Shown in pieces: positions 1 to 64,000 of a stretch of 64,000 bases of DNA. The stretch comes from Flavobacteriaceae bacterium LSUCC0859 (GTDB taxonomy: Bacteria > Bacteroidota > Bacteroidia > Flavobacteriales > Flavobacteriaceae). Below the pieces are notes generated by a model. The model was not told the origin of the DNA and made no database searches. It saw only the letters and a list, made by a program, of their open reading frames with translations. The DNA lies in assembly GCA_022239325.1 (NCBI GenBank), contig JAKOGP010000001.1, positions 552,659 through 616,658 of the forward strand, read 5' to 3'. Numbering within the stretch: position 1 is the stretch's first letter; each line of letters opens with the position of its first letter. Position numbers and translations under genes: made by a program.

Positions 1-412
1 TGATAATCTCAGACAAAGACGCCGCCCCAATTCCTATAATTTCTCCTGCAGAAAAAACGGTGTTCAGGTCTTCTTGGGACAAACCAAAACTTTCTAGGGA
101 TAAGCTAGGCGTATAGGTTCTTCTCTCTCTAACCGGGTTGGTTTTTGTAAAAAGATGTCCCCTGCTTCTGTAGCCGTCTATCAGGCGAATCACTTGAAAT
201 TCTTTCTGTAAAGACTGTGGCATTTCATCGCCTTGGGCCACGGCAATAACTTCTTCTGTTAGTGAAGAGGCAGAGACGTCTGAACCAAAGTCATAGCCTT
301 GGAAAAAAGCCCGCCAAGAAGGCTCTACACTATCTGGATTTTTAAGGTATTTGTCGTACAGGTCCGCAAAAAATGAAGTATGAGCGGCGTTTAGAAAGGA
401 ATATGGGTCCAT
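1..412 (-). CDS. sucA: 2-oxoglutarate dehydrogenase E1 component, N-terminal part (cut by window edge)
   Basis: The minus strand from the ATG at 410-412 to the window edge is open for 137 codons. It begins MDPYSFLNAAHTSFFADLYD and continues with YLKNPDSVEPSWRAFFQGY and later VIRLIDGYRSRGHLFTKTNP. This is the N-terminal region of the thiamine-diphosphate E1 subunit of the 2-oxoglutarate dehydrogenase complex (oxoglutarate to succinyl-CoA, TCA cycle, cytoplasm), including the short E2-binding segment and the first helices that carry the 'RGH' motif. The catalytic domains lie outside the window. The start is the only ATG preceding this conserved stretch, with an AT-rich 126-bp gap upstream. The partner sucB would be expected further left, but is not visible. 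Confidence 0.9.
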   Translation of the reverse strand, partial: MDPYSFLNAAHTSFFADLYDKYLKNPDSVEPSWRAFFQGYDFGSDVSASSLTEEVIAVAQGDEMPQSLQKEFQVIRLIDGYRSRGHLFTKTNPVRERRTYTPSLSLESFGLSQEDLNTVFSAGEIIGIGAASLSEII

Positions 413-538
413 GTATATGGGGATAGCTATCTTTTACACAAAATTTATTCAAAAATACAACATTTGCCTAATTACACCCGCAGCTTTAGATCATAATTAT
501 AAAAAATCACGAAAACGTTCTCTAAAATTATCATTCTA

Positions 539-1840
539 CTAATAATCCCTCAAAACTTCCTTGTTTTCTTGTTTAAACACCTGGCCTTCTTTCATGACAA
601 AGACCACATTTTCAAGACTTTCTATCTGTTTCTCTGGATGGATGTTTACCGCAATCAGGTCTGCGATAAAACCTGCCTTGAGTTGTCCCAACTTGTCCCC
701 ATACCCAAGTAAGGAGGCATTGGTTACAGTAGCAGATTGCAGGGTCTCCATCACTGGCATACCTGCCTCATGCATAAACCTAAATTCCTTAGCATTGTCT
801 CCGTGAGGAGACACTCCAGCATCTGTTCCAAAGGCAATTTTAACTCCTTTCTTGTAGGCTTTTGCAAAAGTCACCTGACTCATAGGGCCAATCTCCAGGG
901 CTTTTTTGGCAATAACTTCAGGGAAATATCCTGGAATGGCCGCATTGGCTGCTGCAGCCTTACCTGCAGAAATGGTAGGCACCAAATAGGTGTCGTGTTT
1001 CACCATAAGATCCATAGTGGCAGCCTCCATTAGGGTGCCGTGTTCTATGGTTTTTATGCCAGCCACCACAGCCCTTCTCATGCCCTCATCTCCATGAGCG
1101 TGGGCTGCTGTAAGCATGTGATAATCTTTAGCTGTTTGTACCACCGCAGCTAGTTCTTCTTCTGTAAACTGAGCGTTCTGCCCATTTTTTGCTACACTGA
1201 GCACCCCACCTGTAGCTGTAATTTTTATGACATCTGCCCCATCTTTATAGCGCTGTCTTACTGCTTTTCTAGCGTCTGCTGCAGAGTTCACCACTCCTTC
1301 TCTAGGACCTGGGTCTCCCATGAGGTCATAGCTCCTACCATTAGAAGGGTCTGCATGCCCGCCCGTGGTGCCAATAGCCTTACCAGCAGTGAAAATTCTC
1401 GGGCCTACCACAATCCCTTTGGCAATGGCATTTCTCAGAGCTATGTTCACCCCACTACCCCCTAAATCTCTTACCGTAGTAAAACCAGCCATGAGGGTTC
1501 TTTTGGCGTAAACAGTAGCCCCAAAAGCCACATCTGCCTCGTTCTCTGTAAACCTATTCATATAGGTTTTGGGGTTAGACTCGTGCTCTATGTGTACATG
1601 CATATCTATAAATCCAGGCATCACTACCTGCCCTTTTAAGTCAATGGTCTGGTCCTTTGGAGTCCCGGCTACAAAACCATCCAAAACCGCTTCTATTTTC
1701 TGACCATCTACCACAATGGTTTTCTGACTGTAGGTTTTTCCCTTGGCCATATCTATCATCTGACCACATTGTACATAGATTTTTTGAGCAGAAAGCGCCA
1801 TGCTAGACATAAAAAATGTCGCTAGAAGTAATTTTTTCAT
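539..1840 (-). CDS. Secreted metal-dependent amidohydrolase (imidazolonepropionase/prolidase-like)
   Basis: A 433-residue protein with a signal peptide (MKKLLLATFFMSSMALSAQ, cleavage after residue 18 or 19) and a complete amidohydrolase TIM barrel. The metal ligands are all present: HVH at 81-83, a likely carboxylated lysine K206 in DVIKITATGG, histidines H247 (AAHAHG) and H267 (IEHGT), and the catalytic aspartate D340 in FGTDAG. This arrangement is that of the subgroup of Xaa-Pro/Xaa-Arg/Lys dipeptidases annotated as imidazolonepropionase-like. It probably hydrolyses N-acyl or dipeptide bonds in the periplasm; the substrate cannot be read from the sequence. It stands alone between sucA and galE, both more than 120 bp away. 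Confidence 0.85.
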   Translation of the reverse strand: MKKLLLATFFMSSMALSAQKIYVQCGQMIDMAKGKTYSQKTIVVDGQKIEAVLDGFVAGTPKDQTIDLKGQVVMPGFIDMHVHIEHESNPKTYMNRFTENEADVAFGATVYAKRTLMAGFTTVRDLGGSGVNIALRNAIAKGIVVGPRIFTAGKAIGTTGGHADPSNGRSYDLMGDPGPREGVVNSAADARKAVRQRYKDGADVIKITATGGVLSVAKNGQNAQFTEEELAAVVQTAKDYHMLTAAHAHGDEGMRRAVVAGIKTIEHGTLMEAATMDLMVKHDTYLVPTISAGKAAAANAAIPGYFPEVIAKKALEIGPMSQVTFAKAYKKGVKIAFGTDAGVSPHGDNAKEFRFMHEAGMPVMETLQSATVTNASLLGYGDKLGQLKAGFIADLIAVNIHPEKQIESLENVVFVMKEGQVFKQENKEVLRDY

Positions 1841-1966
1841 AAGGTGTGATGTTTTAGGTTGGTTTATTTAAAATACATGCAAGAAGCCACACAGATTTCT
1901 TACACAATACATATAAAAAAGGGGGATTGCGATAAAAATTCAGCGATGCTACCCACATCTAATGTA

Positions 1967-2983
1967 CTAAGATAGTAATTTTTGCTCCCATGCCCAGGCA
2001 GAGGCCATGGCTTCTTCTAAAGAAAAACGTGCCCGCCATCCCAAAACCTCTTCTGCTTTCTGGGTATGGGCAAAAGCTGCAGTAACATCGCCCGGTCTGG
2101 GCGCAGCCCAGACATAGGGCAAAGACTGGCCAGACACCTTTTCAAAGGCTGTGATTACTTCCAATACAGAACTGCCCTTGCCTGTGCCTACATTAAACAC
2201 CTCAAAGGCCAGCTCTTGTTTTTTTTGGAGCAACCTATTTAGGGCGGCTATATGTGCTTCTGCTAGGTCTACCACATGAATATAATCTCTAATACAAGTG
2301 CCGTCTGGGGTGGGATAGTCCTTGCCAAAAACAGACAAATGAGGGCGTTTTCCTACCCCTGTCTGGGTAATGAAGGGGACTAAATTTTGCGGGACACCTA
2401 GGGGCAGTTCCCCTATAAGAGCAGAAGGGTGGGCCCCTATGGGGTTAAAATACCTCAGCGAACTCACTTTAAAATCTGGTTGGGCCGCACAGACATCCTG
2501 AAGAATTTCCTCGCCTATTTGTTTGGTATTTCCATAAGGAGACATGGCTTGGAGCACAGGAGCTGTTTCCCGGATGGGCAATTCTGCCGCCTGGCCATAT
2601 ACCGTACAAGAAGAGCTAAATATAAAAGCAGGATTGTAATCTGAGCATGCTTGAAGCAAATACACTAAAGCATTTAAATTGTTCCTGTAGTAGTCTAGGG
2701 GCTTTTCTACAGATTCTCCCACAGCTTTAAAGGCGGCAAAATGAATAACCCCCTCAATATTGGGATGTGCGTCAAAAATTTGTTTGGCAGCCAAGGGATC
2801 TCTTAGATCCAATTCCAAAAAGACAGGGGTCTGAGCGGTGATTTTTTGTATCCCTACCAAAACCTCCTCACTGCTATGGATTAGATTGTCTACAATAACA
2901 ACCTCATGACCGGTTTCTAAAAGGGAAACTACCGTATGAGAACCAATATACCCTAAGCCTCCTGTGACTAATATTTTTGCCAT
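1967..2983 (-). CDS. galE: UDP-glucose 4-epimerase
   Basis: A 338-residue short-chain dehydrogenase-type epimerase. It has the NAD-binding GxxGxxG at residues 8-14 (TGGLGYIGSH), the serine triad region IFSSSCTVYG at 121-130, and the catalytic YxxxK pair Y150/K154 in MSPYGNTK. The length is normal for GalE. It interconverts UDP-glucose and UDP-galactose (and often the N-acetyl forms) in the cytoplasm, supplying precursors for surface glycans. It lies 60 bp downstream of the DegT aminotransferase on the same strand, so the two may form a sugar-nucleotide operon. Confidence 0.93.
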   Translation of the reverse strand: MAKILVTGGLGYIGSHTVVSLLETGHEVVIVDNLIHSSEEVLVGIQKITAQTPVFLELDLRDPLAAKQIFDAHPNIEGVIHFAAFKAVGESVEKPLDYYRNNLNALVYLLQACSDYNPAFIFSSSCTVYGQAAELPIRETAPVLQAMSPYGNTKQIGEEILQDVCAAQPDFKVSSLRYFNPIGAHPSALIGELPLGVPQNLVPFITQTGVGKRPHLSVFGKDYPTPDGTCIRDYIHVVDLAEAHIAALNRLLQKKQELAFEVFNVGTGKGSSVLEVITAFEKVSGQSLPYVWAAPRPGDVTAAFAHTQKAEEVLGWRARFSLEEAMASAWAWEQKLLS

Positions 2984-3043
2984 GATGTATTTTTTACTCT
3001 CTTTTTATGCACTAAGAACCGCTATTTGCAACTCCCTTTTATC

Positions 3044-4198
3044 TTATGCTTTTAAGTAGTCTAAAATGGATTGGGTTATAAATTTAATTTGCTCGGCGTC
3101 TAATTCTGTGTGCATGGGAAGGGAGATCACCTGCTCACTCAGTTCATTGGTCACTTTAAAATCAGATTCTTTATAATCTGGTCTGTTATAGGCTTTCTGA
3201 CGGTGCAAAGGAATGGGATAATACACCCCACAAGGAATTTGCAAAGCCGCCAAATGGGCCACCAATCCGTCTCTTTTACCATTTAATACTTTTAGGGTAT
3301 ACTGATGAAATACATGGCAGTCACAGCTTTCACAGATACCTTCACAGCCGTTTACGGTGGTTGGAAGCTCCAAGTCTTTTTGCCCAGCCAAGGCCATATT
3401 ATAAGCTTTAGCTGCTTGGCGTCTGGCAGCATTATAGCCATCTAATTTTGGTAATTTGGTATTTAAAACTGCCGCCTGCAGAGAATCTAATCTGGAATTG
3501 ACACCCACCACGTCGTGATGATATCGTTCGTACATTCCATGATTTACAATACCCCTAAGGGTGTGCGCTAAAGCATCGTCATTAGTAAAGAGTGCGCCCC
3601 CATCTCCATAGCAACCCAAGTTTTTAGAAGGGAAAAAAGAGGTGGCTCCAACATGACCCATACTACCTGCCATTTTCTTAGTTCCGTCTGTGGCTGTAAA
3701 AGTAGCACCTATAGCTTGGGCGTTATCTTCAATCACAAATAGACCGTGTTGCTCCGCCAAGGCCATGAGAGGTTCCATTGGGGCACATTGCCCAAAGAGA
3801 TGCACCGGAACTATGGCTTTTGTTTTGGAGGTAATGGCCTTTTCAACCGCCTTGGGATCTATCATAAAAGTGTCTGGCAAGACATCTACCAAAACCGGTG
3901 TAAGCCCTAAAAGAGCAATTACTTCTACGGTAGCTGCAAAGGTGAAATCTGCAGTGATCACCTCATCTCCGGGTTGCAAACCCAAGCCCATCATAGCAAT
4001 CTGCAGGGCGTCTGTTCCATTGGCACAGGGAATTACATGCTTCACTCCCAGATATTCTTCAAGTGATTTTTGAAACTCATGGACCTGTGGTCCATTAATA
4101 AAAGAAGCTCCAGACAACACCTCACTAAAGCGCTCATTCACTTCTTTTTCTATGGATTGGTACTGACCTTGAAGGTCTACCATTTGTATTTTTTTCAT
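3044..4198 (-). CDS. DegT/DnrJ/EryC1/StrS family PLP-dependent sugar aminotransferase
   Basis: A 384-residue fold-type I aminotransferase. The PLP aspartate is D158 in VIEDNAQAIGA and the Schiff-base lysine K192 lies in TSFFPSKNLGCYGDGG; the C-terminal HVFHQYTLKV block typical of the family is also present. Enzymes of this type transfer an amino group to keto-sugar nucleotides for O-antigen, capsule or protein glycans. An odd feature is a cysteine cluster just before HVFHQY: C285, C289, C292 and C294 (CEGICESCDC), which could bind a metal. galE lies 60 bp downstream. The exact sugar substrate is unknown. Confidence 0.88.
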   Translation of the reverse strand: MKKIQMVDLQGQYQSIEKEVNERFSEVLSGASFINGPQVHEFQKSLEEYLGVKHVIPCANGTDALQIAMMGLGLQPGDEVITADFTFAATVEVIALLGLTPVLVDVLPDTFMIDPKAVEKAITSKTKAIVPVHLFGQCAPMEPLMALAEQHGLFVIEDNAQAIGATFTATDGTKKMAGSMGHVGATSFFPSKNLGCYGDGGALFTNDDALAHTLRGIVNHGMYERYHHDVVGVNSRLDSLQAAVLNTKLPKLDGYNAARRQAAKAYNMALAGQKDLELPTTVNGCEGICESCDCHVFHQYTLKVLNGKRDGLVAHLAALQIPCGVYYPIPLHRQKAYNRPDYKESDFKVTNELSEQVISLPMHTELDAEQIKFITQSILDYLKA

Positions 4199-4299
4199 AA
4201 ATATAATGTCCTACTTTACAGTCTCAAAAGTACAAAAAATACCCCCCAGAGAAGCAGGTTGAAAGAAAGAAACGTATTTTAGCGTCAAACTGAACTTCA

Positions 4300-5565
4300 T
4301 TGAGCATCTTATACCAATTTATTGTCACACTCAGTCAGGGAATTTTACCTATTGCAGCCTTATTTAGCTCCAAAATAAAAAAATTTCACAGTGGCAGAAA
4401 AGAAGTATTTAAACAGCTCAAAAAAGAGCTAGATCCCCGTAAAAAAACCCTGTGGCTACACGCCGCCTCTTTAGGGGAATACGAGCAGGGGGTTCCCGTT
4501 TTAGAAGCCCTGCGCCAAGCCTACCCCAAACATCAAATCTTAGTGAGTTTTTTCTCCCCATCTGGTTATGAGATTAGAAAAAACAGCACTTTAGCAGACT
4601 GTGTTTGCTACCTTCCCATAGATAGCTTTAAAAATGCCAGACGCTTTATAAGACATATTAATCCCAGCCTGGCCCTTTTTGTGAAATATGAAGTATGGCC
4701 CAATTATATGCTGGCCCTTCAAGAAGCAGCTGTTCCATCTATTTTATTTTCAGGGATTTTCAGACCATCTCAAATTTATTTTAAATGGTATGGCGGGCTC
4801 ATGCGAGAGAGCCTACAGGGCTTTAGCAAAATTCTTGTTCAAGACTCAGACTCCATAAAAGCATTAGCTGGTATTGGAATATCTAACACAGCCCTCACGG
4901 GCGATACCCGCTTTGACCGAGTTCACAGCCTCTCCTTACGTCCCAATGCCCTGCCCACAAACTTAGAAACCCTCATTCAAAACTTTATAGGGCAAACCCC
5001 TTGCATGGTCGCAGGCAGTGTTTGGCCAGAGGATCTAGAAGTCTTAGCCCCTGCGCTAGCACAACACCCCAATTCTCTTAAAATTATTTTAGCACCTCAT
5101 AAAGTAGACCCTTCGCATATAGCCTCCCTGGTAGGCCTTCTTCCTGAAACACTCATAGAAACAAGCTGCTTGCTATCCAAGGCTTCTGTAAACCATATCT
5201 CAAAGGCTAATATTCTAATTGTAGATCAAATAGGTATATTAAACAGCCTTTACCCTTTGGCACAAATGGCATTTATAGGAGGTGGTTTTAAAACAGGGCT
5301 CCACAACACCCTGGAGGCTGCCGTTTACGGAATTCCTTTGGCCATTGGCCCAGACTTTAACCGCTTTAAAGAGGCCGTAGAACTTGTAGAGCTAGGTGGG
5401 GCATATGTGGTAAATAATTCTACGGATGCAGCTCAATTTTTAGAGCGAGCAAGTGAGAGGAACTACCAAAAAGAAGTTTATGACATTCAAAAGAAATACC
5501 TAGCTTCACAGTTGGGCAGCACACAAAAAATTATGCGAGAAATTAAACATATGATCACAGAATAA
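4300..5565 (+). CDS. waaA: 3-deoxy-D-manno-octulosonic acid (Kdo) transferase
   Basis: A 421-residue glycosyltransferase that attaches Kdo to lipid A precursors at the inner membrane. The N-terminal hydrophobic anchor is followed by LWLHAASLGEYEQGVPVLEA, which holds the conserved SxGE catalytic motif, and by the C-terminal GGGFKTGLHNTLEAAVYG block. The start is a TTG at 4300; an in-frame TGA lies immediately upstream (4291-4293), and the next methionine would remove the membrane anchor and catalytic region, so TTG is the only sensible choice. It is transcribed away from the DegT gene, with about 100 bp of shared upstream DNA. Confidence 0.9.
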   Translation: MSILYQFIVTLSQGILPIAALFSSKIKKFHSGRKEVFKQLKKELDPRKKTLWLHAASLGEYEQGVPVLEALRQAYPKHQILVSFFSPSGYEIRKNSTLADCVCYLPIDSFKNARRFIRHINPSLALFVKYEVWPNYMLALQEAAVPSILFSGIFRPSQIYFKWYGGLMRESLQGFSKILVQDSDSIKALAGIGISNTALTGDTRFDRVHSLSLRPNALPTNLETLIQNFIGQTPCMVAGSVWPEDLEVLAPALAQHPNSLKIILAPHKVDPSHIASLVGLLPETLIETSCLLSKASVNHISKANILIVDQIGILNSLYPLAQMAFIGGGFKTGLHNTLEAAVYGIPLAIGPDFNRFKEAVELVELGGAYVVNNSTDAAQFLERASERNYQKEVYDIQKKYLASQLGSTQKIMREIKHMITE

Positions 5566-5729
5566 TTTTTATAGATTTACACCGTCCCCCTTTGAAATTA
5601 TAACCCAATACACAGAAAAACCCTCTAAGCCATATATATAATAGCCTAACCACAGAAATACTCACTCACACAAACAGACACCAAGACGCATCCTCTAAGC
5701 CATACCTACAAACCAAGCCATTCTAAATT

Positions 5730-7079
5730 ATGAGTAAACCTTTAAAAGCCCAACAAACATCTAAAATTTTTAAATTTTCATTAATTACCGCCTTAGCCGG
5801 TTTCCTATTTGGTTTTGACACGGTCGTGATATCTGGGGCAGACCAAAAACTTCAGGCGCTTTGGGGTACCTCCGACAGTTTTCACGGTTGGGTAGTCATG
5901 GGCATGGCGCTTTGGGGTACCGTAGTGGGAGCGCTTTTTGGAGGTTTTCCAACAGACAGATGGGGGAGGAAGAAAACCCTTTTTTGGATAGGCATTCTGT
6001 ATTCGGTGTCTGCCATAGGTTCTGCCCTAGCCAATGACCCCCTGAGCTTTGCTTTTTTTAGATTTTTGGGTGGAATAGGTGTTGGTGTTTCTACCATAGC
6101 CGCACCAGCGTATATTTCGGAAATAGCACCTGCAAAAGACCGTGGACGTTTGGTAGGCATGTACCAATTCATGCTAGTTTTTGGAATTATGATTGCCTTT
6201 TTATCTAACTATTTGCTCAGTGGCAGCTCTGAGAATGACTGGCGCTGGATGATGGGCGTAGAGGCATTCCCAGCCACATTATACACCATTTTTATTATGG
6301 CAGTACCAAAAAGCCCTCGTTGGCTGGTACTCCAGAACAGGCATCAGGAGGCAGAGGACTCTCTAAAACAAATAGGTTCAGATGAGGTTATTGCCTCTTT
6401 CACTACCCCTGTAAAAGGAACCCAATCAAATGCTAAGGCCTCTGAAAATATCTGGATGAAAAAATATAGATTCCCACTCCTATTGGCATTCCTAATTGCC
6501 TTTTTTAATCAATTCTCTGGAATTAACGCCTTTTTATACTATGCTCCCAGAATTTTTGAGGAGGCTGGCTTGGGAGAAAGCACCGCCCTATTAAGCTCTA
6601 TTGGAATTGGAGCTACCAACCTACTCTTCACTTTTGTTGGCATTTATCTCATAGACAAGTTGGGTAGAAGACAACTCATGTATATAGGTTCTTTAGGCTA
6701 TATTCTGTCATTGAGTTTGGTAGCAGCAGCCTTTTATTTGGAATGGACAGGTATGGCAGTTCCTGCCTTTTTGTTTTTATTCATAGCGTCTCATGCCATA
6801 GGGCAGGGTGCTATTATTTGGGTGTTTATTTCAGAGGTTTTCCCCAACCATCTCAGGGGAGCAGGACAGTCATTTGGCACCTCTACCCACTGGGTTTTGG
6901 CGGCAATTATTCCCTCTATGGTACCCTGGTTGTTTGGAACTATTGGTGCGGCACCGGTCTTTGCCTTCTTTGCCTTTATGATGGTTTTACAGCTGCTGTT
7001 TGTTCACTTCATAATGCCAGAAACCAAAGGGGTTTCGTTAGAAGATCTAGAAAAAACCTTGTCCAAAAAAACACCTTAA
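5730..7079 (+). CDS. MFS sugar:proton symporter (sugar porter family, XylE/GLUT-like)
   Basis: A 449-residue integral membrane protein with 12 predicted membrane helices. Sugar-porter signatures are all visible: GFDTVVISGA in helix 1, DRWGRKKTL between helices 2 and 3, PKSPRWL before the central loop, DKLGRRQL in the second half and PETKGVSLEDLE at the C terminus. These define uptake of hexoses or pentoses, usually with a proton. The sugar is not known. It has its own 164-bp upstream region, which carries a 13-bp direct repeat (5622-5634 and 5692-5704). The gene converges with the Sua5 gene, only 5 bp away. Confidence 0.9.
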   Translation: MSKPLKAQQTSKIFKFSLITALAGFLFGFDTVVISGADQKLQALWGTSDSFHGWVVMGMALWGTVVGALFGGFPTDRWGRKKTLFWIGILYSVSAIGSALANDPLSFAFFRFLGGIGVGVSTIAAPAYISEIAPAKDRGRLVGMYQFMLVFGIMIAFLSNYLLSGSSENDWRWMMGVEAFPATLYTIFIMAVPKSPRWLVLQNRHQEAEDSLKQIGSDEVIASFTTPVKGTQSNAKASENIWMKKYRFPLLLAFLIAFFNQFSGINAFLYYAPRIFEEAGLGESTALLSSIGIGATNLLFTFVGIYLIDKLGRRQLMYIGSLGYILSLSLVAAAFYLEWTGMAVPAFLFLFIASHAIGQGAIIWVFISEVFPNHLRGAGQSFGTSTHWVLAAIIPSMVPWLFGTIGAAPVFAFFAFMMVLQLLFVHFIMPETKGVSLEDLEKTLSKKTP

Positions 7080-7084
7080 TCGCA

Positions 7085-8038
7085 CTACTTTTGTGAGGCT
7101 CTGTACAATTTGTCATGGATGGCCCTACCTATACCATGAGAAGGTAGCTGCTCTGCAAAAATGAGATCTAAACCCAAAGCATCCAATTCATAGAGAAATC
7201 TATACAGGTTTTTGGCGGCCTCTTCTAGACTGCCCAAAGGGCTCAATATTCTTTGATTTTCAGGATTTATATAAGGATTTGTAGCCCTAAAATTTAAAAA
7301 CCCTATCCTGAGATTTTGCTCTTGTGCAGCCTTAAATGCTTTGTCATCATAAAAATAAAGAGGTGTATGAGGCGCGTAGTGTTTTAAGAACATTCCTGGA
7401 CTCTCAGGAACCGCCGCATGGGTATGTTCTACAATCTTTTGTCCTAAAAATGCACTGAGCAACTCTTTAGAAAGCACACCGTGCCTGTACAATAAAATTT
7501 CAGACCCTTTAAAGCCAAGAATGGTAGATTCCAATCCTGATTCGCAGGGACCCCCATCTAATACATAAGGACTTTTCTCGCCAAAAGACGCTTGAACATG
7601 TGCTTTACAGGTGGGGCTTATGTGGTTAGAGGTATTGGCGCTGGGGGCCACAAGCGGAAAATCTAAAGCTTCTAATAAACTCAAAGTAAGCGGATGATTG
7701 GGCACACGCACCCCAACCGTATTTTTATGAGCAGAAACTATGTCTGGAACACGGTCTTGTTTCTCAAGAACTAAAGTTAGTGGACCAGGCCAGAATTTCT
7801 CTGCGAGCCTGTAGGCCTGCTCTGGAATATTTTGGGCTACCTCGTCTAAATACGCTCTACTTTTTATATGAACAATCAGCGGGTTGTTACTAGGCCTACC
7901 TTTGAGTTCATATATTTTTTTTACCGCTGTTGTAGAGTAGGCATTGCCAGCCAATCCGTATACTGTCTCGGTGGGAATGGCTACCAATTTTTCATTTTCT
8001 AATAATTCCTTGGCCTTTTTGATAGCTTTACTTTGCAT
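7085..8038 (-). CDS. Threonylcarbamoyl-AMP synthase, two-domain Sua5 type
   Basis: A 317-residue protein that makes threonylcarbamoyl-adenylate from threonine, bicarbonate and ATP, the first step of the t6A37 modification of ANN-decoding tRNAs. The N-terminal YrdC fold has the substrate-binding set IPTETVYGLAGNA, LKGRPSNNPLIVHI and VAPSANTSN. The C-terminal Sua5 domain starts with SPGMFLKHYAPHTPLY at about residue 218. The length matches Sua5 rather than the short TsaC. The start ATG lies 106 bp downstream of the tRNA-Leu 3' end, after that tRNA's terminator. Confidence 0.92.
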   Translation of the reverse strand: MQSKAIKKAKELLENEKLVAIPTETVYGLAGNAYSTTAVKKIYELKGRPSNNPLIVHIKSRAYLDEVAQNIPEQAYRLAEKFWPGPLTLVLEKQDRVPDIVSAHKNTVGVRVPNHPLTLSLLEALDFPLVAPSANTSNHISPTCKAHVQASFGEKSPYVLDGGPCESGLESTILGFKGSEILLYRHGVLSKELLSAFLGQKIVEHTHAAVPESPGMFLKHYAPHTPLYFYDDKAFKAAQEQNLRIGFLNFRATNPYINPENQRILSPLGSLEEAAKNLYRFLYELDALGLDLIFAEQLPSHGIGRAIHDKLYRASQK

Positions 8039-8110
8039 GCTTTTACTGTGGAATTTCTATGGTGGAAATATAATCATATCATCCGTCTCCATTGCTGTAA
8101 AAATAAAAAA

Positions 8111-8134
8111 AGCCGCTTCGATTTCGAAGCGGCT
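8111..8134 (-). terminator. Rho-independent terminator of tRNA-Leu
   Basis: A perfect 10-bp stem (AGCCGCTTCG / CGAAGCGGCT) with a 4-base loop. On the minus strand it is followed by TTTTTTATTT, so it ends the tRNA-Leu transcript about 10 bp after the tRNA. Confidence 0.85.
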
Positions 8135-8144
8135 TTTACTTTTG

Positions 8145-8226
8145 TACAGGCGGAGAGACTCGAACTCTCACACCTCGCGGCACTAGATCCTAAGTCTAGC
8201 GTGTCTACCAATTCCACCACGCCTGC
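8145..8226 (-). tRNA. tRNA-Leu (anticodon UAG)
   Basis: On the minus strand an 82-nt cloverleaf is present: acceptor GCAGGCG pairs with CGCCTGT (first pair G-U), the anticodon stem is CTAGA/TCTAG with loop CTTAGGA giving anticodon TAG, and the long variable arm (GCCGCGAGGTG region) and T-loop GTTCGAGTC are those of a class II leucine tRNA. Discriminator A at 8145; CCA is not encoded. Confidence 0.95.
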
Positions 8227-8236
8227 AAAAGGAGTG

Positions 8237-8244
8237 CAAATATA
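8237..8244 (-). promoter_or_regulatory. -7 element of the tRNA-Leu promoter
   Basis: On the minus strand TATATTTG, a perfect match to the Bacteroidota -7 consensus TAnnTTTG, sits 10 bp before the tRNA 5' end. The matching -33 position has only a poor TTTG-like sequence. Confidence 0.6.
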
Positions 8245-8319
8245 ATGCAAAATTTCAATATTAAAAGGGCTATACTTTAAAAAGTACTTTTTGTAGCTTT
8301 ACAATGAAAAAAAAGCCGA

Positions 8320-9708
8320 ATGATAGATCCAAAATCGTACATAGAAGAACATAAGGAACGCCTTTTAGAGGAACTCTTTAGTTTGCTACAAATACCCTCT
8401 GTAAGTGCAGACCCTGCGTATAAAGACCAAGTATTAGAGGGCGCCCAGTCCGTGGCTCAATTCTTATCGGCCGCAGGCCTAGAAAATACTAAAATTCATT
8501 CTACCCAGGGGCATCCCATTGTATACGCAGATAAAATCATAAACCCTGAGCTACCCACTGTGCTAGTTTACGGTCATTACGACGTACAACCTCCAGACCC
8601 TATAGATCTGTGGGACTCCGAGCCTTTTAATCCTGTGATTAAAGAGACAGAAATTCACCCAGAGGGGGCCATTTTTGCCAGAGGCGCCTGTGACGACAAA
8701 GGTCAGATGTTCATGCATATTAAAGCTATTGAATACCTCATCCAAACAGACCAGCTGCCCTGTAATGTGAAATTTATGATAGAAGGGGAAGAAGAAGTGG
8801 GTAGCAACAATTTGGTGCCTTTTGTTAAGGAGAATAAGGCCTTATTAGAAAATGATGTAATCCTTATTTCAGATACAGGTATGATTGCTAAGGACACCCC
8901 TTCTATTACCACAGGCCTAAGGGGTTTGAGTTATGTAGAAGTCTGCGTTACTGGACCTAATAGAGACCTACACTCCGGTTTATATGGGGGTGCAGTAGCT
9001 AATCCTATTAATATTTTGAGCAAAATGATTGCCAGCTTGCACGACCAAGACAATCGGATTTGCATTCCAGGCTTTTATGATCGTGTAGAAGAACTGTCTG
9101 CAGCGGAGCGTGCGGCTATGGCCAAAGCACCCTTTAATCTTTCGGATTACGAAAAGGCTCTAGATATCGAAAGCGTTTATGGAGAAAAGGACTACAGCAC
9201 CAATGAAAGGAATAGCATAAGACCTACCCTAGACGTAAATGGTATTTGGGGGGGCTATATTGGAGAAGGTGCAAAGACGGTAATCCCTTCTAAAGCCTAC
9301 GCTAAAATATCAATGAGATTGGTTCCCAATCAAAATTGGGAGGAAATTACCCAACTATTTAAGTCTCATTTTGAGTCTATTGCACCCAAAGGAGTTCGGG
9401 TAAGTGTGACGCCTCACCACGGGGGGCAGGGCTATGTGACTCCAACCCATCACAGGGGGTATATGGCAGCGGCAGCCGCATACAAACAAAGTTTTGGGAA
9501 AGAACCTATTCCCCAAAGAAGCGGGGGTAGCATTCCTATTGTGGCTTTATTTGAAGAAGTGTTAGGTAGTAAATCTGTCCTTATGGGATTTGGATTAGAC
9601 TCAGACGCCATTCACTCTCCAAATGAACATTTTGGCGTGTGGAACTACCTGAAAGGTATAGAAACCATTCCTTATTTTTATGAGCATTTCACAGCACTAA
9701 ATTCTTAA
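8320..9708 (+). CDS. M20 family metallo-dipeptidase
   Basis: A 462-residue peptidase of the M20/M25/M40 group with two catalytic zinc ions. The ligands and catalytic residues can be seen: H86 and D88 in VYGHYDVQP, the bridging D125 in RGACDDKGQ, the general base in MIEGEEEVGS (155-161), and the dimerisation-domain motif HSGLYGG. No signal peptide, so it is cytoplasmic and probably degrades dipeptides from peptide uptake. The length fits the CNDP/PepV-like subgroup. It lies divergent to the tRNA-Leu gene with an AT-rich 90-bp upstream region. Confidence 0.92.
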   Translation: MIDPKSYIEEHKERLLEELFSLLQIPSVSADPAYKDQVLEGAQSVAQFLSAAGLENTKIHSTQGHPIVYADKIINPELPTVLVYGHYDVQPPDPIDLWDSEPFNPVIKETEIHPEGAIFARGACDDKGQMFMHIKAIEYLIQTDQLPCNVKFMIEGEEEVGSNNLVPFVKENKALLENDVILISDTGMIAKDTPSITTGLRGLSYVEVCVTGPNRDLHSGLYGGAVANPINILSKMIASLHDQDNRICIPGFYDRVEELSAAERAAMAKAPFNLSDYEKALDIESVYGEKDYSTNERNSIRPTLDVNGIWGGYIGEGAKTVIPSKAYAKISMRLVPNQNWEEITQLFKSHFESIAPKGVRVSVTPHHGGQGYVTPTHHRGYMAAAAAYKQSFGKEPIPQRSGGSIPIVALFEEVLGSKSVLMGFGLDSDAIHSPNEHFGVWNYLKGIETIPYFYEHFTALNS

Positions 9709-9808
9709 AGGAGCATATTCCTGATTTGGGGAAAAAGGCGTAATTACTTAGAAAGTAGCGCTGTGATAGCTAGGTTAAAACCATTCTGCAGCTTTGTGAA
9801 CAGCTTTT

Positions 9809-9961
9809 TTAATTTTGCTGTTCAGGCTGCATGGGTGTATCTAAAATAGAGAGGGTCATGGTGCCTTCCTCAATGCTCACACTGCACAATTTGTACACCT
9901 TTTGGTGATTGTCTTTGGTAAGGATACCTTTAAATTTAGTGGCTACTGTAGGTACATTCAT
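9809..9961 (-). CDS. Small hypothetical protein, 50 residues
   Basis: In the 424-bp gap between the dipeptidase and the LytTR regulator, an ATG at 9959-9961 opens 50 codons ending in TAA at 9809-9811. The product begins MNVPTVATKFKGILTKDNHQ, has a single cysteine, and ends in a polar tail; it has no signal peptide or membrane segment. Composition is protein-like, but I recognise no family. A competing plus-strand frame across the same bases (9909-10115) starts at a rare codon and looks less like protein. The rest of the gap shows only a loose inverted repeat TGAACAGC/GCTGTTCA at 9797-9824. Confidence 0.35.
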   Translation of the reverse strand: MNVPTVATKFKGILTKDNHQKVYKLCSVSIEEGTMTLSILDTPMQPEQQN

Positions 9962-10132
9962 GACTTATAATTTTTTTAAAATTACAAGCTATGTAATAGT
10001 AAGTGGGGCAAAGAAGGACGTTTGGTCCTTTTATTTTGGTAAATACGCTCTTCATTTCGATGAACGGTTATTGGCAACCACTCATCTAAAAAAGACTCGA
10101 TTAAATGCAGATTAAAATATTAATGTGTTGAT

Positions 10133-10843
10133 TTAAAGCAAATTAAGCCTCCTTATAAGCTCCGGCCTATTCGAGCGACTGATAGGAATGACATTTTTTT
10201 CTATCAAAACTGAATTGTCTTCAATGTCAATTATCTTTGTGAAGTTTATAATGTAAGACCTATGGGTTTGAAGAAAAATATTATCAGGAAGTTTGTCTTT
10301 AATCTTTTTTAAAGTAGAGTGAACGACATACATTTCTTTATGTGTTTTCACATCTATATAATCTCCTTTGGCCTTTATAAACAAGATGTCGTCAAATTTA
10401 AGCTTGGTGAGTCTCCTATCTATATTTATGTATAAATCATTACCAGGAAGCTGTCCGCTTAAAATATCATGAGGTATAGAAGGGGACCTTCGCAAAGTAT
10501 TTTTAAGCTTTTGAATAGATTTATTAAATCTCTCCTGTGAAATGGGTTTTACTAAGTAATCTGATATGGCCTCATATTCATAAGCTTCTATGGCTTTACT
10601 TTTATCTGAAGTAATGAGCACTATCTTGGCTGCATTGTTTATAGTTTGTACAAAATCAAACCCAGTAAATCCCGGCATATGAATATCTAAAAAGATCACA
10701 TCTACGGTTTGCTGGTTTAGAAATTTAATGGCTTCTATGGCACTTGAAAACTCTTCTATGATATCTAAGTCTTCAATTCCATCGCATAACTGTCTCACTA
10801 CCAGTCTCGCAGATTCTTGATCGTCTACAATAATACAGTTCAT
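10133..10843 (-). CDS. LytTR-family response regulator
   Basis: A 236-residue two-domain regulator. The receiver (1-118) has the acidic pair D7/D8, phospho-acceptor D53 in VIFLDIHMPGF, T/S switch region LITSDKS and K in YLVKPIS. The second half (from about 140) is a LytTR DNA-binding domain with FIKAKGDYIDVKT and FLQTHRSYIINF. This class binds direct repeats upstream of its targets as a dimer. It is the last gene of the H-NOX signalling block, 12 bp after the lone receiver, and is the only member with a DNA-binding output, so it is the likely end point of the relay. Confidence 0.92.
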   Translation of the reverse strand: MNCIIVDDQESARLVVRQLCDGIEDLDIIEEFSSAIEAIKFLNQQTVDVIFLDIHMPGFTGFDFVQTINNAAKIVLITSDKSKAIEAYEYEAISDYLVKPISQERFNKSIQKLKNTLRRSPSIPHDILSGQLPGNDLYINIDRRLTKLKFDDILFIKAKGDYIDVKTHKEMYVVHSTLKKIKDKLPDNIFLQTHRSYIINFTKIIDIEDNSVLIEKNVIPISRSNRPELIRRLNLL

Positions 10844-10855
10844 TTAATATTCCTT

Positions 10856-11203
10856 TTAACAACGGCTAACAGCCTCCATAAATCTATCTTTTTGAAGTGG
10901 TTTTACCAAATAATCTACCACCAAATCAAAGTCATAAGCTGTGAGTGCCATATTTTTATCTGAGGTAGTTAACACCACTTTTGGGCTTGGCTTTAGAGCC
11001 TCTAGAAATGTAAATCCATTCATTTCAGGCAGATGAATATCTAAAAATAATATATCTACATCTTGTCTTATATTTAAAAAATCTAAGGCCTCTTGGGCAG
11101 AGGTAAAGGCTCCAACAACAGATAATCCCTCTATTTGAGCCGCTAAAAAACGGACCACCTCAATGGCTGCCAAATCATCCTCTACAATTACACATTTTTT
11201 CAT
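10856..11203 (-). CDS. Single-domain response regulator (receiver only)
   Basis: A 115-residue CheY-like receiver: acidic pocket E8/D9/D10, phospho-acceptor D55 in ILFLDIHLPEM, switch threonine in VVLTTSDKN and lysine in DYLVKPLQK. It is closely related to the receiver of the next gene, pointing to duplication, but stops a few residues into the last helix (RFMEAVSRC) where its neighbour carries on to a LytTR domain. It may be a trimmed LytTR regulator or a genuine phosphate shuttle between kinase and HPt protein. It starts 1 bp after the HPt gene's stop codon. Confidence 0.85.
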   Translation of the reverse strand: MKKCVIVEDDLAAIEVVRFLAAQIEGLSVVGAFTSAQEALDFLNIRQDVDILFLDIHLPEMNGFTFLEALKPSPKVVLTTSDKNMALTAYDFDLVVDYLVKPLQKDRFMEAVSRC

Positions 11204-11204
11204 A

Positions 11205-11522
11205 TTATAAGCTTTTAATAAAATGAGTCATTTGTTCTAAAACCTCTGCAAAGGCTTGGTGTCTCATATGGCTACCCTGCTTTAGTTCCTCCTCGTAATC
11301 TTGAGCGAGCTCATAGCCAGCCTCCATACCCAACATACTAATTTTATTTTTAAGCTTATGAACCATCTCTGCAGTTTCTAGATGGTTGCTAGATTGATAA
11401 GAGGTTAGGTAAGCTTTTTTCTCTAAAGGAAACTCCTCTTTAATAATAAGAATGAGTTTTTTTTTAAATAAAATGTCGTCTCCTGCTAGATCCTCTATAT
11501 AATTTAGGTTGGGCTGGTTCAT
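11205..11522 (-). CDS. HPt (histidine phosphotransfer) domain protein
   Basis: A 105-residue, mostly helical soluble protein. The segment AEMVHKLKNKISMLGMEAGY has the spacing of the HPt motif HxLKG...xG, with H55 as the presumed phospho-histidine. Lysine at +2/+4 and the following helix fit the four-helix HPt bundle; the usual glycine after LK is asparagine here. HPt proteins pass phosphate between receiver domains. The gene sits between the PAS kinase and two receiver genes, in the right company for a multistep relay. No other domain is visible. Confidence 0.75.
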   Translation of the reverse strand: MNQPNLNYIEDLAGDDILFKKKLILIIKEEFPLEKKAYLTSYQSSNHLETAEMVHKLKNKISMLGMEAGYELAQDYEEELKQGSHMRHQAFAEVLEQMTHFIKSL

Positions 11523-11551
11523 AGCTTCTGTTTTATAAAATTACGAATAAC

Positions 11552-13558
11552 TTATGAAATTTGTTTTTTAATGCTAAAGTAAAATGTGGTTCCCTTGTCG
11601 GGTTCACTCTCTAGAGAAATACTCCCTTTGTGGTTTTGCACTACCTTCTTTACAATGGAGAGACCTATACCTGTAGAGGATGGATTGTCTCCCAAAGACT
11701 GAAAAACGTCAAATATTTTCTGATGGTATTCTTTTTTAATCCCTTTACCATTATCTGTAACAGAAAAATTCCAAAATTCTGCACTGTCCTCAAAGCCAAT
11801 TTCTATAGTCCCAGCCGCTTTGTCATTATAAGTAATGGCATTGTTCAATAGGTTTTGAAATAGCTGCTGTATTTGAGTCCGATCTGCTTTAATTTTCGGT
11901 AGCTCGCTGTCCAAATGCAATGAGATGTGTTGTGGCCAATAAATAGAACTTTTTATCTCTTCTATAAGGGGGGCAATATCAAAGACACTAAAGACATTTT
12001 TGTGTGAGCCTACACTAGAATATTTTAAAATCCCCGTAATGAGCTTATCCATGACCGTAATTTTATCCTGCATGAGCGCTAATTGTGTGAGCCCTTCTGG
12101 CCCTAATTTGTCTTTGTAATCCTCTTCCAACCAGGAAGCCAAAGCACTTATGCTTCTCAGTGGAGACTTTAGGTCATGAGACACCACATGAGCATACTCT
12201 TGCAAACCAATATTACTTTGCTCTAGCTCTTGTAACAAAACTTCCTTTTGCAAAGCCAATTCATGCTGCTTGGTAATATCTAAATGAATGCCAATAGACC
12301 CTATTACTTGACCCTTCTGGTCATATCTTGGGGCACCACTAATAAGCCATCGATCTTTTGCTCCTTGTTTGGTGGTCACGTTAACCTCATAGGTGTCTGA
12401 AATTCCCTGCAGTCTTTTTACTTGGTGTTTTTCCACAATAGTAGGGTCGGAGACTTTTAAAAGTTGGGCTAATTTTTTACCCAAAAGTTCCTCTTCTGAG
12501 TACCCACTAAGGGCACAAAAACTTTTATTGACCAATTGTACTCGGTCTTCATTATCTACCTCTACCAATCCTAAGTTCATATTGGCGATAATGCTTGAAT
12601 ACTTTTCTTTTTGTGCTTTAAGACTGTCTTTATATTTCTTTCTAATGGTAATATCTGAGTACACCCATAAATGACCCTTATAGGCCTCTCCGCTAAAAAT
12701 AGGAATAAAATCTCTTTGCAAAACCGTGCCTGAAACAGTTAATAGCTCGTCTCCGATGACTGTTTTTTTATCCCTGAGTATCTGTTCAATTCTCTTGACA
12801 AATCCCTCAGGATCTTTAAAAAACATCTTAGACTGTTCTGCAGCTCCTGAACAATCTATTCCCACCATTTCCTGTGGGGTCCCAGGCATGCCAAACATTT
12901 CACAAAAAATTGGATTTGTGAGTGCTATTTTCCTGTTTTCATCCTCTAATAGCACCCCAAATTGCAGGTTTGAAATAACCGTTGCCAATCTGTTTTGAGA
13001 GTCTTCCAAAGCAATTTTTTGTTGGTCTAACAAGCGAGCCACCTCCTCTTCCATGGAAATATCTCTCAATACCCCTTGTGCCGCGATAGGCTCTCCATGA
13101 ACATTATAAACTATATTAGCGTTCACTTGTACAAAACATTCTTCTCCAGTCTTAAGTTTTATTTTTGTCTTGAAGTTTTTTATAATTCCTATCTCTTGTA
13201 ACAGTTGGAAAGACTGCAGGGCCTCCATGAGATAGTCTTGGTGCACCAATTGGGCGGCATAGAAGTCTTCCCGATCTATGTCATACTGCAAAAATTCCTT
13301 GGCAGCAGAATTCATTTTAACCACCTTACCCTCTAGGTTAATGACCAAATAAGGGTCTGGTATATTAAAAAACACCCCTTCCAATTCTGAGGTTTTCTCT
13401 TGGAGTAAATGGTTTAACCGGTTGTTGTCTTCGCGCAAATAATGCTGCACATCATAGAGCTCTTTTGATTTTTGCTCTAAAATTTTTTCGGCCTGTTTTC
13501 TGGCTTGAACCTGTCTTTCAAGCGCTCTTTTAAGTATTTCTATCTCAGAATTAGGCAT
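11552..13558 (-). CDS. Soluble multi-PAS sensor histidine kinase
   Basis: A 668-residue kinase without membrane segments. An N-terminal coiled coil (1-60) is followed by three PAS domains (about 55-170, 185-305, 315-430), the last two ended by SDITIRKKY and LDITKQHE, then HisKA with phospho-acceptor H461 in VVSHDLKSPLRSI and a HATPase_c domain with NNAITYND, DNGKGIKKE and STGIGLSIVKK. The lack of a membrane anchor fits control by a cytoplasmic partner. Its ATG (13556-13558) overlaps the end of the H-NOX gene by 8 bp, strong evidence for translational coupling, so the H-NOX protein is its probable regulator. It has no receiver domain of its own. Confidence 0.92.
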   Translation of the reverse strand: MPNSEIEILKRALERQVQARKQAEKILEQKSKELYDVQHYLREDNNRLNHLLQEKTSELEGVFFNIPDPYLVINLEGKVVKMNSAAKEFLQYDIDREDFYAAQLVHQDYLMEALQSFQLLQEIGIIKNFKTKIKLKTGEECFVQVNANIVYNVHGEPIAAQGVLRDISMEEEVARLLDQQKIALEDSQNRLATVISNLQFGVLLEDENRKIALTNPIFCEMFGMPGTPQEMVGIDCSGAAEQSKMFFKDPEGFVKRIEQILRDKKTVIGDELLTVSGTVLQRDFIPIFSGEAYKGHLWVYSDITIRKKYKDSLKAQKEKYSSIIANMNLGLVEVDNEDRVQLVNKSFCALSGYSEEELLGKKLAQLLKVSDPTIVEKHQVKRLQGISDTYEVNVTTKQGAKDRWLISGAPRYDQKGQVIGSIGIHLDITKQHELALQKEVLLQELEQSNIGLQEYAHVVSHDLKSPLRSISALASWLEEDYKDKLGPEGLTQLALMQDKITVMDKLITGILKYSSVGSHKNVFSVFDIAPLIEEIKSSIYWPQHISLHLDSELPKIKADRTQIQQLFQNLLNNAITYNDKAAGTIEIGFEDSAEFWNFSVTDNGKGIKKEYHQKIFDVFQSLGDNPSSTGIGLSIVKKVVQNHKGSISLESEPDKGTTFYFSIKKQIS

Positions 13559-14093
13559 GGGAAACTACCGTAAATTTAACCTCACTTCCGTCTTCTTTTA
13601 ATATCTCAAACTGCACATTCACCTCTTCCTTATAATGTTCAAAAGCACTCACAATAAGACCGTGCGCCAAACTGTATAAACCCCTTGCAGACTTGTAAAC
13701 CATAACAAGTTTAAATTCTGATTTTTCTAAAATTAAGAAGGAAGGTAGTGCTGCATCTGGATACAGCTTTTTAACATGAACGTGAATGTGATCTTCTATG
13801 GCTGCAATTAAAGGCATTGGTTTTTTATAGCTGCGTATAATTTCTGGATGAGCTATTCTTAGGCTATTAAATAAATACAATCCAAACACATACAATAGTT
13901 CTTGAATGTCTTTAGAAACCACCTCTCCCAATGCTACCAATAAGGAAAGTATTTCGTTAAATTCGTAAGTACCCACAGAAGTATATACCCCATCGGAAAC
14001 TCCCTCAGACTTCTGAATAATCTCGTCTACTACCGCTAAGCCATAATAGTCCTCAACCATGTCTAAAAACTCGGTAAAAATAATGCCCTTCAT
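13551..14093 (-). CDS. H-NOX haem sensor protein
   Basis: A 180-residue protein of the H-NOX (haem-nitric oxide/oxygen binding) family. The proximal haem ligand is H104 in HIHVHVKKLYPDAALPSF, assigned by the fixed 13-residue distance to P117, as in the soluble guanylate cyclase beta subunit. The haem-propionate motif YxSxR is Y133/S135/R137 (VYKSARGLY). The N terminus MKGIIFTEFLDMVEDYYG is also family-like. Bacterial H-NOX proteins bind NO and change the activity of a partner kinase or cyclase; the kinase here overlaps by 8 bp. Whether it binds O2 as well cannot be told. No membrane segment. Confidence 0.92.
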   Translation of the reverse strand: MKGIIFTEFLDMVEDYYGLAVVDEIIQKSEGVSDGVYTSVGTYEFNEILSLLVALGEVVSKDIQELLYVFGLYLFNSLRIAHPEIIRSYKKPMPLIAAIEDHIHVHVKKLYPDAALPSFLILEKSEFKLVMVYKSARGLYSLAHGLIVSAFEHYKEEVNVQFEILKEDGSEVKFTVVSHA

Positions 14094-14111
14094 ACTATAA
14101 GATTTGGACTT

Positions 14112-14142
14112 CTAAAATAGCGCATATGTATTCAAAGCCAAT
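14112..14142 (-). promoter_or_regulatory. Possible promoter of the H-NOX operon
   Basis: On the minus strand ATTG at 14139-14142 and TATTTTAG at 14112-14119 are separated by 19 bp, close to the Bacteroidota TTTG-N19-TAnnTTTG layout, in the 85-bp gap before the H-NOX gene. Both boxes deviate by one or two bases. Confidence 0.3.
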
Positions 14143-14178
14143 AAAATTGTTGTGAAACGCTTTTATTTGTATGTGAAC

Positions 14179-14580
14179 CTATTTAGGCTTCACTAATTCA
14201 TTGTGTTTCCAATAGGCCAAAATGACTTCTATTTTAGTAATGTAATCCTCGTACTTTAAAGGCTTAAGTAGGTACCCAGCTACGCCAAGCGCATAGGCTT
14301 CTTTAAGATCTTTCTCGTTCACTGATGTGGTAAGCACTACCGTTGGAAGGTATTTCAAACGATCTGAGTTGCGCAAAACTCTTAAAAATTCAAGACCATT
14401 CATCTTTGGCATATTGAGGTCTAACAAAAGTAAATCTGGTAATTTATGGGCACCCAAATAAGTTAGAGCCTCCTCTCCATTCCCTGCCTCTACCACTTCG
14501 TGTTCCTGACCTAATTTGGCAATACTCCTATTGAGTTTTAAAACCTCAATATGGTCGTCTTCTATCAGTAAAATGGTCAT
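14179..14580 (-). CDS. Single-domain response regulator (Rcp1-type)
   Basis: A 133-residue receiver with acidic residues E7/D8/D9, phospho-acceptor D54 in LLLLDLNMPKMNG, switch region VVLTTSVNEKD and lysine in GYLLKPLKY. The wide spacing and the 'DLNMPKMNGLEFL' run are those of Rcp1-like receivers that often pair with PAS or phytochrome kinases. It precedes the H-NOX gene by 85 bp on the same strand, so it is either the first gene of the operon or a separately transcribed partner. No output domain. Confidence 0.9.
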   Translation of the reverse strand: MTILLIEDDHIEVLKLNRSIAKLGQEHEVVEAGNGEEALTYLGAHKLPDLLLLDLNMPKMNGLEFLRVLRNSDRLKYLPTVVLTTSVNEKDLKEAYALGVAGYLLKPLKYEDYITKIEVILAYWKHNELVKPK

Positions 14581-14659
14581 GGCTACGAGATTTTTTTATC
14601 TATATTTTTTAAAAATACGGTTTAAAACACCACAAATAACAATGGGGATAAAAAATAGA

Positions 14660-15433
14660 TTATCTGTTTAAAAAATCAGACGAACTGTCTAACATTTTGT
14701 ATAAGAACACCGAGCTTGGACTGGCGTCGTTTACAAAAGGAGCCAAACCAAATTGTAAGGCGTAGCGACCGTCCTCAATTTTTGAAGGCACAAAAATAAA
14801 CTCCGTAATAGTAGCCTGGGTTCTCAAAACACCTCCTACATCCCAAAAAGCCCTATGCGCCAACAGAGCTCCTCCGTCTTCTTTTTTGTCTATGGAGGGC
14901 AGGTCTATCAACACATGCTTTACCCCCCATTCTCTAATACATACTGCCGCAGCTTCTGTTAAGTAAGGCGGATTGCTATGACTGTAATTTTGTTGCTTTT
15001 TTATCTCTGGATTGGGAAGGGTTCGGATAATCAGGGCCTCAGCAGGGGCTTTATCCTTTAGTGCTTTAGATAAAACTTCCTCTGAAATAATCAGATCGTT
15101 TCCAACATTTTGAGGCCCCACACTTACCAGAATCGCCTCAAAAAAAAATTGAGACATGCTTTGCATAATTTTATAATCTCCCTCTATAATATGGCCCACA
15201 CATTCTGTGTGGGTCCCATGGGCATGAGGATTAAACATAATGTCATTAAAATTAATGGCGGCTCCCTGTGACACACTTCCAATAAAATTGCCATTTTTAT
15301 GCGGAATTATAGACGGCGGCGACAGATACCAAGCACCCAATCGCTGTTCATTTTCTATAGGTAAGTGAATGCCCATTGGGCGGCTTAAATCTATTTTTTT
15401 TAGTCCAGAGCTGGTTTCAATATATGCTTTCAT
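14660..15433 (-). CDS. Cyclase family protein (kynurenine formamidase-like)
   Basis: A 257-residue metal-dependent hydrolase of the cyclase superfamily. The metal motif is HAHGTHTECVGHI (about 81-93), corresponding to the family's HxGTHxDxxxH, with glutamate in place of the usual aspartate. Members include KynB formamidase and several lactone or isatin hydrolases. The start ATG lies at 15431-15433, only 4 bp after the stop of hemW, so it is probably co-transcribed with hemW and ruvC. The substrate is unknown; no tryptophan-catabolic neighbour is present. Confidence 0.8.
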   Translation of the reverse strand: MKAYIETSSGLKKIDLSRPMGIHLPIENEQRLGAWYLSPPSIIPHKNGNFIGSVSQGAAINFNDIMFNPHAHGTHTECVGHIIEGDYKIMQSMSQFFFEAILVSVGPQNVGNDLIISEEVLSKALKDKAPAEALIIRTLPNPEIKKQQNYSHSNPPYLTEAAAVCIREWGVKHVLIDLPSIDKKEDGGALLAHRAFWDVGGVLRTQATITEFIFVPSKIEDGRYALQFGLAPFVNDASPSSVFLYKMLDSSSDFLNR

Positions 15434-15437
15434 AGGG

Positions 15438-16598
15438 TCAATCTATATAAAATAAGTGCGCCGCCAATCCGTCTGTAAAAAATTGAGCTTGAGGAGCGGC
15501 CTTCAGCACCCCATTTTTATCCAATAGGAGTTGTCCGTTGCGAATTTTTTCTTGTGCTTCTTTTAATAGATACTCGCTAAAAGAGTGGCCAAATAGGGTA
15601 GAAATTTGTTCTGTGGAGATTCCTTTTGAGGTTCTCAGGTTTGTCATCACAAATTCATTATAACGCGCTCCAATACTCAGCGTTTCTCTTGTAGAAGGTA
15701 AGTTGTTTTCAGAAAGACTTTGAATGTATTTTGTGTTATTTGAAATATTCCACGAACGTTCTTTTCCGTTATAAGAATGGGCAGAAGGCCCAATTCCTAT
15801 ATATGACATACCCTGCCAGTACCCACTGTTATTAACGGCGGCGTATCCTGGTAGTGAAAAATTGGAAAATTCATAATGGGTATATCCCGCCCTTTTCAAA
15901 CTGTTTTTTAAATAATCGTACTCCTCTGCTGCTTTTTGCTCACTGAGTGGCATAATCTTACCGGAATTTATTTGATGAAAAAGAGCCGTCTTGGGTTCTA
16001 CGGTAAGTGCGTAACAAGAGATGTGCTTGGGAGAATAGCTCAGTGCAGTGTCTATATCTGACTGCCAAACTTCAGATACACCCTCCTTTACATCTGGTTG
16101 TAGCCCTGAATTCTCTGGAATTCCATAAATAAGATCTATAGAATAATTTGAAAAATATTGAGACACCCAATCCATAGATTGTTTGGCCTGTAAATTATTA
16201 TGCGCTCTATTCATGAATTTTAATGCCTTAGGGTTAAAAGATTGCACCCCCAAACTAATCCTATTGACAAGGGTTTCGGATAGCTCTTTTACATAGGCTT
16301 CAGATAAGTCGTCTGGATTGGCTTCCAGTGTAATTTCTGCCTTTGGAGACAGCTCATAATAAAGAGACACTTTTTCAAGTAGGCTATTAATGTCCCTATG
16401 AGATAACAAAGAAGGCGTACCCCCACCCAAATACACAGAACCAACAACAAGCCCTTTAAACTCAGATTTTCTAAGGAGCAATTCTTTCTCTAAAGCCTCC
16501 AATAACTGTTTTTTCATTTTTAAAGAGGTAGAAAAATGAAAGTCACAATAATGACAGGCCTGCTTACAAAATGGGATATGAATATATATTCCGCTCAT
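15438..16598 (-). CDS. hemW: Radical SAM haem chaperone HemW
   Basis: A 386-residue radical SAM protein with the iron-sulphur motif CxxxCxxC at C11, C15 and C18 (HIPFCKQACHYCDF) and GGGTPSLL as the SAM-binding glycine motif. HemW-like proteins resemble coproporphyrinogen oxidase HemN but lack its second conserved N-terminal cysteine; here CDF replaces HemN's CGC. The family inserts haem into respiratory proteins. The true HemN of this genome is a separate gene at 31.6-32.9 kb. Seven bp downstream of ruvC and 4 bp upstream of the cyclase gene. Confidence 0.88.
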   Translation of the reverse strand: MSGIYIHIPFCKQACHYCDFHFSTSLKMKKQLLEALEKELLLRKSEFKGLVVGSVYLGGGTPSLLSHRDINSLLEKVSLYYELSPKAEITLEANPDDLSEAYVKELSETLVNRISLGVQSFNPKALKFMNRAHNNLQAKQSMDWVSQYFSNYSIDLIYGIPENSGLQPDVKEGVSEVWQSDIDTALSYSPKHISCYALTVEPKTALFHQINSGKIMPLSEQKAAEEYDYLKNSLKRAGYTHYEFSNFSLPGYAAVNNSGYWQGMSYIGIGPSAHSYNGKERSWNISNNTKYIQSLSENNLPSTRETLSIGARYNEFVMTNLRTSKGISTEQISTLFGHSFSEYLLKEAQEKIRNGQLLLDKNGVLKAAPQAQFFTDGLAAHLFYID

Positions 16599-16605
16599 TT
16601 ACATG

Positions 16606-17160
16606 CTATTTTTTTATGCGCTTTTCATTCTGACTGACAAAAGCACCCCAACCAGAATATGATTTTTCTCCCACCACTTGAGCAGAATTGTAAAAATGAC
16701 AGACTGCGGCAGCCAAGCCATCTGTACTGTCTAAATTTTTTGGAAGAGTTTTTAGTTGCAACAAGCTTTGAAGCATTTTAGCTACCTGTTCTTTAGAAGC
16801 GTTTCCATTACCTGTGATGGCCATTTTTATCTTCTTTGGCAAGTATTCCGTAATAGGCACTTCTCTAGATAAAGCAGCAGCCATAGCCACCCCTTGAGCC
16901 CTCCCCAACTTTAACATAGACTGTACATTTTTTCCAAAGAAAGGGGCCTCAATAGCCACCTCGTCTGGGTGGTAGGTATCTATAAGCTCCACGGTTCTTT
17001 CAAATATTAATTTTAATTTGGTGTAAGGGTCTGTGTATTTTTGTAGCAGCAATTCATTCATTTGAATAAAGGTCATTTTTGGACCTACTACTTTTATGAG
17101 CCCAAACCCCATAATAGTAGTCCCTGGATCTATACCGAGTATAATTTTTTCTTTTGCCAA
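16606..17160 (-). CDS. ruvC: Crossover junction endodeoxyribonuclease RuvC
   Basis: A 184-residue resolvase that cuts Holliday junctions with RuvAB. Catalytic acidic residues are D11 (ILGIDPGTT), E71 (VAIEAPFFG) and the pair D144/D147 (NLDSTDGLAAAVCH). Length is normal. The start is TTG at 17158-17160: the codon right before it is the stop codon TAA of the upstream lipoprotein gene, in the same frame, and no ATG exists before the DPGTT motif. This stop-start junction suggests coupled translation with the lipoprotein gene. Confidence 0.93.
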   Translation of the reverse strand: MAKEKIILGIDPGTTIMGFGLIKVVGPKMTFIQMNELLLQKYTDPYTKLKLIFERTVELIDTYHPDEVAIEAPFFGKNVQSMLKLGRAQGVAMAAALSREVPITEYLPKKIKMAITGNGNASKEQVAKMLQSLLQLKTLPKNLDSTDGLAAAVCHFYNSAQVVGEKSYSGWGAFVSQNEKRIKK

Positions 17161-17637
17161 TTAATCTAAATGAATTTCTAAGGGGATTAGATATTGAGTA
17201 GCCACCGGAATTCCTTGTTTCAAGGCGGGACTAATAGACTCTAATTGCTGCATGGCTTTAGACAGTTCTGCAAAAAAAAGCGCCTCAGTAGCCGTTTCAG
17301 AACGGTTGTTATTTTTATCTGAAAGGAGACATTGCCCCTGAGCATCTACAATAATCGACAAGGTATAGCTACCAGAAATTACCAGGCTGTCTACCCTTCC
17401 TAATTGCTCAATAAGCTGGCCTAATTCCTGAGTCAAGACTTGCTCAAAACACTGCTTCTGATTTTGCTTAGAAGCGGTCTCGTCACAGTTTTTAAAAAGT
17501 GGAAACTGGTCTACAGTTTCCCAATCCATAGCCTGTAGTTCCCTATTTACATATTGGCTGCGCAAGGTTTCTTTAGGAACAAACCAGTCACAAGCACCCA
17601 TTAAAAGGGCTAGGAATATATAAGGCCATTTTCGCAT
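17161..17637 (-). CDS. Putative lipoprotein with TonB C-terminal-like region
   Basis: A 158-residue protein with an N-terminal lipoprotein signal (RKWPYIFLALLMGAC, lipidated cysteine C16). The C-terminal part, YTLSIIVDAQGQC and later ALKQGIPVATQYLIPLEIHL, resembles the TonB C-terminal fold seen in many Bacteroidota envelope proteins (a proposed shared fold, not a proven TonB). It lies directly upstream of ruvC with no spacer. Function unknown. Confidence 0.65.
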   Translation of the reverse strand: MRKWPYIFLALLMGACDWFVPKETLRSQYVNRELQAMDWETVDQFPLFKNCDETASKQNQKQCFEQVLTQELGQLIEQLGRVDSLVISGSYTLSIIVDAQGQCLLSDKNNNRSETATEALFFAELSKAMQQLESISPALKQGIPVATQYLIPLEIHLD

Positions 17638-17724
17638 GAGTTCAAAGGTAGGGGAAAAAACTCATTTTCTTTCGGTGTATAAATTAAGACAACTATTGTA
17701 ACTTTAAACAAAATTAGCTAACCC

Positions 17725-18234
17725 ATGGACCTCCTACTTATTTTACTTGCAATGCTGTGTCTAATCCTGGGTGTCATTGGTAGTTTTGTTCCGGTGCTTC
17801 CGGGGCCACCACTGAGTTGGATTGGACTGCTTCTTTTACAATGCACCTCTGCTGCTCCATTTAATTATTGGTTTTTAGGAAGTACCGCCCTCATTGCTCT
17901 AGGGGCCACGGCACTAGACTATTACCTTCCGGCATTGGGCACCAAAAAATATGGAGGCTCCAAAAAAGGGGTTTGGGGCGCTATTCTAGGGTTGCTCTTT
18001 GCCTTATTTTTCCCCATTCTTGGACCTTTTGGGTTCTTAATATGGCCTTTTGTTGGCGCCTTTGCAGGAGAAATGAGTCATCAGAAAAACCAATCCCAAG
18101 CCTTTAGAGCTGCATTGGGCTCATTTATGGGCTTTCTAGCAGGCACCCTTTTAAAACTCCTTATTAGTTTGGCTTATTCGGGACTTTTTGCACAACAGCT
18201 TTGGAGGTATAGAGATGTAATTTTTAGCCTCTAA
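17725..18234 (+). CDS. DUF456 family membrane protein
   Basis: A 169-residue hydrophobic protein with about four to five membrane helices. The N terminus GVIGSFVPVLPGPPLSWIGL is the hallmark of DUF456 (with its PxLPGxP loop), and the glycine-rich GPFGFLIWPFVGAFAGE segment follows. No function has been established for the family. It diverges from the lipoprotein-ruvC-hemW operon, with about 87 bp between. Confidence 0.85.
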   Translation: MDLLLILLAMLCLILGVIGSFVPVLPGPPLSWIGLLLLQCTSAAPFNYWFLGSTALIALGATALDYYLPALGTKKYGGSKKGVWGAILGLLFALFFPILGPFGFLIWPFVGAFAGEMSHQKNQSQAFRAALGSFMGFLAGTLLKLLISLAYSGLFAQQLWRYRDVIFSL

Positions 18235-18312
18235 TACAGCAGCGGCAAATTCGAAGCAGTTAACGAATGTTTTTTTGGACCTTAAAACACTCAAACCAGA
18301 ACCTTATTGTAT

Positions 18313-18410
18313 AAAAAAAGCCTTCCAATTGGAAAGCCTTTCATTGGTTGGACAGCCTCGCTGTCACAACACGGCCTTAACACAGGGTTAAGACACAACA
18401 CAACAGGGCA
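18313..18410 (-). ncRNA. Candidate small structured RNA ending in a terminator
   Basis: The 235 bp between the DUF456 gene and the stress protein hold no open frame, but contain three hairpins in a row. Read on the minus strand they are CTTAAC/GTTAAG (18376-18392), GACAGC/GCTGTC (18351-18365) and a stem of about 9 bp with one mismatch around CCAATTGG (18320-18337) followed by seven T residues. The last is a rho-independent terminator. This may simply be the 3' untranslated region and terminator of the usp gene, which ends 60 bp upstream, or an independent small RNA. I cannot assign it to a known RNA family from memory. Confidence 0.4.
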
Positions 18411-18469
18411 AATATAAGAAAGCTTTTCATAAAAACAGCCCTAGCAATCTATTTTAATCCCTAAAAAGT

Positions 18470-19426
18470 CTACGAGTGCCTAATGGTGTTTGGTAGTTGG
18501 CTTTCTTTTTTAGGGGATTTAAAATCTTTGCGTTGCTTGCCGTAACTGTTATGAGTCATGGATAATTCCGGTAAAACAACCAAGGGACTGCTGCTTATTC
18601 TGAGTAGCTTTTTAGCAATAGCTTCCTTGGAAAGCCCCTCTATAAAGGAGTGGTGATAGTTTAAAAAAGCCATGAGATGTATGCCGTTTTCTTCTATGAA
18701 TGTACCCAAACTCCGAGCGATATTATGAATACCTAGTATCCTGTGCTCCTCAAAAGACAGCTCTGCCAGGTAATTGTGTAACATTCGAATATTAAATTGC
18801 TGTGCCGCTGAGGGTAATTTAGAATCGTCTTTCACCTGAACAATTTGAATACTGGCTTTAAAGTCTTTGGCCAAACCAATGAGTGGGGCTAATTCTGCGG
18901 CAGCGAAAAACCTGCTAAAATCAGTCGCAAATGCAAAGGATGTGGGCCGCTCAAAGACCACCTTCTCTGGAACCGCAAGAATGGGTATTTGTACCCCAGC
19001 TTTTATGAGTTTTAGTGTTTGGGATCCCATGAAAACCGAGGCTAAACCACTATGCCCTTTACTGCCCATAACAAGAAGGTCATATTTTTTCTCACTCACA
19101 GCCTCTATGGTCGCAGGTACTATTAAATTAAATGAATGCGCTGCACTAAAGCTGTGAGAGACGGAAGCACCCTTAGATTTCGCACATGAAAGTTGTGCGC
19201 TAAGCCCCTTTTTTGCAGCCACCAAGGCCAGGTCTTCCAAAGCGTCTGAGGCTATACTCGATGCCATAAAACGGCTTTGAATAATAGCAGGTGTATAGAG
19301 GTGTAGCAGGTGAAAATGGGTAGGAACCTCTTTAAATATGAACTGAGCATATTCCAAGGCTTTGTATGCCGATGGAGAAAAATCAGTTAAAACTAATATG
19401 CTTTTTTTTGAGATAGATGCTGTCAT
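18470..19426 (-). CDS. Tandem universal stress protein
   Basis: A 318-residue protein with two UspA domains. The first runs from SILVLTDFSPSAYKALEYA to MGSKGHSGLASVFMGSQTLKLI, with the ATP-binding G-x2-G-x9-G-S/T type sequence; the second (from FAFATDFSRFFAAAELAP) lacks that loop. A polar tail follows. Tandem USPs in Bacteroidota are often linked to low oxygen or stress. The gene follows the Crp/Fnr regulator by about 60 bp on the same strand, and a Fnr-type site with a matching -7 element lies right before it, so it is likely induced by oxygen limitation. Confidence 0.9.
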   Translation of the reverse strand: MTASISKKSILVLTDFSPSAYKALEYAQFIFKEVPTHFHLLHLYTPAIIQSRFMASSIASDALEDLALVAAKKGLSAQLSCAKSKGASVSHSFSAAHSFNLIVPATIEAVSEKKYDLLVMGSKGHSGLASVFMGSQTLKLIKAGVQIPILAVPEKVVFERPTSFAFATDFSRFFAAAELAPLIGLAKDFKASIQIVQVKDDSKLPSAAQQFNIRMLHNYLAELSFEEHRILGIHNIARSLGTFIEENGIHLMAFLNYHHSFIEGLSKEAIAKKLLRISSSPLVVLPELSMTHNSYGKQRKDFKSPKKESQLPNTIRHS

Positions 19427-19445
19427 TTGCTGCAGTATGAAAAGA

Positions 19446-19488
19446 CAAAACTAGCAGCGAGCAGGACCCAAAACAATGACAAATATCA
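19446..19488 (-). promoter_or_regulatory. Fnr-type operator and promoter of the usp gene
   Basis: The dyad TGACAAATATCA (19477-19488 on the plus strand) lies with its centre 29.5 bp upstream of a perfect -7 element TAGTTTTG (minus strand, 19446-19453). The start codon follows about 20 bp later. The operator overlaps the stop codon of the fnr gene. The same 12-mer occurs before ccoS at identical spacing. Confidence 0.75.
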
Positions 19489-20169
19489 GTTTTGTGTAAG
19501 CTGCTCCATTTTTTTTTCATCTGCCACCCCAATTTTCTTCCCAGAACTGTAAATGAGCCCTTGCTTTTTAAACTCTGAAATCATTCGAATAGCAGACTCT
19601 GTAGCCGTCCCAACAATATCTGCCAGGTCTTCTCTAGAAAGGGTAATGCTGAGAAAACCATCTGAGTCTGTTCCAAAGGTCTGGTGCAAATACAAAAAAG
19701 TAGCAGCCAGCCTCTGTTTTACGGTCTTCTGAGACATATTCACAATAACCTCGTCTGCAGCCTTTAAATCATGAGCCATATGGCGGAGCACCTCTACAGC
19801 AAAATCCGGGTTGTTCTGTAAAGTTTTAGCAATATGGTCTTTTGAAATAAAACAAACTTCCATGTCTGCTACAGCTTTTGCCGTGAGATTGGCCTGCTCT
19901 TCAGCAACCAGAGATCTCTGCCCCAAAAGCTCTCCTTTACTAGCCATCTTAACAATCTGGTTTTTTCCATTGGCACTGAGCTTGGAGAGTAAAGAAACTC
20001 CATCTTTCACACAATACACTCCATGGAGTTGGTCTCCCTCTGAGAAAAGGATCTCTCCTTTTTTAATTTGCTTAATTTGCTTGGAATCTGAAACCGATTT
20101 AAGTTCCTCTTTGCTCATCGCTCTGAGGGAATTAAACTGGCGTACAATACAATTTTCACAACGGCTCAT
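19486..20169 (-). CDS. Crp/Fnr family transcription regulator
   Basis: A regulator with an N-terminal cAMP-binding-type beta roll (GEILFSEGDQLHGVYCV) and a C-terminal Crp helix-turn-helix (LSREDLADIVGTATESAIRM). I take the ATG at 20169, giving 227 residues starting MSRCENCIVRQFNSL; an ATG two codons earlier is equally possible, while the longer open frame to 20247 adds a hydrophobic leader that runs into the ccoI promoter. The N-terminal CENC motif and later cysteines could hold an Fe-S cluster as in Fnr, but the usual four-cysteine pattern is not clear. It lies back to back with ccoI, and its presumed sites precede ccoI, ccoS, hemN and usp. Confidence 0.88.
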   Translation of the reverse strand: MSRCENCIVRQFNSLRAMSKEELKSVSDSKQIKQIKKGEILFSEGDQLHGVYCVKDGVSLLSKLSANGKNQIVKMASKGELLGQRSLVAEEQANLTAKAVADMEVCFISKDHIAKTLQNNPDFAVEVLRHMAHDLKAADEVIVNMSQKTVKQRLAATFLYLHQTFGTDSDGFLSITLSREDLADIVGTATESAIRMISEFKKQGLIYSSGKKIGVADEKKMEQLTQN

Positions 20170-20250
20170 GCCCATAACTTTTGTGATATAAAAATACAAA
20201 ATCCAGTGGCATGCTGTTAGATTTTGTAAATAAATCCAGAAAAACAAAAC

Positions 20251-20293
20251 TGATAATTGTCATAGAAAGTAAGAGTCTTGCTGTTTTTCTTTG
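20251..20293 (+). promoter_or_regulatory. Fnr-type operator between fnr and ccoI
   Basis: TGATAATTGTCA at 20251-20262 (TGACAATTATCA on the other strand) matches the dyad before ccoS, hemN and usp. At the shared 29.5-bp spacing the plus strand has TTTCTTTG (20286-20293), an imperfect -7 element whose second base is T. A start from it would give an almost leaderless ccoI message, so the operator is more secure than the -7 call. Confidence 0.55.
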
Positions 20294-20297
20294 TGAT

Positions 20298-22730
20298 ATG
20301 CAAAAATCTGCCTCCAAAAAAGCGCCTACAAAAACCAACACATGCTTTCACTGTGCAGACCCCTGTGGGGATCAAAAAATTAACTATGACAACAAATACT
20401 TTTGCTGCCAAGGATGCAAAACCGTCTACCAGCTTTTTGTTCAGAATGAGATGGAGACTTTTTATGAACTTCAAAGCAATCCAGGCCATACTCCAAAGGA
20501 AGTGGGTGGGAAGTACGACTATTTACGTACTGAGTCTATTGCTCAAAAGCTCCTGAGTTTTTCCAGTGACACCCATGCCATTGTATCTCTCTACATTCCA
20601 GCCATTCATTGCAGCTCCTGTATCTGGCTCTTAGAAAACCTGAGCAAACTCCAAAAAGGCGTGCTTCAGTCTGAGGTGAACTTTCCAAAGAAAACGGTTC
20701 AAATTCAGTATTATCCAAAGGAGACCAATCTATATGAGTTGGTCATGTTGCTCAGCCACATAGGTTATGAACCTTATATTAGCTTAGATAAAGACCCACA
20801 AAAAAAGCCACCCAAAGACCGAAGCCTAATCTATAAACTCGGTTTGGCCGGCTTTGCCTTTGGCAATATTATGTTTCTCTCTTTTCCTGAGTATTTTGAA
20901 ACTTCAGAATTTTGGTTGGACCAATACAAAGGGTTGTTTAGAGGCCTCACTTTATTGTTTTCACTCCCGGTGGTGGGCTATGCAGCTACCGATTATTTAA
21001 AGAGTGCCTACAAGGGGCTCAGGGCCAAACATCTAAACATAGACCTGCCTATTTCATTAGGGATTATTGCTCTTTTTACACGTTCTGTAACAGACATACT
21101 CATGGGCTGGGGACCTGGGTTTTTAGACAGCCTCTCTGGCCTAATTTTCTTCTTATTGTTAGGGAAATTTTTTCAGCAAAAAACCTATCAGCACCTCTCT
21201 TTTGAGAGAGACTACACCGCCTACTTTCCCATGGCGGCTACCCAAATAGACTCCAATGGAAAAGAGCAACACAAACCCATTCACCAAATAGAAGAAGGAG
21301 ACACCTTACTCATTAGACATCAGGAAGTTATTCCTGTAGACGGTGTTGTAAGCCAGGGGCATGCCGCAATAGATTACAGCTATGTAAGTGGAGAGTCTAC
21401 CCCCTATTCCAAGGAGGTGGGAGACGCTGTATTTGCAGGAGGCAAACAAATGGCAGCCGCCATAGAAATTACAGCCACCAAAACCGTCTCTCAAAGCTAT
21501 CTGACACAATTGTGGAGCCATGCCGCCTTTAGCGGTAAAGACAAATTACCCTTTCAACACTTTACAGATCGCATATCCAAACGCTTTACCATAGCCATAT
21601 TAAGTATTGCTGTAGCCGCTGGGATGGTCTGGCTGTTTCTTGAGCCAGCGCAATCCCTGCATGTCTTTACAGCGGTACTCATTGTAGCCTGTCCCTGTGC
21701 CTTGGCCTTGGCAGCCCCGTTTACCCTAGGAAATATGCTGCGAATTTACGGACGGCAAGGGCTATACCTAAAAGACATTCATGTCATAGAAAAAATAGCT
21801 GGGATAAACAGCTTTGTCTTTGACAAAACAGGCACCCTTAGCAGTACCCAAAAAAGCCACATAGAATACCATGGGGCTCCACTTCATGGTAGAGAATTAG
21901 CCCTGCTTAAAAACAGCTTTAGAAATGCCAACCACCCACTGAGCAGGACGCTGTACGATTACTTGCCAGAGGCGGCCATTCAACTGCCTATTGAATTTCA
22001 CGAGATACTTGCTCAGGGGATAGAGTGTCATTTTGCCCAACATAGCGTTAAGGCAGGGGCAGCGTCTTTTACAGGCGCTACTGGGGTCCGTTTAAAAACA
22101 GCTACCCGAGTACATATAGCCATAAACAACAAATACAAAGGATTTTATGAGTTTAAAACCCCATATAGAGTGGGTATTAGATCCCTCATTTCCAGATTGA
22201 AAAACAAGCAAATCTATGTTTTTTCTGGAGACCAAGACACCGAAAAACAAGCACTTATAGCAATGGGTTTCCAAGCAGACCACTTGTTTTTTAACCAAAA
22301 ACCAGAGGATAAACTACGGCAAATAGAACATCTCCAAAACAAGGCACGCAGGGTGATGATGGTGGGCGATGGACTCAATGACGCCGGAGCACTAGCCAAA
22401 AGCGACGTCGGTTTGGCCCTGTCAGAAGATATTGCCGTATTTACTCCAGCCTGTGATGGTATTTTAGAAGCAGGGCAATTGCTTCATTTAGACCAATTTC
22501 AAGCATCGGCCCAAAGGGCCATGAAAATTATACAATACAGTCTAATTGGCTCTCTTTGTTACAACCTCATAGGCATTGGTTTTGCTGTGAGTGGCCACCT
22601 AGAACCCGTAGTAGCAGCTATTCTCATGCCGCTCAGCGCCATTAGCATAGTGGGGTATACCACCTTGGCTACCCATAGGATAGGTAAAAAACTCCAAGCC
22701 CTTAAAAGTCAATCACCACTCCAAAACTAG
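20298..22730 (+). CDS. ccoI: Copper-exporting P1B-type ATPase for cbb3 oxidase assembly
   Basis: From the ATG at 20298 the product has 810 residues; the open frame goes 29 codons further up, but that extension runs through the operator region. The N-terminal treble-clef-like domain has CFHC and CCxGC cysteines (16-40), followed by an HMA domain with CSSC (105-108), membrane helices, the CPC motif in IVACPCALALAAPF, phosphorylation site DKTGTLSS, and hinge GDGLNDAGAL. It is the CcoI/FixI type that supplies copper to the CuB centre. The two-domain N terminus is characteristic. The 3' end overlaps the convergent TonB receptor gene by 29 bp. Confidence 0.93.
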   Translation: MQKSASKKAPTKTNTCFHCADPCGDQKINYDNKYFCCQGCKTVYQLFVQNEMETFYELQSNPGHTPKEVGGKYDYLRTESIAQKLLSFSSDTHAIVSLYIPAIHCSSCIWLLENLSKLQKGVLQSEVNFPKKTVQIQYYPKETNLYELVMLLSHIGYEPYISLDKDPQKKPPKDRSLIYKLGLAGFAFGNIMFLSFPEYFETSEFWLDQYKGLFRGLTLLFSLPVVGYAATDYLKSAYKGLRAKHLNIDLPISLGIIALFTRSVTDILMGWGPGFLDSLSGLIFFLLLGKFFQQKTYQHLSFERDYTAYFPMAATQIDSNGKEQHKPIHQIEEGDTLLIRHQEVIPVDGVVSQGHAAIDYSYVSGESTPYSKEVGDAVFAGGKQMAAAIEITATKTVSQSYLTQLWSHAAFSGKDKLPFQHFTDRISKRFTIAILSIAVAAGMVWLFLEPAQSLHVFTAVLIVACPCALALAAPFTLGNMLRIYGRQGLYLKDIHVIEKIAGINSFVFDKTGTLSSTQKSHIEYHGAPLHGRELALLKNSFRNANHPLSRTLYDYLPEAAIQLPIEFHEILAQGIECHFAQHSVKAGAASFTGATGVRLKTATRVHIAINNKYKGFYEFKTPYRVGIRSLISRLKNKQIYVFSGDQDTEKQALIAMGFQADHLFFNQKPEDKLRQIEHLQNKARRVMMVGDGLNDAGALAKSDVGLALSEDIAVFTPACDGILEAGQLLHLDQFQASAQRAMKIIQYSLIGSLCYNLIGIGFAVSGHLEPVVAAILMPLSAISIVGYTTLATHRIGKKLQALKSQSPLQN

Positions 22731-25194
22731 GAATGGCTGCACCAGCGCTTTGCTCAATTTCTATGAGACTTCTCGGGCTAAGCGGCATGCCGTTGGCGTC
22801 CCGGGAAAGTCCGTATGTAGGCGGCTGTGGATTGCTAGAGCCTAGGGCATTTTGTACTTCTACGAAAAAATTAAAAGACCATTTTTCATAATACCATTTC
22901 TTGTCAAATCTAAAGTCTAACTGGCTAAAAGGCGCCAGTTTTTCACTACCCAGCGCATTGTAATCCAATATAATCTCAGGGTAAAAAGCCGTAGTTTGGG
23001 CTACATCTGTAGGCACATATGGCGTGGCAGCAGCATAGCGAAAACGGCTACTCACCTCCCAATTTTTTGGCAATTTATAGCCTGTGGTAAAAGACGCCAG
23101 ATGCCTACTATCCCATACAGAAGGCCTAAACACCTCTGGATCTAAGCCACTAAAAGTAGAATAGAAATAAGTGTAGGAGAAAATTCCAAAGAATTTCTGG
23201 GTGAGTTTTTGTTGCCAGAGTAGCTCCAGCCCATAGGCTTTTCCTTTTCCAACAGAGGCAATGGCCTCGTTGCCAAGTACCTCAAATCCCGCACCTTTAT
23301 TGGCTATGGAAACGCCGTCTGCCACAGAAACTGGATAGTCTGAATAGTATTTATAAAATCCCTCTAGGGACAATCTAGCAGCTGGGTTTAGTATTTTTTC
23401 TACCCCCAACACCAAATGAGAAGAACGGGTGTAATCCAGATTTTGGTTTACCAATTCCTGTGTTTGGTCTCTGTATCCCAACATGGTGTAAGGTGGTATT
23501 TTATAGTATATTCCAGCGGTACCGTTGAGCTTCCAACTAGGTGCTAACGCATAGGAGGCAGAGAGTCTGGGAGAGAGTGTTTTTAGCAGGGAACTCCCTT
23601 TAGTAAAGCTGTCTGCGTCTGCGCGCAGGCCAAGAGATACAGACAAACGGTCTTCAAAAAAATCTCTGGAGCCCTGACCAAAAAACCCATAATTATAAAA
23701 ATCTAAGTCCGTGTTGTAGGTATATGCTGGGCGGCTACTGAGGGTGGTGTTTTCATAAAGGGCACGCTGCAAATGTAATCCATAGCTCCATTTCCATTCC
23801 CCTTCAAAGCTGGTTACTGTGGCCCTGAGTTTGGTTTCAGACTCCAGGGCGTCATTTTGAAACCTGAGATCTTCTTGGGTGTCGTTGTCATTATACTGGC
23901 TAAAGGTATTCCACAAACTGTTGTTACTCAGACTAAGCTCCATAAATCCAGAACGCTCCTTAAATCTCCTCTTCCAAGTAGCTCCAATGGTATTGGTGTT
24001 TTGAAAGATCACAGGCACCTGGTCAAAGGTAGCAATCTGTTCTGGGGTATAGTCTGCTGTGGGAGGGATAACCGTAAACTTATCTATACTCCCCAGACCT
24101 ATAAATGAAAGGCTATTGTAGGCGTCTATCTTGTGATTTAATTTGTATTGATAGTCCCAGTAATCTGGTCTAAACGGCAGTCCAATGAGCTCAAACAAAA
24201 ACTGCAAATAGGAGCGGCGTACAGAGAGCAGAAGGTCTGTTTTAGGTGCAGCTCCTGCTGCCTTGTCTGCTTTTCCTCTAGCTTTACTGCGCAAAGGGGT
24301 GTCTATGGTTACGGCCGCCTCTGAAGCACTCAATCTAAAATTAGCTGCAAATCCGTTGGGGTTGGCATCTCTTTGGCTAAACTGTAGCACTCCCGAGAGC
24401 GGGTTGTTGTATTGGGCCCCAAAGGCCGATGCTGAAAGTCTAACGTCTGAAATGAAGGATACATTAAGCATACCTACCGGACCTCCAGAACTCCCCTGGG
24501 TACTAAAATGGTTAATATTAGGTATTTCTATGCCATCTAAGTAATACACCACCTCATTAGAAGCGCCTCCTCTAATAATAAGGTCATTTCTAAAACCTCC
24601 AATGGAGGGAGATACACCCGGAAGGGTCTGTGCCACCTGAACCACGTCATTGTTTGCACCTGGATAAGAGGCTATTTCTACCGCAGAAAGAGACTGGGTA
24701 GAAAGCGGTGTTTCTTTGGGGCGGTTTATAGGACTCAGAGCCACTACTGCCTCCTCTAAACTTTCTGAGGCTTCTTCTAATATAAAATTCAAAGGAGGGG
24801 TTCCAACAGGTTTAATTTGAAAATTAAAAACTGTTTGGGTTTTAAACCCCAAATAACTGGCCTGAACGGTATAGGAACCAGGGGGGATATTTTCTATGAG
24901 GTATCGGCCATTTTCGTTAGAAATGGCCCCAAAAGAAGTACCTTCTAACACCACGGTAGCTCCGAAGAGTGGGTTTTGGGCGGGATCTAGAATTTGGCCA
25001 GAAAGCGAAGCTGTGGCCCTAGGAGTACTGCTCTTTTCTAAAACCAAGGCAGCGGCCGGAGAGGGAACCCTTGGTCCAGTAGATGTTTGAGTGCTTAGGG
25101 CTTGACCGTTTTGGGTCTGTAAATTGTTGTTTTGAGCCCAACTAAAAATGGGCCATAGGGCCCACAACAGCCCCATCCATATGGTTTTTTTCAT
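22702..25194 (-). CDS. TonB-dependent outer membrane receptor
   Basis: An 830-residue receptor. A signal peptide (MKKTIWMGLLWALWPIFSWA) is followed by a polar linker, a CarboxypepD_reg-like domain (about 63-145, from SGQILDPAQNPLFGATV), a plug domain with GGFRNDLIIRGGASNEVVYY, and a 22-strand barrel ending in the aromatic-terminated SFGVVIDF. There is no SusD partner. It lies between ccoI and ccoS on the opposite strand, so a role in metal (copper or iron/haem) uptake for the oxidase is attractive but unproven. Its 3' end overlaps ccoI by 29 bp; the 85-bp gap to ccoS holds promoters for both. Confidence 0.9.
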   Translation of the reverse strand: MKKTIWMGLLWALWPIFSWAQNNNLQTQNGQALSTQTSTGPRVPSPAAALVLEKSSTPRATASLSGQILDPAQNPLFGATVVLEGTSFGAISNENGRYLIENIPPGSYTVQASYLGFKTQTVFNFQIKPVGTPPLNFILEEASESLEEAVVALSPINRPKETPLSTQSLSAVEIASYPGANNDVVQVAQTLPGVSPSIGGFRNDLIIRGGASNEVVYYLDGIEIPNINHFSTQGSSGGPVGMLNVSFISDVRLSASAFGAQYNNPLSGVLQFSQRDANPNGFAANFRLSASEAAVTIDTPLRSKARGKADKAAGAAPKTDLLLSVRRSYLQFLFELIGLPFRPDYWDYQYKLNHKIDAYNSLSFIGLGSIDKFTVIPPTADYTPEQIATFDQVPVIFQNTNTIGATWKRRFKERSGFMELSLSNNSLWNTFSQYNDNDTQEDLRFQNDALESETKLRATVTSFEGEWKWSYGLHLQRALYENTTLSSRPAYTYNTDLDFYNYGFFGQGSRDFFEDRLSVSLGLRADADSFTKGSSLLKTLSPRLSASYALAPSWKLNGTAGIYYKIPPYTMLGYRDQTQELVNQNLDYTRSSHLVLGVEKILNPAARLSLEGFYKYYSDYPVSVADGVSIANKGAGFEVLGNEAIASVGKGKAYGLELLWQQKLTQKFFGIFSYTYFYSTFSGLDPEVFRPSVWDSRHLASFTTGYKLPKNWEVSSRFRYAAATPYVPTDVAQTTAFYPEIILDYNALGSEKLAPFSQLDFRFDKKWYYEKWSFNFFVEVQNALGSSNPQPPTYGLSRDANGMPLSPRSLIEIEQSAGAAIPSFGVVIDF

Positions 25195-25220
25195 AGCGAT
25201 TCAAAATTAAGAATAAAAGC

Positions 25221-25263
25221 TGACAAATATCATTTTTTAAGCCCCTCTAAGCGTCTAGTTTTA
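25221..25263 (+). promoter_or_regulatory. Fnr-type operator and promoter of the cco operon
   Basis: TGACAAATATCA at 25221-25232, centre 29.5 bp upstream of TAGTTTTA (25256-25263), a one-mismatch -7 element. The expected start is near 25270, ten bases before the ccoS ATG, and places the operator at about -43, the usual class II position for Fnr activation. Confidence 0.75.
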
Positions 25264-25279
25264 CCAAAAATTAACCAAA

Positions 25280-25489
25280 ATGGGTGTTATTTACTTACTT
25301 CTGACTATAAGTGTGGTGGTGGCTCTTGGCTTTTTTGCTGCGTTTATTGGAGCGGTACGCCAGGGCCAGTTTGACGACCCCTATACCCCAGGAGTTCGCA
25401 TGCTTTTTGAGGACGAGCTGGTAAAGCCAAACCAAGACCAAAAAGAAAATCTGGACAAAAATATCACTAAAAACAAACTCCATTCCTAA
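25280..25489 (+). CDS. ccoS: cbb3-type cytochrome oxidase assembly protein CcoS
   Basis: A 69-residue protein with one membrane helix (residues 3-27), followed by the family motif GAVRQGQFDDPYTPGVRMLF, in which the FDD/P run is conserved. CcoS is needed for insertion of haem and copper in cbb3 oxidase. It is the first gene of the plus-strand cco operon, with the Fnr-type site directly upstream and ccoNO 4 bp downstream. Confidence 0.92.
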   Translation: MGVIYLLLTISVVVALGFFAAFIGAVRQGQFDDPYTPGVRMLFEDELVKPNQDQKENLDKNITKNKLHS

Positions 25490-25493
25490 TCCT

Positions 25494-27668
25494 ATGGCGC
25501 AACTAGAGCAGTTTTACTACGACAATAAAATTGTCAAAAAATTTATTCAGGCTACCATTTTTTGGGGCCTTATTGGTACCCTAGTGGGACTTACCCTGGC
25601 CTTTATGTTTTTATTTCCCAATATGACAGACGGGATTTCCTGGCTCAGTTTTGGCAGGCTCAGACCACTGCATACCAATGCCGTTATTTTTGCCTTTGTG
25701 GGTAACGCTATTTTTGCAGGGGTATATTACTCCACCCAAAGGCTGTTAAAGGCCAGAATGTTTAGTGATTTTCTGAGCCAGTTTAACTTTTGGGGGTGGC
25801 AGGCCATTATTTTGGCAGCAGCCATCACCCTTCCTCTAGGCTATACCACCTCTAAGGAATATGCAGAATTAGAGTGGCCTATAGACCTGGCCATTGCGGT
25901 GGTTTGGGTGGCTTTTGGATGGAACCTGATTGGTACCATGCTCCGAAGAAGGCAGCGCCACTTGTATGTAGCTATTTGGTTTTACCTGGCCACCTTTGTG
26001 ACAGTGGCTGTGCTCCATATTTTTAATAGTTTATCCATACCTGTAGGCGCTTTAAAAAGCTATCCGGTATATGCGGGTGTTCAGGACGCTCTGGTACAAT
26101 GGTGGTACGGACACAATGCCGTAGCTTTTTTCTTAACTACGCCCTTTTTAGGTCTCATGTATTACTTTGTGCCTAAAGCTGCAGGAAGACCAGTATACTC
26201 TTACCGCCTTTCTATTGTGCATTTCTGGTCTCTGATTTTTATCTATATCTGGGCTGGACCCCACCACCTATTGTATTCTGCCTTGCCAGATTGGGCGCAA
26301 AACCTTGGGGTAGCCTTTTCCATCATGCTCATTGCCCCCTCATGGGGTGGGATGATTAATGGCCTACTCACCCTGAGGGGTGCCTGGGATAGAGTGAGAA
26401 CAGACGCCACACTAAAATTTATGGTGGTGGCTATTACAGGTTACGGGATGGCCACCTTTGAGGGGCCTATGCTGTCTTTGAAAAATGTAAATGCTATTGC
26501 CCACTTTTCAGACTGGATTATAGCGCACGTTCACGTGGGTGCCCTGGCTTGGAATGGGTTCCTCACCTTTGGAATGATCTACTATTTAGTGCCAAAACTA
26601 TTCAAAACAGATTTGTACTCAAAGGGGTTGGCCAATGCCCACTTTTGGGTAGGAACACTAGGAATTGTGCTCTATGCATTGCCTATGTATGTAGCTGGAT
26701 TTACCCAGGCACTCATGTGGAAAGACTTTAATCCAGACGGCACCTTAGTCTATGGAAACTTTTTGGAAACCGTTCACGAGATTATCCCCATGTACTGGAT
26801 GCGAGCCATTGGAGGCACCCTATACATTATTGGGATGTTCGTTATGTTGTACAACCTAGTAAAAACTGTAAAGTCGGGCTCAAAAGTAGTAGATAGTTTG
26901 GCAGAGGCTCCTGCTATGGTCTCTGTTTCTAGTAAAAGAACCTTGGGGGAGACCTTTCACAGTTGGTTGGAGAGAAAACCCATTCAACTCACCATACTGG
27001 CTACTATAGCCATTCTCATTGGGGGGATTATTCAGATTGTTCCCACCATCTTGGTAAAATCTAATATTCCAACCATTAGCAGTGTAAAACCATACACGCC
27101 TTTGGAACTTGTAGGAAGAGATCTTTACATTAGAGAGGGCTGTGTGGGTTGTCACTCTCAGATGGTAAGACCTTTTAGATCTGAGGTAGAGCGCTATGGA
27201 CCATATGCCAAAGCCGGAGAATTTGTATATGACCATCCTTTTTTATGGGGTTCTAAAAGAACCGGCCCAGACTTGTTAAGAGTGGGTGGGAAATATTCAG
27301 ACAACTGGCATTTTAATCATATGTATGACCCGCAAACTACCTCTTCTGGCTCTATCATGCCAGGGTATAAATGGATGATTACAAACAAGGACAACCGCTC
27401 AGATATTCAGACTAAAATGAGAGCCATGGCTAGCTTAGGAGTGCCCTATACCCAAGAAGATATAGACCAAGCCTTTGAGCAAATGGAGGCTCAAGCCACC
27501 CAGATAGAACAAAATTTGTATTCAGATCCAGATTTTGTGAGTTCCTATGAGGCAGATAAGGCTGCAGCAACCGCAGCTGGAGAAACATTTATCCCTATGA
27601 AGGACCGAGAAATAGTAGCGCTAATTGCTTACTTACAAAGACTGGGAACAGACATAAAAATTAAATAA
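25494..27668 (+). CDS. ccoNO: cbb3-type cytochrome c oxidase subunits I and II, fused CcoNO
   Basis: A 724-residue fusion. Residues 1 to about 470 form the haem-copper oxidase subunit I with many membrane helices and the histidine-rich helices (PLHTNAVIFAFVGNAIFAG, WWYGHNAVAFFLTTPFL, WIIAHVHVGALAWNG) that bind haems b and b3 and CuB. A linker and one membrane anchor (about 500-520) lead into the CcoO part, whose single haem c motif CVGCH begins at residue 550, followed by HSQMVRPFRSE. The fused form is characteristic of Bacteroidota. It reduces oxygen at high affinity and pumps protons. Confidence 0.95.
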   Translation: MAQLEQFYYDNKIVKKFIQATIFWGLIGTLVGLTLAFMFLFPNMTDGISWLSFGRLRPLHTNAVIFAFVGNAIFAGVYYSTQRLLKARMFSDFLSQFNFWGWQAIILAAAITLPLGYTTSKEYAELEWPIDLAIAVVWVAFGWNLIGTMLRRRQRHLYVAIWFYLATFVTVAVLHIFNSLSIPVGALKSYPVYAGVQDALVQWWYGHNAVAFFLTTPFLGLMYYFVPKAAGRPVYSYRLSIVHFWSLIFIYIWAGPHHLLYSALPDWAQNLGVAFSIMLIAPSWGGMINGLLTLRGAWDRVRTDATLKFMVVAITGYGMATFEGPMLSLKNVNAIAHFSDWIIAHVHVGALAWNGFLTFGMIYYLVPKLFKTDLYSKGLANAHFWVGTLGIVLYALPMYVAGFTQALMWKDFNPDGTLVYGNFLETVHEIIPMYWMRAIGGTLYIIGMFVMLYNLVKTVKSGSKVVDSLAEAPAMVSVSSKRTLGETFHSWLERKPIQLTILATIAILIGGIIQIVPTILVKSNIPTISSVKPYTPLELVGRDLYIREGCVGCHSQMVRPFRSEVERYGPYAKAGEFVYDHPFLWGSKRTGPDLLRVGGKYSDNWHFNHMYDPQTTSSGSIMPGYKWMITNKDNRSDIQTKMRAMASLGVPYTQEDIDQAFEQMEAQATQIEQNLYSDPDFVSSYEADKAAATAAGETFIPMKDREIVALIAYLQRLGTDIKIK

Positions 27669-27674
27669 TAAGCC

Positions 27675-27899
27675 ATGCTAAAATTTGCTAAAAATTATAT
27701 GGAAACCATAGAAGGGGTAGCCACCTACCCGATGATTTCACTAGCCATTTTCTTTTTGTTTTTTGTGGTTTTATTTGCCTGGGTGTTTACCGCCTCTAAA
27801 GGCTATATTGCTCAAATGAGTGCCATTCCACTTGAAGAAGAGAGCAGCCTAGAAAACACCATTGATAACCCTTTAAAAAGCACGAATCATGAAAAATAA
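27675..27899 (+). CDS. ccoQ: CcoQ-like small subunit of cbb3 oxidase
   Basis: A 74-residue protein with one membrane helix (about 19-40, MISLAIFFLFFVVLFAWVFT) and an acidic cytoplasmic tail. Its position between ccoNO and ccoP and its layout match CcoQ/FixQ, although primary sequence in this family is weakly conserved. It starts 6 bp after ccoNO and its 3' end overlaps ccoP by 11 bp. Confidence 0.75.
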   Translation: MLKFAKNYMETIEGVATYPMISLAIFFLFFVVLFAWVFTASKGYIAQMSAIPLEEESSLENTIDNPLKSTNHEK

Positions 27900-28797
27900 A
27901 TTCCCCTGGTACTTTAGAATCCCCCTCTTATTTTTTGGAATTTGGGGGCTCATGGAGTTTTTCATAGACGGTGGAGACCAACCTGCCTTTATCGCTTATC
28001 CCATTACACAAGCCTTCTTGCTTTTTATTTTGCTACTACTTATTAGTATAGAGCTTATCATAAGTGCCATTGAAAATGTCATGTTCCAAACGCTTTCTGC
28101 AGAGGCCCAGCAGCGGTACCTAAGTGCAGAAACCAAACCAATGATATCTTTTAAATGGCTCAGAAGCCTATATCTGAAGCTTTTAGGTCACGACCAAAAG
28201 CGCCCTGAGGAGGCCATTGAATTGGACCACAATTACGACGGCATTCGCGAACTAGACAACAATTTACCGCCCTGGTGGGTTTATATGTTCTATGCTACTA
28301 TGCTATTTGGGGTGGTCTATTTAGTTCGTTTTCACCTAATTCATGACTACGATCAAACCCAAGAATTTGAACAAGAATTGGCCCAGGCACAAATAGATAT
28401 TGAAAACTATAAAAAGACTGCAAAAAACCTGGTAGATGTGAATACGGTGAGCTTACTAACAGACGCCTCAGATCTAAAAGCAGGTAAAACCATTTTTGAA
28501 AATAATTGTGTGGCCTGTCATATGGCAGACGGTGGGGGCGGAATAGGCCCCAACCTCACAGACACACACTGGATTTTAGGGGGGGGTATAAAGAAAGTAT
28601 TTGAAACTATCTCTGAAGGAGGTAGAGACGGAAAGGGCATGATTGCCTGGAAGCAAAGCCTTAAGCCTTTAGAAATGGCGCAGGTGGCCAGCTATGTCAT
28701 TGGCATGCAGGGACAAACTCCTGCCAATCCAAAAGCTGCAGAAGGAGATATACTATGGCCAGAAGAGCTTCCAAGCCTTGAAAAAGCAAAGGAATAA
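27889..28797 (+). CDS. ccoP: cbb3-type oxidase subunit III (cytochrome c), CcoP
   Basis: A 302-residue membrane-anchored cytochrome. Two N-terminal helices (about 10-60) are followed by NLPPWWVYMFYATMLFGVVY, the anchor typical of CcoP, then a periplasmic cytochrome c domain with a single haem motif C207-x2-C210-H211 (NNCVACHMADG) and axial methionine probably in GKGMIAW. Proteobacterial CcoP has two haem motifs; here only one is present. It delivers electrons to CcoNO. Overlaps ccoQ by 11 bp. Confidence 0.92.
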   Translation: MKNKFPWYFRIPLLFFGIWGLMEFFIDGGDQPAFIAYPITQAFLLFILLLLISIELIISAIENVMFQTLSAEAQQRYLSAETKPMISFKWLRSLYLKLLGHDQKRPEEAIELDHNYDGIRELDNNLPPWWVYMFYATMLFGVVYLVRFHLIHDYDQTQEFEQELAQAQIDIENYKKTAKNLVDVNTVSLLTDASDLKAGKTIFENNCVACHMADGGGGIGPNLTDTHWILGGGIKKVFETISEGGRDGKGMIAWKQSLKPLEMAQVASYVIGMQGQTPANPKAAEGDILWPEELPSLEKAKE

Positions 28798-28861
28798 GCA
28801 TTCACATCTGTAGCAAACCAAAAGCTTTTTAAACACAGCAGCAGCAAGACAGACCCCTCAA

Positions 28862-30271
28862 ATGGAAGAACAGTTTAGAGACAGCATAGGAACTATTAAT
28901 GAAGCAGGAAAAAGGGCTTGGGTCTATCCCAAAAAGCCTGTGGGTAGGTTCTACAATTATAGGAAATGGGTCAGTTACGGACTCCTTATTTTCTTGGTGA
29001 GTGCTCCTTTTGTGAAAATAAACGGACATCCCTTTTTAATGTTTAATGTGCTAGATCGCAGATTTAGCATTTTTAGCATTCCCTTTTGGCCACAAGATTT
29101 TCATCTCTTTGTAATAACCATGATTATAGGAGTCATTTTCATAGCACTATTCACGGTAGCTTTTGGGCGAATCTTTTGCGGTTGGATGTGCCCTCAGACT
29201 ATTTTTCTAGAAATGGTTTTTAGAAGAATTGAATATTGGATTGAGGGAGATCGTGGGGCTCAAATACGTCTGGATAGACAGGCCTGGAATGCAGAAAAAA
29301 TCAGAAAAAAAACCTTGAAATGGGTTGTTTTTGCACTCATTTCTTTTCTGATTGCCAATGTGTTTTTAGCCTATCTCATAAGTAGCGACACGCTTATCCA
29401 ATATATTATAGAAGGTCCTGCCAAACACCTTAACACCCTGGTGGCCTTAATCATTTTTACTGGGGTGTTCTACTTTGTATTTGCATGGTTTAGAGAACAA
29501 GTATGTATTATTGCCTGCCCTTACGGAAGGCTCCAAGGGGTCTTATTGGATAACAAATCTGTAGTTGTAGCCTATGATCACAAAAGAGGAGAGGACATTG
29601 AAGGTAGAAAAAAGTTTAGAAAAGGAGAAAACCGAAGCCAATTGGGCTTTGGAGACTGTATAGATTGTAACCAATGTGTTCAGGTCTGCCCCACTGGCAT
29701 AGACATCAGAAATGGTACCCAATTAGAGTGTGTTAATTGTACCGCCTGCATAGACGCCTGTGACAGCATTATGGATAGTGTAGCCCTACCCAAAGGGCTT
29801 ATAAGGTATACCTCACAAGATCATATAGAAAAGAAATCTCCCTTTGTATTTTCTACGAGACTCAAGGGATATACCGCTGTGCTCTTTATTTTGATAGGGG
29901 TGCTGGTAGGCATGCTTTTCTTAAGAAATCCGGTAGAGGCCACCATTCTCAGGTTGCCTGGACAGCTATTCGAACATAAAGAAGGGGGAATTATTTCCAA
30001 TGTATATACTTATAAATTAGTCAATAAAACGGACCAGACCATGGATTCCATCCATTTTGAACTCAAAAACAAAAAGGGACTCATTCGATTGGTTCCCGAT
30101 GGTTTTGTGACCTTAAAAGCAAACCATATGGGAGAAGGAACCCTATTCATAGAACTCCCGGAAACCCATTTGAGCGGAGATAAAAATAAACTTGAGATAC
30201 TCATCTACCAGGGCAACACCTTAATAGAAACTACCAGCGCTTCTTTTTTAGGCCCTAGAAGCTTTAGATAA
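28862..30271 (+). CDS. ccoG: cbb3 oxidase accessory protein CcoG (RdxA/FixG)
   Basis: A 469-residue polyferredoxin. It contains membrane helices, CGWMCPQTIFLEMVFRRIEY, CIIACPYGRLQG, and two 4Fe-4S motifs: GDCIDCNQCVQVCPTGIDI and LECVNCTACIDACDSIM. The C-terminal immunoglobulin-like domain (about 360-469) completes the family layout. CcoG is a copper(II) reductase that helps load CuB of cbb3 oxidase. It begins 64 bp after ccoP in the same operon. Confidence 0.95.
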   Translation: MEEQFRDSIGTINEAGKRAWVYPKKPVGRFYNYRKWVSYGLLIFLVSAPFVKINGHPFLMFNVLDRRFSIFSIPFWPQDFHLFVITMIIGVIFIALFTVAFGRIFCGWMCPQTIFLEMVFRRIEYWIEGDRGAQIRLDRQAWNAEKIRKKTLKWVVFALISFLIANVFLAYLISSDTLIQYIIEGPAKHLNTLVALIIFTGVFYFVFAWFREQVCIIACPYGRLQGVLLDNKSVVVAYDHKRGEDIEGRKKFRKGENRSQLGFGDCIDCNQCVQVCPTGIDIRNGTQLECVNCTACIDACDSIMDSVALPKGLIRYTSQDHIEKKSPFVFSTRLKGYTAVLFILIGVLVGMLFLRNPVEATILRLPGQLFEHKEGGIISNVYTYKLVNKTDQTMDSIHFELKNKKGLIRLVPDGFVTLKANHMGEGTLFIELPETHLSGDKNKLEILIYQGNTLIETTSASFLGPRSFR

Positions 30272-30334
30272 TGCGCCATAACACACATGGAGTACCATGA
30301 AACACAACTCATAAATCCATAAAAAAACACCAAC

Positions 30335-30811
30335 ATGACTCCTATAAAAATTTCTTGGGGAAGCGCTGTAGTAATTGCCTTTGTAGCCTTTATTAGCTTT
30401 ATCCTATACTTTGTTGTTCAAATGACGGTAAATTCTAGATCTAATCACGACCTAGTGAGCCCGGATTACTACCAGAAAGAACTTCATTTTCAAGAAGACA
30501 TGGCTGCCCAGCAGCGAGCAAAGGCCCTAGAAACACCGCTTATCATAAGCGCTAATTGGGAGGGTATTATTTTGGAATTTCCTCCTCAAATGAGCACTCT
30601 GACTCCCGGAATTAGGGGGAAGCTGTTCCTGTCTAAGCCAGACAATAAAAATTTAGACCAAGAATTAAGCCTCCAACTTCAAGGCAGTCAAATGCGCATT
30701 CCCGCTTCCCAATTGGTAGAAGGTCGTTGGAATTTGGTTGTAGATTGGGAATTTCAAGGCCTAACTTACAGAATAGAACAAGGCATAAACTTAAATCTAG
30801 CGCCCCTTTAA
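30335..30811 (+). CDS. ccoH: FixH/CcoH family protein
   Basis: A 158-residue protein with one N-terminal membrane helix (about 9-31, AVVIAFVAFISFILYFVVQM) followed by SPDYYQKELHFQEDMAAQ, the conserved YYxxxxxYQ-type motif of FixH, and a beta-rich periplasmic domain. FixH/CcoH assists assembly and stability of cbb3 oxidase. It lies 63 bp after ccoG and 12 bp before the SafE gene. Confidence 0.9.
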   Translation: MTPIKISWGSAVVIAFVAFISFILYFVVQMTVNSRSNHDLVSPDYYQKELHFQEDMAAQQRAKALETPLIISANWEGIILEFPPQMSTLTPGIRGKLFLSKPDNKNLDQELSLQLQGSQMRIPASQLVEGRWNLVVDWEFQGLTYRIEQGINLNLAPL

Positions 30812-30823
30812 AACTCCATCCCT

Positions 30824-31561
30824 ATGCTCTATACTGCCTTCATATTGGGTCTTTTGGGTAGCTTTCACTGTTTAGGCATGTGTGGCCCTATTGCTTTTAT
30901 GCTTCCCATTGGCACAGCAAAAGGTGTAAAAAAAGTAATTCTAATTAGCTTGTACCATACAGGTAGAATTGGAGCCTACGCAATTTTAGGAGCAATTTTT
31001 GGGACTTTGGGAAAAGGGATGGCTCTATTTGGAATGCAGCAAAAAATATCTATCGCAATTGGCATACTCATGCTAGCTGCTGTTCTTTTCCCCATCCTTT
31101 GGTCTGCCTACACCCCCTGGGGAAATATCATTAGCAAAACCTACCACCGATGGATCTTTAAAGTGCAAAGTAGTTTGGGCAAAGCACTGCGAAAAGAAGA
31201 TAGGGATCATTTTATTACCATAGGGTTTCTCAATGGTTTTTTACCCTGTGGCCTAGTGAGTATGGCTCTTTTAGGGGCTGTAGCCAGCGGCAGTAGCCAA
31301 GCCTACCAGGGTGCACTATATATGGTATTTTTTGGGCTAGGTACGGTTCCTATGATGTCTGCAGCTATTTACGCCAGCCAATTCTTAAAAGAAGTACAAT
31401 TACAAAGAATTAAAAAACTCATCCCTATTTTTATAGGAATTATCGGGCTGTTGTTTATTCTAAGAGGGATGGGTTTAGGCATTCCCTATTTGTCTCCAAA
31501 AACAAATCTCATGGCGGGAAATAGCAGTATAGAATGTCATGACCCAAGTTTGGGAGACTAA
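30824..31561 (+). CDS. TauE/SafE-like cytochrome oxidase biogenesis transporter
   Basis: A 245-residue membrane protein of the 'sulfite exporter TauE/SafE' type that regularly follows fixH in cbb3 operons. It has HCLGMCGPIAFML near the N terminus and NGFLPCGLVSMALLGA in the middle, two C-rich helices reminiscent of DsbD, and six helices overall. A role in copper or thiol handling during oxidase assembly is inferred from this context; the name sulfite exporter comes from distant relatives. It is the last gene of the operon and converges with hemN, 4 bp away. Confidence 0.85.
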   Translation: MLYTAFILGLLGSFHCLGMCGPIAFMLPIGTAKGVKKVILISLYHTGRIGAYAILGAIFGTLGKGMALFGMQQKISIAIGILMLAAVLFPILWSAYTPWGNIISKTYHRWIFKVQSSLGKALRKEDRDHFITIGFLNGFLPCGLVSMALLGAVASGSSQAYQGALYMVFFGLGTVPMMSAAIYASQFLKEVQLQRIKKLIPIFIGIIGLLFILRGMGLGIPYLSPKTNLMAGNSSIECHDPSLGD

Positions 31562-31565
31562 GCCT

Positions 31566-32918
31566 TTAGATTGTCATAGAAAACAATGTCTTTTTAGGGG
31601 CTTTGGCCTGCAGTCTGGCGTCAAAAGCCATGCAGACATTCCTCACAAAAGGACGGCCTTTGTCTGTAATTTCTATGCGGTTGGAATGGACCCGCAAAAG
31701 GGCATCGGCCGCCATGGGCTCCAGGGCGGCTAAAATAGTAGGAAGCTCTTCAAAATCTTCGGTCCATTGCGTCTCAAAATGACACATTAGATCGCTAATA
31801 TGAGTACGCAAACGAAGGTCTTGATCCGTGAGAATATGGCCTCTGAATGCCGGCAAAATTCCCTGTTGTACCAGGTGGGTATATGCCTCTAAATTTTTCT
31901 CATTCTGAGCAAAGGCTCCCCAGCAATCACTAATGCTAGACATGCCTAGGCCAATTAGTACCCTGCTATGCTGGTGGGTATAGCCCATAAAATTCCTGTG
32001 AAGCGCTCCGCTTTTGCTGGCTATGGCCAAGGTGTCTGATGGCAGTGCAAAATGATCCATCCCAATTTCTATATAACCCGCAGCTAGTAGCTGTGTTTTT
32101 GCGGTTTCATATTGGGCTCTTTTTAGGCTGGGGCTGGGTAAATCTTCGTCTTGAAAACCGCGTTGTCCATTTCCTTTTATCCAAGGTACATGGGCATATG
32201 AATACAGAGAAATTCGCTGCGGGCTAATAGACAAGGTTTTTTGAATACTGTCTTCCATATGCGATACACTTTGCAGCGGAAGTCCGTAAATAAGGTCGTG
32301 GCTCACAGAGGTGTAGCCTATCTCCCATGCTTGGTCAGAGACCGCTTTTACCTGGTCAAATGACTGCATTCTGTGAATGGCCTTTTGTACCGTTTCATTG
32401 TAGTCCTGCACCCCAAAACTCACCCTTTTAAAACCATGGGCAAAAAAAAGTTCCAAATGTTCCCTTTGGGTATTGTTGGGATGGCCCTCAAAACTCCCAT
32501 CAAAATCTGGAGTTTTTTCTGCCCTTATAAACAAGCCCTGTAAGAGTCTGTCTAAACTTGACGGACTAAAAAAAGTAGGGGTTCCTCCCCCCAGGTGCAG
32601 TGCTGCAATACGAGGGCGTTCTCCTAATATCTCATGGTATAACTGCCACTCCTCTAATAGGGTTTGAATGTAAGGTAGCTCTAGTTCATGCCTTTTGGTA
32701 ATGCGTTTGTGACAGCCACAAAAGGTACATAAAGACTCACAGAAAGGAAGGTGTATATAAAGGCTTATACCCTCCTTGCTGTTGCTGTCTTTAAAACTTT
32801 GAGCCAGCTGTTCTTTCCATGCTTGTAATGAAAATTGGTCTGTATCCCAATAAGGAACAGTAGGGTAAGAAGTATATCGTGGGCCTGCCACATTGTATTT
32901 TTGAACCAAAGAGCACAT
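31566..32918 (-). CDS. hemN: Oxygen-independent coproporphyrinogen III oxidase
   Basis: A 450-residue radical SAM enzyme converting coproporphyrinogen III to protoporphyrinogen IX without oxygen. The N terminus YNVAGPRYTSYPTVPYW and HLPFCESLCTFCGCHKR with CxxxCxxCxC identify true HemN; the extra cysteine after the triad separates it from HemW. GGGTPTFFS is the SAM motif. Its 5' region has a perfect Fnr-type dyad with correctly placed -7 element, fitting haem supply during low-oxygen growth. Converges with the SafE gene. Confidence 0.95.
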   Translation of the reverse strand: MCSLVQKYNVAGPRYTSYPTVPYWDTDQFSLQAWKEQLAQSFKDSNSKEGISLYIHLPFCESLCTFCGCHKRITKRHELELPYIQTLLEEWQLYHEILGERPRIAALHLGGGTPTFFSPSSLDRLLQGLFIRAEKTPDFDGSFEGHPNNTQREHLELFFAHGFKRVSFGVQDYNETVQKAIHRMQSFDQVKAVSDQAWEIGYTSVSHDLIYGLPLQSVSHMEDSIQKTLSISPQRISLYSYAHVPWIKGNGQRGFQDEDLPSPSLKRAQYETAKTQLLAAGYIEIGMDHFALPSDTLAIASKSGALHRNFMGYTHQHSRVLIGLGMSSISDCWGAFAQNEKNLEAYTHLVQQGILPAFRGHILTDQDLRLRTHISDLMCHFETQWTEDFEELPTILAALEPMAADALLRVHSNRIEITDKGRPFVRNVCMAFDARLQAKAPKKTLFSMTI

Positions 32919-32935
32919 GATGGTATGTTTTTGCT

Positions 32936-32980
32936 CAAAAATAAGGAGGGCTATCCCTTCAAACTATGACAAAAGTCATA
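32936..32980 (-). promoter_or_regulatory. Fnr-type operator and promoter of hemN
   Basis: TATGACaaaaGTCATA (32965-32980) is a perfect 6-bp dyad. Its centre lies 29.5 bp upstream of a perfect -7 element TATTTTTG (minus strand, 32936-32943). The start codon follows 17 bp later. Confidence 0.8.
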
Positions 32981-33001
32981 CCCCAAGAAAAGATAAGGCT
33001 A

Positions 33002-34360
33002 CTAATACGGATTTGTGATCCAGGGGTATGGAGCGCGTTTTATCCACTGCCCTCGGGTAAAGTCTGGAAAATCTTGGGCGCTACCATTGTTTTCAATAGA
33101 TAGTTCAGAGAGTGGTGTCACAGCAGACCAGGCCGCAGCGTCATATACGTCTATGGGTGGTGCTACATTGGCTTTGGCTGCGTTTACAAAGGCATGGAGC
33201 ACAAAAAAATCCATACCTCCATGGCCCGCACCCTCTGCGTATGCTCCGTATTGTTTCCAAAGCGGATGGTCATATTTTTCTAACCAAGGCTCGGACTTAT
33301 CCCAACGGTGGGGCTCAGACTGGCCTTCAATATATATTCTGTCTCCGTCTTTTTCCCAGAGCCCCTTAGCGCCTTGTACCCTAAATCCTAAGGAATAGGG
33401 TCTAGGGGAATTGCAGTCGTGGGTAATGAGAATGGTCTCGCCCATGGCGGTTTCTATGGTAGAAGTAATAATATCTCCCTGCTTAAAACGCACTTTGGCA
33501 TTGGGGTGGTCTGCCCCACCTTTATCTACAATATATTTGTGTAAACCCACCGCTTTGGTGGCATGGGAAGACATAGAAATAAATCTATTACCCCTATTAA
33601 TATTGGCCATTGCGGCCACAGGCCCTAAACCGTGAGTGGGGTACACATCTGCGTTTCTAGTTACAGAATGCTGTGTGCGCCATTTGGCCTCCGAAATGGC
33701 CTTTTCTCCAAATTCTACGCCACCTCCATAGGGCTGTTTGCCGTCGTTAAATTTCACATGTCTGAGATCGTGCTGGTACCCACACCTGTAGTGTAGCATC
33801 TCTCCAAACACCCCTTCTCTAACCATATTTAAAACGGCCATGATATCTCTTCTGTAGTTTACATTCTCCAAGAGCATGAGGTGGGTTCCAGTTTGCTCAT
33901 GGGTATTTACTAAATCCCAGCATTCCTCTAGAGTACCTGCCGCAGACACCTCTACCCCAGCGTATTTGCCTGCCTTCATTGCGTCTACAGACATGCGGGT
34001 ATGCCATAACCAAGGCGTAGCAATAAGAACTGCGTCTACCTCCCGGAGTGCCAATAAGTTTCTATAATCCAAATCGTTTTTACCAAATACCTTTGCGGGC
34101 TTGCCCCCAGCTTCTGCAATGGCCTTTTGGGCAATGACAATTCTAGCAGGATCTACATCTGCGATAGCCGTCACCATCACGTCATCTCTTTTTAAAGCAT
34201 TTTGCAAGTGATTGGCACCCCTAAGACCCAAGCCAATAATACCAATTTGAAGTTTGTCGTTGGCGGCTTTAAAAGGGGAGCCAAAAGAAATGGAAGGGGC
34301 TACCATCGCAGCAGCACCCAAGGTTGCAGATTGATGAATAAAAGTTCTTCTTGAAGACAT
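33002..34360 (-). CDS. Tat-exported Gfo/Idh/MocA protein, GH109-like (alpha-N-acetylgalactosaminidase)
   Basis: A 452-residue protein with a twin-arginine signal (MSSRRTFIHQSATLGAAAMV) followed by an NAD-binding Rossmann fold (LQIGIIGLGLRGANHL) and the Gfo/Idh/MocA C-terminal domain. The segments YGGGVEFGEKAISEAKWR, YPTHGLGPVAAMANINRGNR and WEKYDHPLWK resemble glycoside hydrolase family 109, whose members cleave alpha-N-acetylgalactosamine by an NAD-dependent redox mechanism. The Tat signal suits a folded cofactor protein. It faces, across 118 bp, the nucleotidyltransferase-kinase pair that could reuse the released sugar. The GH109 assignment is strong as a family but not as exact substrate. 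Confidence 0.8.
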   Translation of the reverse strand: MSSRRTFIHQSATLGAAAMVAPSISFGSPFKAANDKLQIGIIGLGLRGANHLQNALKRDDVMVTAIADVDPARIVIAQKAIAEAGGKPAKVFGKNDLDYRNLLALREVDAVLIATPWLWHTRMSVDAMKAGKYAGVEVSAAGTLEECWDLVNTHEQTGTHLMLLENVNYRRDIMAVLNMVREGVFGEMLHYRCGYQHDLRHVKFNDGKQPYGGGVEFGEKAISEAKWRTQHSVTRNADVYPTHGLGPVAAMANINRGNRFISMSSHATKAVGLHKYIVDKGGADHPNAKVRFKQGDIITSTIETAMGETILITHDCNSPRPYSLGFRVQGAKGLWEKDGDRIYIEGQSEPHRWDKSEPWLEKYDHPLWKQYGAYAEGAGHGGMDFFVLHAFVNAAKANVAPPIDVYDAAAWSAVTPLSELSIENNGSAQDFPDFTRGQWIKRAPYPWITNPY

Positions 34361-34478
34361 ATGGTTTTATTTGGAGGTTATTTAAGTACAGAAAAGTAGG
34401 AAATTTAATTTAAAAAACCCTCCGTCCCGGTCATTTTATAAATGATGTAGTATCTTGTAGGCCATTTAACAACAGACT

Positions 34479-35366
34479 ATGACTTTACTCATTATGGCTG
34501 CCGGGAGCGGTAGCAGATACGGCGGCCTCAAACAATTTGACGGCCTAGGCCCCAACGGAGAATACCTATTAGAATACACCATTTACAATGCCATAGCAGC
34601 AGGATTTAATCACATAGTTGTGATTGCCAAACCAGCCAATACCACTAGTATAACAGAATACCTTCAAACGAAGCTTCCTTCTGAGGTCCAAATTACGGTC
34701 TTGGGCCAATCTATTTCTGATGTTCCAGACGGATTTAAGGCCCCAGAAGGCAGAGAAAAACCCTGGGGAACCGCCCATGCCGTATGGACCGCCAGAGAGG
34801 TGATCAGCACCCCTTTTGCCACCGTGAACGCAGACGACTATTACGGACCAGAGGCCTTTAAGGACGCAGCTACTTACTTAGAGCAACTACCCAATGCACA
34901 AACCTACGGTCTGGTAGCCTATCACTTAGAAAACACCCTTTCTAACTATGGAACCGTTTCTAGAGGGGTCTGTGAGGTGTCTCAGGGCTCCCTTGTGAAT
35001 ATTGTGGAGCACACTCAATTAGCGGCCAGCAGCCCCACAGAGGTAACAGACCAAGACAGTGGCAATCGCTTTCCAATGAACACTCCAGTGAGTATGAATT
35101 TTTGGTTGTGTACCCCACATATTTTTCCAGCCATAAGCGCACGTTTTGAGCAATTCTTATCCGGACCACATCCAGAAAAAGGAGAACTCTATCTGCCCTT
35201 TATCGTGGCAGAACAACTGGCGGAAAAAGAGGTTTCCGTGGGCGTTATTCCCACCAGTAGCGAATGGTTTGGACTCACCTATGGTCCCGACAAAGAAGTG
35301 GCTATACAAACCCTGGCTACCCTGCACCAAAGCGGGGTTTATCCTGCAAAATTATGGGAACGTTAG
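34479..35366 (+). CDS. Sugar-1-phosphate nucleotidyltransferase
   Basis: A 295-residue NTP_transferase protein. LLIMAAGSGSRYGGLKQF is the nucleotide-binding loop (GxGxR...K) and NADDYYG carries the metal-binding aspartates. The length is intermediate between MurU-type enzymes and larger uridylyltransferases. It probably makes a UDP- or other nucleotide-sugar from a sugar-1-phosphate. Its last 13 bases overlap the start of the following kinase gene, so the two are almost certainly expressed together. The substrate may be an N-acetylhexosamine-1-phosphate, by context. Confidence 0.85.
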   Translation: MTLLIMAAGSGSRYGGLKQFDGLGPNGEYLLEYTIYNAIAAGFNHIVVIAKPANTTSITEYLQTKLPSEVQITVLGQSISDVPDGFKAPEGREKPWGTAHAVWTAREVISTPFATVNADDYYGPEAFKDAATYLEQLPNAQTYGLVAYHLENTLSNYGTVSRGVCEVSQGSLVNIVEHTQLAASSPTEVTDQDSGNRFPMNTPVSMNFWLCTPHIFPAISARFEQFLSGPHPEKGELYLPFIVAEQLAEKEVSVGVIPTSSEWFGLTYGPDKEVAIQTLATLHQSGVYPAKLWER

Positions 35367-36415
35367 CCCCAAAACACATACAATCCATATTTGAAGCCTT
35401 CATATCTGGGCAGGAGTTAGAGTCCGTAACTCCCGTACAACAAGGTCTTATTAATAACAGTTATTTCCTACAGACCTCCCGGACCGCTTATATACTGCAG
35501 CGTCTAAATAGCCACGTCTTTACAGCGCCCCGAGCACTGATGGAAAACCTCATAAACTTTCAAAACCTACCCAAACCAAGCGGCTATCTGGGGCCTGCGT
35601 GTATTCCGACCGCTGAAAAAGACTATTTGTATAAAGACCCTCATGACGCCCTTTGGCGGCTTCAGGAGTTTGTACCACAGAGTGAGGCCTATGACCTAGC
35701 ACCTAACCCCCAGGTGGCTCAGGAAGCCGGCCGGCTTCTGTCCCAATTTCATCAGATAAGCCAGGGAGAAGATCTGGAGAAATATCATAGTACTCTGCCA
35801 GGTTTTCAAGATATTTTTCTGAGGTTGGATCAATTTTCTTTGGCCTTTAAAAAGGCCGATGCCGCGCTGTTGGAACAATCAAAAGAAGCGCTACACATTA
35901 AAGAGCATTTAGCCCCATTTGTCTCTCGTGTTCCTTCTGAGCTGCCGCAAAGACTGTGTCACAATGACACCAAACTCAATAATATGCTCTTCCACAAAGA
36001 GAGTGGAAAAGCACTTTGTATGGTAGACTTAGACACCCTCATGCCAGGCTATGCCTTTTACGATTTTGGAGACGCTTTCAGAACCGTGGCCAACACCGCT
36101 AGAGAAGGTGATTTTAGCACCAAAGTTGGGTTTAGAAAAGACTATGCCCAAGCGTTTGTCCAAGGCTTGGCCCAACAGAAAAAAATCTATACCCCATTGG
36201 AATGGGGAAGTTTTGCGTTTGGCGCGGTATATATGCCCTATATACACGGACTTAGAGCCCTTACAGATTTTCTTGAAGGAAACCGCCACTACAAAGTTCA
36301 ATACCCTACCCAAAACTTAGACCGCAGCCTAAGTCTATTCCAATTCGCAGAACAGGCCTATGATAATCAGGCATACATTCAAGAGATTTTAGATATATAT
36401 TTTTCTCATGAATAG
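35354..36415 (+). CDS. APH-family sugar kinase (N-acetylhexosamine 1-kinase-like)
   Basis: From the ATG at 35354 the product is 353 residues; the open frame extends 30 codons further, but those codons are the reverse reading of the upstream gene's end. It has the aminoglycoside phosphotransferase fold: HNDTKLNNMLF is the catalytic HxDxxxxN loop, and MVDLDTLMPGYAFYDFGD contains the metal-binding D. The size matches NahK (anomeric N-acetylhexosamine kinase) or AmgK. Together with the preceding nucleotidyltransferase it would convert a free amino sugar into a nucleotide sugar. A NahK function is an inference from neighbours. Confidence 0.8.
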   Translation: MGTLAPKHIQSIFEAFISGQELESVTPVQQGLINNSYFLQTSRTAYILQRLNSHVFTAPRALMENLINFQNLPKPSGYLGPACIPTAEKDYLYKDPHDALWRLQEFVPQSEAYDLAPNPQVAQEAGRLLSQFHQISQGEDLEKYHSTLPGFQDIFLRLDQFSLAFKKADAALLEQSKEALHIKEHLAPFVSRVPSELPQRLCHNDTKLNNMLFHKESGKALCMVDLDTLMPGYAFYDFGDAFRTVANTAREGDFSTKVGFRKDYAQAFVQGLAQQKKIYTPLEWGSFAFGAVYMPYIHGLRALTDFLEGNRHYKVQYPTQNLDRSLSLFQFAEQAYDNQAYIQEILDIYFSHE

Positions 36416-37343
36416 GTGGTATTTGATAGCTCTTATTTGCTTTAGTGCATGTAAAACTGGTGTTAAAGCACAACAGTACGCAGGGCTTTCTATAGATAAC
36501 GACCTGTTTTTTGGCAAGGATTATTATTACTCCTCTGGGGTTTTCTTGCAATACGGAAAAACCGTATCCCCCTATGAAAAACCAAGAGCAGCAGACAAAT
36601 TTTTTAAAGACGAATTAGAAAACAAACAACGGAAAAGCATACATTGGAGATTGGGGCAGCAAATATTTAACCCCATTGGTCGTTATGACTCCATTTCTGA
36701 TCATATGGATTATCCCTTTAGCGGTTATTTGTTTTTGGAGCGCTCGGAGCAAACTCACAAAAGCGACAAAGAAATTTTAAGCTGGGGGCTGCAGCTGGGG
36801 TTAAGTGGGCCTCCCTCTTTAAGCCAACCCATTCAAAACACCTATCATAGGGTGGTATTGGGCCTCCCTCCACTAAGCTGGGTAGACCAACAAGCCGTTG
36901 GGCTTCATTTGGGTGTTTTTGGGGCATGGACCAAAAGTGTGCCCCTTTTTGAAAAAGTACAGTTCACGCAGCAAATGAAGGCTGCACTAGGCACGCACCA
37001 AAGCTTTGCACAGCTCAGAACTGGCCTACAATGGGGGCCCTTAAATCCGTTGGTTTTTTTTAATCCCTTAATCAGCCCCTCACAAAAGGGCTGGAGTGCC
37101 CATATAGGAGCCAGACTGAGTTATCATGCACAAGATTATAACCTTAGTGGAAGTCTTTTTAACGATCGCTCCCCCTTTACACTTTCCTCCAACATATGGA
37201 GAAATTCCTTAGAAGCTGGGTTTGCCCTTCGTATGGAACAATGGCAATTCATGACCATAGCTAAAACTAGATCTAGAGACACTCCTACCCAACGTTATGA
37301 AAGACATCAGGTCTTGTTTTTAAGTGCCATACACTTTTGGTAG
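36408..37343 (+). CDS. LpxR-like (DUF2219) outer membrane protein
   Basis: A 311-residue predicted beta-barrel. The N terminus MNRWYLIALICFSACKTG has a signal sequence; a cysteine at residue 15 might be lipidated, but cleavage after VKA (residue 22) is also possible. The mature part starts YAGLSIDNDLFFGKDYYYSS, the LpxR signature with Asp/Asn and a Tyr pair, and continues with alternating aromatic strands. LpxR removes the 3'-acyloxyacyl group of lipid A in the outer membrane. The gene overlaps the kinase by 8 bp. Whether it acts on lipid A here is unknown. Confidence 0.75.
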   Translation: MNRWYLIALICFSACKTGVKAQQYAGLSIDNDLFFGKDYYYSSGVFLQYGKTVSPYEKPRAADKFFKDELENKQRKSIHWRLGQQIFNPIGRYDSISDHMDYPFSGYLFLERSEQTHKSDKEILSWGLQLGLSGPPSLSQPIQNTYHRVVLGLPPLSWVDQQAVGLHLGVFGAWTKSVPLFEKVQFTQQMKAALGTHQSFAQLRTGLQWGPLNPLVFFNPLISPSQKGWSAHIGARLSYHAQDYNLSGSLFNDRSPFTLSSNIWRNSLEAGFALRMEQWQFMTIAKTRSRDTPTQRYERHQVLFLSAIHFW

Positions 37344-37347
37344 GGCG

Positions 37348-37821
37348 CTATTTCTCATTGCTATCTGGCATAGTGAGTGTCGTGTTAATTTTAATCACGC
37401 CCTGACCACCGTTAAAACCATAGTGGGTTTGTATGTCATACACCGTCCTGTAGACCGTTACCTTTCTTATAGACAAGAGGTCCAAACCAGGAGGGGGTGT
37501 TTTTCCTATCAAATTACCGTCTACATCCCAAATGGCATATGGGGGTTCTCCGTCTGAAAAGGAACCAATTCTATCTCTGGTAACCACGACTTTGTCGCCC
37601 TCAATTTTAGCATTACCTAGGTGTCTACGAATGGCTTGGATCACATTGGTGGCGTAAATATCAATGCCGTACTCATTGAGTTCTTTAAAATTAGTGGCCT
37701 TTGAAGCTTTCTTTTTAGCCGCTCTTTTTTGGATTCTAAGTTCCTTTTTACTCAGTTCGGACTGCTGAGAAAAAATAGGCTGACAAAGAAAAAGGGTGAA
37801 AAATAATAGGAGATACTTCAT
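37348..37821 (-). CDS. Secreted plug-domain-like protein
   Basis: A 157-residue protein with signal peptide MKYLLLFFTLFLCQPIFSQ and then a lysine-rich stretch (KKELRIQKRAAKKKASKAT). The C-terminal region, IYATNVIQAIRRHLGNAKIE through HYGFNGGQGVIKINT, resembles the plug domain of TonB receptors (a 'GxxGVIxI' end) but stands alone without a barrel. Function unknown. It ends 4 bp from the LpxR-like gene, tail to tail. Confidence 0.6.
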   Translation of the reverse strand: MKYLLLFFTLFLCQPIFSQQSELSKKELRIQKRAAKKKASKATNFKELNEYGIDIYATNVIQAIRRHLGNAKIEGDKVVVTRDRIGSFSDGEPPYAIWDVDGNLIGKTPPPGLDLLSIRKVTVYRTVYDIQTHYGFNGGQGVIKINTTLTMPDSNEK

Positions 37822-37867
37822 ATGTTTATCTTTATGCTACAATGTACAAAAATTAGCAAAATAACGT

Positions 37868-39091
37868 ATGAAAATCAATATTGTAGGAGCAGGCATTAGT
37901 GGTTTGGTTGCAGCAATTCAACTTGAAAAAGCAGGTTTTAAACCACATATCTTTGAGACCTCTACAGCTGCTGGAGGTAGGGTAAAAACAGAGGTTGACC
38001 AAGGAATTGCCTATGATCACGGATTTCAAGTACTTTTGGAAGCCTATCCACTTGCTCAAAAATATTTAGATTACCCAGCACTGGAATTACAGGCTTTTTT
38101 TCCTGGAGCGTTGGTCTTTAAAGATAACAAGAGATACACTTTTGGAGACCCCCTCAGACATCCTGGCTTTTTATGGCCCATTATGACTAACCCTTTGGCC
38201 ACCCTCTCGGATAAAATCAAGGTGTTTCTACTCTCTCAAAGACTTAAAAAAACTCCTATTTCTGAGATTTTCAAGCTAAAAGAACAAAGCACCTTGAGTT
38301 ATCTACAGGAAAAAGGATTTTCCTCCAAAATTATAGAACATTTTTTTCGCCCTTTTTTCAGTGGTATTTTTCTAGAAACCTCTTTGGAAACCTCGAGTAG
38401 GATGTTTGAATTTGTATTTAAAATGTTTGCAGAAGGAAAGGCCTCTGTCCCCAAAAGAGGGATACAAGCCATTAGCCAACAACTTCTTGAGCAGTTAAAA
38501 CAAACTAAAATACATTACAACACCTCAGTTCAAAAAGTAGACGACAAAGGTATTCACGTAGAGGGACTGCCTTTAATAGAAAGTGATTACACCATTATAG
38601 CTACCCAAGCGGCGCAGCTGGTGAGCGGTCTAAAAAGCCAAGAAACTACATGGAAGTCTTGTCATTGTTTTTATTTTGAAGTGCCTGAAAAACAAATTAA
38701 AAACTCCATCATTGGATTGGTTCCTGGAGGAAAGCTCATTAATAATTTACATCTTGTACAGCCAATAGAAAAATCAAAGACCAACATCTTATCGGTGACT
38801 GTAGTAGAAGCAAAAGGTCTGTCTGAAAAAGCCCTACTCCAAGAAGTAATAGAAGAGCTCCAAACCATTATTGGTCCAGGGGAATATACCCTAAAAAAAC
38901 ACTTCCATATTCCTAAGGCCCTACCCCATTTAACCAATATTCAATATGAAATTGATGCCTCGGAAACCCAGCTCACAGAAAGCATTTTCTTGGCGGGAGA
39001 TTTACTTTTAAACGGATCTCTAAACGCTGCCATGAGATCGGGGGAATTAGCCGCAGAGGCTGTTATGAGTAAAATAGATTCGAATATGTAA
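37868..39091 (+). CDS. FAD/NAD(P)-dependent oxidoreductase (amine oxidase/phytoene desaturase-like)
   Basis: A 407-residue flavoprotein starting KINIVGAGISGLVAAIQLEK, the dinucleotide-binding GxGxxG motif, followed by the second glycine motif (AAGGRVKTE) and, near the end, SIFLAGDLLLNGSLNAAMRSGELAA, the FAD-binding site. It belongs to the superfamily of amine oxidases and carotenoid desaturases; no other carotenoid genes are near, so the substrate is unknown. It is the last gene of the GC-richer block before the AT-rich stretch. Confidence 0.85.
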   Translation: MKINIVGAGISGLVAAIQLEKAGFKPHIFETSTAAGGRVKTEVDQGIAYDHGFQVLLEAYPLAQKYLDYPALELQAFFPGALVFKDNKRYTFGDPLRHPGFLWPIMTNPLATLSDKIKVFLLSQRLKKTPISEIFKLKEQSTLSYLQEKGFSSKIIEHFFRPFFSGIFLETSLETSSRMFEFVFKMFAEGKASVPKRGIQAISQQLLEQLKQTKIHYNTSVQKVDDKGIHVEGLPLIESDYTIIATQAAQLVSGLKSQETTWKSCHCFYFEVPEKQIKNSIIGLVPGGKLINNLHLVQPIEKSKTNILSVTVVEAKGLSEKALLQEVIEELQTIIGPGEYTLKKHFHIPKALPHLTNIQYEIDASETQLTESIFLAGDLLLNGSLNAAMRSGELAAEAVMSKIDSNM

Positions 39092-39213
39092 AGGCTACTA
39101 TGAATTTTAAACTCAATAATTTAACTTTTAGAAATATTTTGAAATAAAATCTTCAAATTTTTCTACACTATTGATATTTCACTAACTTTATAAGTAATTG
39201 AAAATCAATATTT

Positions 39214-40803
39214 ATGGCTGGTGTTAATGTCCCAAAAGAGTTTAGTGTAAAACCAATATTCAATAAACAATATTTACTAGACGGTGAATTAAAGGAATGG
39301 AAAGGAGCAACTACTGATGTATATTCAGTTATTAAAACGGAAGATGGGCAAAACAATTTAGGACCCACATTTCTGGGGTCTATTCCTGACATGGGTGAAA
39401 AAGTAGCTGTTGAAGCTATAAATGCAGCTAATAAAGCCTACAACAGAGGTAAAGGAGAATGGCCTACTATGTCTGTCTCAGAAAGATTAAAACACATGAT
39501 CCAATTTGTGGAAAAAATGAAACTTCACAGAGAAGAGATTGTAAAACTACTAATGTGGGAAATATGCAAAAATAAGTCTGACTCTTATAAAGAATTTGAT
39601 AGAACAATTGAATATATAGTTGACACCATTGAGGCTTACAAAAATTTAGATAGAAAGGGAGCAAAATTTGAAAATCAAGAAGGTGTATTGGCGCATATAA
39701 GGAGGGGGCCCTTAGGTGTTGTACTTTGTTTAGGGCCATACAATTATCCTTTAAATGAAACTTTTTGCTTGCTTATCCCTGCACTTATAATGGGCAATAC
39801 TGCTGTATTTAAACCTGCTAAACACGGCGTATTACTCATAACACCACTTTTAAATGCTTTTCAAGAAAGTTTTCCTCCTGGAGTAGTTAATATTTTATTT
39901 GGACGAGGAAGAAACATTGCAGCTCCCATAATGAAAACAGGAATGGTAGACGTCTTAGCGCTAATTGGGCATAGCTCTTCTGCTGTTTCGCTTCAAGATT
40001 TACATCCAAATAAAAACAGATTGAGATTGGTGCTAGGCTTAGAGGCAAAAAACCCTGCTATCATTTTGCCAGATGCAGACCTAACCCATGCTGTCAAAGA
40101 ATGTATTTCAGGCACCCTATCTTTTAATGGCCAAAGGTGCACAGCACTTAAAGTTTTATACGTTCACGAATCCATTGTAAATGAATTTAATGAGTTATTT
40201 TCTCGAACTGTAGATCAATTGACTTTTGGCATGCCTTGGGAAAATACTTTTTTAACTCCATTACCAGAAACAAATAAACCTCAATACATACAAGATTTAA
40301 TTCAGGACGCTTTACAGAATGGAGCTAAGATTATGAATAAAAAAGGGGGATCATTATCAGACAATTATTCTTTCCCAGCAGTAATGTACCCAGTAAATAA
40401 GAAAATGAGGCTTTTTCATGAAGAACAATTTGGACCCATAATACCCATCATACCTTTTAACGATATTGAATTGCCATTAAACGATATGGCTACATCTGAT
40501 TATGGACAACAGGTAAGTTTATTTGGTCAAAATGAAAAGCATTTAGGACCATTAATAGACGCCCTAGCAAATCTTGTTTGTAGGGTGAATTTGAATAGCT
40601 CTTGTCAAAGAGGACCAGATGTATATCCTTTCACTGGTAGAAAGAATTCTGCTGTAGGTACATTAAGTGTATATGATGCGCTTAGATCTTTTTCAATTCG
40701 AACATTTGTAGCCACGAAGGACAGTTCTGAAAACAAAGAGATTTTAAAAAATCTACTTGCATCTAAGTCTTCAAACTTCATTACAACGGAATACTTGCTC
40801 TAA
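39214..40803 (+). CDS. gapN: NADP-dependent non-phosphorylating glyceraldehyde-3-phosphate dehydrogenase
   Basis: A 529-residue aldehyde dehydrogenase. The catalytic cysteine is about C309 in [11 protein letters not shown] and the general base about E277 in [20 protein letters not shown] and [11 protein letters not shown] are further family motifs. The sequence pattern ([19 protein letters not shown]) and length suggest the GapN branch, which oxidises glyceraldehyde-3-phosphate to 3-phosphoglycerate and yields NADPH. Codon use is more AT-rich than in the genes to the left. No operon partner is visible. Confidence 0.85.
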
Positions 40804-40817
40804 GCTATAGATTCAAT

Positions 40818-40919
40818 TTACTTTTTTTTCTTGTGGTCTCTTAGCACAATTTTAAAGTAAAAAAACACATAGATTACAAATATTACAGAACCGACAATAA
40901 ACATCAATTGATTTTTCAT
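40818..40919 (-). CDS. Small membrane protein, 33 residues
   Basis: ATG at 40917-40919 to TAA at 40818. The product MKNQLMFIVGSVIFVIYVFF has a single hydrophobic helix (about 6-23), followed by a basic tail RDHKKKK, so it should sit in the inner membrane with the tail in the cytoplasm. It starts 4 bp after the stop of a second small membrane protein gene on the same strand, suggesting translational coupling. The family is unknown to me; small partner subunits of transporters have this size and layout, but no transporter gene is near. Confidence 0.55.
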   Translation of the reverse strand: MKNQLMFIVGSVIFVIYVFFYFKIVLRDHKKKK

Positions 40920-40923
40920 AATA

Positions 40924-41100
40924 CTATTTTTTGTCGTCTCTTCGTCTTTGTCTTATTGCTACTGAAAAAGCCAATATAGTTACAGGCCATAAACCCACAT
41001 AAATGCCTTCTAACTCATTTCCGGTAAACCATAAAAAAATAGAATAGAGAAAGCTTAAAAAAGCGAGAATGATCGGATAATATTTTTCTAAAAATTTCAT
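40924..41100 (-). CDS. Small membrane protein, 58 residues
   Basis: ATG at 41098-41100 to TAG at 40924. The product starts MKFLEKYYPIILAFLSFLYS, has two hydrophobic helices (about 8-26 and 34-50), and ends with the basic tail RQRRRDDKK. It is followed after 4 bp by the 33-residue gene. Both share codon use with the surrounding AT-rich stretch. No known family was recognised; the 474-bp gap between gapN and the HxlR regulator holds only these two genes and about 175 bp of AT-rich DNA. Confidence 0.6.
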   Translation of the reverse strand: MKFLEKYYPIILAFLSFLYSIFLWFTGNELEGIYVGLWPVTILAFSVAIRQRRRDDKK

Positions 41101-41277
41101 TATAATTTTTTTATCAAGTTAGTAAAAAAACACATTGAAAATATTACATCATCCTTATTTTATGTAAAAAAAACTTGAAAATTTAATCTCCATCGCAATC
41201 AAAGGTATTATTTAAGACTAATAGTCTTGGCCAACATTTGCTTCAAGTTATTTCATTTTTAATTGACTTTAATTAGT

Positions 41278-41727
41278 TTAACTTGTCAATTCAAAAAGGG
41301 TTTCTCTTTTTTTGGTGTAGTCATTCATAATATTTTTATTATGAACTTGAAGCCCATGCTTGGCAATATTTGAAAAACCTTCTTGAGCTAATTCGTGAGT
41401 TGGTAGTGAAGGAAGATTATTTTTAGTCCAAATACTCATTTCTGAAAGTATGGGATATAAATTAATTCCTTTATCAGTTAAATAATAATATTTTATTTTT
41501 CTGTCTATTGGATCTTTTCTATAATCTAGTAAACCATACTCTCTCAATTTTTTAATCCTATCTACAAGAATGTTAGTAGAAATTTTTTCAGGAGATTTCA
41601 AAAATTCACTATACGTATTTCTTCCTATGAATATATCTCGAACAATTATTAATGACCAACGGTCACCAACTAAATCTAAAATATTTGATAAAGGACAGGT
41701 TGATCTAAATGTTAAATTTTGAAACAT
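41278..41727 (-). CDS. HxlR-family transcription regulator
   Basis: A 149-residue winged-helix regulator. The family motif CPLSNILDLVGDRWSLIIVRD is at 11-31, followed by ISTNILVDRIKKLREYGLL and DRKIKYYYLTDKGINLYPIL, the recognition helix and wing. HxlR proteins often sense redox or electrophile changes through the conserved N-terminal cysteine, here C11. Its partner genes are probably the nearby secreted-protein set, located upstream on the same strand across a strong terminator. Confidence 0.9.
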   Translation of the reverse strand: MFQNLTFRSTCPLSNILDLVGDRWSLIIVRDIFIGRNTYSEFLKSPEKISTNILVDRIKKLREYGLLDYRKDPIDRKIKYYYLTDKGINLYPILSEMSIWTKNNLPSLPTHELAQEGFSNIAKHGLQVHNKNIMNDYTKKRETLFELTS

Positions 41728-41770
41728 ATATTTAAGATGTTTCTTACAAAGATAAATACAAATTTGAAAA

Positions 41771-41804
41771 AAAAACCTACTATAATTATAGTAGGTTTTT
41801 TTTT
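41771..41804. terminator. Strong bidirectional rho-independent terminator
   Basis: A perfect 20-bp palindrome (CCTACTATAATTATAGTAGG, 41776-41795) is flanked on both sides by runs of A and T, so transcripts from either side can end here. It lies 12 bp after the NTF2-like lipoprotein gene and upstream of the HxlR gene. Confidence 0.9.
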
Positions 41805-41815
41805 AACAAATTATT

Positions 41816-42307
41816 CTACCAAGCAGCTCTCCACTGTCTTACAGTATGAATCTTACCATCTTCTCCGAATATGAACTTTTCTAAAAAAAAGTCTTCCTCA
41901 ACAGTGCCGTCTTTTTTATACTTGGTTTCATTAGAACCAACCTCAACAATTTTTCTCACGCCGTCTAATTCATATGGCAAAAAGTAAATAGGATCAGAAA
42001 TTATTGAATCATATTGAGAAAACATTTCTTTCAAATCATTAGACGTCATCATTACTGGCTCTTCCGAGTTAAATGGGAAAAACCTCAGTGAATCTCTTGT
42101 GTTTGCAAAAACTCCTTCTGCATACATTGCGGCATAATTAGAAATTAAACTTCTAACTACTTCAACCTGTTCATCAGAACCCATCAGAAACTTGGTTCCA
42201 GAACTCACCCATTCACCAGCTTTTTTATCTACTTGTACTTCTTTAACTTGATTTTTACAAGATAGTACTGATATCATTACCATTAATAAAACTATTCCTT
42301 TTTTCAT
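41816..42307 (-). CDS. NTF2-like lipoprotein
   Basis: A 163-residue protein with a lipoprotein signal (MKKGIVLLMVMISVLSC, lipidated cysteine C17). The mature part ends in LEKFIFGEDGKIHTVRQWRA, typical of the last strands of the NTF2/SnoaL fold; the earlier segments fit an alpha+beta cone. Function unknown. It is paired with the 253-residue paralogous protein upstream, repeating the pair found 1.5 kb further up. Confidence 0.6.
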   Translation of the reverse strand: MKKGIVLLMVMISVLSCKNQVKEVQVDKKAGEWVSSGTKFLMGSDEQVEVVRSLISNYAAMYAEGVFANTRDSLRFFPFNSEEPVMMTSNDLKEMFSQYDSIISDPIYFLPYELDGVRKIVEVGSNETKYKKDGTVEEDFFLEKFIFGEDGKIHTVRQWRAAW

Positions 42308-42345
42308 TTTAAATATGTTTTAATTTTTAATTTGACTGTAAATAT

Positions 42346-43107
42346 TTATTGAGGGCTACCTAAAAGTTCAATTAATTCCCAAATATTAGTATGTCTAAAT
42401 CCATCAGGGTCATATTTACTCATTTTAGATTTTGATATAAGCGCATCAATTTCTTTACTTGAAACAATGTCCATTGGAGATAAAGATCTTAAGGCACTTG
42501 ACAAATCTTTGTAGTGATCATATGTAATAACACTTGACTCATCCATACCTTTTGGATGCAATCTTGCTAAAATTCCCCAACCCGATCTTGCGCCGTCTTT
42601 TCCTAAATTCTTTTTAAAATAGGGCATCCATAAATTTAAATTTTCATTTACAAATCCATTAAAATCTTTAGGTCTTGCTAAATTCCAAACAGCATATTTA
42701 AAATCCCCCATTGGAAGTTCAGCAATGAGCTTATAAGTGTCGTTGTAGAGTGTTTTAGATATAGGATTCGTAGAGGCTAACGCTGGATCAAACCCTAAAA
42801 CTTGTTCCGCATTGTCCCATATTTTCATTTGATCTTCATATTGCTCAAAACTTTCATATACTTGAACAAAAGCATGGGTAGGTTTAGATTCGTCATCTGT
42901 TCTTCCATAAAGTCTGAAAAATGCAGATGCTAACATGTTTCCGTTATCAATAGCATTTTTCTTTATTTTAGACCAATGTTCTGTTTCCAAAGATTCAAAT
43001 TCTGCTTGATGCTCGGAGGCAACATACCTATATTGTATATGAACAATATTTTGAGCGTGAATTGTCATAGTAAAAGCAAGTACTAATAACATTAATAATT
43101 TTTTCAT
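42346..43107 (-). CDS. Secreted two-domain protein, copy B
   Basis: A 253-residue protein with signal peptide MKKLLMLLVLAFTMTIHAQ. It is a clear paralogue of the protein encoded at 43.8-44.6 kb: the blocks EFESLETEHWSK, LARPKDFNGFVNENLNLW, ARLHPKG and SKMSKYDPDGFRHT recur there. The N- and C-terminal halves also look alike (F-x6-W followed by basic residues and then an R-x-H/Y segment), suggesting two copies of a small ferredoxin-like domain in one chain. No enzyme motif is visible. I recognise no named family. Confidence 0.7.
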   Translation of the reverse strand: MKKLLMLLVLAFTMTIHAQNIVHIQYRYVASEHQAEFESLETEHWSKIKKNAIDNGNMLASAFFRLYGRTDDESKPTHAFVQVYESFEQYEDQMKIWDNAEQVLGFDPALASTNPISKTLYNDTYKLIAELPMGDFKYAVWNLARPKDFNGFVNENLNLWMPYFKKNLGKDGARSGWGILARLHPKGMDESSVITYDHYKDLSSALRSLSPMDIVSSKEIDALISKSKMSKYDPDGFRHTNIWELIELLGSPQ

Positions 43108-43230
43108 TTTAAATATATTTAATTGGTTAACAGCTCAATATACAAATAAATATTTAATTGCAATGCAGCACGTAAAAATACGTTGATGAATCTCAACACT
43201 AGAATAAATTTCAGTAACTCAACAAAAAAG

Positions 43231-43252
43231 TATAGGGGCTTATGCCCCTATA
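43231..43252 (-). terminator. Rho-independent terminator
   Basis: A 9-bp perfect stem (TATAGGGGC/GCCCCTATA) with a TTAT loop. On the minus strand it is followed by CTTTTTTG, so it ends the transcript of the NTF2-like gene that stops at 43315. The rest of the 207-bp gap is AT-rich without a gene. Confidence 0.75.
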
Positions 43253-43314
43253 CCAATCAATTGCTCTAAGAATAATGTTAAACCTATAATTGTTTCTTTG
43301 CTATAGATTTAATT

Positions 43315-43785
43315 TTATTTTGCTGTAAGCTCCATTTGCAAAGCTGCACTATCAAAAAAGCAAACTAACATAATTATCTTTCCATCTTTCCACATATAGT
43401 TAAAATTGGCTCCATTAGAGTAACGAACACCAGTTTTGTTTCCTGTCCCCATCCAATTAAACCATTCACTTGTCCAAATATCTCCATTTTTAAAATATTT
43501 AGTCTGTGCAGTTATATCGGGAATTAGAATGTTGTTAAATATATTGTGATGACTTTTGAATCCAGATATTAATGCTTGCTTATCCATTTTAGAATTATTT
43601 ATAATTACCTCAGCATCATCAGCAAATAATTCTTGCCATAAACTAAAATCATTTTCAACATAAGTTTGATTTAGTTTTTTCACATTTAAAGTTAGTATAT
43701 CGGTATTTTTTACAGTAGCGATATCTTCTTGAGCAAGAGCTGGCGCAGTAAAAACTACAGCTAAAAACATTAGTATTTTTTTCAT
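43315..43785 (-). CDS. Secreted NTF2-like protein
   Basis: A 156-residue protein with signal peptide MKKILMFLAVVFTAPALAQ. The mature part looks like the SnoaL/NTF2 fold: LNQTYVENDFSLWQELFADD, a first helix with the typical 'W..LF.D.A' pattern, then FKNGDIWTSEWFNWMGTGN and FNYMWKDGKIIMLVCFFDSA, the last strands. Such proteins bind small hydrophobic ligands or act as isomerases; no catalytic residues can be claimed. It starts 40 bp downstream of the 246-residue two-domain paralogue on the same strand. Confidence 0.7.
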   Translation of the reverse strand: MKKILMFLAVVFTAPALAQEDIATVKNTDILTLNVKKLNQTYVENDFSLWQELFADDAEVIINNSKMDKQALISGFKSHHNIFNNILIPDITAQTKYFKNGDIWTSEWFNWMGTGNKTGVRYSNGANFNYMWKDGKIIMLVCFFDSAALQMELTAK

Positions 43786-43825
43786 TTTAATTGATTTATG
43801 ATTATTAAATAAATTTAAGATGTGA

Positions 43826-44566
43826 CTAATTAACCCAATGTAATGTTCTTCTAATTATTGTATAACCGAAACCATCTGGCATAATAGAATTCATTTTAGA
43901 TTTTGAAGCCATCTTTTGGTAAGGATTATCCTCTTTAAAGGACAAATAATTCATGGCGTCAACTAAGTTTTCAAATCCATCTCTTGTGAAGATCGATGCT
44001 TTACTGGCATTCCCTTTCGGGTGAATTCTTGTGTGTACACCCCAACTATCAAGTTTCGTTAATTTTTGATTAGCCAAATGAATTCCTTTCCATAATGTCT
44101 TATTTTCACTAACAAATGCAGAAATATCTTCAGGCCTTCCATAGTTAAAAATTGTAAAATTTGTTTTATCGCCATTTATGCTTTCTTCATTTTGATAAAA
44201 TCTTATAGATATTATTTCACGAATCCCTTCGGTACTGATATCTTGAGGTGTTAAATTAAGGAAACTTGTATCCCATTTTTGGTCTCCTGAAAAAGCTTGC
44301 TCTATATTTTCAAATGTATTAACTATTAAATAGTTTGCTTCTGTAGCGGCTTTATCAACCCCGATTGATTTCATTAAGCCCCAACCTGTCATTCTGCCAG
44401 CATCTATCTCTTTCTTTGCTACTTTAGACCAATAATCTATTTCTAATCTTTCAAATTCTTCCTGATCTTCCGGAAGAACCTTTAAATACATGTGCATAGA
44501 AACTTGCTTTTGAGCAAGCATTGAAGTTGTAAAGACAATAGCTAAAAAAAATAAAAATTTTCTCAT
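43826..44566 (-). CDS. Secreted two-domain protein, copy A
   Basis: The open frame continues to 44593, but the ATG at 44564-44566 gives a clean signal peptide (MRKFLFFLAIVFTTSMLAQ) and a 246-residue product. It is a paralogue of the gene at 42.3-43.1 kb: EFERLEIDYWSK, YGRPEDISAFVSENKTLW, RIHPKG and SKMNSIMPDGFGYT match block by block. The upstream sequences of the two copies also match (TTAATTGGTTA and TTGCAAT blocks), showing that promoter and gene were duplicated together. Function unknown. Confidence 0.7.
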   Translation of the reverse strand: MRKFLFFLAIVFTTSMLAQKQVSMHMYLKVLPEDQEEFERLEIDYWSKVAKKEIDAGRMTGWGLMKSIGVDKAATEANYLIVNTFENIEQAFSGDQKWDTSFLNLTPQDISTEGIREIISIRFYQNEESINGDKTNFTIFNYGRPEDISAFVSENKTLWKGIHLANQKLTKLDSWGVHTRIHPKGNASKASIFTRDGFENLVDAMNYLSFKEDNPYQKMASKSKMNSIMPDGFGYTIIRRTLHWVN

Positions 44567-44831
44567 AATTGATTTATTTAATTGGTTAGTCAATAAATAT
44601 ATTAAATATATAATTGCAATACAATATTATAATCTATTTTTAAAATAAAGTTAAAACACACTCCTATTAATGATCGAATTGTATTAGAAGTTTTTAACCT
44701 ATGTATTTTAGTGAAATGAGTTATGCCTATGGCACTAGCTTTTTAGGCTCGCTTTTACTATTATGTGATTAAGGAATGTTTTGTTGAAGGAAAATCTAAT
44801 TTATTTCATTCTTAGATATATAAAACAAAAA

Positions 44832-44855
44832 AAGCCAATTCATTGCTGAATTGGC
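44832..44855 (-). terminator. Rho-independent terminator of tRNA-Asp
   Basis: A perfect 10-bp stem (AGCCAATTCA/TGAATTGGCT) with a TTGC loop. On the minus strand it is followed by TTTTTTTGTTTT. Between it and the two-domain secreted protein at 44566 lie about 260 bp of AT-rich DNA without any gene. Confidence 0.85.
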
Positions 44856-44865
44856 TTTCGCTTTT

Positions 44866-44940
44866 GCGGTCTGGACGAGACTCGAACTCGCGACCTCCTG
44901 CGTGACAGGCAGGCATTCTAACCAACTGAACTACCAAACC
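44866..44940 (-). tRNA. tRNA-Asp (anticodon GUC)
   Basis: On the minus strand a 75-nt cloverleaf: acceptor GGTTTGG/CCAGACC, anticodon stem CCTGC/GCAGG with loop CTGTCAC and anticodon GTC, T-loop GTTCGAGTC. Discriminator G at 44866; CCA is not encoded. It borders the AT-rich accessory stretch. Confidence 0.95.
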
Positions 44941-44955
44941 TCGCGTTAGCGGTTG

Positions 44956-44986
44956 CAAATATACAACGCTTATTTAATTGTGCAAA
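44956..44986 (-). promoter_or_regulatory. Promoter of tRNA-Asp
   Basis: Minus strand: TTTG (44983-44986), 19 bp, TATATTTG (44956-44963), a textbook Bacteroidota sigma-ABfr promoter, ending 15 bp before the tRNA. Confidence 0.85.
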
Positions 44987-45033
44987 CAAAAAATGAAGAA
45001 AAAGTACAAATAATGTACATGCCCGGGAGGGCC

Positions 45034-45069
45034 AAAAAAAAAGGCTACCCCATATTAGAGCAGCCTTTT
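45034..45069 (-). terminator. Rho-independent terminator of trxA
   Basis: AAAAGGCT (45039-45046) pairs with AGCCTTTT (45062-45069) around a 15-base loop; on the minus strand a run of T follows. It lies 27 bp after the trxA stop codon. Confidence 0.55.
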
Positions 45070-45095
45070 AGCTTATTGTGCTTTACAACAGCTAT

Positions 45096-45413
45096 TTACA
45101 TGGCTGCGTCAATAGCGTCTGTGTAAGCCTGCTTGGGAGAAACCCCTACTTGTCTGCTTACAATTTCACCGTTTTTAAACACCAATACGGTTGGAATGTT
45201 ACGTACCCCATATTTGGCCGCAAATTCTTGGTTGGCGTCTACGTCTACTTTTCCAACTACTGCTTTACCTTCGTATTCGTTGCTCACCTCATCTATAATA
45301 GGTCCAACCATTCTACAGGGTCCGCACCAGGCAGCCCAAAAGTCTACCACTACAGGTTTATCACTTTTTAAAACTACCTCTTCAAAAGTAGCGTCTGTTA
45401 TTTCTAATGCCAT
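45096..45413 (-). CDS. trxA: Thioredoxin
   Basis: A 105-residue thioredoxin with the active site WCGPC (VVVDFWAAWCGPCRMVGP, cysteines about C30/C33), buried aspartate D24 region, cis-proline in VRNIPTVLVF, and GV near the C terminus. It reduces disulphides in the cytoplasm. A -7 element TAAATTTG (minus strand, 45437-45444) precedes it. It lies 100 bp downstream of the dnaE stop on the same strand. Confidence 0.95.
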   Translation of the reverse strand: MALEITDATFEEVVLKSDKPVVVDFWAAWCGPCRMVGPIIDEVSNEYEGKAVVGKVDVDANQEFAAKYGVRNIPTVLVFKNGEIVSRQVGVSPKQAYTDAIDAAM

Positions 45414-45514
45414 GATATATGTTTTTAAATATGATACAAATTTACGTTTTTATTTTACTTTTTGCGCTTTGCTAGCTGCGGCATTTACTTATGGAACCAT
45501 AAGCTAGTCTTATG

Positions 45515-48500
45515 CTAGTTTAAACTGTAATGAATATCTCTGGCTTCCAGGGCCTGAATGAGCTCATTAGAAATACCTATTTTTTGCTTGCGACTTATAA
45601 AATCTAATTTGGTTTCATCCTCCATATCATAAAGACTAAAATGAAGGGCCAGGTCTCCTGGATGGTCTTTAAGCAGGCTTTGCATACTTTCTATCTGGGG
45701 GGTAGCCAGGTGGTCTAAACGCAGTTTAATGGTAAGCTTCTTTGTGAAATTCTCCAGGATGTCCTGCAGCTGATAAAACTGGTTGTACTGCAGCCTTGGG
45801 TCGCCCTGTTTTCCGGTTTCCCTGTTTGTCCAGCCCTCTTTAACTACTACCTTACAGAAGATAAAGGAGTTTACAATTAAAAAATGCCTAAAGCGCAAAT
45901 ACTCTTCTCCAAAAATTCTAAACTCATAACTATCCGTATAGTCTTCTACCGTAAAGGCTGCCCAGCCCTTGCCGTTCTTAGACACCCGGTGTTGCACCTC
46001 AGACACTACTCCTGCAAAAGCCAGCTCCCTATTTACATAGCTTTGTAAGTCATTAAAAAAGGAGAGCTGGGCATTTGTAAAACTGCTAATTTCTGTTTTG
46101 TAATCGTCCAAGGGATGCCCAGAAATATAGATCCCTACCACTTCTTTTTCTTGCTTGAGTTTTTCCATGGTACCCCATTCTGGGCAAGGAGGCACCTCTG
46201 GCTCAGGAATTTGAATGTCGCTAGACTCACCAAATAAACTCACCTGGGCAGAGTTTTCATTTTCCTGAAAACGAGCGCCGTACTTCATTACCTTTTCTAA
46301 AAAGGTACCAGACTCCCCTTGCACGTGAAAATACTGGGCCCTATGTACGCCTCCAAAGGAGTCAAAGCCCCCAGCAAGTGCTAAATTTTCGAAGGCTTTT
46401 TTGTTGGCGGCACGTAAATCTATACGCTTGGTTAGATCAAATACCGATCGGTATAATCCATTTTCTTTGCGCTGCTCTACTATGGTTTCTACCGCGCCAC
46501 GGCCCACGCCTTTTATGGCTCCCATACCAAAACGTATGGCACCTTGCGCGTTTACCGCAAATTTATAAAAGGACTCGTTCACATCTGGGCCCAATACCTG
46601 CAAGCCCATGCGCTTACATTCTTCCATAAAGAAGGTCACCTGCTTTATGTCATTCATATTATTAGAAAGTACCGCAGCCATATACTCTGCTGGGTAGTGG
46701 GCCTTCAAATAAGCTGTTTGATAGGCAATATAGGCGTAGCAGGTAGAGTGAGACTTGTTAAAGGCGTAGGAAGCAAAAGCCTCCCAATCTTTCCATATTT
46801 TTTCTAAAACCGCTACCGGGTGGCCTAATTTTTCACCGCCATTTAAAAATTGAGGCTTGAGTTTTTCTAGCAAGGCAAATATTTTCTTCCCCATGGCTTT
46901 TCTCAGTACGTCTGCCTCCCCCTTGGAAAAACCAGCTAGTTTTTGAGAAAGTAGCATCACCTGCTCCTGGTAGACCGTAATTCCATAGGTTTCCTTGAGA
47001 TACTCCTCCATTTCTGGAAGGTCATAACTAATCTCTTCGTCTCCGTGTTTACGGGCAATAAAACTTGGAATATACTCCATTGGGCCCGGTCTGTAAAGGG
47101 CGTTCATGGCAATAAGGTCGTCAAATACCGTGGGTTTTAGGTCTTTTAAATGCTTTTGCATACCTACAGATTCATACTGGAATACCCCTACGGTGTCTCC
47201 ACGCTGGAAGAGTTCATAAGTTTTGGCGTCATCCAAAGGAAAATCGTCCGGCACCAAGTGAATGTTGTGTTTGGCCTTTACGATTTTTACCGTGTCTTTA
47301 ATGAGTGTCAGGGTTTTAAGACCCAAGAAGTCCATTTTCAAAAGACCGGCGTCCTCTACCACCGAGTTGTCAAACTGGGTCACATAGAGGTCAGAATCTT
47401 TAGCTGTAGCCACTGGCACATAATTGGTAATGTCGCCAGGAGTAATAATCACCCCACAGGCGTGTATCCCTGTGTTTCTGAGAGAACCTTCTAAAACCCG
47501 AGCCATATTAAGAGTTTCTGCCTCCAAGTCTGGCCCGTCTGCAATGTTTAGTAACTCATTCACCTTTTCTAGATCTTCTGCCCTAAAGTTCTTTTTAAGC
47601 TCTGCCTCAGAATAGCCAAAAATCTTAGCAAGCTTAGACATATTAGGCAGCAGCTTAGCAATACGGTCTGCATCATTGAGTGGCAAATCTAAAACCCTAG
47701 CCGTGTCCCTAATAGATGACTTGGCCGCCATGGTACCATAGGTAATAATCTGAGCCACCTGATTGGCCCCGTATTTTTGGATTACATAGTCCATGACCCG
47801 GCCCCTACCTTCGTCGTCAAAGTCAATGTCTATATCCGGCATGGACACCCTATCTGGGTTTAGGAAACGCTCAAAAAGTAAGTCGTATTTTAGCGGGTCT
47901 ATATTGGTAATCCAAAGACAATAGGCCACCACAGATCCTGCGGCAGACCCCCTACCCGGCCCCACAGAGACCTCCATCTCCCTAGCAGCCCTTATAAAAT
48001 CCTCTACAATTAAGAAATACCCAGGGTAGCCAGAATTTTCAATGGTCTGCAACTCAAAGTCCAGTCGCTCCTCAATTTCTGGGGTAATCTCCCCGTATCT
48101 TTTTTTAGCCCCCTGATAGGTAATATGTCTTAAATAGGCATTTTCCCCGCGCTTGCCTCCGTCTGTGGCGTCTTCTGCCACCTTAAAAGACTCTGGAATC
48201 TCAAAGGCAGGAAGCAAAACGTCCCTAGCCAATTCAAAGGGTTCTATTTGAGCCGCAATTTTATAAGTGTTTTCAATAGCCTGAGGCAGGTCTGAAAACA
48301 ATTCTTTCATGGCAGCTGCAGACTTAAAATAATACTCCTGATTGGGCAATCCATATCTGTACCCTCTGCCTTTCCCTATAGGCGTGGCCTGTTTCTCGCC
48401 ATCTTTCACACAAAGCAAAATATCATGGGCATTGGCCTCTCCCTTGGCCCCGTAATAAGTGTTGTTAGTGGCTACCAAAGACACCCCATGTTTTTTTGCC

Positions 48501-49900
48501 ATAGGAATCAAAGTCTGATTTACCCGGTCTTCGTCTTCCTGTCCGTGGCGCATGATTTCTATATAAAAATCTGCCCCAAAAGTCTCTTTCCACCAAAGTA
48601 AAGCCTCCTCTGCCTGTGTGGCGCCCACATTTAAAATTTTAGCCGCCAACTCTCCGTATAAATTTCCAGAGAGCACAATAAGGTCTTCTTTATACTGTTC
48701 CACCAGAGACTTGTCTATTCTTGGAACATAGTAAAAACCATTGGTGTAGGCCAAAGAAGACAATTTAGCCAAATTGTGATAGCCTTTTTTATTCTTTGCT
48801 AGAAACACCATTTGGTATCCGTAGTCCTTCAGGTTTTTGTTGGTGTGATCTTCACACACAAAAAATTCACAGCCCACAATAGGTTTTATAGGGGTACCCT
48901 TCAGGGGCTCTCCCGCCTGTTCTGCCTCCTTGTGCTGGGCTGCAATTTTCGCATTATGCCCCTTCACTTCTTTTACAAAATGAAAGGCACCCATTAGGTT
49001 GGCGTGATCTGTTAAGGCCACTGCAGGCATGTCTTGTGCGGCTGCCTGAGCCACCAAATCTTTCACGCTCATGGTAGACTGAAGCACAGAGAACTGAGAG
49101 TGGTTGTGAAGGTGTACAAAGGGAGCGTCTTCCAGCTGCTCCAGGTTTTCTCTAATATCTTGTTTGCTGGGGGTGTCATGTTGGGGTGTAGCCTGCGCTG
49201 CTTGCAGCTTGGCCGATGCCTCTTTTAAATTCACATGCACCAAGCCTATCCCTTGCATAGGGCTGGGATTGGCCGCTTCATAATCTTGATAATAGTGGGC
49301 AGGAGCTCCCAATTTCTCAAGCGGATAATGCTTTAACCTCAACAATTCAAGAAAACAGCGGCTGGTGGCTTCTACGTCTGCGGTAGCGTTGTGAGCCTCT
49401 GAAAAAGGAACCCCAAACAGATGCTCGTGCAATTCTGTAAGGGTGGGTAGCTTAAACTTACCACCACGTCCACCGGGAATTTGGCACATCATAGCCGTCT
49501 CTTCTGTACAGGTATCCAAGACTGGTTTTTGTACCAAAGGATTTTCTATCCCCGCCCTGTGAAACTCTGCCCCCATGATATTGAGGTCAAAGCCCACGTT
49601 CTGCCCTACTACAAAATGTGACTTTTTTAAAGCTTCCTGAAAGCGCTCCAAAACCTCTAAAAGCGCCAAGCCGTCTGTCTGGGCTAGAAGCGTAGAAATT
49701 CCGTGAATTTGTTCTGCCTCATAGGGCACCTCAAAACCGTCTGGCACTACCAAATAATCTCCATGCTCCATAAGGTTCCCCATGGCGTCATGTAGCTGCC
49801 AGGCAATCTGAATACATCGAGGCCAGTTGTCCGTATCGGTTACTGGGGCGTTCCATCTCTTAGGTAATCCGGTGGTTTCCGTGTCAAAAATTAAATACAT
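45515..49900 (-). CDS. dnaE: DNA polymerase III alpha subunit with fused N-terminal 3'-5' exonuclease
   Basis: From the ATG at 49900 (1461 residues; the open frame runs 22 codons further but lacks sense there) the N terminus is a DnaQ-like exonuclease: DTETTGLPKRW (ExoI), VVGQNVGFDLNIM (ExoII), HNATADVEATSR (ExoIII). Then follow a PHP domain (VHLHNHSQFSVLQ, LTDHANLMGAF), the C-family polymerase palm with SVGPGRGSAAGSV and the catalytic aspartates in MPDIDIDFDDEGR, finger domain (YQEQVMLLSQ), and a C-terminal OB fold. This is the replicative polymerase. The fused exonuclease replaces a separate DnaQ in Bacteroidota. Confidence 0.94.
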   Translation of the reverse strand: MYLIFDTETTGLPKRWNAPVTDTDNWPRCIQIAWQLHDAMGNLMEHGDYLVVPDGFEVPYEAEQIHGISTLLAQTDGLALLEVLERFQEALKKSHFVVGQNVGFDLNIMGAEFHRAGIENPLVQKPVLDTCTEETAMMCQIPGGRGGKFKLPTLTELHEHLFGVPFSEAHNATADVEATSRCFLELLRLKHYPLEKLGAPAHYYQDYEAANPSPMQGIGLVHVNLKEASAKLQAAQATPQHDTPSKQDIRENLEQLEDAPFVHLHNHSQFSVLQSTMSVKDLVAQAAAQDMPAVALTDHANLMGAFHFVKEVKGHNAKIAAQHKEAEQAGEPLKGTPIKPIVGCEFFVCEDHTNKNLKDYGYQMVFLAKNKKGYHNLAKLSSLAYTNGFYYVPRIDKSLVEQYKEDLIVLSGNLYGELAAKILNVGATQAEEALLWWKETFGADFYIEIMRHGQEDEDRVNQTLIPMAKKHGVSLVATNNTYYGAKGEANAHDILLCVKDGEKQATPIGKGRGYRYGLPNQEYYFKSAAAMKELFSDLPQAIENTYKIAAQIEPFELARDVLLPAFEIPESFKVAEDATDGGKRGENAYLRHITYQGAKKRYGEITPEIEERLDFELQTIENSGYPGYFLIVEDFIRAAREMEVSVGPGRGSAAGSVVAYCLWITNIDPLKYDLLFERFLNPDRVSMPDIDIDFDDEGRGRVMDYVIQKYGANQVAQIITYGTMAAKSSIRDTARVLDLPLNDADRIAKLLPNMSKLAKIFGYSEAELKKNFRAEDLEKVNELLNIADGPDLEAETLNMARVLEGSLRNTGIHACGVIITPGDITNYVPVATAKDSDLYVTQFDNSVVEDAGLLKMDFLGLKTLTLIKDTVKIVKAKHNIHLVPDDFPLDDAKTYELFQRGDTVGVFQYESVGMQKHLKDLKPTVFDDLIAMNALYRPGPMEYIPSFIARKHGDEEISYDLPEMEEYLKETYGITVYQEQVMLLSQKLAGFSKGEADVLRKAMGKKIFALLEKLKPQFLNGGEKLGHPVAVLEKIWKDWEAFASYAFNKSHSTCYAYIAYQTAYLKAHYPAEYMAAVLSNNMNDIKQVTFFMEECKRMGLQVLGPDVNESFYKFAVNAQGAIRFGMGAIKGVGRGAVETIVEQRKENGLYRSVFDLTKRIDLRAANKKAFENLALAGGFDSFGGVHRAQYFHVQGESGTFLEKVMKYGARFQENENSAQVSLFGESSDIQIPEPEVPPCPEWGTMEKLKQEKEVVGIYISGHPLDDYKTEISSFTNAQLSFFNDLQSYVNRELAFAGVVSEVQHRVSKNGKGWAAFTVEDYTDSYEFRIFGEEYLRFRHFLIVNSFIFCKVVVKEGWTNRETGKQGDPRLQYNQFYQLQDILENFTKKLTIKLRLDHLATPQIESMQSLLKDHPGDLALHFSLYDMEDETKLDFISRKQKIGISNELIQALEARDIHYSLN

Positions 49901-50047
49901 CTGGGCAGTTTTTCTATGGCAAATGGTGCAAAAGCGAAAAGTAAAATTAACCAAAAGCCACCGCAATCAAAAAGGGGGTTGTTAGAAGTTATTAACCTCC
50001 TGTACATGACCCAAACCAATAAAGCTTAATGAATTAAAAACGAATGG

Positions 50048-50077
50048 TTTGTAAATCACAAAAAAAGGCTATATTTG
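50048..50077 (+). promoter_or_regulatory. Promoter of rpsP-rimM
   Basis: TTTG (50048-50051), 18 bp, TATATTTG (50070-50077). The expected start is near 50084, leaving a leader of about 64 bases before rpsP that contains a short GGGT/ACCC stem (50119-50131). The 180-bp gap to dnaE is otherwise AT-rich. Confidence 0.8.
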
Positions 50078-50147
50078 CAGCCTCTTAATTGAGAAAACTA
50101 AAAAGAATTAATAACCAAGGGTCGGGCACCCTACAAATTAATGTGAT

Positions 50148-50753
50148 ATGCCAGTTAAAATTAGATTACAAAGACACGGTAAAAAAGGAAAACCATTTTA
50201 TTGGATCGTTGCAGCAGACGCAAGAGCAAAAAGAGATGGTAAATTTTTAGACAAATTAGGAATCTACAACCCAAACACCAACCCAGCTACTATTGAATTA
50301 GACGTAGATGGTGCTGTAAAATGGTTAAACAATGGAGCGCAGCCTTCAGACACAGCCAAGCGTTTATTGTCTTACAAAGGAGCCTTATTAAAGCACCACC
50401 TTTTAGGAGGAGTTAGAAAAGGAGCCCTTACAGAGGAGCAAGCAGAAGAAAAATTCAATGCTTGGGTAGCAGATAAAGACGCAGCAATTGCTGCTAAAGT
50501 GTCTGGTTTATCTAAAGAGCAAGAAGCAGAAAAAGCGAAAGCATTGGCTGCAGAAAAAGCAGTAAACGACAAACGTATTGCTGACGCACAAGCCTTAGAA
50601 GCAGAAGCTGCTGCAGAAGTAGCTGCTGCAGAGGAAGCTACTGAAGAAGTAGTTGCAGAAGAAGCTACTGAAGAAGTAGTTGCAGAAGAAGCTACTGCTA
50701 CTGAAGAAGCGCCTGCTGCTGAAGAAGCCAGCGAAGACACTAAAGAAGCTTAA
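50148..50753 (+). CDS. rpsP: 30S ribosomal protein S16 with long acidic C-terminal extension
   Basis: A 201-residue protein. Residues 1 to about 80 are S16 (MPVKIRLQRHGKKGKPFYWI and GIYNPNTNPATIELDVDGAV). After it comes a charged, alanine/glutamate-rich tail of about 110 residues, a probable helical region followed by repeats of EEATEEVVA. Normal bacterial S16 is about 80-90 residues; extended S16 occurs in Bacteroidota. rimM, needed for 30S maturation, follows 12 bp downstream, and a strong promoter precedes the gene. Confidence 0.92.
   Translation: MPVKIRLQRHGKKGKPFYWIVAADARAKRDGKFLDKLGIYNPNTNPATIELDVDGAVKWLNNGAQPSDTAKRLLSYKGALLKHHLLGGVRKGALTEEQAEEKFNAWVADKDAAIAAKVSGLSKEQEAEKAKALAAEKAVNDKRIADAQALEAEAAAEVAAAEEATEEVVAEEATEEVVAEEATATEEAPAAEEASEDTKEA
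50634..50696 (+). repeat. 27-bp tandem repeat in rpsP
   Basis: Two perfect copies of a 27-bp unit (50634-50660 and 50661-50687) plus a 9-bp partial third copy, encoding the 9-residue unit EATEEVVAE. It lies within the acidic tail of S16, in frame, so copy-number change would keep the reading frame. Confidence 0.85.
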
Positions 50754-50765
50754 TCTAAAACAAAG

Positions 50766-51299
50766 ATGCGTAAGGAAGATTGTTTCTACTTAGGCAAAAT
50801 TGTTTCAAAATACAGTTTTAAAGGGGAAGTGCTCATTAAGCTAGACGCAGATGAGCCTGAACTTTACGAAAATATGGAATCAGTGTTTGTCTCTCTTAGA
50901 GACAGCCTGGTTCCATTTTTTATTGAAAAATCTTCCCTACACAAATCTAGCCTGCTTAGGGTCCGTTTTGAAGAAGTTCAGGACGAGGCTGCTGCAGACA
51001 AACTCATGGGAGCAGAACTATACCTACCCCTCACCCTATTGCCTAAACTCACAGGTAATAAATTTTACTATCACGAGGTCATTGGATTTTCACTCCTAGA
51101 CGGGGTTCATGGAAATATTGGTGAGATTATCGGGGTAAACGACTCCGTCTCTCAGGCGCTTTTTATAGCCAAAAAAGGAGACAAAGAATTACTTATTCCC
51201 ATAACAGACCAGATTATCACTAAGGTAGACCGAGAAAACAAAGCCATAGAAGTAAGTACACCAGAAGGTTTGGTGGCACTTTATTTAGGGGATTCTTAA
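50766..51299 (+). CDS. rimM: Ribosome maturation factor RimM
   Basis: A 177-residue protein with the RimM N-terminal beta barrel (YLGKIVSKYSFKGEVLIKLD) and PRC-like C-terminal barrel (FYYHEVIGFSLLDGVHGNIG and LLIPITDQIITKVDRENKA). RimM assists 16S processing and binds S19 in the 30S head. It directly follows rpsP, the usual order in bacteria. Confidence 0.94.
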   Translation: MRKEDCFYLGKIVSKYSFKGEVLIKLDADEPELYENMESVFVSLRDSLVPFFIEKSSLHKSSLLRVRFEEVQDEAAADKLMGAELYLPLTLLPKLTGNKFYYHEVIGFSLLDGVHGNIGEIIGVNDSVSQALFIAKKGDKELLIPITDQIITKVDRENKAIEVSTPEGLVALYLGDS

Positions 51300-51368
51300 G
51301 TTGTTGGTCTAAAATCTAATTAAGCTTTTTTAAAAAATGTGTAGTTTTAAGTGATTAATTTTTCACTT

Positions 51369-52838
51369 ATGAAGTCTTACCTTTCTTTTTTATGTCTGTC
51401 TTTAGTCTTTTTAACCGGCTGCAAACAACCGCTAGAAGTCGCAACCAACACCCCTTCTCACAGAGAAAATAACCCCAATATTATTCTTATCCTCACGGAC
51501 GACCAAGGCTATGCAGATCTGGGTGTTTTTGGTGCTAAAGACTTTGAAACACCCCATTTAGACCAAATGGCTCAAGAAGGAGCACTACTCACACAGTACT
51601 ACGCACCACAGGCGGTTTGCTCTGCTTCCAGAGCAGGAATTCTTACGGGTTGTTATCCCAATAGAATAGGTATTCACAATGCCTTTATGCCAGAGGCTAA
51701 AAAAGGCTTAAACCCCGCAGAACTCACCATGGCAGAGATGCTTAAAGCCAAGGGGTATGCTACTGCTATATATGGAAAATGGCATTTGGGAGACGCCCCT
51801 GAATTTCTTCCCAATGCGCACGGATTTGACGACTATTTTGGCATACCTTACTCCAATGACATGTGGCCGCTTCACCCACAGCAGGGGCCTGTTTTTAATT
51901 TTAAAGCACTTCCTTTATTAGAGAATGGCAGCGTATTAGACACCCTCACAGACCAAACGGAACTCACCACCCAACTCACCCAAAGGGCGGTCCAATTTAT
52001 TGAAGAAAAAAAGGAGCAGCCTTTCTTTTTGTATGTGGCCCATCCCCAGCCTCATGTTCCCCTCTATGTTTCTGAAAAATTTAAAGGAAAGTCTAAAAAT
52101 GGGCTGTACGGAGACGTGATTATGGAATTGGATTGGTCTGTGGGAGAGATACTTAAAGCACTTAAAAACAACGGACTAGAGGAAGACACCATGGTTATTT
52201 TCACTTCAGACAACGGACCTTGGCTCGCTTACGGTAATCACGCAGGTAGTGCAACACCTCTAAGAGAAGGAAAAGGCACCGCTTGGGAAGGGGGCCAAAG
52301 GGAACCATTTGTAGTGAAATATCCTAGAAAAATTCCTGCAGGGAGTCTCATACATACCCCTGTTATGGGAATAGACCTACTGCCAACAATAGCAGCCCTT
52401 ACAGGAGGTGAATTGCCTGAGCACCCTATAGATGGTAAAAATGTCTTACCCATACTCACAGGAGAAAGCCAAGAAAGCCCTCAAGAAGCCTATTTCTTTT
52501 ACTACAGAGTCAATGAGCTTTTTGGGGTGCGCTATGGAGACTGGAAAATGTATTTTCCACACACCTATAGAACCATGGCAGGGCAGCCTCAAGGGGCAGA
52601 CGGTTTGCCTGGCCAATACGCCTTTATACCTATGAAAGAAATAGAATTGTACCACCTGCCCACAGACGCAGGAGAACGCACCAATGTGGCGCAGTTTCAT
52701 CCAGAGGTAGTAGAAAAAATAGAGTCCTTGGCCGCCCAAATGAGGCTGCGTTTGGGAGACGCACTTAGGGGGCAAGTGGGAACAGAAACAAGGCCGTCAG
52801 GCTTTGTTTCACCGCCCAATACCACTGTGAAAGAGTAG
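51369..52838 (+). CDS. Sulfatase lipoprotein (arylsulfatase type I)
   Basis: From the ATG at 51369 (489 residues; a GTG six codons upstream is less likely) the protein has a lipoprotein signal with lipidated C18 in SLVFLTGC. The catalytic cysteine, to be converted to formylglycine, is C84 in AVCSASRAGILTG (motif CxAxR), with metal-binding DDQGYADLG, GKWHLGD and TSDNGPWLAYGNH. Type I sulfatases with an A in the motif need a radical SAM activase, not visible in this window. Likely substrate is a sulfated polysaccharide; the exact one is unknown. Confidence 0.92.
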   Translation: MKSYLSFLCLSLVFLTGCKQPLEVATNTPSHRENNPNIILILTDDQGYADLGVFGAKDFETPHLDQMAQEGALLTQYYAPQAVCSASRAGILTGCYPNRIGIHNAFMPEAKKGLNPAELTMAEMLKAKGYATAIYGKWHLGDAPEFLPNAHGFDDYFGIPYSNDMWPLHPQQGPVFNFKALPLLENGSVLDTLTDQTELTTQLTQRAVQFIEEKKEQPFFLYVAHPQPHVPLYVSEKFKGKSKNGLYGDVIMELDWSVGEILKALKNNGLEEDTMVIFTSDNGPWLAYGNHAGSATPLREGKGTAWEGGQREPFVVKYPRKIPAGSLIHTPVMGIDLLPTIAALTGGELPEHPIDGKNVLPILTGESQESPQEAYFFYYRVNELFGVRYGDWKMYFPHTYRTMAGQPQGADGLPGQYAFIPMKEIELYHLPTDAGERTNVAQFHPEVVEKIESLAAQMRLRLGDALRGQVGTETRPSGFVSPPNTTVKE

Positions 52839-52951
52839 GGGTGATTCCACAAAAAAATATATAGGCTTCAATAAAAACTACTCCAATCGCTAGCGCGAAA
52901 ATAAGGGATTTAATCTCCTCATTATTGGGTTCTTCATCTTATTTTTGTGTC

Positions 52952-53662
52952 ATGTCTACTCCTTTTGTTTTTAAAGAATTTAGCGTAGCCCAAGACCAGT
53001 GTGCCATGAAAATCGGTACCGATGGGGTCCTATTAGGAGCCTGGGCACCTCTAGACCACCAACCAGACAGTATTTTAGATATTGGAGCGGGCACTGGAGT
53101 CATTGCCCTGATGCTGGCCCAACGTAGCCAAGCAGAAACCATAGACGCCGTAGAACTTATAGACGCAGCCTATGAGCAATGTGTAGCCAATTTTGAAAAT
53201 GCGCCTTGGGCAGACAGGCTCTTTTGCTACCATGCCCATCTGGAAGAGTTATTAGAGGAAGATTTTACCTATGACCTCCTTGTTTCTAACCCGCCTTTTT
53301 ATTCAGAAGACAATTTAAAAACGGAGCAGGAAAGGGCGGCAGCCAGGGAAAGCAGCGCGCTGCCTTTCCCGCTGCTGCTGCAAGCAGCCAAAACGCTTCT
53401 GAGCCCAAAAGGATTATTTGCTTTGGTGCTTCCCCATAAAGAAGAGACAGGTTTTATAGCGCTTGCTGCAGCAGCAGGGCTTTTTCCCCAGCAGATCATG
53501 CGGGTAAAGGGGCATGAGCAAGCTCCTATTAAACGCTCCTATATGGTTTTTGGATTTGAAAAAGCCCGCTGCCGCGAGACCCAGCTTGTGATTGAAACAG
53601 CCAGACACCAATACACAGAAGATTACAAAAATTTAGTGAAAGATTTCTATTTAAAAATGTAA
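52952..53662 (+). CDS. trmN6: tRNA1(Val) adenine-37 N6-methyltransferase
   Basis: From the ATG at 52952 (236 residues; the frame extends nine codons further with a rare start) the product begins STPFVFKEFSVAQDQCAMKI, typical of the YfiC family. The SAM-binding motif I is ILDIGAGTGVIALMLAQ, and motif IV is the N6-adenine signature NPPF in LLVSNPPFYSED. It modifies adenine 37 of valine tRNA1. It lies alone between the sulfatase and the acyl-CoA dehydrogenase. Confidence 0.85.
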   Translation: MSTPFVFKEFSVAQDQCAMKIGTDGVLLGAWAPLDHQPDSILDIGAGTGVIALMLAQRSQAETIDAVELIDAAYEQCVANFENAPWADRLFCYHAHLEELLEEDFTYDLLVSNPPFYSEDNLKTEQERAAARESSALPFPLLLQAAKTLLSPKGLFALVLPHKEETGFIALAAAAGLFPQQIMRVKGHEQAPIKRSYMVFGFEKARCRETQLVIETARHQYTEDYKNLVKDFYLKM

Positions 53663-53755
53663 CTTTTCATGGTTGCATTGTTATATTTCTTTAGTTAATT
53701 TAGACTCTGATAAGCACAAGCTTGTTTTGTAAAAAAAAGCCTCAAAAAAAAAGCT

Positions 53756-54937
53756 ATGAAACCAGACCTATTTGAAGCACCAGATTATTTTGCCTTGGAC
53801 AGTTTATTAAGCCAGGAACACCTACTGGTGCGCGACGCAGCCAGGGCCTGGGTAAAAAGAGCGGTAAGTCCCATTATTGAACAGCATGCACAGGCGGCTA
53901 CTTTCCCCACAGAAATCATTGGCGGTCTTGCAGAAATTGGCGCCTTTGGCCCCTATATTCCCCAAGAATACGGAGGTGCTGGATTAGACCAAATTAGTTA
54001 CGGCCTCATTATGCAAGAAATTGAACGCGGAGACTCTGGGGTTCGCTCTACCGCCTCTGTACAATCTTCGCTAGTCATGTATCCTATTTTTACATACGGA
54101 AATGAGCAGCAACGCCAGAAATACCTCCCAAAATTAGCTTCAGGAGAAATCATGGGTTGCTTTGGTCTCACGGAGCCAGACCACGGCTCTAACCCCAGTG
54201 GCATGACCACTAATATAAAAGACATGGGAGACCACTACCTTTTAAACGGGGCTAAAATGTGGATCTCTAACGCTCCTTTTGCAGATATTGCCGTGGTTTG
54301 GGCTAAAAATGAAGCAGGACGTATTAAAGGTGTGATTGTAGAACGGGATATGGAAGGATTTTCTACACCAGAGACGCACCACAAATGGAGTTTAAGGGCA
54401 TCGGCCACAGGCGAACTTATCTTTAGCAATGTAAAAATTCCCAAAGAAAATATCCTACCAGGAAAAGACGGACTAGGAGCCCCACTTGGCTGCCTAGATT
54501 CTGCTCGTTACGGAATTGCCTGGGGGGCTATTGGTGCTGCCATGGACTGCTATGACACCGCGCTGCGCTACGCCAAAGAGCGCATTCAGTTTGGTAAGCC
54601 TATTGCGGCTACCCAGCTCCAACAAAAAAAATTAGCAGAAATGCTCACAGAAATCACCAAAGCCCAGCTGTTGGCCTTCAGACTGGGCCAGCTTAAAAAT
54701 GAAGGCAAGGCCACCACAGCACAAATTTCTATGGCCAAGCGCAATAATGTAGAGATGGCCATTAACATAGCCAGAGAAGCGCGCCAAGTGCTAGGGGGTA
54801 TGGGTATTACTGGAGAATACTCCATCATGCGCCATATGATGAACCTGGAGTCTGTGATTACTTATGAGGGCACCCACGACATTCACCTACTCATTACTGG
54901 AGCAGACATTACTGGCCACCCTGCTTTTTCCTCCTAA
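53756..54937 (+). CDS. gcdH: Glutaryl-CoA dehydrogenase-like acyl-CoA dehydrogenase
   Basis: A 393-residue flavoenzyme of the acyl-CoA dehydrogenase family. Conserved motifs are GCFGLTEPDHGSNP, NGAKMWISNAPFADIAVVWA, ALRYAKERIQFGKPIA and ITYEGTHDIHLLITG, with the catalytic glutamate in that last block. The R-S-T-A-S-V-Q-SSLV run (SGVRSTASVQSSLVM) is characteristic of glutaryl-CoA dehydrogenase, which also decarboxylates. It takes part in lysine and tryptophan catabolism. FAD is the cofactor; electrons pass to ETF. Confidence 0.88.
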   Translation: MKPDLFEAPDYFALDSLLSQEHLLVRDAARAWVKRAVSPIIEQHAQAATFPTEIIGGLAEIGAFGPYIPQEYGGAGLDQISYGLIMQEIERGDSGVRSTASVQSSLVMYPIFTYGNEQQRQKYLPKLASGEIMGCFGLTEPDHGSNPSGMTTNIKDMGDHYLLNGAKMWISNAPFADIAVVWAKNEAGRIKGVIVERDMEGFSTPETHHKWSLRASATGELIFSNVKIPKENILPGKDGLGAPLGCLDSARYGIAWGAIGAAMDCYDTALRYAKERIQFGKPIAATQLQQKKLAEMLTEITKAQLLAFRLGQLKNEGKATTAQISMAKRNNVEMAINIAREARQVLGGMGITGEYSIMRHMMNLESVITYEGTHDIHLLITGADITGHPAFSS

Positions 54938-55057
54938 ATAAGAGGAACCACATCTAGGTTTTCAGGATTCAGTTGTTATAAAGGGGAGAACTTTTTTTCT
55001 TCATAACTTCACAAAATCGGTATTTGAAAGCTAAGAGAAAGCCCTTAATTTTACCCT

Positions 55058-56320
55058 ATGTATGCGCTGGTAGATTGTAATAATTTTTACGCCTCCTGCG
55101 AACGGGTCTTTAATCCCAGTTTGCAAGGAAAGCCCATAGCCGTGTTGTCTAACAACGACGGCTGCTTCATTGCTCGCAGCAATGAAGCCAAGGCCCTTGG
55201 CCTTCCTATGGGCGCCCCAGCTTTTAAATACAAACAGTTTTGCCGGGCCAACGGCATAGAGGTATTTTCCTCCAATTACCCCCTCTATGGAGACATGAGC
55301 AGTAGGGTCATGCAAATCCTGAGTCAGTTTACGCCTGAGATAGAAATTTATAGCATAGACGAGGCTTTTTTACTACTCAAAGGCTTTGAACTACAAACAG
55401 ACTTAGACAGCTATGGCAGACAAATGCAGCAGCGGGTAGAAAAATGGACTGGTATTCCAGTGAGCATAGGCATAGCCCCTACCAAAGCCTTGGCCAAAGT
55501 AGCCAATAAAATTGCTAAAAAATTCAAAGACCGCACCGGCGGCGTTCACCTTATAGACAGCCCAGAAAGCATACAAAAAGCCTTAAAATGGACCCAAATA
55601 GCAGATGTTTGGGGTATTGGCCGCCAGCATGCCAAACGCCTGGAGGCCTTACAGGTCAAAACGGCCTATGAGTTTACCCAGCTCCCAGAAGACTGGGTGC
55701 GTAAGCAAATGGCCGTAGTGGGTCTTAGACTGCAGCAAGACCTCAAGGGCATTCCTACCTTGGGCCTGGAAGAAGGACAAAAGAGCAAGAAAAACATAGC
55801 CACTACTAGGAGTTTTGAAGGAACTATAAGCGAGCTTTCAGAATTAGAAGAACGGGTTGCTACCTTTGCCAACCACTGTGCCCAAAAGCTCAGGGCCCAA
55901 AAAAGTGCAGCCAACCTGCTAGTAGTTTTTGTACGTAACAATCCCTTTGACCCTAAGGTCCCAAGGGTGCGTAGGCATTTAGCCATCCCACTAGCCTATC
56001 CCACAGACTCCAGTATTCACCTAAGCCAAATGGCCATCAAAGGAATAAGAGCTTTGTATGAGCCAGGAGTAGCCTATAAAAAAGCAGGGGTCATGCTCAG
56101 TGGCTTGGTACCTGTAAATGGAAAACAGCTAGACCTCTTTCAAAGAGAACAACCCAAACACGATTTGCTCATGGGAGTGATGGACCGGATGAACAAACGC
56201 TACGGGAACGTCCTTAAAATTGCCAATCAAGACCTGAAGCGCACCTGGAAAATGAAGCAGGAACACTTAAGCAAACGCTATACTACAGACATTCTAGACA
56301 TTATACAAGTTCGTTCATGA
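55058..56320 (+). CDS. umuC: Y-family DNA polymerase (UmuC-like)
   Basis: A 420-residue translesion polymerase. The palm begins [20 protein letters not shown], contains [19 protein letters not shown] and the catalytic IYSIDEAFL; the helix-hairpin-helix ([15 protein letters not shown]) and the C-terminal little finger follow. It is paired with a UmuD-like gene that overlaps by 4 bp, in the reverse of the usual order. The upstream 120 bp hold no operator I can name. Confidence 0.93.
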
Positions 56321-56763
56321 GACTTAAAAAGACCAAAGAAACAGCAGGGCTCACCTTTTACACACCCACACCCACCAACAGCAAGCAGCCCATTATAGAA
56401 GGGGGTATATCTGCAGGCTTCCCCTCCCCTGCAGACGATTTTAAGGAAATCCGAATTAGTCTAGATGAAAATCTGGTACGCAACAAAGAGGCTACCTTTT
56501 ACGCCAGGGTAAGCGGAGAGTCTATGATTGGAGCCGGCTTAGACGACGGAGACCTATTAGTAATAGACCGCAGCCTAGAACCCAAAGATGGAAAAATAGC
56601 AGTCTGTTATATAGACGGAGAATTCACGGTAAAGCGCTTAAAAATAGACCAAGGCAAACTATACCTCATGCCCGAAAACAACAAATACAAACCCATAGAA
56701 GTGCATGAAGACAACACCCTTCTAGTTTGGGGGGTGGTTACCTATGTTATTAAGGCCATGTAA
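56317..56763 (+). CDS. umuD: UmuD-like protein, LexA/S24 family self-cleaving
   Basis: A 148-residue protein. The cleavage site is A33-G34 in [12 protein letters not shown], the nucleophile S69 lies in [11 protein letters not shown] and the general base K106 in GEFTVKRLK. The distances cleavage-site to serine (35) and serine to lysine (37) match UmuD. After RecA-aided cleavage it would activate UmuC. It overlaps umuC by ATGA (56317-56320), placing it downstream, unlike the usual umuDC order. Confidence 0.92.
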
Positions 56764-56802
56764 AGGCAAAAAAGCAATAGCTACTTAGAAACTAAAGCGC
56801 GT

Positions 56803-59148
56803 TTAACTCCCACAGTGATTGGCTAGTGCCTGCTTGGCTTCTTTATACCTGTAGGCGTCTGCTGCCTTAAAAGATTCACAGGCTTCTGCAGTCCTTCCTA
56901 AATTAATCAAAGACAAACCTTTAATATATTCAGACTTACCAGAACCAGGGTTTAGTTCCTCTATCACTTTATTAAAAAAGGGCAAGGAAGCCTCATACTG
57001 CCCTGCGGAAAAATACGCTGCTCCTGTATTCTCAAAGTAAGAAAATTCAAGGGAGTCTATGGCCGCTGCGGCAGACAATTTCTCTGCTGCTCTCAGATAG
57101 TCTTGCTGACCAAAAAGGGTCGCACCCTCCTGAGATAAAGCAAAAGCTTGGTCTACCTTCTGCTTCCCTAAGACTGCAATTTTCCTAAGCACCAAAAAGT
57201 CTTTATCTGTAGGGAAAAGGGAAATAGCTCGGTTCGCTACTTTCACAGACTCGGGCTGAGCCACAGGCTTAAGCGCATTGCTGGCAATCATATAATTCTT
57301 CCAAACTGCTATGTCGTGCTTGGCAGAGTCCCGCACAAAAATACGGTCTATTTCTGCCACATCTCTCTTTTGAATGAGCAGGTTTAAATAATTGGCAAAA
57401 TGGGGTGGAATGGGCAGGTGCTCATAGGCTACTTTGGCATAGTGGGTGGCAGAATCTATCTGATTTTTCTTGGTGTAAATTTGGCTCATCAGCGTTTCGC
57501 TAAAACCCAAATAAGGGTTAGCCTTAATACCCTCTCTAAGCATTTTTAAAGCCTGATCTTCTTTACCATTTTCCATATAATAGCGCGCCTTCATAGAAGC
57601 AATAGGAAGGGTGGTCACAGATATATTAGGAATAGAGGGCACCACCTGGTCTATCTGATTTAAAGGATACTCAAATTTCCCAGCATTGTACTCTCCCAGT
57701 AGCACTTGCTGGCCTCGGAGCGAGAGATTGGTCTGATAGGTGATATAGGTTAGTGGAGCCAAAAGAAATAAACACACAAGTCCTGCCAAATAGGAGCGCT
57801 TAATAGGGGTAGGTTTATGGGTTCCATTAAAGGCCTTAGCGTCTAAAAACAAGAGAACAATCAGCGCCATCACCAGCACCCAAACCATCTGCATAATGGG
57901 TCTGGCTATTGGAAAGTTTAAGGCACCGTCTACCATATAGGTGCTGAGCGACATGCTTAAAAAAGCCACAAAAAACTTAGTATTTTCCGGTAATTTAGAC
58001 TTAGCAATGTAAATGATATAGGCCAACAAAATTCCAAAAAGACCTAAATACATTAGAAAGCCGGGGATTCCTAACTCAGTTCCTATCTGTATAAAATCGT
58101 TGTGCATATGATAGGGCACCACATAGCCATTAATAAATTCTTTGTCGTATAAAATAGAAATAAGCTTCCAATTTCCCAGTCCAGAACCTACAATCGGATG
58201 CGATAAAATATGCTCTATCCCCACCATATAAAATCTCAGACGGCCTGCAATAGAGCCGTCAGTAGTAGCCTGCACAATGGTAGCAGAACGCTCAAAAAAA
58301 GTAGTGTTGTTTTGTCCTATGGTACTCAGTTCACTCACCCCAACAGCAAGGACAAAAGGAATTACAAAGTAAAGTATAGGGGTCAGGAGCCTCTTGGGCT
58401 TTCCAGCTTTAAAGTAATTGTACAAACAAAAGGCAATATAAAGAAATAAACTAAGGACTAAGGCCACATAGGAGGCCCTGGAAGCAATGAGTACCAAACA
58501 AAAAATAGTAAGGGTAATGAGCACTCCAAATGCTAATTTTTGCCAATTCTTTTTGGCTAAATTCATAAGGTATAAGGCAAAGGGCAATTTAATCACTAAG
58601 GACAAAGCGGCTATGTTAATATTACCTGTAGTCCCTTTTAGGGCAGAAGACCTAGAGGCATTGACCCCTTGTTTTAAAAGTCCCAACAAAGGATCTAGTA
58701 CCATATACATCTCTAACGTAAGGGCTGCTGTGGCCACCAAAGCAATGAGTCTGAATTTATTCGGTATTTTTTGGAGCAGTACAAACAGGTTAAAAAAAGC
58801 GATGGCCGTACCCACTACCCTAGCCAGGTTCACTAGAACCTCGGTGGGGTTTATGGCATAAAAATAAGAGGCTGCCGCCCACACCAAGAAAACAGCATAT
58901 AACCATGAAAATTGCGTCTTGAATAAAGAGCCTATAGGTTCTGCAAAATATTTGTGATTCCTAAAAATATACAGACTAGAGAGTACACTCACCGAGTTTA
59001 AATACAACCATTGTGGAGCAATCTGGTCTACCGCACCCCAGTTGGGTATAAAACCTATTAGCAAATATGCAACTAGAAATATACTACTGTAAATGTGGTG
59101 AACGGTTTGGCTGCTCGCAGCCGATGCTTTTAAATTGTTCTTTGCCAT
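56803..59148 (-). CDS. O-antigen ligase family membrane protein with TPR repeats
   Basis: A 781-residue protein with about 11-12 membrane helices in the first 460 residues and a large periplasmic loop typical of the Wzy_C domain (GSGLGNWKLISILYDKEFINGYVVPYHMHNDFI; GTELGIPGFLMYLGLF). From about residue 510 the protein is soluble and made of tetratricopeptide repeats (SMKARYYMENGKEDQALKML; FENTGAAYFSAGQYEASLPF). This fused layout is common in Bacteroidota. It ligates or polymerises a surface polysaccharide; the substrate is unknown. It converges with umuD, 40 bp away. Confidence 0.85.
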   Translation of the reverse strand: MAKNNLKASAASSQTVHHIYSSIFLVAYLLIGFIPNWGAVDQIAPQWLYLNSVSVLSSLYIFRNHKYFAEPIGSLFKTQFSWLYAVFLVWAAASYFYAINPTEVLVNLARVVGTAIAFFNLFVLLQKIPNKFRLIALVATAALTLEMYMVLDPLLGLLKQGVNASRSSALKGTTGNINIAALSLVIKLPFALYLMNLAKKNWQKLAFGVLITLTIFCLVLIASRASYVALVLSLFLYIAFCLYNYFKAGKPKRLLTPILYFVIPFVLAVGVSELSTIGQNNTTFFERSATIVQATTDGSIAGRLRFYMVGIEHILSHPIVGSGLGNWKLISILYDKEFINGYVVPYHMHNDFIQIGTELGIPGFLMYLGLFGILLAYIIYIAKSKLPENTKFFVAFLSMSLSTYMVDGALNFPIARPIMQMVWVLVMALIVLLFLDAKAFNGTHKPTPIKRSYLAGLVCLFLLAPLTYITYQTNLSLRGQQVLLGEYNAGKFEYPLNQIDQVVPSIPNISVTTLPIASMKARYYMENGKEDQALKMLREGIKANPYLGFSETLMSQIYTKKNQIDSATHYAKVAYEHLPIPPHFANYLNLLIQKRDVAEIDRIFVRDSAKHDIAVWKNYMIASNALKPVAQPESVKVANRAISLFPTDKDFLVLRKIAVLGKQKVDQAFALSQEGATLFGQQDYLRAAEKLSAAAAIDSLEFSYFENTGAAYFSAGQYEASLPFFNKVIEELNPGSGKSEYIKGLSLINLGRTAEACESFKAADAYRYKEAKQALANHCGS

Positions 59149-59374
59149 GATTTAGCTTTAAAAAACTTTTGTGATTGTGAAAATACATAATTAAGATAGC
59201 CTTGGCAAAGCGAGGAACCAAATTTTAAAGATAACGGCTAAAAAGAAATGTACTTGCTAAAAAAAAATGAGAGTTCTATAGGCGTCATACCTTCCTAGCT
59301 AGGCCATACCAATCCTGCCATAGTTCACAAGTTTAAAACAAAAAATACTAAAATAATTTTTTATGTTTTGTGGA

Positions 59375-60061
59375 CTATTCCTGAAGTTTGTCCTGCATGG
59401 CTTTTTCAAAAGCTGCTGTTCTTTTGAGCTGTTCCTCTAGGTCCCAGACAAAATCAAAACGCTCTATTAAATGTTCCTCAATAGAGTTAAGACCAATAGC
59501 AGCCCTTCTTTTATTGATGTTTTTAGGGTCAAATACAGGCCAAAGATTAAAAGTTTTTGTCTCTGGATAAAACTTCATTTGACCACCATATATCTGGAGT
59601 TCCCCACGATCTGTTGCCAACCTATCAGATGCTCTTGCCAGATAAGCCGCGGCCAATTTACGCTCCAATACAGCTTGTTCCATCATGGACAAGTAGGCCT
59701 CTCTTACCTCCTGGCTGGCGTGCTGTAGAATATTGCAAATGGTCCTACTACCCATGGGGCCAATGACCGCAACATCTGGCCAACCATATCGGTCTAAAAT
59801 TTCTTGAACCGCAAGGATATTTTTAGCATGGTTTTCCTTGTACTCTGCTTGGTACACGGCAGCTTGCTCAGATTCTACCCCATAGATTCGCATGAGGGAG
59901 TCGCGCTTTCTTATGGGAATTTGCTCAGAGTTCCACAAAGAATCTAAGATCTTAGATATGTTTACTGGTAAGGGCTCTTTGGGCTGCGACATCATTTTTT
60001 TTGGAGACTCTTTACAAGAGACTAAGACTAGGAACAAAAAGAGAGAAAGATATCTAAGCAT
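59375..60061 (-). CDS. DUF6624 lipoprotein
   Basis: A 228-residue protein with lipoprotein signal (RYLSLFLFLVLVSC, lipidated C16). The central region has LDRYGWPDVAVIGPMGSRTICNILQHAS and RGELQIYGGQMKF, with the end WPVFDPKNINKRRAAIGLNSIEEH. These three blocks are the hallmark of DUF6624, which has no known function. It stands alone; the gap of 226 bp to the O-antigen ligase is AT-rich without a gene. Confidence 0.75.
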   Translation of the reverse strand: MLRYLSLFLFLVLVSCKESPKKMMSQPKEPLPVNISKILDSLWNSEQIPIRKRDSLMRIYGVESEQAAVYQAEYKENHAKNILAVQEILDRYGWPDVAVIGPMGSRTICNILQHASQEVREAYLSMMEQAVLERKLAAAYLARASDRLATDRGELQIYGGQMKFYPETKTFNLWPVFDPKNINKRRAAIGLNSIEEHLIERFDFVWDLEEQLKRTAAFEKAMQDKLQE

Positions 60062-60531
60062 TGTATTTTATTTAACAAGCAACAAAGATAAAAACTTATA
60101 AAAAAATCTCTAGCAAAGCATTAAATGTAATGAGTACAATTATGGTGCAATGGTAGTTTTATAAGCTGTAAATAAAGCTAAAAGTTACAAACCTTGGTTG
60201 TATGAAAGTTTCAGAGGTAAAGACAGAAATATTATTGGCGTTGTTTCTGACCTGGGCATCTATGTTTAGAAGGTTGATCCCGGGCAAATTTGTTTAGGCT
60301 ATTTTGCAGTGATACAATGGAGTATGTACTCTTTTTAAGCACATCACTTACATTTATATAGTTCATATGAAAAAATATGTACACTAAATTATCATATAAT
60401 TCAACTCAATTTTTCTATTTTTCGCTAGTAAAAAAATAGTGCAACTCATTACTAGCAGGATCTGATTGATTTAAACGATGCAATTCATGAAGTAATTAAA
60501 GATTGGATGTGTATCACCTATTAATTATAAT
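60062..60531. other. AT-rich intergenic stretch without a clear gene
   Basis: 470 bp. The only frame of interest starts at ATG 60202 and gives 31 residues (beginning MKVSEVKTEILLALF and ending in FV at 60297), weak support for a gene. No tRNA or repeat is seen. Composition turns AT-rich here, like the downstream Crp-like gene. Confidence 0.5.
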
Positions 60532-61107
60532 ATGATGAAAATCCCAAGAGTTACTTTGCAAAAAATATTAGAAGCTCATCCAATTTCTAAAGAAGCTTTA
60601 TTATCCATTGAGTCTAAATTTAAAACCATACGTTTTGCTAAAGGAGATATTATTACAAAAGAAGGAGAAATTCAAAACAAGATATTTTTTATTAGGAGCG
60701 GCATGTTAAGAGGGTATTATTTATTTTCAAATCATGAAATAACAAGTTGGCTAGCTATTGAAATGGAGCCAGTAACTTCTCTGTCTAGCTTTTTTGATCA
60801 ATCACCTTCTAGGGAGTTTATTCAGGCAGTTGAAGATTCAGTTTTAGATTATTTGACTTATGAAGATTTAAATGATTTATCAAATAAATATACTTCAATA
60901 AGAGAGTTATATATAAAAATGTTAGAAATAAATATCTCTAAAACAGAGTTGAGAGTTTTGTACTCTAAGTTACGATCTGCAAAAGATAAATTATTATTTC
61001 TTCAAAACTATTACGAAGACTCCTATTTAAAAAGAATTCCTAAAAATATGCTGGCCTCTTTAATAGGTGTAAGAAAAGAATCTCTCAGTAGATTACTAAA
61101 AAATTAA
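60532..61107 (+). CDS. Crp/Fnr family cyclic-nucleotide-domain regulator
   Basis: A 191-residue protein with a cNMP-binding beta roll (GDIITKEGEIQNKIFFIRSGML) and a C-terminal half ending in LASLIGVRKESLSRLLKN, a short HTH of the Crp type. Two methionines start the frame. It lies 82 bp upstream of the tail-fibre-like gene on the same strand, so it may regulate that surface-protein pair. It is quite different from the Fnr-like protein at 19.5-20.2 kb. Confidence 0.8.
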   Translation: MMKIPRVTLQKILEAHPISKEALLSIESKFKTIRFAKGDIITKEGEIQNKIFFIRSGMLRGYYLFSNHEITSWLAIEMEPVTSLSSFFDQSPSREFIQAVEDSVLDYLTYEDLNDLSNKYTSIRELYIKMLEINISKTELRVLYSKLRSAKDKLLFLQNYYEDSYLKRIPKNMLASLIGVRKESLSRLLKN

Positions 61108-61189
61108 CAAATGTTAATTCACTAAAAGAATTCAATTAAATCAGATTCATATTAAAATATTTTTGCAACAAAATCTAGCAAAATTATAT

Positions 61190-63352
61190 ATGAAAAATCT
61201 GATATTAAGCTTTTCTGCCTTATTTATTACCTTCGTTTCTTACGCCCAAGTAGGTATAGGAGTCACTACTCCGCACGCTTCAGCTGCTTTAGAAGTAGTA
61301 GCTACAAATAATGATAAAGGGATATTAATTACAAGACTCACCAAGTCCCAAAGAGATGCAATAAGTGCACCTGCAACTGGTTTATTGGTTTATCAAATAG
61401 ATAACTCTCCAGGGCTATATTTTTTCAATGGAATATCATGGGCAGCCGTTGGAAAAGATAATTTAGGCAATCATCTTTTGACACAATCGCTGGACTTGAA
61501 TGGAGAGGCGATTACGGACAATACAGACGCCAGTACAGAATTGACCATTCAGTCTTTGGTAAATGATAAGGATGTACATATTAAATCTTATGACGAGATT
61601 TATTTAACCACGATTAATGGTGATGATGGTGTAACACAAGATCCTCTCGGTACTGTTTATGATACCTATGGAGATATTGAATTAAAATCTGCAGACGATA
61701 TTATTTTAACCGCAAACAAGTATGTCAAGCTTATTGCAAATGGGGATGATAATGACTTAAGTATTGAACTTAATGCGGATCAAGATATAAAAGTGCTTTC
61801 TGGGGATGATATACTTATTGATGCTGAAGATGTAATTACAATTTCTAATGGTGATAATATCATTTTAGATTCTGGAAATGATATCGAACTCAAAGTAACT
61901 AGCGGGGATTTTGTTGAAATATGGGAAGACGGTGACTTTCTTTATACGCTACCTGGTAGCAGAGGTACTGTAGGTCAATTTTTGCAAAGATCTTCAGATG
62001 GATCTTCAGAGTTTTTTTCGAATTGGTCTTCATATAAATTGCCTACTGCTGACGGAACCAATGGCCAAATACTAACTACTGACGGCTCCGGTACGGTTTC
62101 TTGGGCAACACCTTCTGGTGGCGCTAGTTCGCTGAATGATTTAAGTGATGTTGTAACATTTGGTACATCTTCATTAATTCTTGGGCACTCTACTACAGGG
62201 ACGATTAATGCCGCAAATTATAACTTAGGAGTAGGTCAAGGAACACAAAGTTCAATTACTACTGGCGATTACAATACTACTTTAGGATTTGAGGCTTTGA
62301 AAAATAATGAAGTAGGTTCCTTTAATGTGGCTTTAGGGTATGAGGCTGCATTAAATCTTGCCGGAACTGGAGCCTCTCAACAAGGCTCAAGTAATATAGC
62401 GATTGGTTATAGAGCTTTAAGAGCAACAACCTCAACAGCTGAAACTATTGCCATTGGTAAAGAAGCAATAAGTTCTGGTACGTTAACTGGAGGTTACGGA
62501 AATATTGCTGTTGGAACTCGTGCCGCCCAATCACTTGCTGGCACCCAGGTAGGTGTTACAGCTATTGGTCACGAAGCATTACAGTCAAATCAATCTGGAT
62601 ATACAACCGCAGTTGGTATGCAAGCTCTCAAAAGCAATACTAGTGGATTTAGCAATGATGCGTTTGGTTACCAAGCTTTACAAAACAACACAACAGGTGG
62701 ATCAAACGTCGCCATTGGTAGAGGAGCTTTGACAAATGTTACTACGAGCTGGTCAAATACAGCAATTGGAAATGGAGCTGGATATAATGTTACTTCCGGA
62801 GGCAACAGTGTTTTTGTCGGAAATTCAGCCGGTTCAAGTACAACCGCAAAGGCTCTTGGTAATGATAACATTTACATCGGAGCTGGCAGTAAACCTAGTG
62901 TTGACGGTGTGTATAATGAAATAGTAATCGGTAGAAATGCTGTAGGCAATGGCTCCAATACCATTACTTTGGGTCATACAACTAATACAGCAGTGTATGC
63001 AAGGGGGACTGTTTATTCTAATGGTACTGCTCTAAATTCAGATCGTAGATTAAAAACCGATATTAAATCGGTTGCTAATGGTTTAAGTACTGTGATGAAA
63101 TTAAATCCTGTTTCTTATAACAAGCGATTGAGTTTTGATACAGAGGAATACAACAAAAAAGAAATTGGATTTATTGCCCAGGAAGTTCAAGAAATTCTCC
63201 CTGATTTAGTTTCAGTTGGTCCGGATGAAAACAAGACATTGAGTCTTGACTACAATTCCTTGATTCCCATTCTCACTAAGGCTATTCAAGAGCAGCAAGT
63301 ACTCATAGAAGCACTAAAAGCTAAAGTAGAAAGATTAGAATCAAATAACTAA
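61190..63352 (+). CDS. Surface protein with YadA-like head repeats and C-terminal S74 chaperone domain
   Basis: From the ATG at 61190 (720 residues) the signal peptide MKNLILSFSALFITFVSYAQ is followed by VGIGVTTPHASAALEV, a typical Bacteroidota tail-fibre start. The middle is built of repeats rich in D, N and I (about 100-250) and then of about nine units of the form N-x-AxGxxAL-x-N-x-TG (about 370-560), as in trimeric autoadhesin heads. The end holds the S74 intramolecular chaperone: NSDRRLKTDIKSV and KEIGFIAQEVQEILPDLV, with the catalytic serine-lysine pair in SDRRLK. It probably trimerises on the cell surface and cleaves off its chaperone. The next gene overlaps by 1 bp. Confidence 0.82.
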   Translation: MKNLILSFSALFITFVSYAQVGIGVTTPHASAALEVVATNNDKGILITRLTKSQRDAISAPATGLLVYQIDNSPGLYFFNGISWAAVGKDNLGNHLLTQSLDLNGEAITDNTDASTELTIQSLVNDKDVHIKSYDEIYLTTINGDDGVTQDPLGTVYDTYGDIELKSADDIILTANKYVKLIANGDDNDLSIELNADQDIKVLSGDDILIDAEDVITISNGDNIILDSGNDIELKVTSGDFVEIWEDGDFLYTLPGSRGTVGQFLQRSSDGSSEFFSNWSSYKLPTADGTNGQILTTDGSGTVSWATPSGGASSLNDLSDVVTFGTSSLILGHSTTGTINAANYNLGVGQGTQSSITTGDYNTTLGFEALKNNEVGSFNVALGYEAALNLAGTGASQQGSSNIAIGYRALRATTSTAETIAIGKEAISSGTLTGGYGNIAVGTRAAQSLAGTQVGVTAIGHEALQSNQSGYTTAVGMQALKSNTSGFSNDAFGYQALQNNTTGGSNVAIGRGALTNVTTSWSNTAIGNGAGYNVTSGGNSVFVGNSAGSSTTAKALGNDNIYIGAGSKPSVDGVYNEIVIGRNAVGNGSNTITLGHTTNTAVYARGTVYSNGTALNSDRRLKTDIKSVANGLSTVMKLNPVSYNKRLSFDTEEYNKKEIGFIAQEVQEILPDLVSVGPDENKTLSLDYNSLIPILTKAIQEQQVLIEALKAKVERLESNN

Positions 63353-64000
63353 TGAGGGTGTTTTTTAAAAATACACTTCTAGGGGCATGTTTCCTAGTTG
63401 CACACTTATTATGGGGTCAGTCTGCTCTAATTTCTGTAGGTAGTGAGGAGAAGCTAATTCTATCAGGGTCTGGTGCTAATGAGTATTTGTATGTAAATGG
63501 CTTAAGCTTGCAACCAAATACAGCACAATATATTATTTCTAGTACAGTGTTAAGCAGTTCAAGCAATAGTTCACCTATCTTAAATAATAGTGCAGCTAAA
63601 GTTTTTAACTGGTCCAATATCTTGAACTCTTTTTCTGGAAACATCTATTTTGAATACTCAGATGCAGAAATTTCTGGTCTCACAGAATCTGGATTGGAAA
63701 TATACACTTATGACGGTGTAACGGATTGGGATAAGGCTACATCGGTTTTGTTAAATACAGGAATAAATCAGGCTTTATTTAGTGTTACTTCTAAAAACAT
63801 TAAGTCAGTTGCTTTAGCTTCAAATACAAATACTCCCGTAGATACTGATGCAGACGGAATTTTCGATATCAGCGATAATTGTCCCTCAATAGCCAATCCA
63901 GACCAGTCGGACGTTGATGGGGACGGTGTAGGAGATGTCTGTGATAATGCCCCTAACACGCCAAATGCAGACCAGGCAGATACCGATGGAGATGGTATTG
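63352..64000 (+). CDS. Secreted protein with thrombospondin type 3 repeats (cut by window edge)
   Basis: ATG at 63352-63354 overlaps the preceding stop codon (TAATG). 216 codons are in the window. A signal peptide (MRVFFKNTLLGACFLVAHLLWG) leads to a domain of about 140 residues without known motif, followed by calcium-binding thrombospondin type 3 repeats (DTDADGIFDISDNCPSIANP, DVDGDGVGDVCDNAP, DTDGDGI) that continue past the edge. Such proteins in Bacteroidota are large outer-surface proteins, often with a C-terminal type IX secretion signal, which would lie outside the window. Coupled to the tail-fibre-like gene. Confidence 0.8.
   Translation, partial: MRVFFKNTLLGACFLVAHLLWGQSALISVGSEEKLILSGSGANEYLYVNGLSLQPNTAQYIISSTVLSSSSNSSPILNNSAAKVFNWSNILNSFSGNIYFEYSDAEISGLTESGLEIYTYDGVTDWDKATSVLLNTGINQALFSVTSKNIKSVALASNTNTPVDTDADGIFDISDNCPSIANPDQSDVDGDGVGDVCDNAPNTPNADQADTDGDGI

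Follow-up and report, generated by a model that had tools for sequence, protein, structure and literature searches.

The 64,000-nucleotide window that we analysed raises the question of whether genes for a universal stress protein, a probable copper pump, a cbb3 oxidase and a haem-synthesis enzyme answer to the Crp/Fnr-family regulator encoded beside them. A sequence-only reading had proposed four dyads before these genes, and all four are present, at 19477-19488, 20251-20262, 25221-25232 and 32967-32978. We consider it probable (roughly 0.8) that a Crp/Fnr protein dimer on four [AC]TGAY-N4-RTCAT operators activates usp, ccoI, ccoS and hemN from -41.5, probably at low oxygen.

Four dyads and their -7 boxes

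The usp operator CTGATATTTGTCAT (19476..19489, minus strand) overlaps the stop codon of fnr (19486..20175, minus strand), which encodes the Crp/Fnr-family regulator (Pfam cNMP_binding and HTH_Crp_2; alignments); the fnr start was taken as the ATG at 20175, with a second ATG at 20169. The operator is followed on the same strand by the usp -7 box TAGTTTTG (19446..19453) and by usp itself (18470..19426; universal stress protein, Pfam Usp), with a start predicted at 19441 from the -12 to -5 box placement in the available text of PMC9723704. On the plus strand, the ccoI operator CTGATAATTGTCAT (20250..20263) precedes a degenerate -7 box, TTTCTTTG (20286..20293), and a predicted leaderless start at 20298. 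The ccoI gene (20298..22730, plus strand) encodes a heavy-metal P-type ATPase (Pfam E1-E2_ATPase, ATPase-cat_bd and HMA), probably the oxidase copper pump; NCBIfam Cu-ATPase models match it below cut-off and the name was given by position.

Also on the plus strand, the ccoS operator CTGACAAATATCAT (25220..25233) and -7 box TAGTTTTA (25256..25263; predicted start 25268) lie before ccoS (25280..25489; Pfam FixS), a ccoNO fusion with ccoP, ccoG and ccoH (25494..30811; Pfam COX1+FixO, FixP_N, FixG_C and FixH) and, closing the cco run, a cytochrome c biogenesis/SafE-like membrane protein (30824..31561; Pfam DsbD_2). The hemN operator ATGACTTTTGTCAT (32966..32979) and -7 box TATTTTTG (32936..32943; predicted start 32931) are on the minus strand, as is hemN (31566..32918), the oxygen-independent coproporphyrinogen III oxidase gene by NCBIfam TIGR00538 (406 bits, above cut-off).

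All four dyads carry TGACAAWWRTCA with 0 mismatches, the 20251 copy on the minus strand. As had been claimed, the operator-to-promoter spacing is constant: the end of each 12-bp core lies 23 bp from its -7-like octamer at 4/4 sites, and the same spacing recurs in relatives. Compared with TAnnTTTG, the usp and hemN boxes are exact, that of ccoS has one change and that of ccoI lacks TA. The consensus first given for the dyads had mixed the strands and is replaced here by the better operator, [AC]TGAY-N4-RTCAT.

Class II activators are centred at -41.5. Published start sites from Flavobacterium psychrophilum put TAnnTTTG at -12 to -5 (PMC9723704, available text), and the window dyads are therefore predicted to be centred at -41.5. 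By geometry and predicted starts, the four sites would thus be class II, with a centre at -41.5 that is fixed to the promoter. The class II part of the proposed activation at about -43 is upheld by the gap of 23, in relatives too, and its centre is corrected to -41.5. The Crp/Fnr protein, encoded between the usp and ccoI sites, is predicted to bind the operators as a dimer; once bound, it would activate from -41.5, with transcripts expected at the predicted starts, including a leaderless ccoI mRNA.

Recurrence in the genome and the family

Within the window, TGACAAWWRTCA with up to two mismatches was found 45 times against 45.2 expected, which is chance level. The exact sequence occurs at six places in the whole genome, of which four are the window dyads (reversed control, 2). 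Seven places in this 2.17-Mb genome match the strict operator MTGAYWWWWRTCAT (9 rows, against 3 rows in the control); five of them have TTTR at the fixed 23-bp position, and four of these five are in the window. The binomial chance of this 5/7 tie is 5.5e-8, or 6.4e-7 using the window's intergenic TTTR rate, figures that err on the optimistic side, the operator letters having been derived in part from the same sites. A loose dyad with TAnnTTTR gave 11 matches in this genome against 4 in the control, with gap 23 in four and any other gap in at most two. A loose dyad with TTTR gave 48 matches in the own genome against 39 for the reversed control; there, five lay at the predicted spacing and up to six at others, with no preferred gap. 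As this pattern gave no excess in the own genome, spacing was judged in relatives. Two places were set aside as chance: an exact TGACAAATATCA at C4:499714, within a queG-like coding frame, and an extended operator at C7:129179, within a TonB-receptor-like frame.

The pattern TGAYN4RTCA-N23-TAnnTTTG has 463 occurrences in 60 genomes of the family, and its reversed control has 9. Among the 149 variable-gap matches listed, which come from 12 of the 60 genomes (one further genome with a single row was left out), 76 have a gap of 23 and 17 a gap of 24. Operator flanks at the same gap read [AC]..T in 311 cases and T..A in 21 (control, 2 each), over the 60 genomes. All eight of the 8 adjacent usp loci keep the site, with a gap of 23 to TAnnTTT. 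Eighty loci (L007-L086) hold 97 gap-23 sites, of which 70 precede an ORF of 61-65 aa and 27 one of 206-215 aa; these sites are not independent but two orthologous promoters repeated many times, and a count of 101 gap-23 sites takes in own-genome loci too. A BLAST comparison of the downstream genes with the window proteins labelled 0 of the 97, in part owing to a ccoS frame that was one base out. Short ORFs (60-66 aa) at the ccoS position were assigned by distance alone.

At ccoI, the dyad is kept in 99/100 adjacent loci, with TTTG following after 23 bp in 70 loci and after 24 bp in 29. The ccoI site had been called the weakest of the four; its conservation makes it a regular member of the set. 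The missing TA is itself conserved (97/99 loci; first letters AA 47, GA 41, CA 8, TA 2, TT 1), and since relatives almost never carry TA here, the ccoI promoter would depend most on an activator. An almost leaderless ccoI mRNA had been foreseen, and transcription is predicted to start at 20298, on the A of the ATG codon; a layout with next to no leader is a peculiarity of this genome. We also considered whether the ccoI dyad acts on fnr itself; TATTTTTA at 20189-20196 (minus strand) would place the dyad at -72.5.

A chance coincidence of four dyads with AT-rich octamers would account for the loose dyads and TTTR showing no preferred gap in the own genome, and for an exact TGACAAATATCA lying inside a coding frame. 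It is contradicted by the family-wide spacing spectrum, and the 463 to 9 excess and the near-universal ccoI dyad also speak against it, so that we give it almost no credence; the fixed gap at the four dyads is confirmed and also holds outside the window.

Site numbers in the 60-genome set vary with Crp/Fnr content: 37 genomes with an Fnr ortholog have 2-26 sites each (mean 9.4), 17 whose Crp/Fnr proteins are all more distant average 6.5, and six without a Crp/Fnr match have 0-1 each. This scarcity bears on whether the dyad is instead a promoter part, belonging to an extended motif of some alternative sigma factor, with no activator site. Such a motif, too, would be expected to keep a rigid spacing from the -7 box, but the dyad is a palindrome with the Crp/Fnr core, it is scarce where Crp/Fnr proteins are lacking, and it is absent from the six sigma motifs described in the available text of PMC9723704; we regard this as very improbable. 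Since the 17 distant-only genomes carry sites as well, proteins other than the window Fnr could read the operator.

Relatives support the proposed target set of oxidase, copper, haem and stress genes and the view that the Crp/Fnr protein encoded beside them is their likely regulator. In one relative we took 41 of its 42 sites; 38 had a downstream ORF of at least 60 aa, and 28 of these 38 were Pfam-scanned. The target was defined as the longest ORF within 400 bp, and so some may be wrong; 8 of the 28 scanned matched no Pfam family and some targets had no evident low-oxygen link.

The regulator and its signal

The regulator belongs to the Crp/Fnr superfamily, with PF00027 and PF13545 above cut-off and Crp/Fnr folds among Foldseek hits; its predicted model has low confidence at the N-terminus. 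The curated NCBIfam Fnr model PRK11161 scores 91.6 bits, below its cut-off of 228. The cluster of E. coli FNR is held by C20, C23, C29 and C122. Three of these align in the window regulator; at the third position it has Asn, and it carries an additional Cys opposite an Ala of FNR. The resulting four cysteines, numbered C5, C8, C54 and C107, are invariant in 54/54. The recognition helix reads E..IR, not the FNR-type E..SR, and E192, I195 and R196 are likewise invariant in 54/54. Judged by its sequence, the protein is related to FNR but has an altered set of cysteines and, in its recognition helix, Ile in place of Ser.

Low oxygen would probably leave intact a likely Fe-S cluster on the four putative cysteine ligands. 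The regulator could be right and the signal not oxygen, if it senses NO or general redox through thiols, without a cluster. The absent third FNR cysteine, the sub-threshold Fnr model score and a Tunicatimonas relative on a plasmid, within a nos cluster, would all fit this. Four invariant cysteines are, however, the number that a [4Fe-4S] cluster needs, the targets are cbb3 and haem genes, and a cco-linked Bernardetia relative keeps all four cysteines; we consider a signal other than oxygen unlikely, though credible.

The operator code might also be read mainly by another Crp/Fnr protein, for example a histidine-kinase-driven response-regulator/Crp fusion, Fnr being one among several readers or a lesser one. 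Consistent with this, sites persist in genomes whose Crp/Fnr proteins are all distant, and six Response_reg + cNMP_binding + HTH_Crp_2 fusions that we read have an E..IR helix (five ATE..IR, one ASETLIR); these came from five genomes (two from G056, one each from G027, G007, G042 and G001) and covered 4 of the 17 distant-only genomes. In the window genome, though, the only HTH_Crp_2 protein besides Fnr has 211 aa and its helix differs, being TSRVVISR by our reading; a third, weak match is confined to the cyclic-nucleotide portion of a long frame. We think a different main reader improbable and favour activation by Fnr.

At about even odds, the Bacteroidota may have an Fnr of their own: an oxygen switch with its cluster on CX2C + YC + VC, reading [AC]TGAY-N4-RTCAT through the Ser-to-Ile helix change and acting on TAnnTTTG promoters from an unvarying -41.5. 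Crp fusions driven by a phosphorelay would also recognise this code, in which case two senses share one operator set, and the conserved TA-less ccoI box would make copper supply strictly activator-dependent.

Relation to known systems

The window regulator shares with FNR of E. coli and Aliivibrio fischeri the Crp/Fnr fold, the CX2C with a later cysteine, and the helix E and R; unlike FNR, it has the third cysteine replaced, a new one gained and the helix Ser changed to Ile. Class II promoters of FNR in both species likewise have a dyad centre at -41.5 and respiratory and haem targets. The FNR consensus is TTGAT-N4-ATCAA; the window operator keeps its core and differs in the flanks ([AC]TGAY..RTCAT), and the -7 boxes are TAnnTTTG-like where FNR promoters have a -10 TATAAT. 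The box placement assumed here is that of flavobacterial sigma-A promoters in the available text of PMC9723704, where low oxygen strongly induces the cbb3 oxidase and raises haem enzymes in F. psychrophilum; its main text does not name Fnr or Crp. Our search of open-licence PMC papers found none that defines a flavobacterial Fnr regulon.

The activator logic of Bacteroidota is poorly mapped, and an operator-gap-box pattern with almost no background allows candidate low-oxygen promoters to be listed from sequence in this family. It also makes testable whether class II geometry works with another sigma box too, whether a cluster of the Fnr type can form on another ligand set, and why a TA-less -7 box is kept at one promoter. 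The MalR-like Crp/Fnr proteins of Bacteroidota are of the same family and phylum as the window regulator, and the available text of PMC8510549 places its Flavobacteriales homolog near MalR. That text proposes carbon sensing for MalR-like proteins, whereas the targets and cysteines in the window point to oxygen or redox.

Operators in the window and its genome

The sequence-only reading placed a dyad before each of usp, ccoI, ccoS and hemN. All four are present (19477-19488, 20251-20262, 25221-25232 and 32967-32978), and the claim of constant operator-to-promoter spacing held at each, the expected octamer following after exactly 23 bp. In gene direction the operators are CTGATATTTGTCAT (usp), CTGATAATTGTCAT (ccoI), CTGACAAATATCAT (ccoS) and ATGACTTTTGTCAT (hemN). 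Window gene names are based on Pfam and NCBIfam, with ccoI named by position. A TonB-dependent-receptor-like gene (22702-25194, minus) lies on the opposite strand between ccoI and ccoS.

We evaluated the whole genome (2.17 Mb, 12 contigs), in which TGACAAWWRTCA occurs exactly at six places, four of them the local sites (reversed control, two). The form MTGAYWWWWRTCAT occurs at seven places (nine rows; control three rows), again including these four. A fifth operator with the 23-bp tie, C5:168098 (L160:3069-3111, or G000:C5:168068-168110, minus), has TATCTTTG at gap 23 and lies upstream of a pyridine-nucleotide oxidoreductase (ferredoxin-reductase-like) and an ORF read as ferredoxin-like, a pair that might supply electrons to HemN. 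The sixth, more weakly tied (TATTTTAG at gap 23; C7:231411 onwards, L225:1501-1690, plus), is followed by a 41-codon ORF read as a small membrane protein, and the seventh MTGAYWWWWRTCAT place, C7:129179, is within a coding frame. Of the predicted promoters, five have a clear tie (six if C7:231411 is counted), and four of these are no more than 13.5 kb from the regulator gene. Loose dyads with TTTR in this genome alone gave no favoured gap (48 matches; control 39).

Spacing across the family and phylum

The sequence-only reading held up in substance, and its four sites are a local instance of a family-wide promoter pattern. With the gap fixed at 23, 60 family genomes gave 463 sites against 9 reversed controls. 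When gaps of 13-33 were allowed, 76 of the 149 matches listed from 12 of these genomes had gap 23 and 17 gap 24, with at most 10 at any other gap. In a phylum draw of 247 genomes, 104 had at least one site: 27/27 in the same family (mean 9.0; control 5 in total), 3/3 in the other family of the order (mean 6.3), 27/31 in other orders of the class (mean 3.1; control 7 in total) and, as a genome count derived from the overall tally, 47/186 in the rest of the phylum.

In PMC9723704, start sites in Flavobacterium psychrophilum place TAnnTTTG at -12 to -5; oxygen limitation is reported to raise cbb3 oxidase strongly and also haem enzymes, and neither fnr nor crp occurs in the main text. From this -7 box position, the dyad centre is therefore predicted at -41.5. 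This is the class II position of the E. coli geometry, by which the predicted mode of the local Fnr is like class II activation by FNR.

The ccoI promoter was compared across 100 loci, window included, with ccoI divergent from and adjoining fnr. The dyad is kept in 99, with T 3' in 99/99 and A or C 5' in 95/99. The gap to TTTG is 23 in 70 loci and 24 in 29, and the box lacks TA in 97/99 (first bases AA 47, GA 41, CA 8, TA 2, TT 1). The first in-frame ATG is 18-27 from the box in 86/99; the window's distance of 4 is the shortest, in line with the almost leaderless ccoI mRNA anticipated earlier, and a leaderless transcript is predicted. PMC9723704 puts leaderless mRNAs at 5.5% of the mRNAs that the study examined. 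With TATTTTTA ahead of fnr (20189-20196, minus), the ccoI dyad would be at -72.5 for that gene, from where it might act in class I autoregulation. The usp site was found again in 8/8 loci with usp after fnr, window included.

A probable variant FNR-type regulator

The genome encodes two HTH_Crp_2 proteins. The local Fnr carries four cysteines, of which the CX2C pair and a later Cys align with the FNR chain; in contrast to FNR, Asn takes the place of the third N-terminal Cys, and an additional Cys replaces Ala. All four are invariant in 54/54 close homologs, and each is present in 111 or 112 of 117 rows of a wider set, the misses being six fusion rows. All four are also present in the cco-linked Fnr of Bernardetia (Cytophagales). 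The first is absent from a nos-linked Tunicatimonas protein, and both N-terminal cysteines are absent from a protein of Bacteroides finegoldii. The predicted model is Crp/Fnr-like, with an N-terminus so weak (blocks of pLDDT 54 and 63) that no cluster can be placed from it.

The recognition helix reads TATESAIR against LTVETISR in FNR, retaining E and R with Ser replaced by Ile. This position would contact the operator's flanking base, and the Ser-to-Ile change may account for the altered flank. Across the family, 311 sites have [AC]..T flanks and 21 have T..A (controls 2 each), against an estimated expectation of roughly 2 to 1 from base composition alone; at 41 sites in the relative G032 the 5' base is A in 51%, C in 41% and T in 2%, and the 3' base T in 90%. 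Measured against FNR, the protein departs in its cysteines, helix and operator flanks and stays below the curated model's cut-off; on these grounds we class it as a variant of the FNR type.

Candidate readers and targets in relatives

At a Crp/Fnr threshold of E up to 1e-3, the Fnr ortholog is present in 37/60 family genomes (2-26 sites, mean 9.4), only more distant members in 17 (1-16 sites, mean 6.5) and no match in 6 (0-1 sites each). All six distant paralogs read (L193-L198) are response-regulator/Crp fusions with an E..IR helix. Given this helix and the sites in genomes with distant members only, the operator code is probably common to more than one regulator in the family; in the window's genome no E..IR candidate other than Fnr was seen. 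The L194 fusion is overlapped by a histidine-kinase-like frame. In several relatives (G013, G014, G028, G033, G049) TTGAT[AT]TAGGTCAA is found repeatedly 23 bp ahead of TAnnTTTG; it may be a further class of operator, read by a different Crp/Fnr paralog.

Among the ORFs that follow G032 sites, Pfam identified two ferredoxin-oxidoreductase-type proteins (POR), one molybdopterin oxidoreductase, one Mo-cofactor oxidoreductase, two cytochromes c, Rrf2, Usp, flavin reductase and rhodanese. Reading of the ORFs added ccoNO, hemN, more usp genes and a protein resembling PPDK. Others, however, are of PPK2, DeoC, MlaE, TonB, glyoxalase and FadL types, and 8 of 28 scanned had no Pfam family. The site upstream of fnr itself in relatives G001 and G018 suggests autoregulation there. 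Flavobacterium loci (L012, L014 and others) have a second gap-23 site, on the minus strand at about 2 kb, before a 206-215-aa ORF; this accounts for 27/97 sites.
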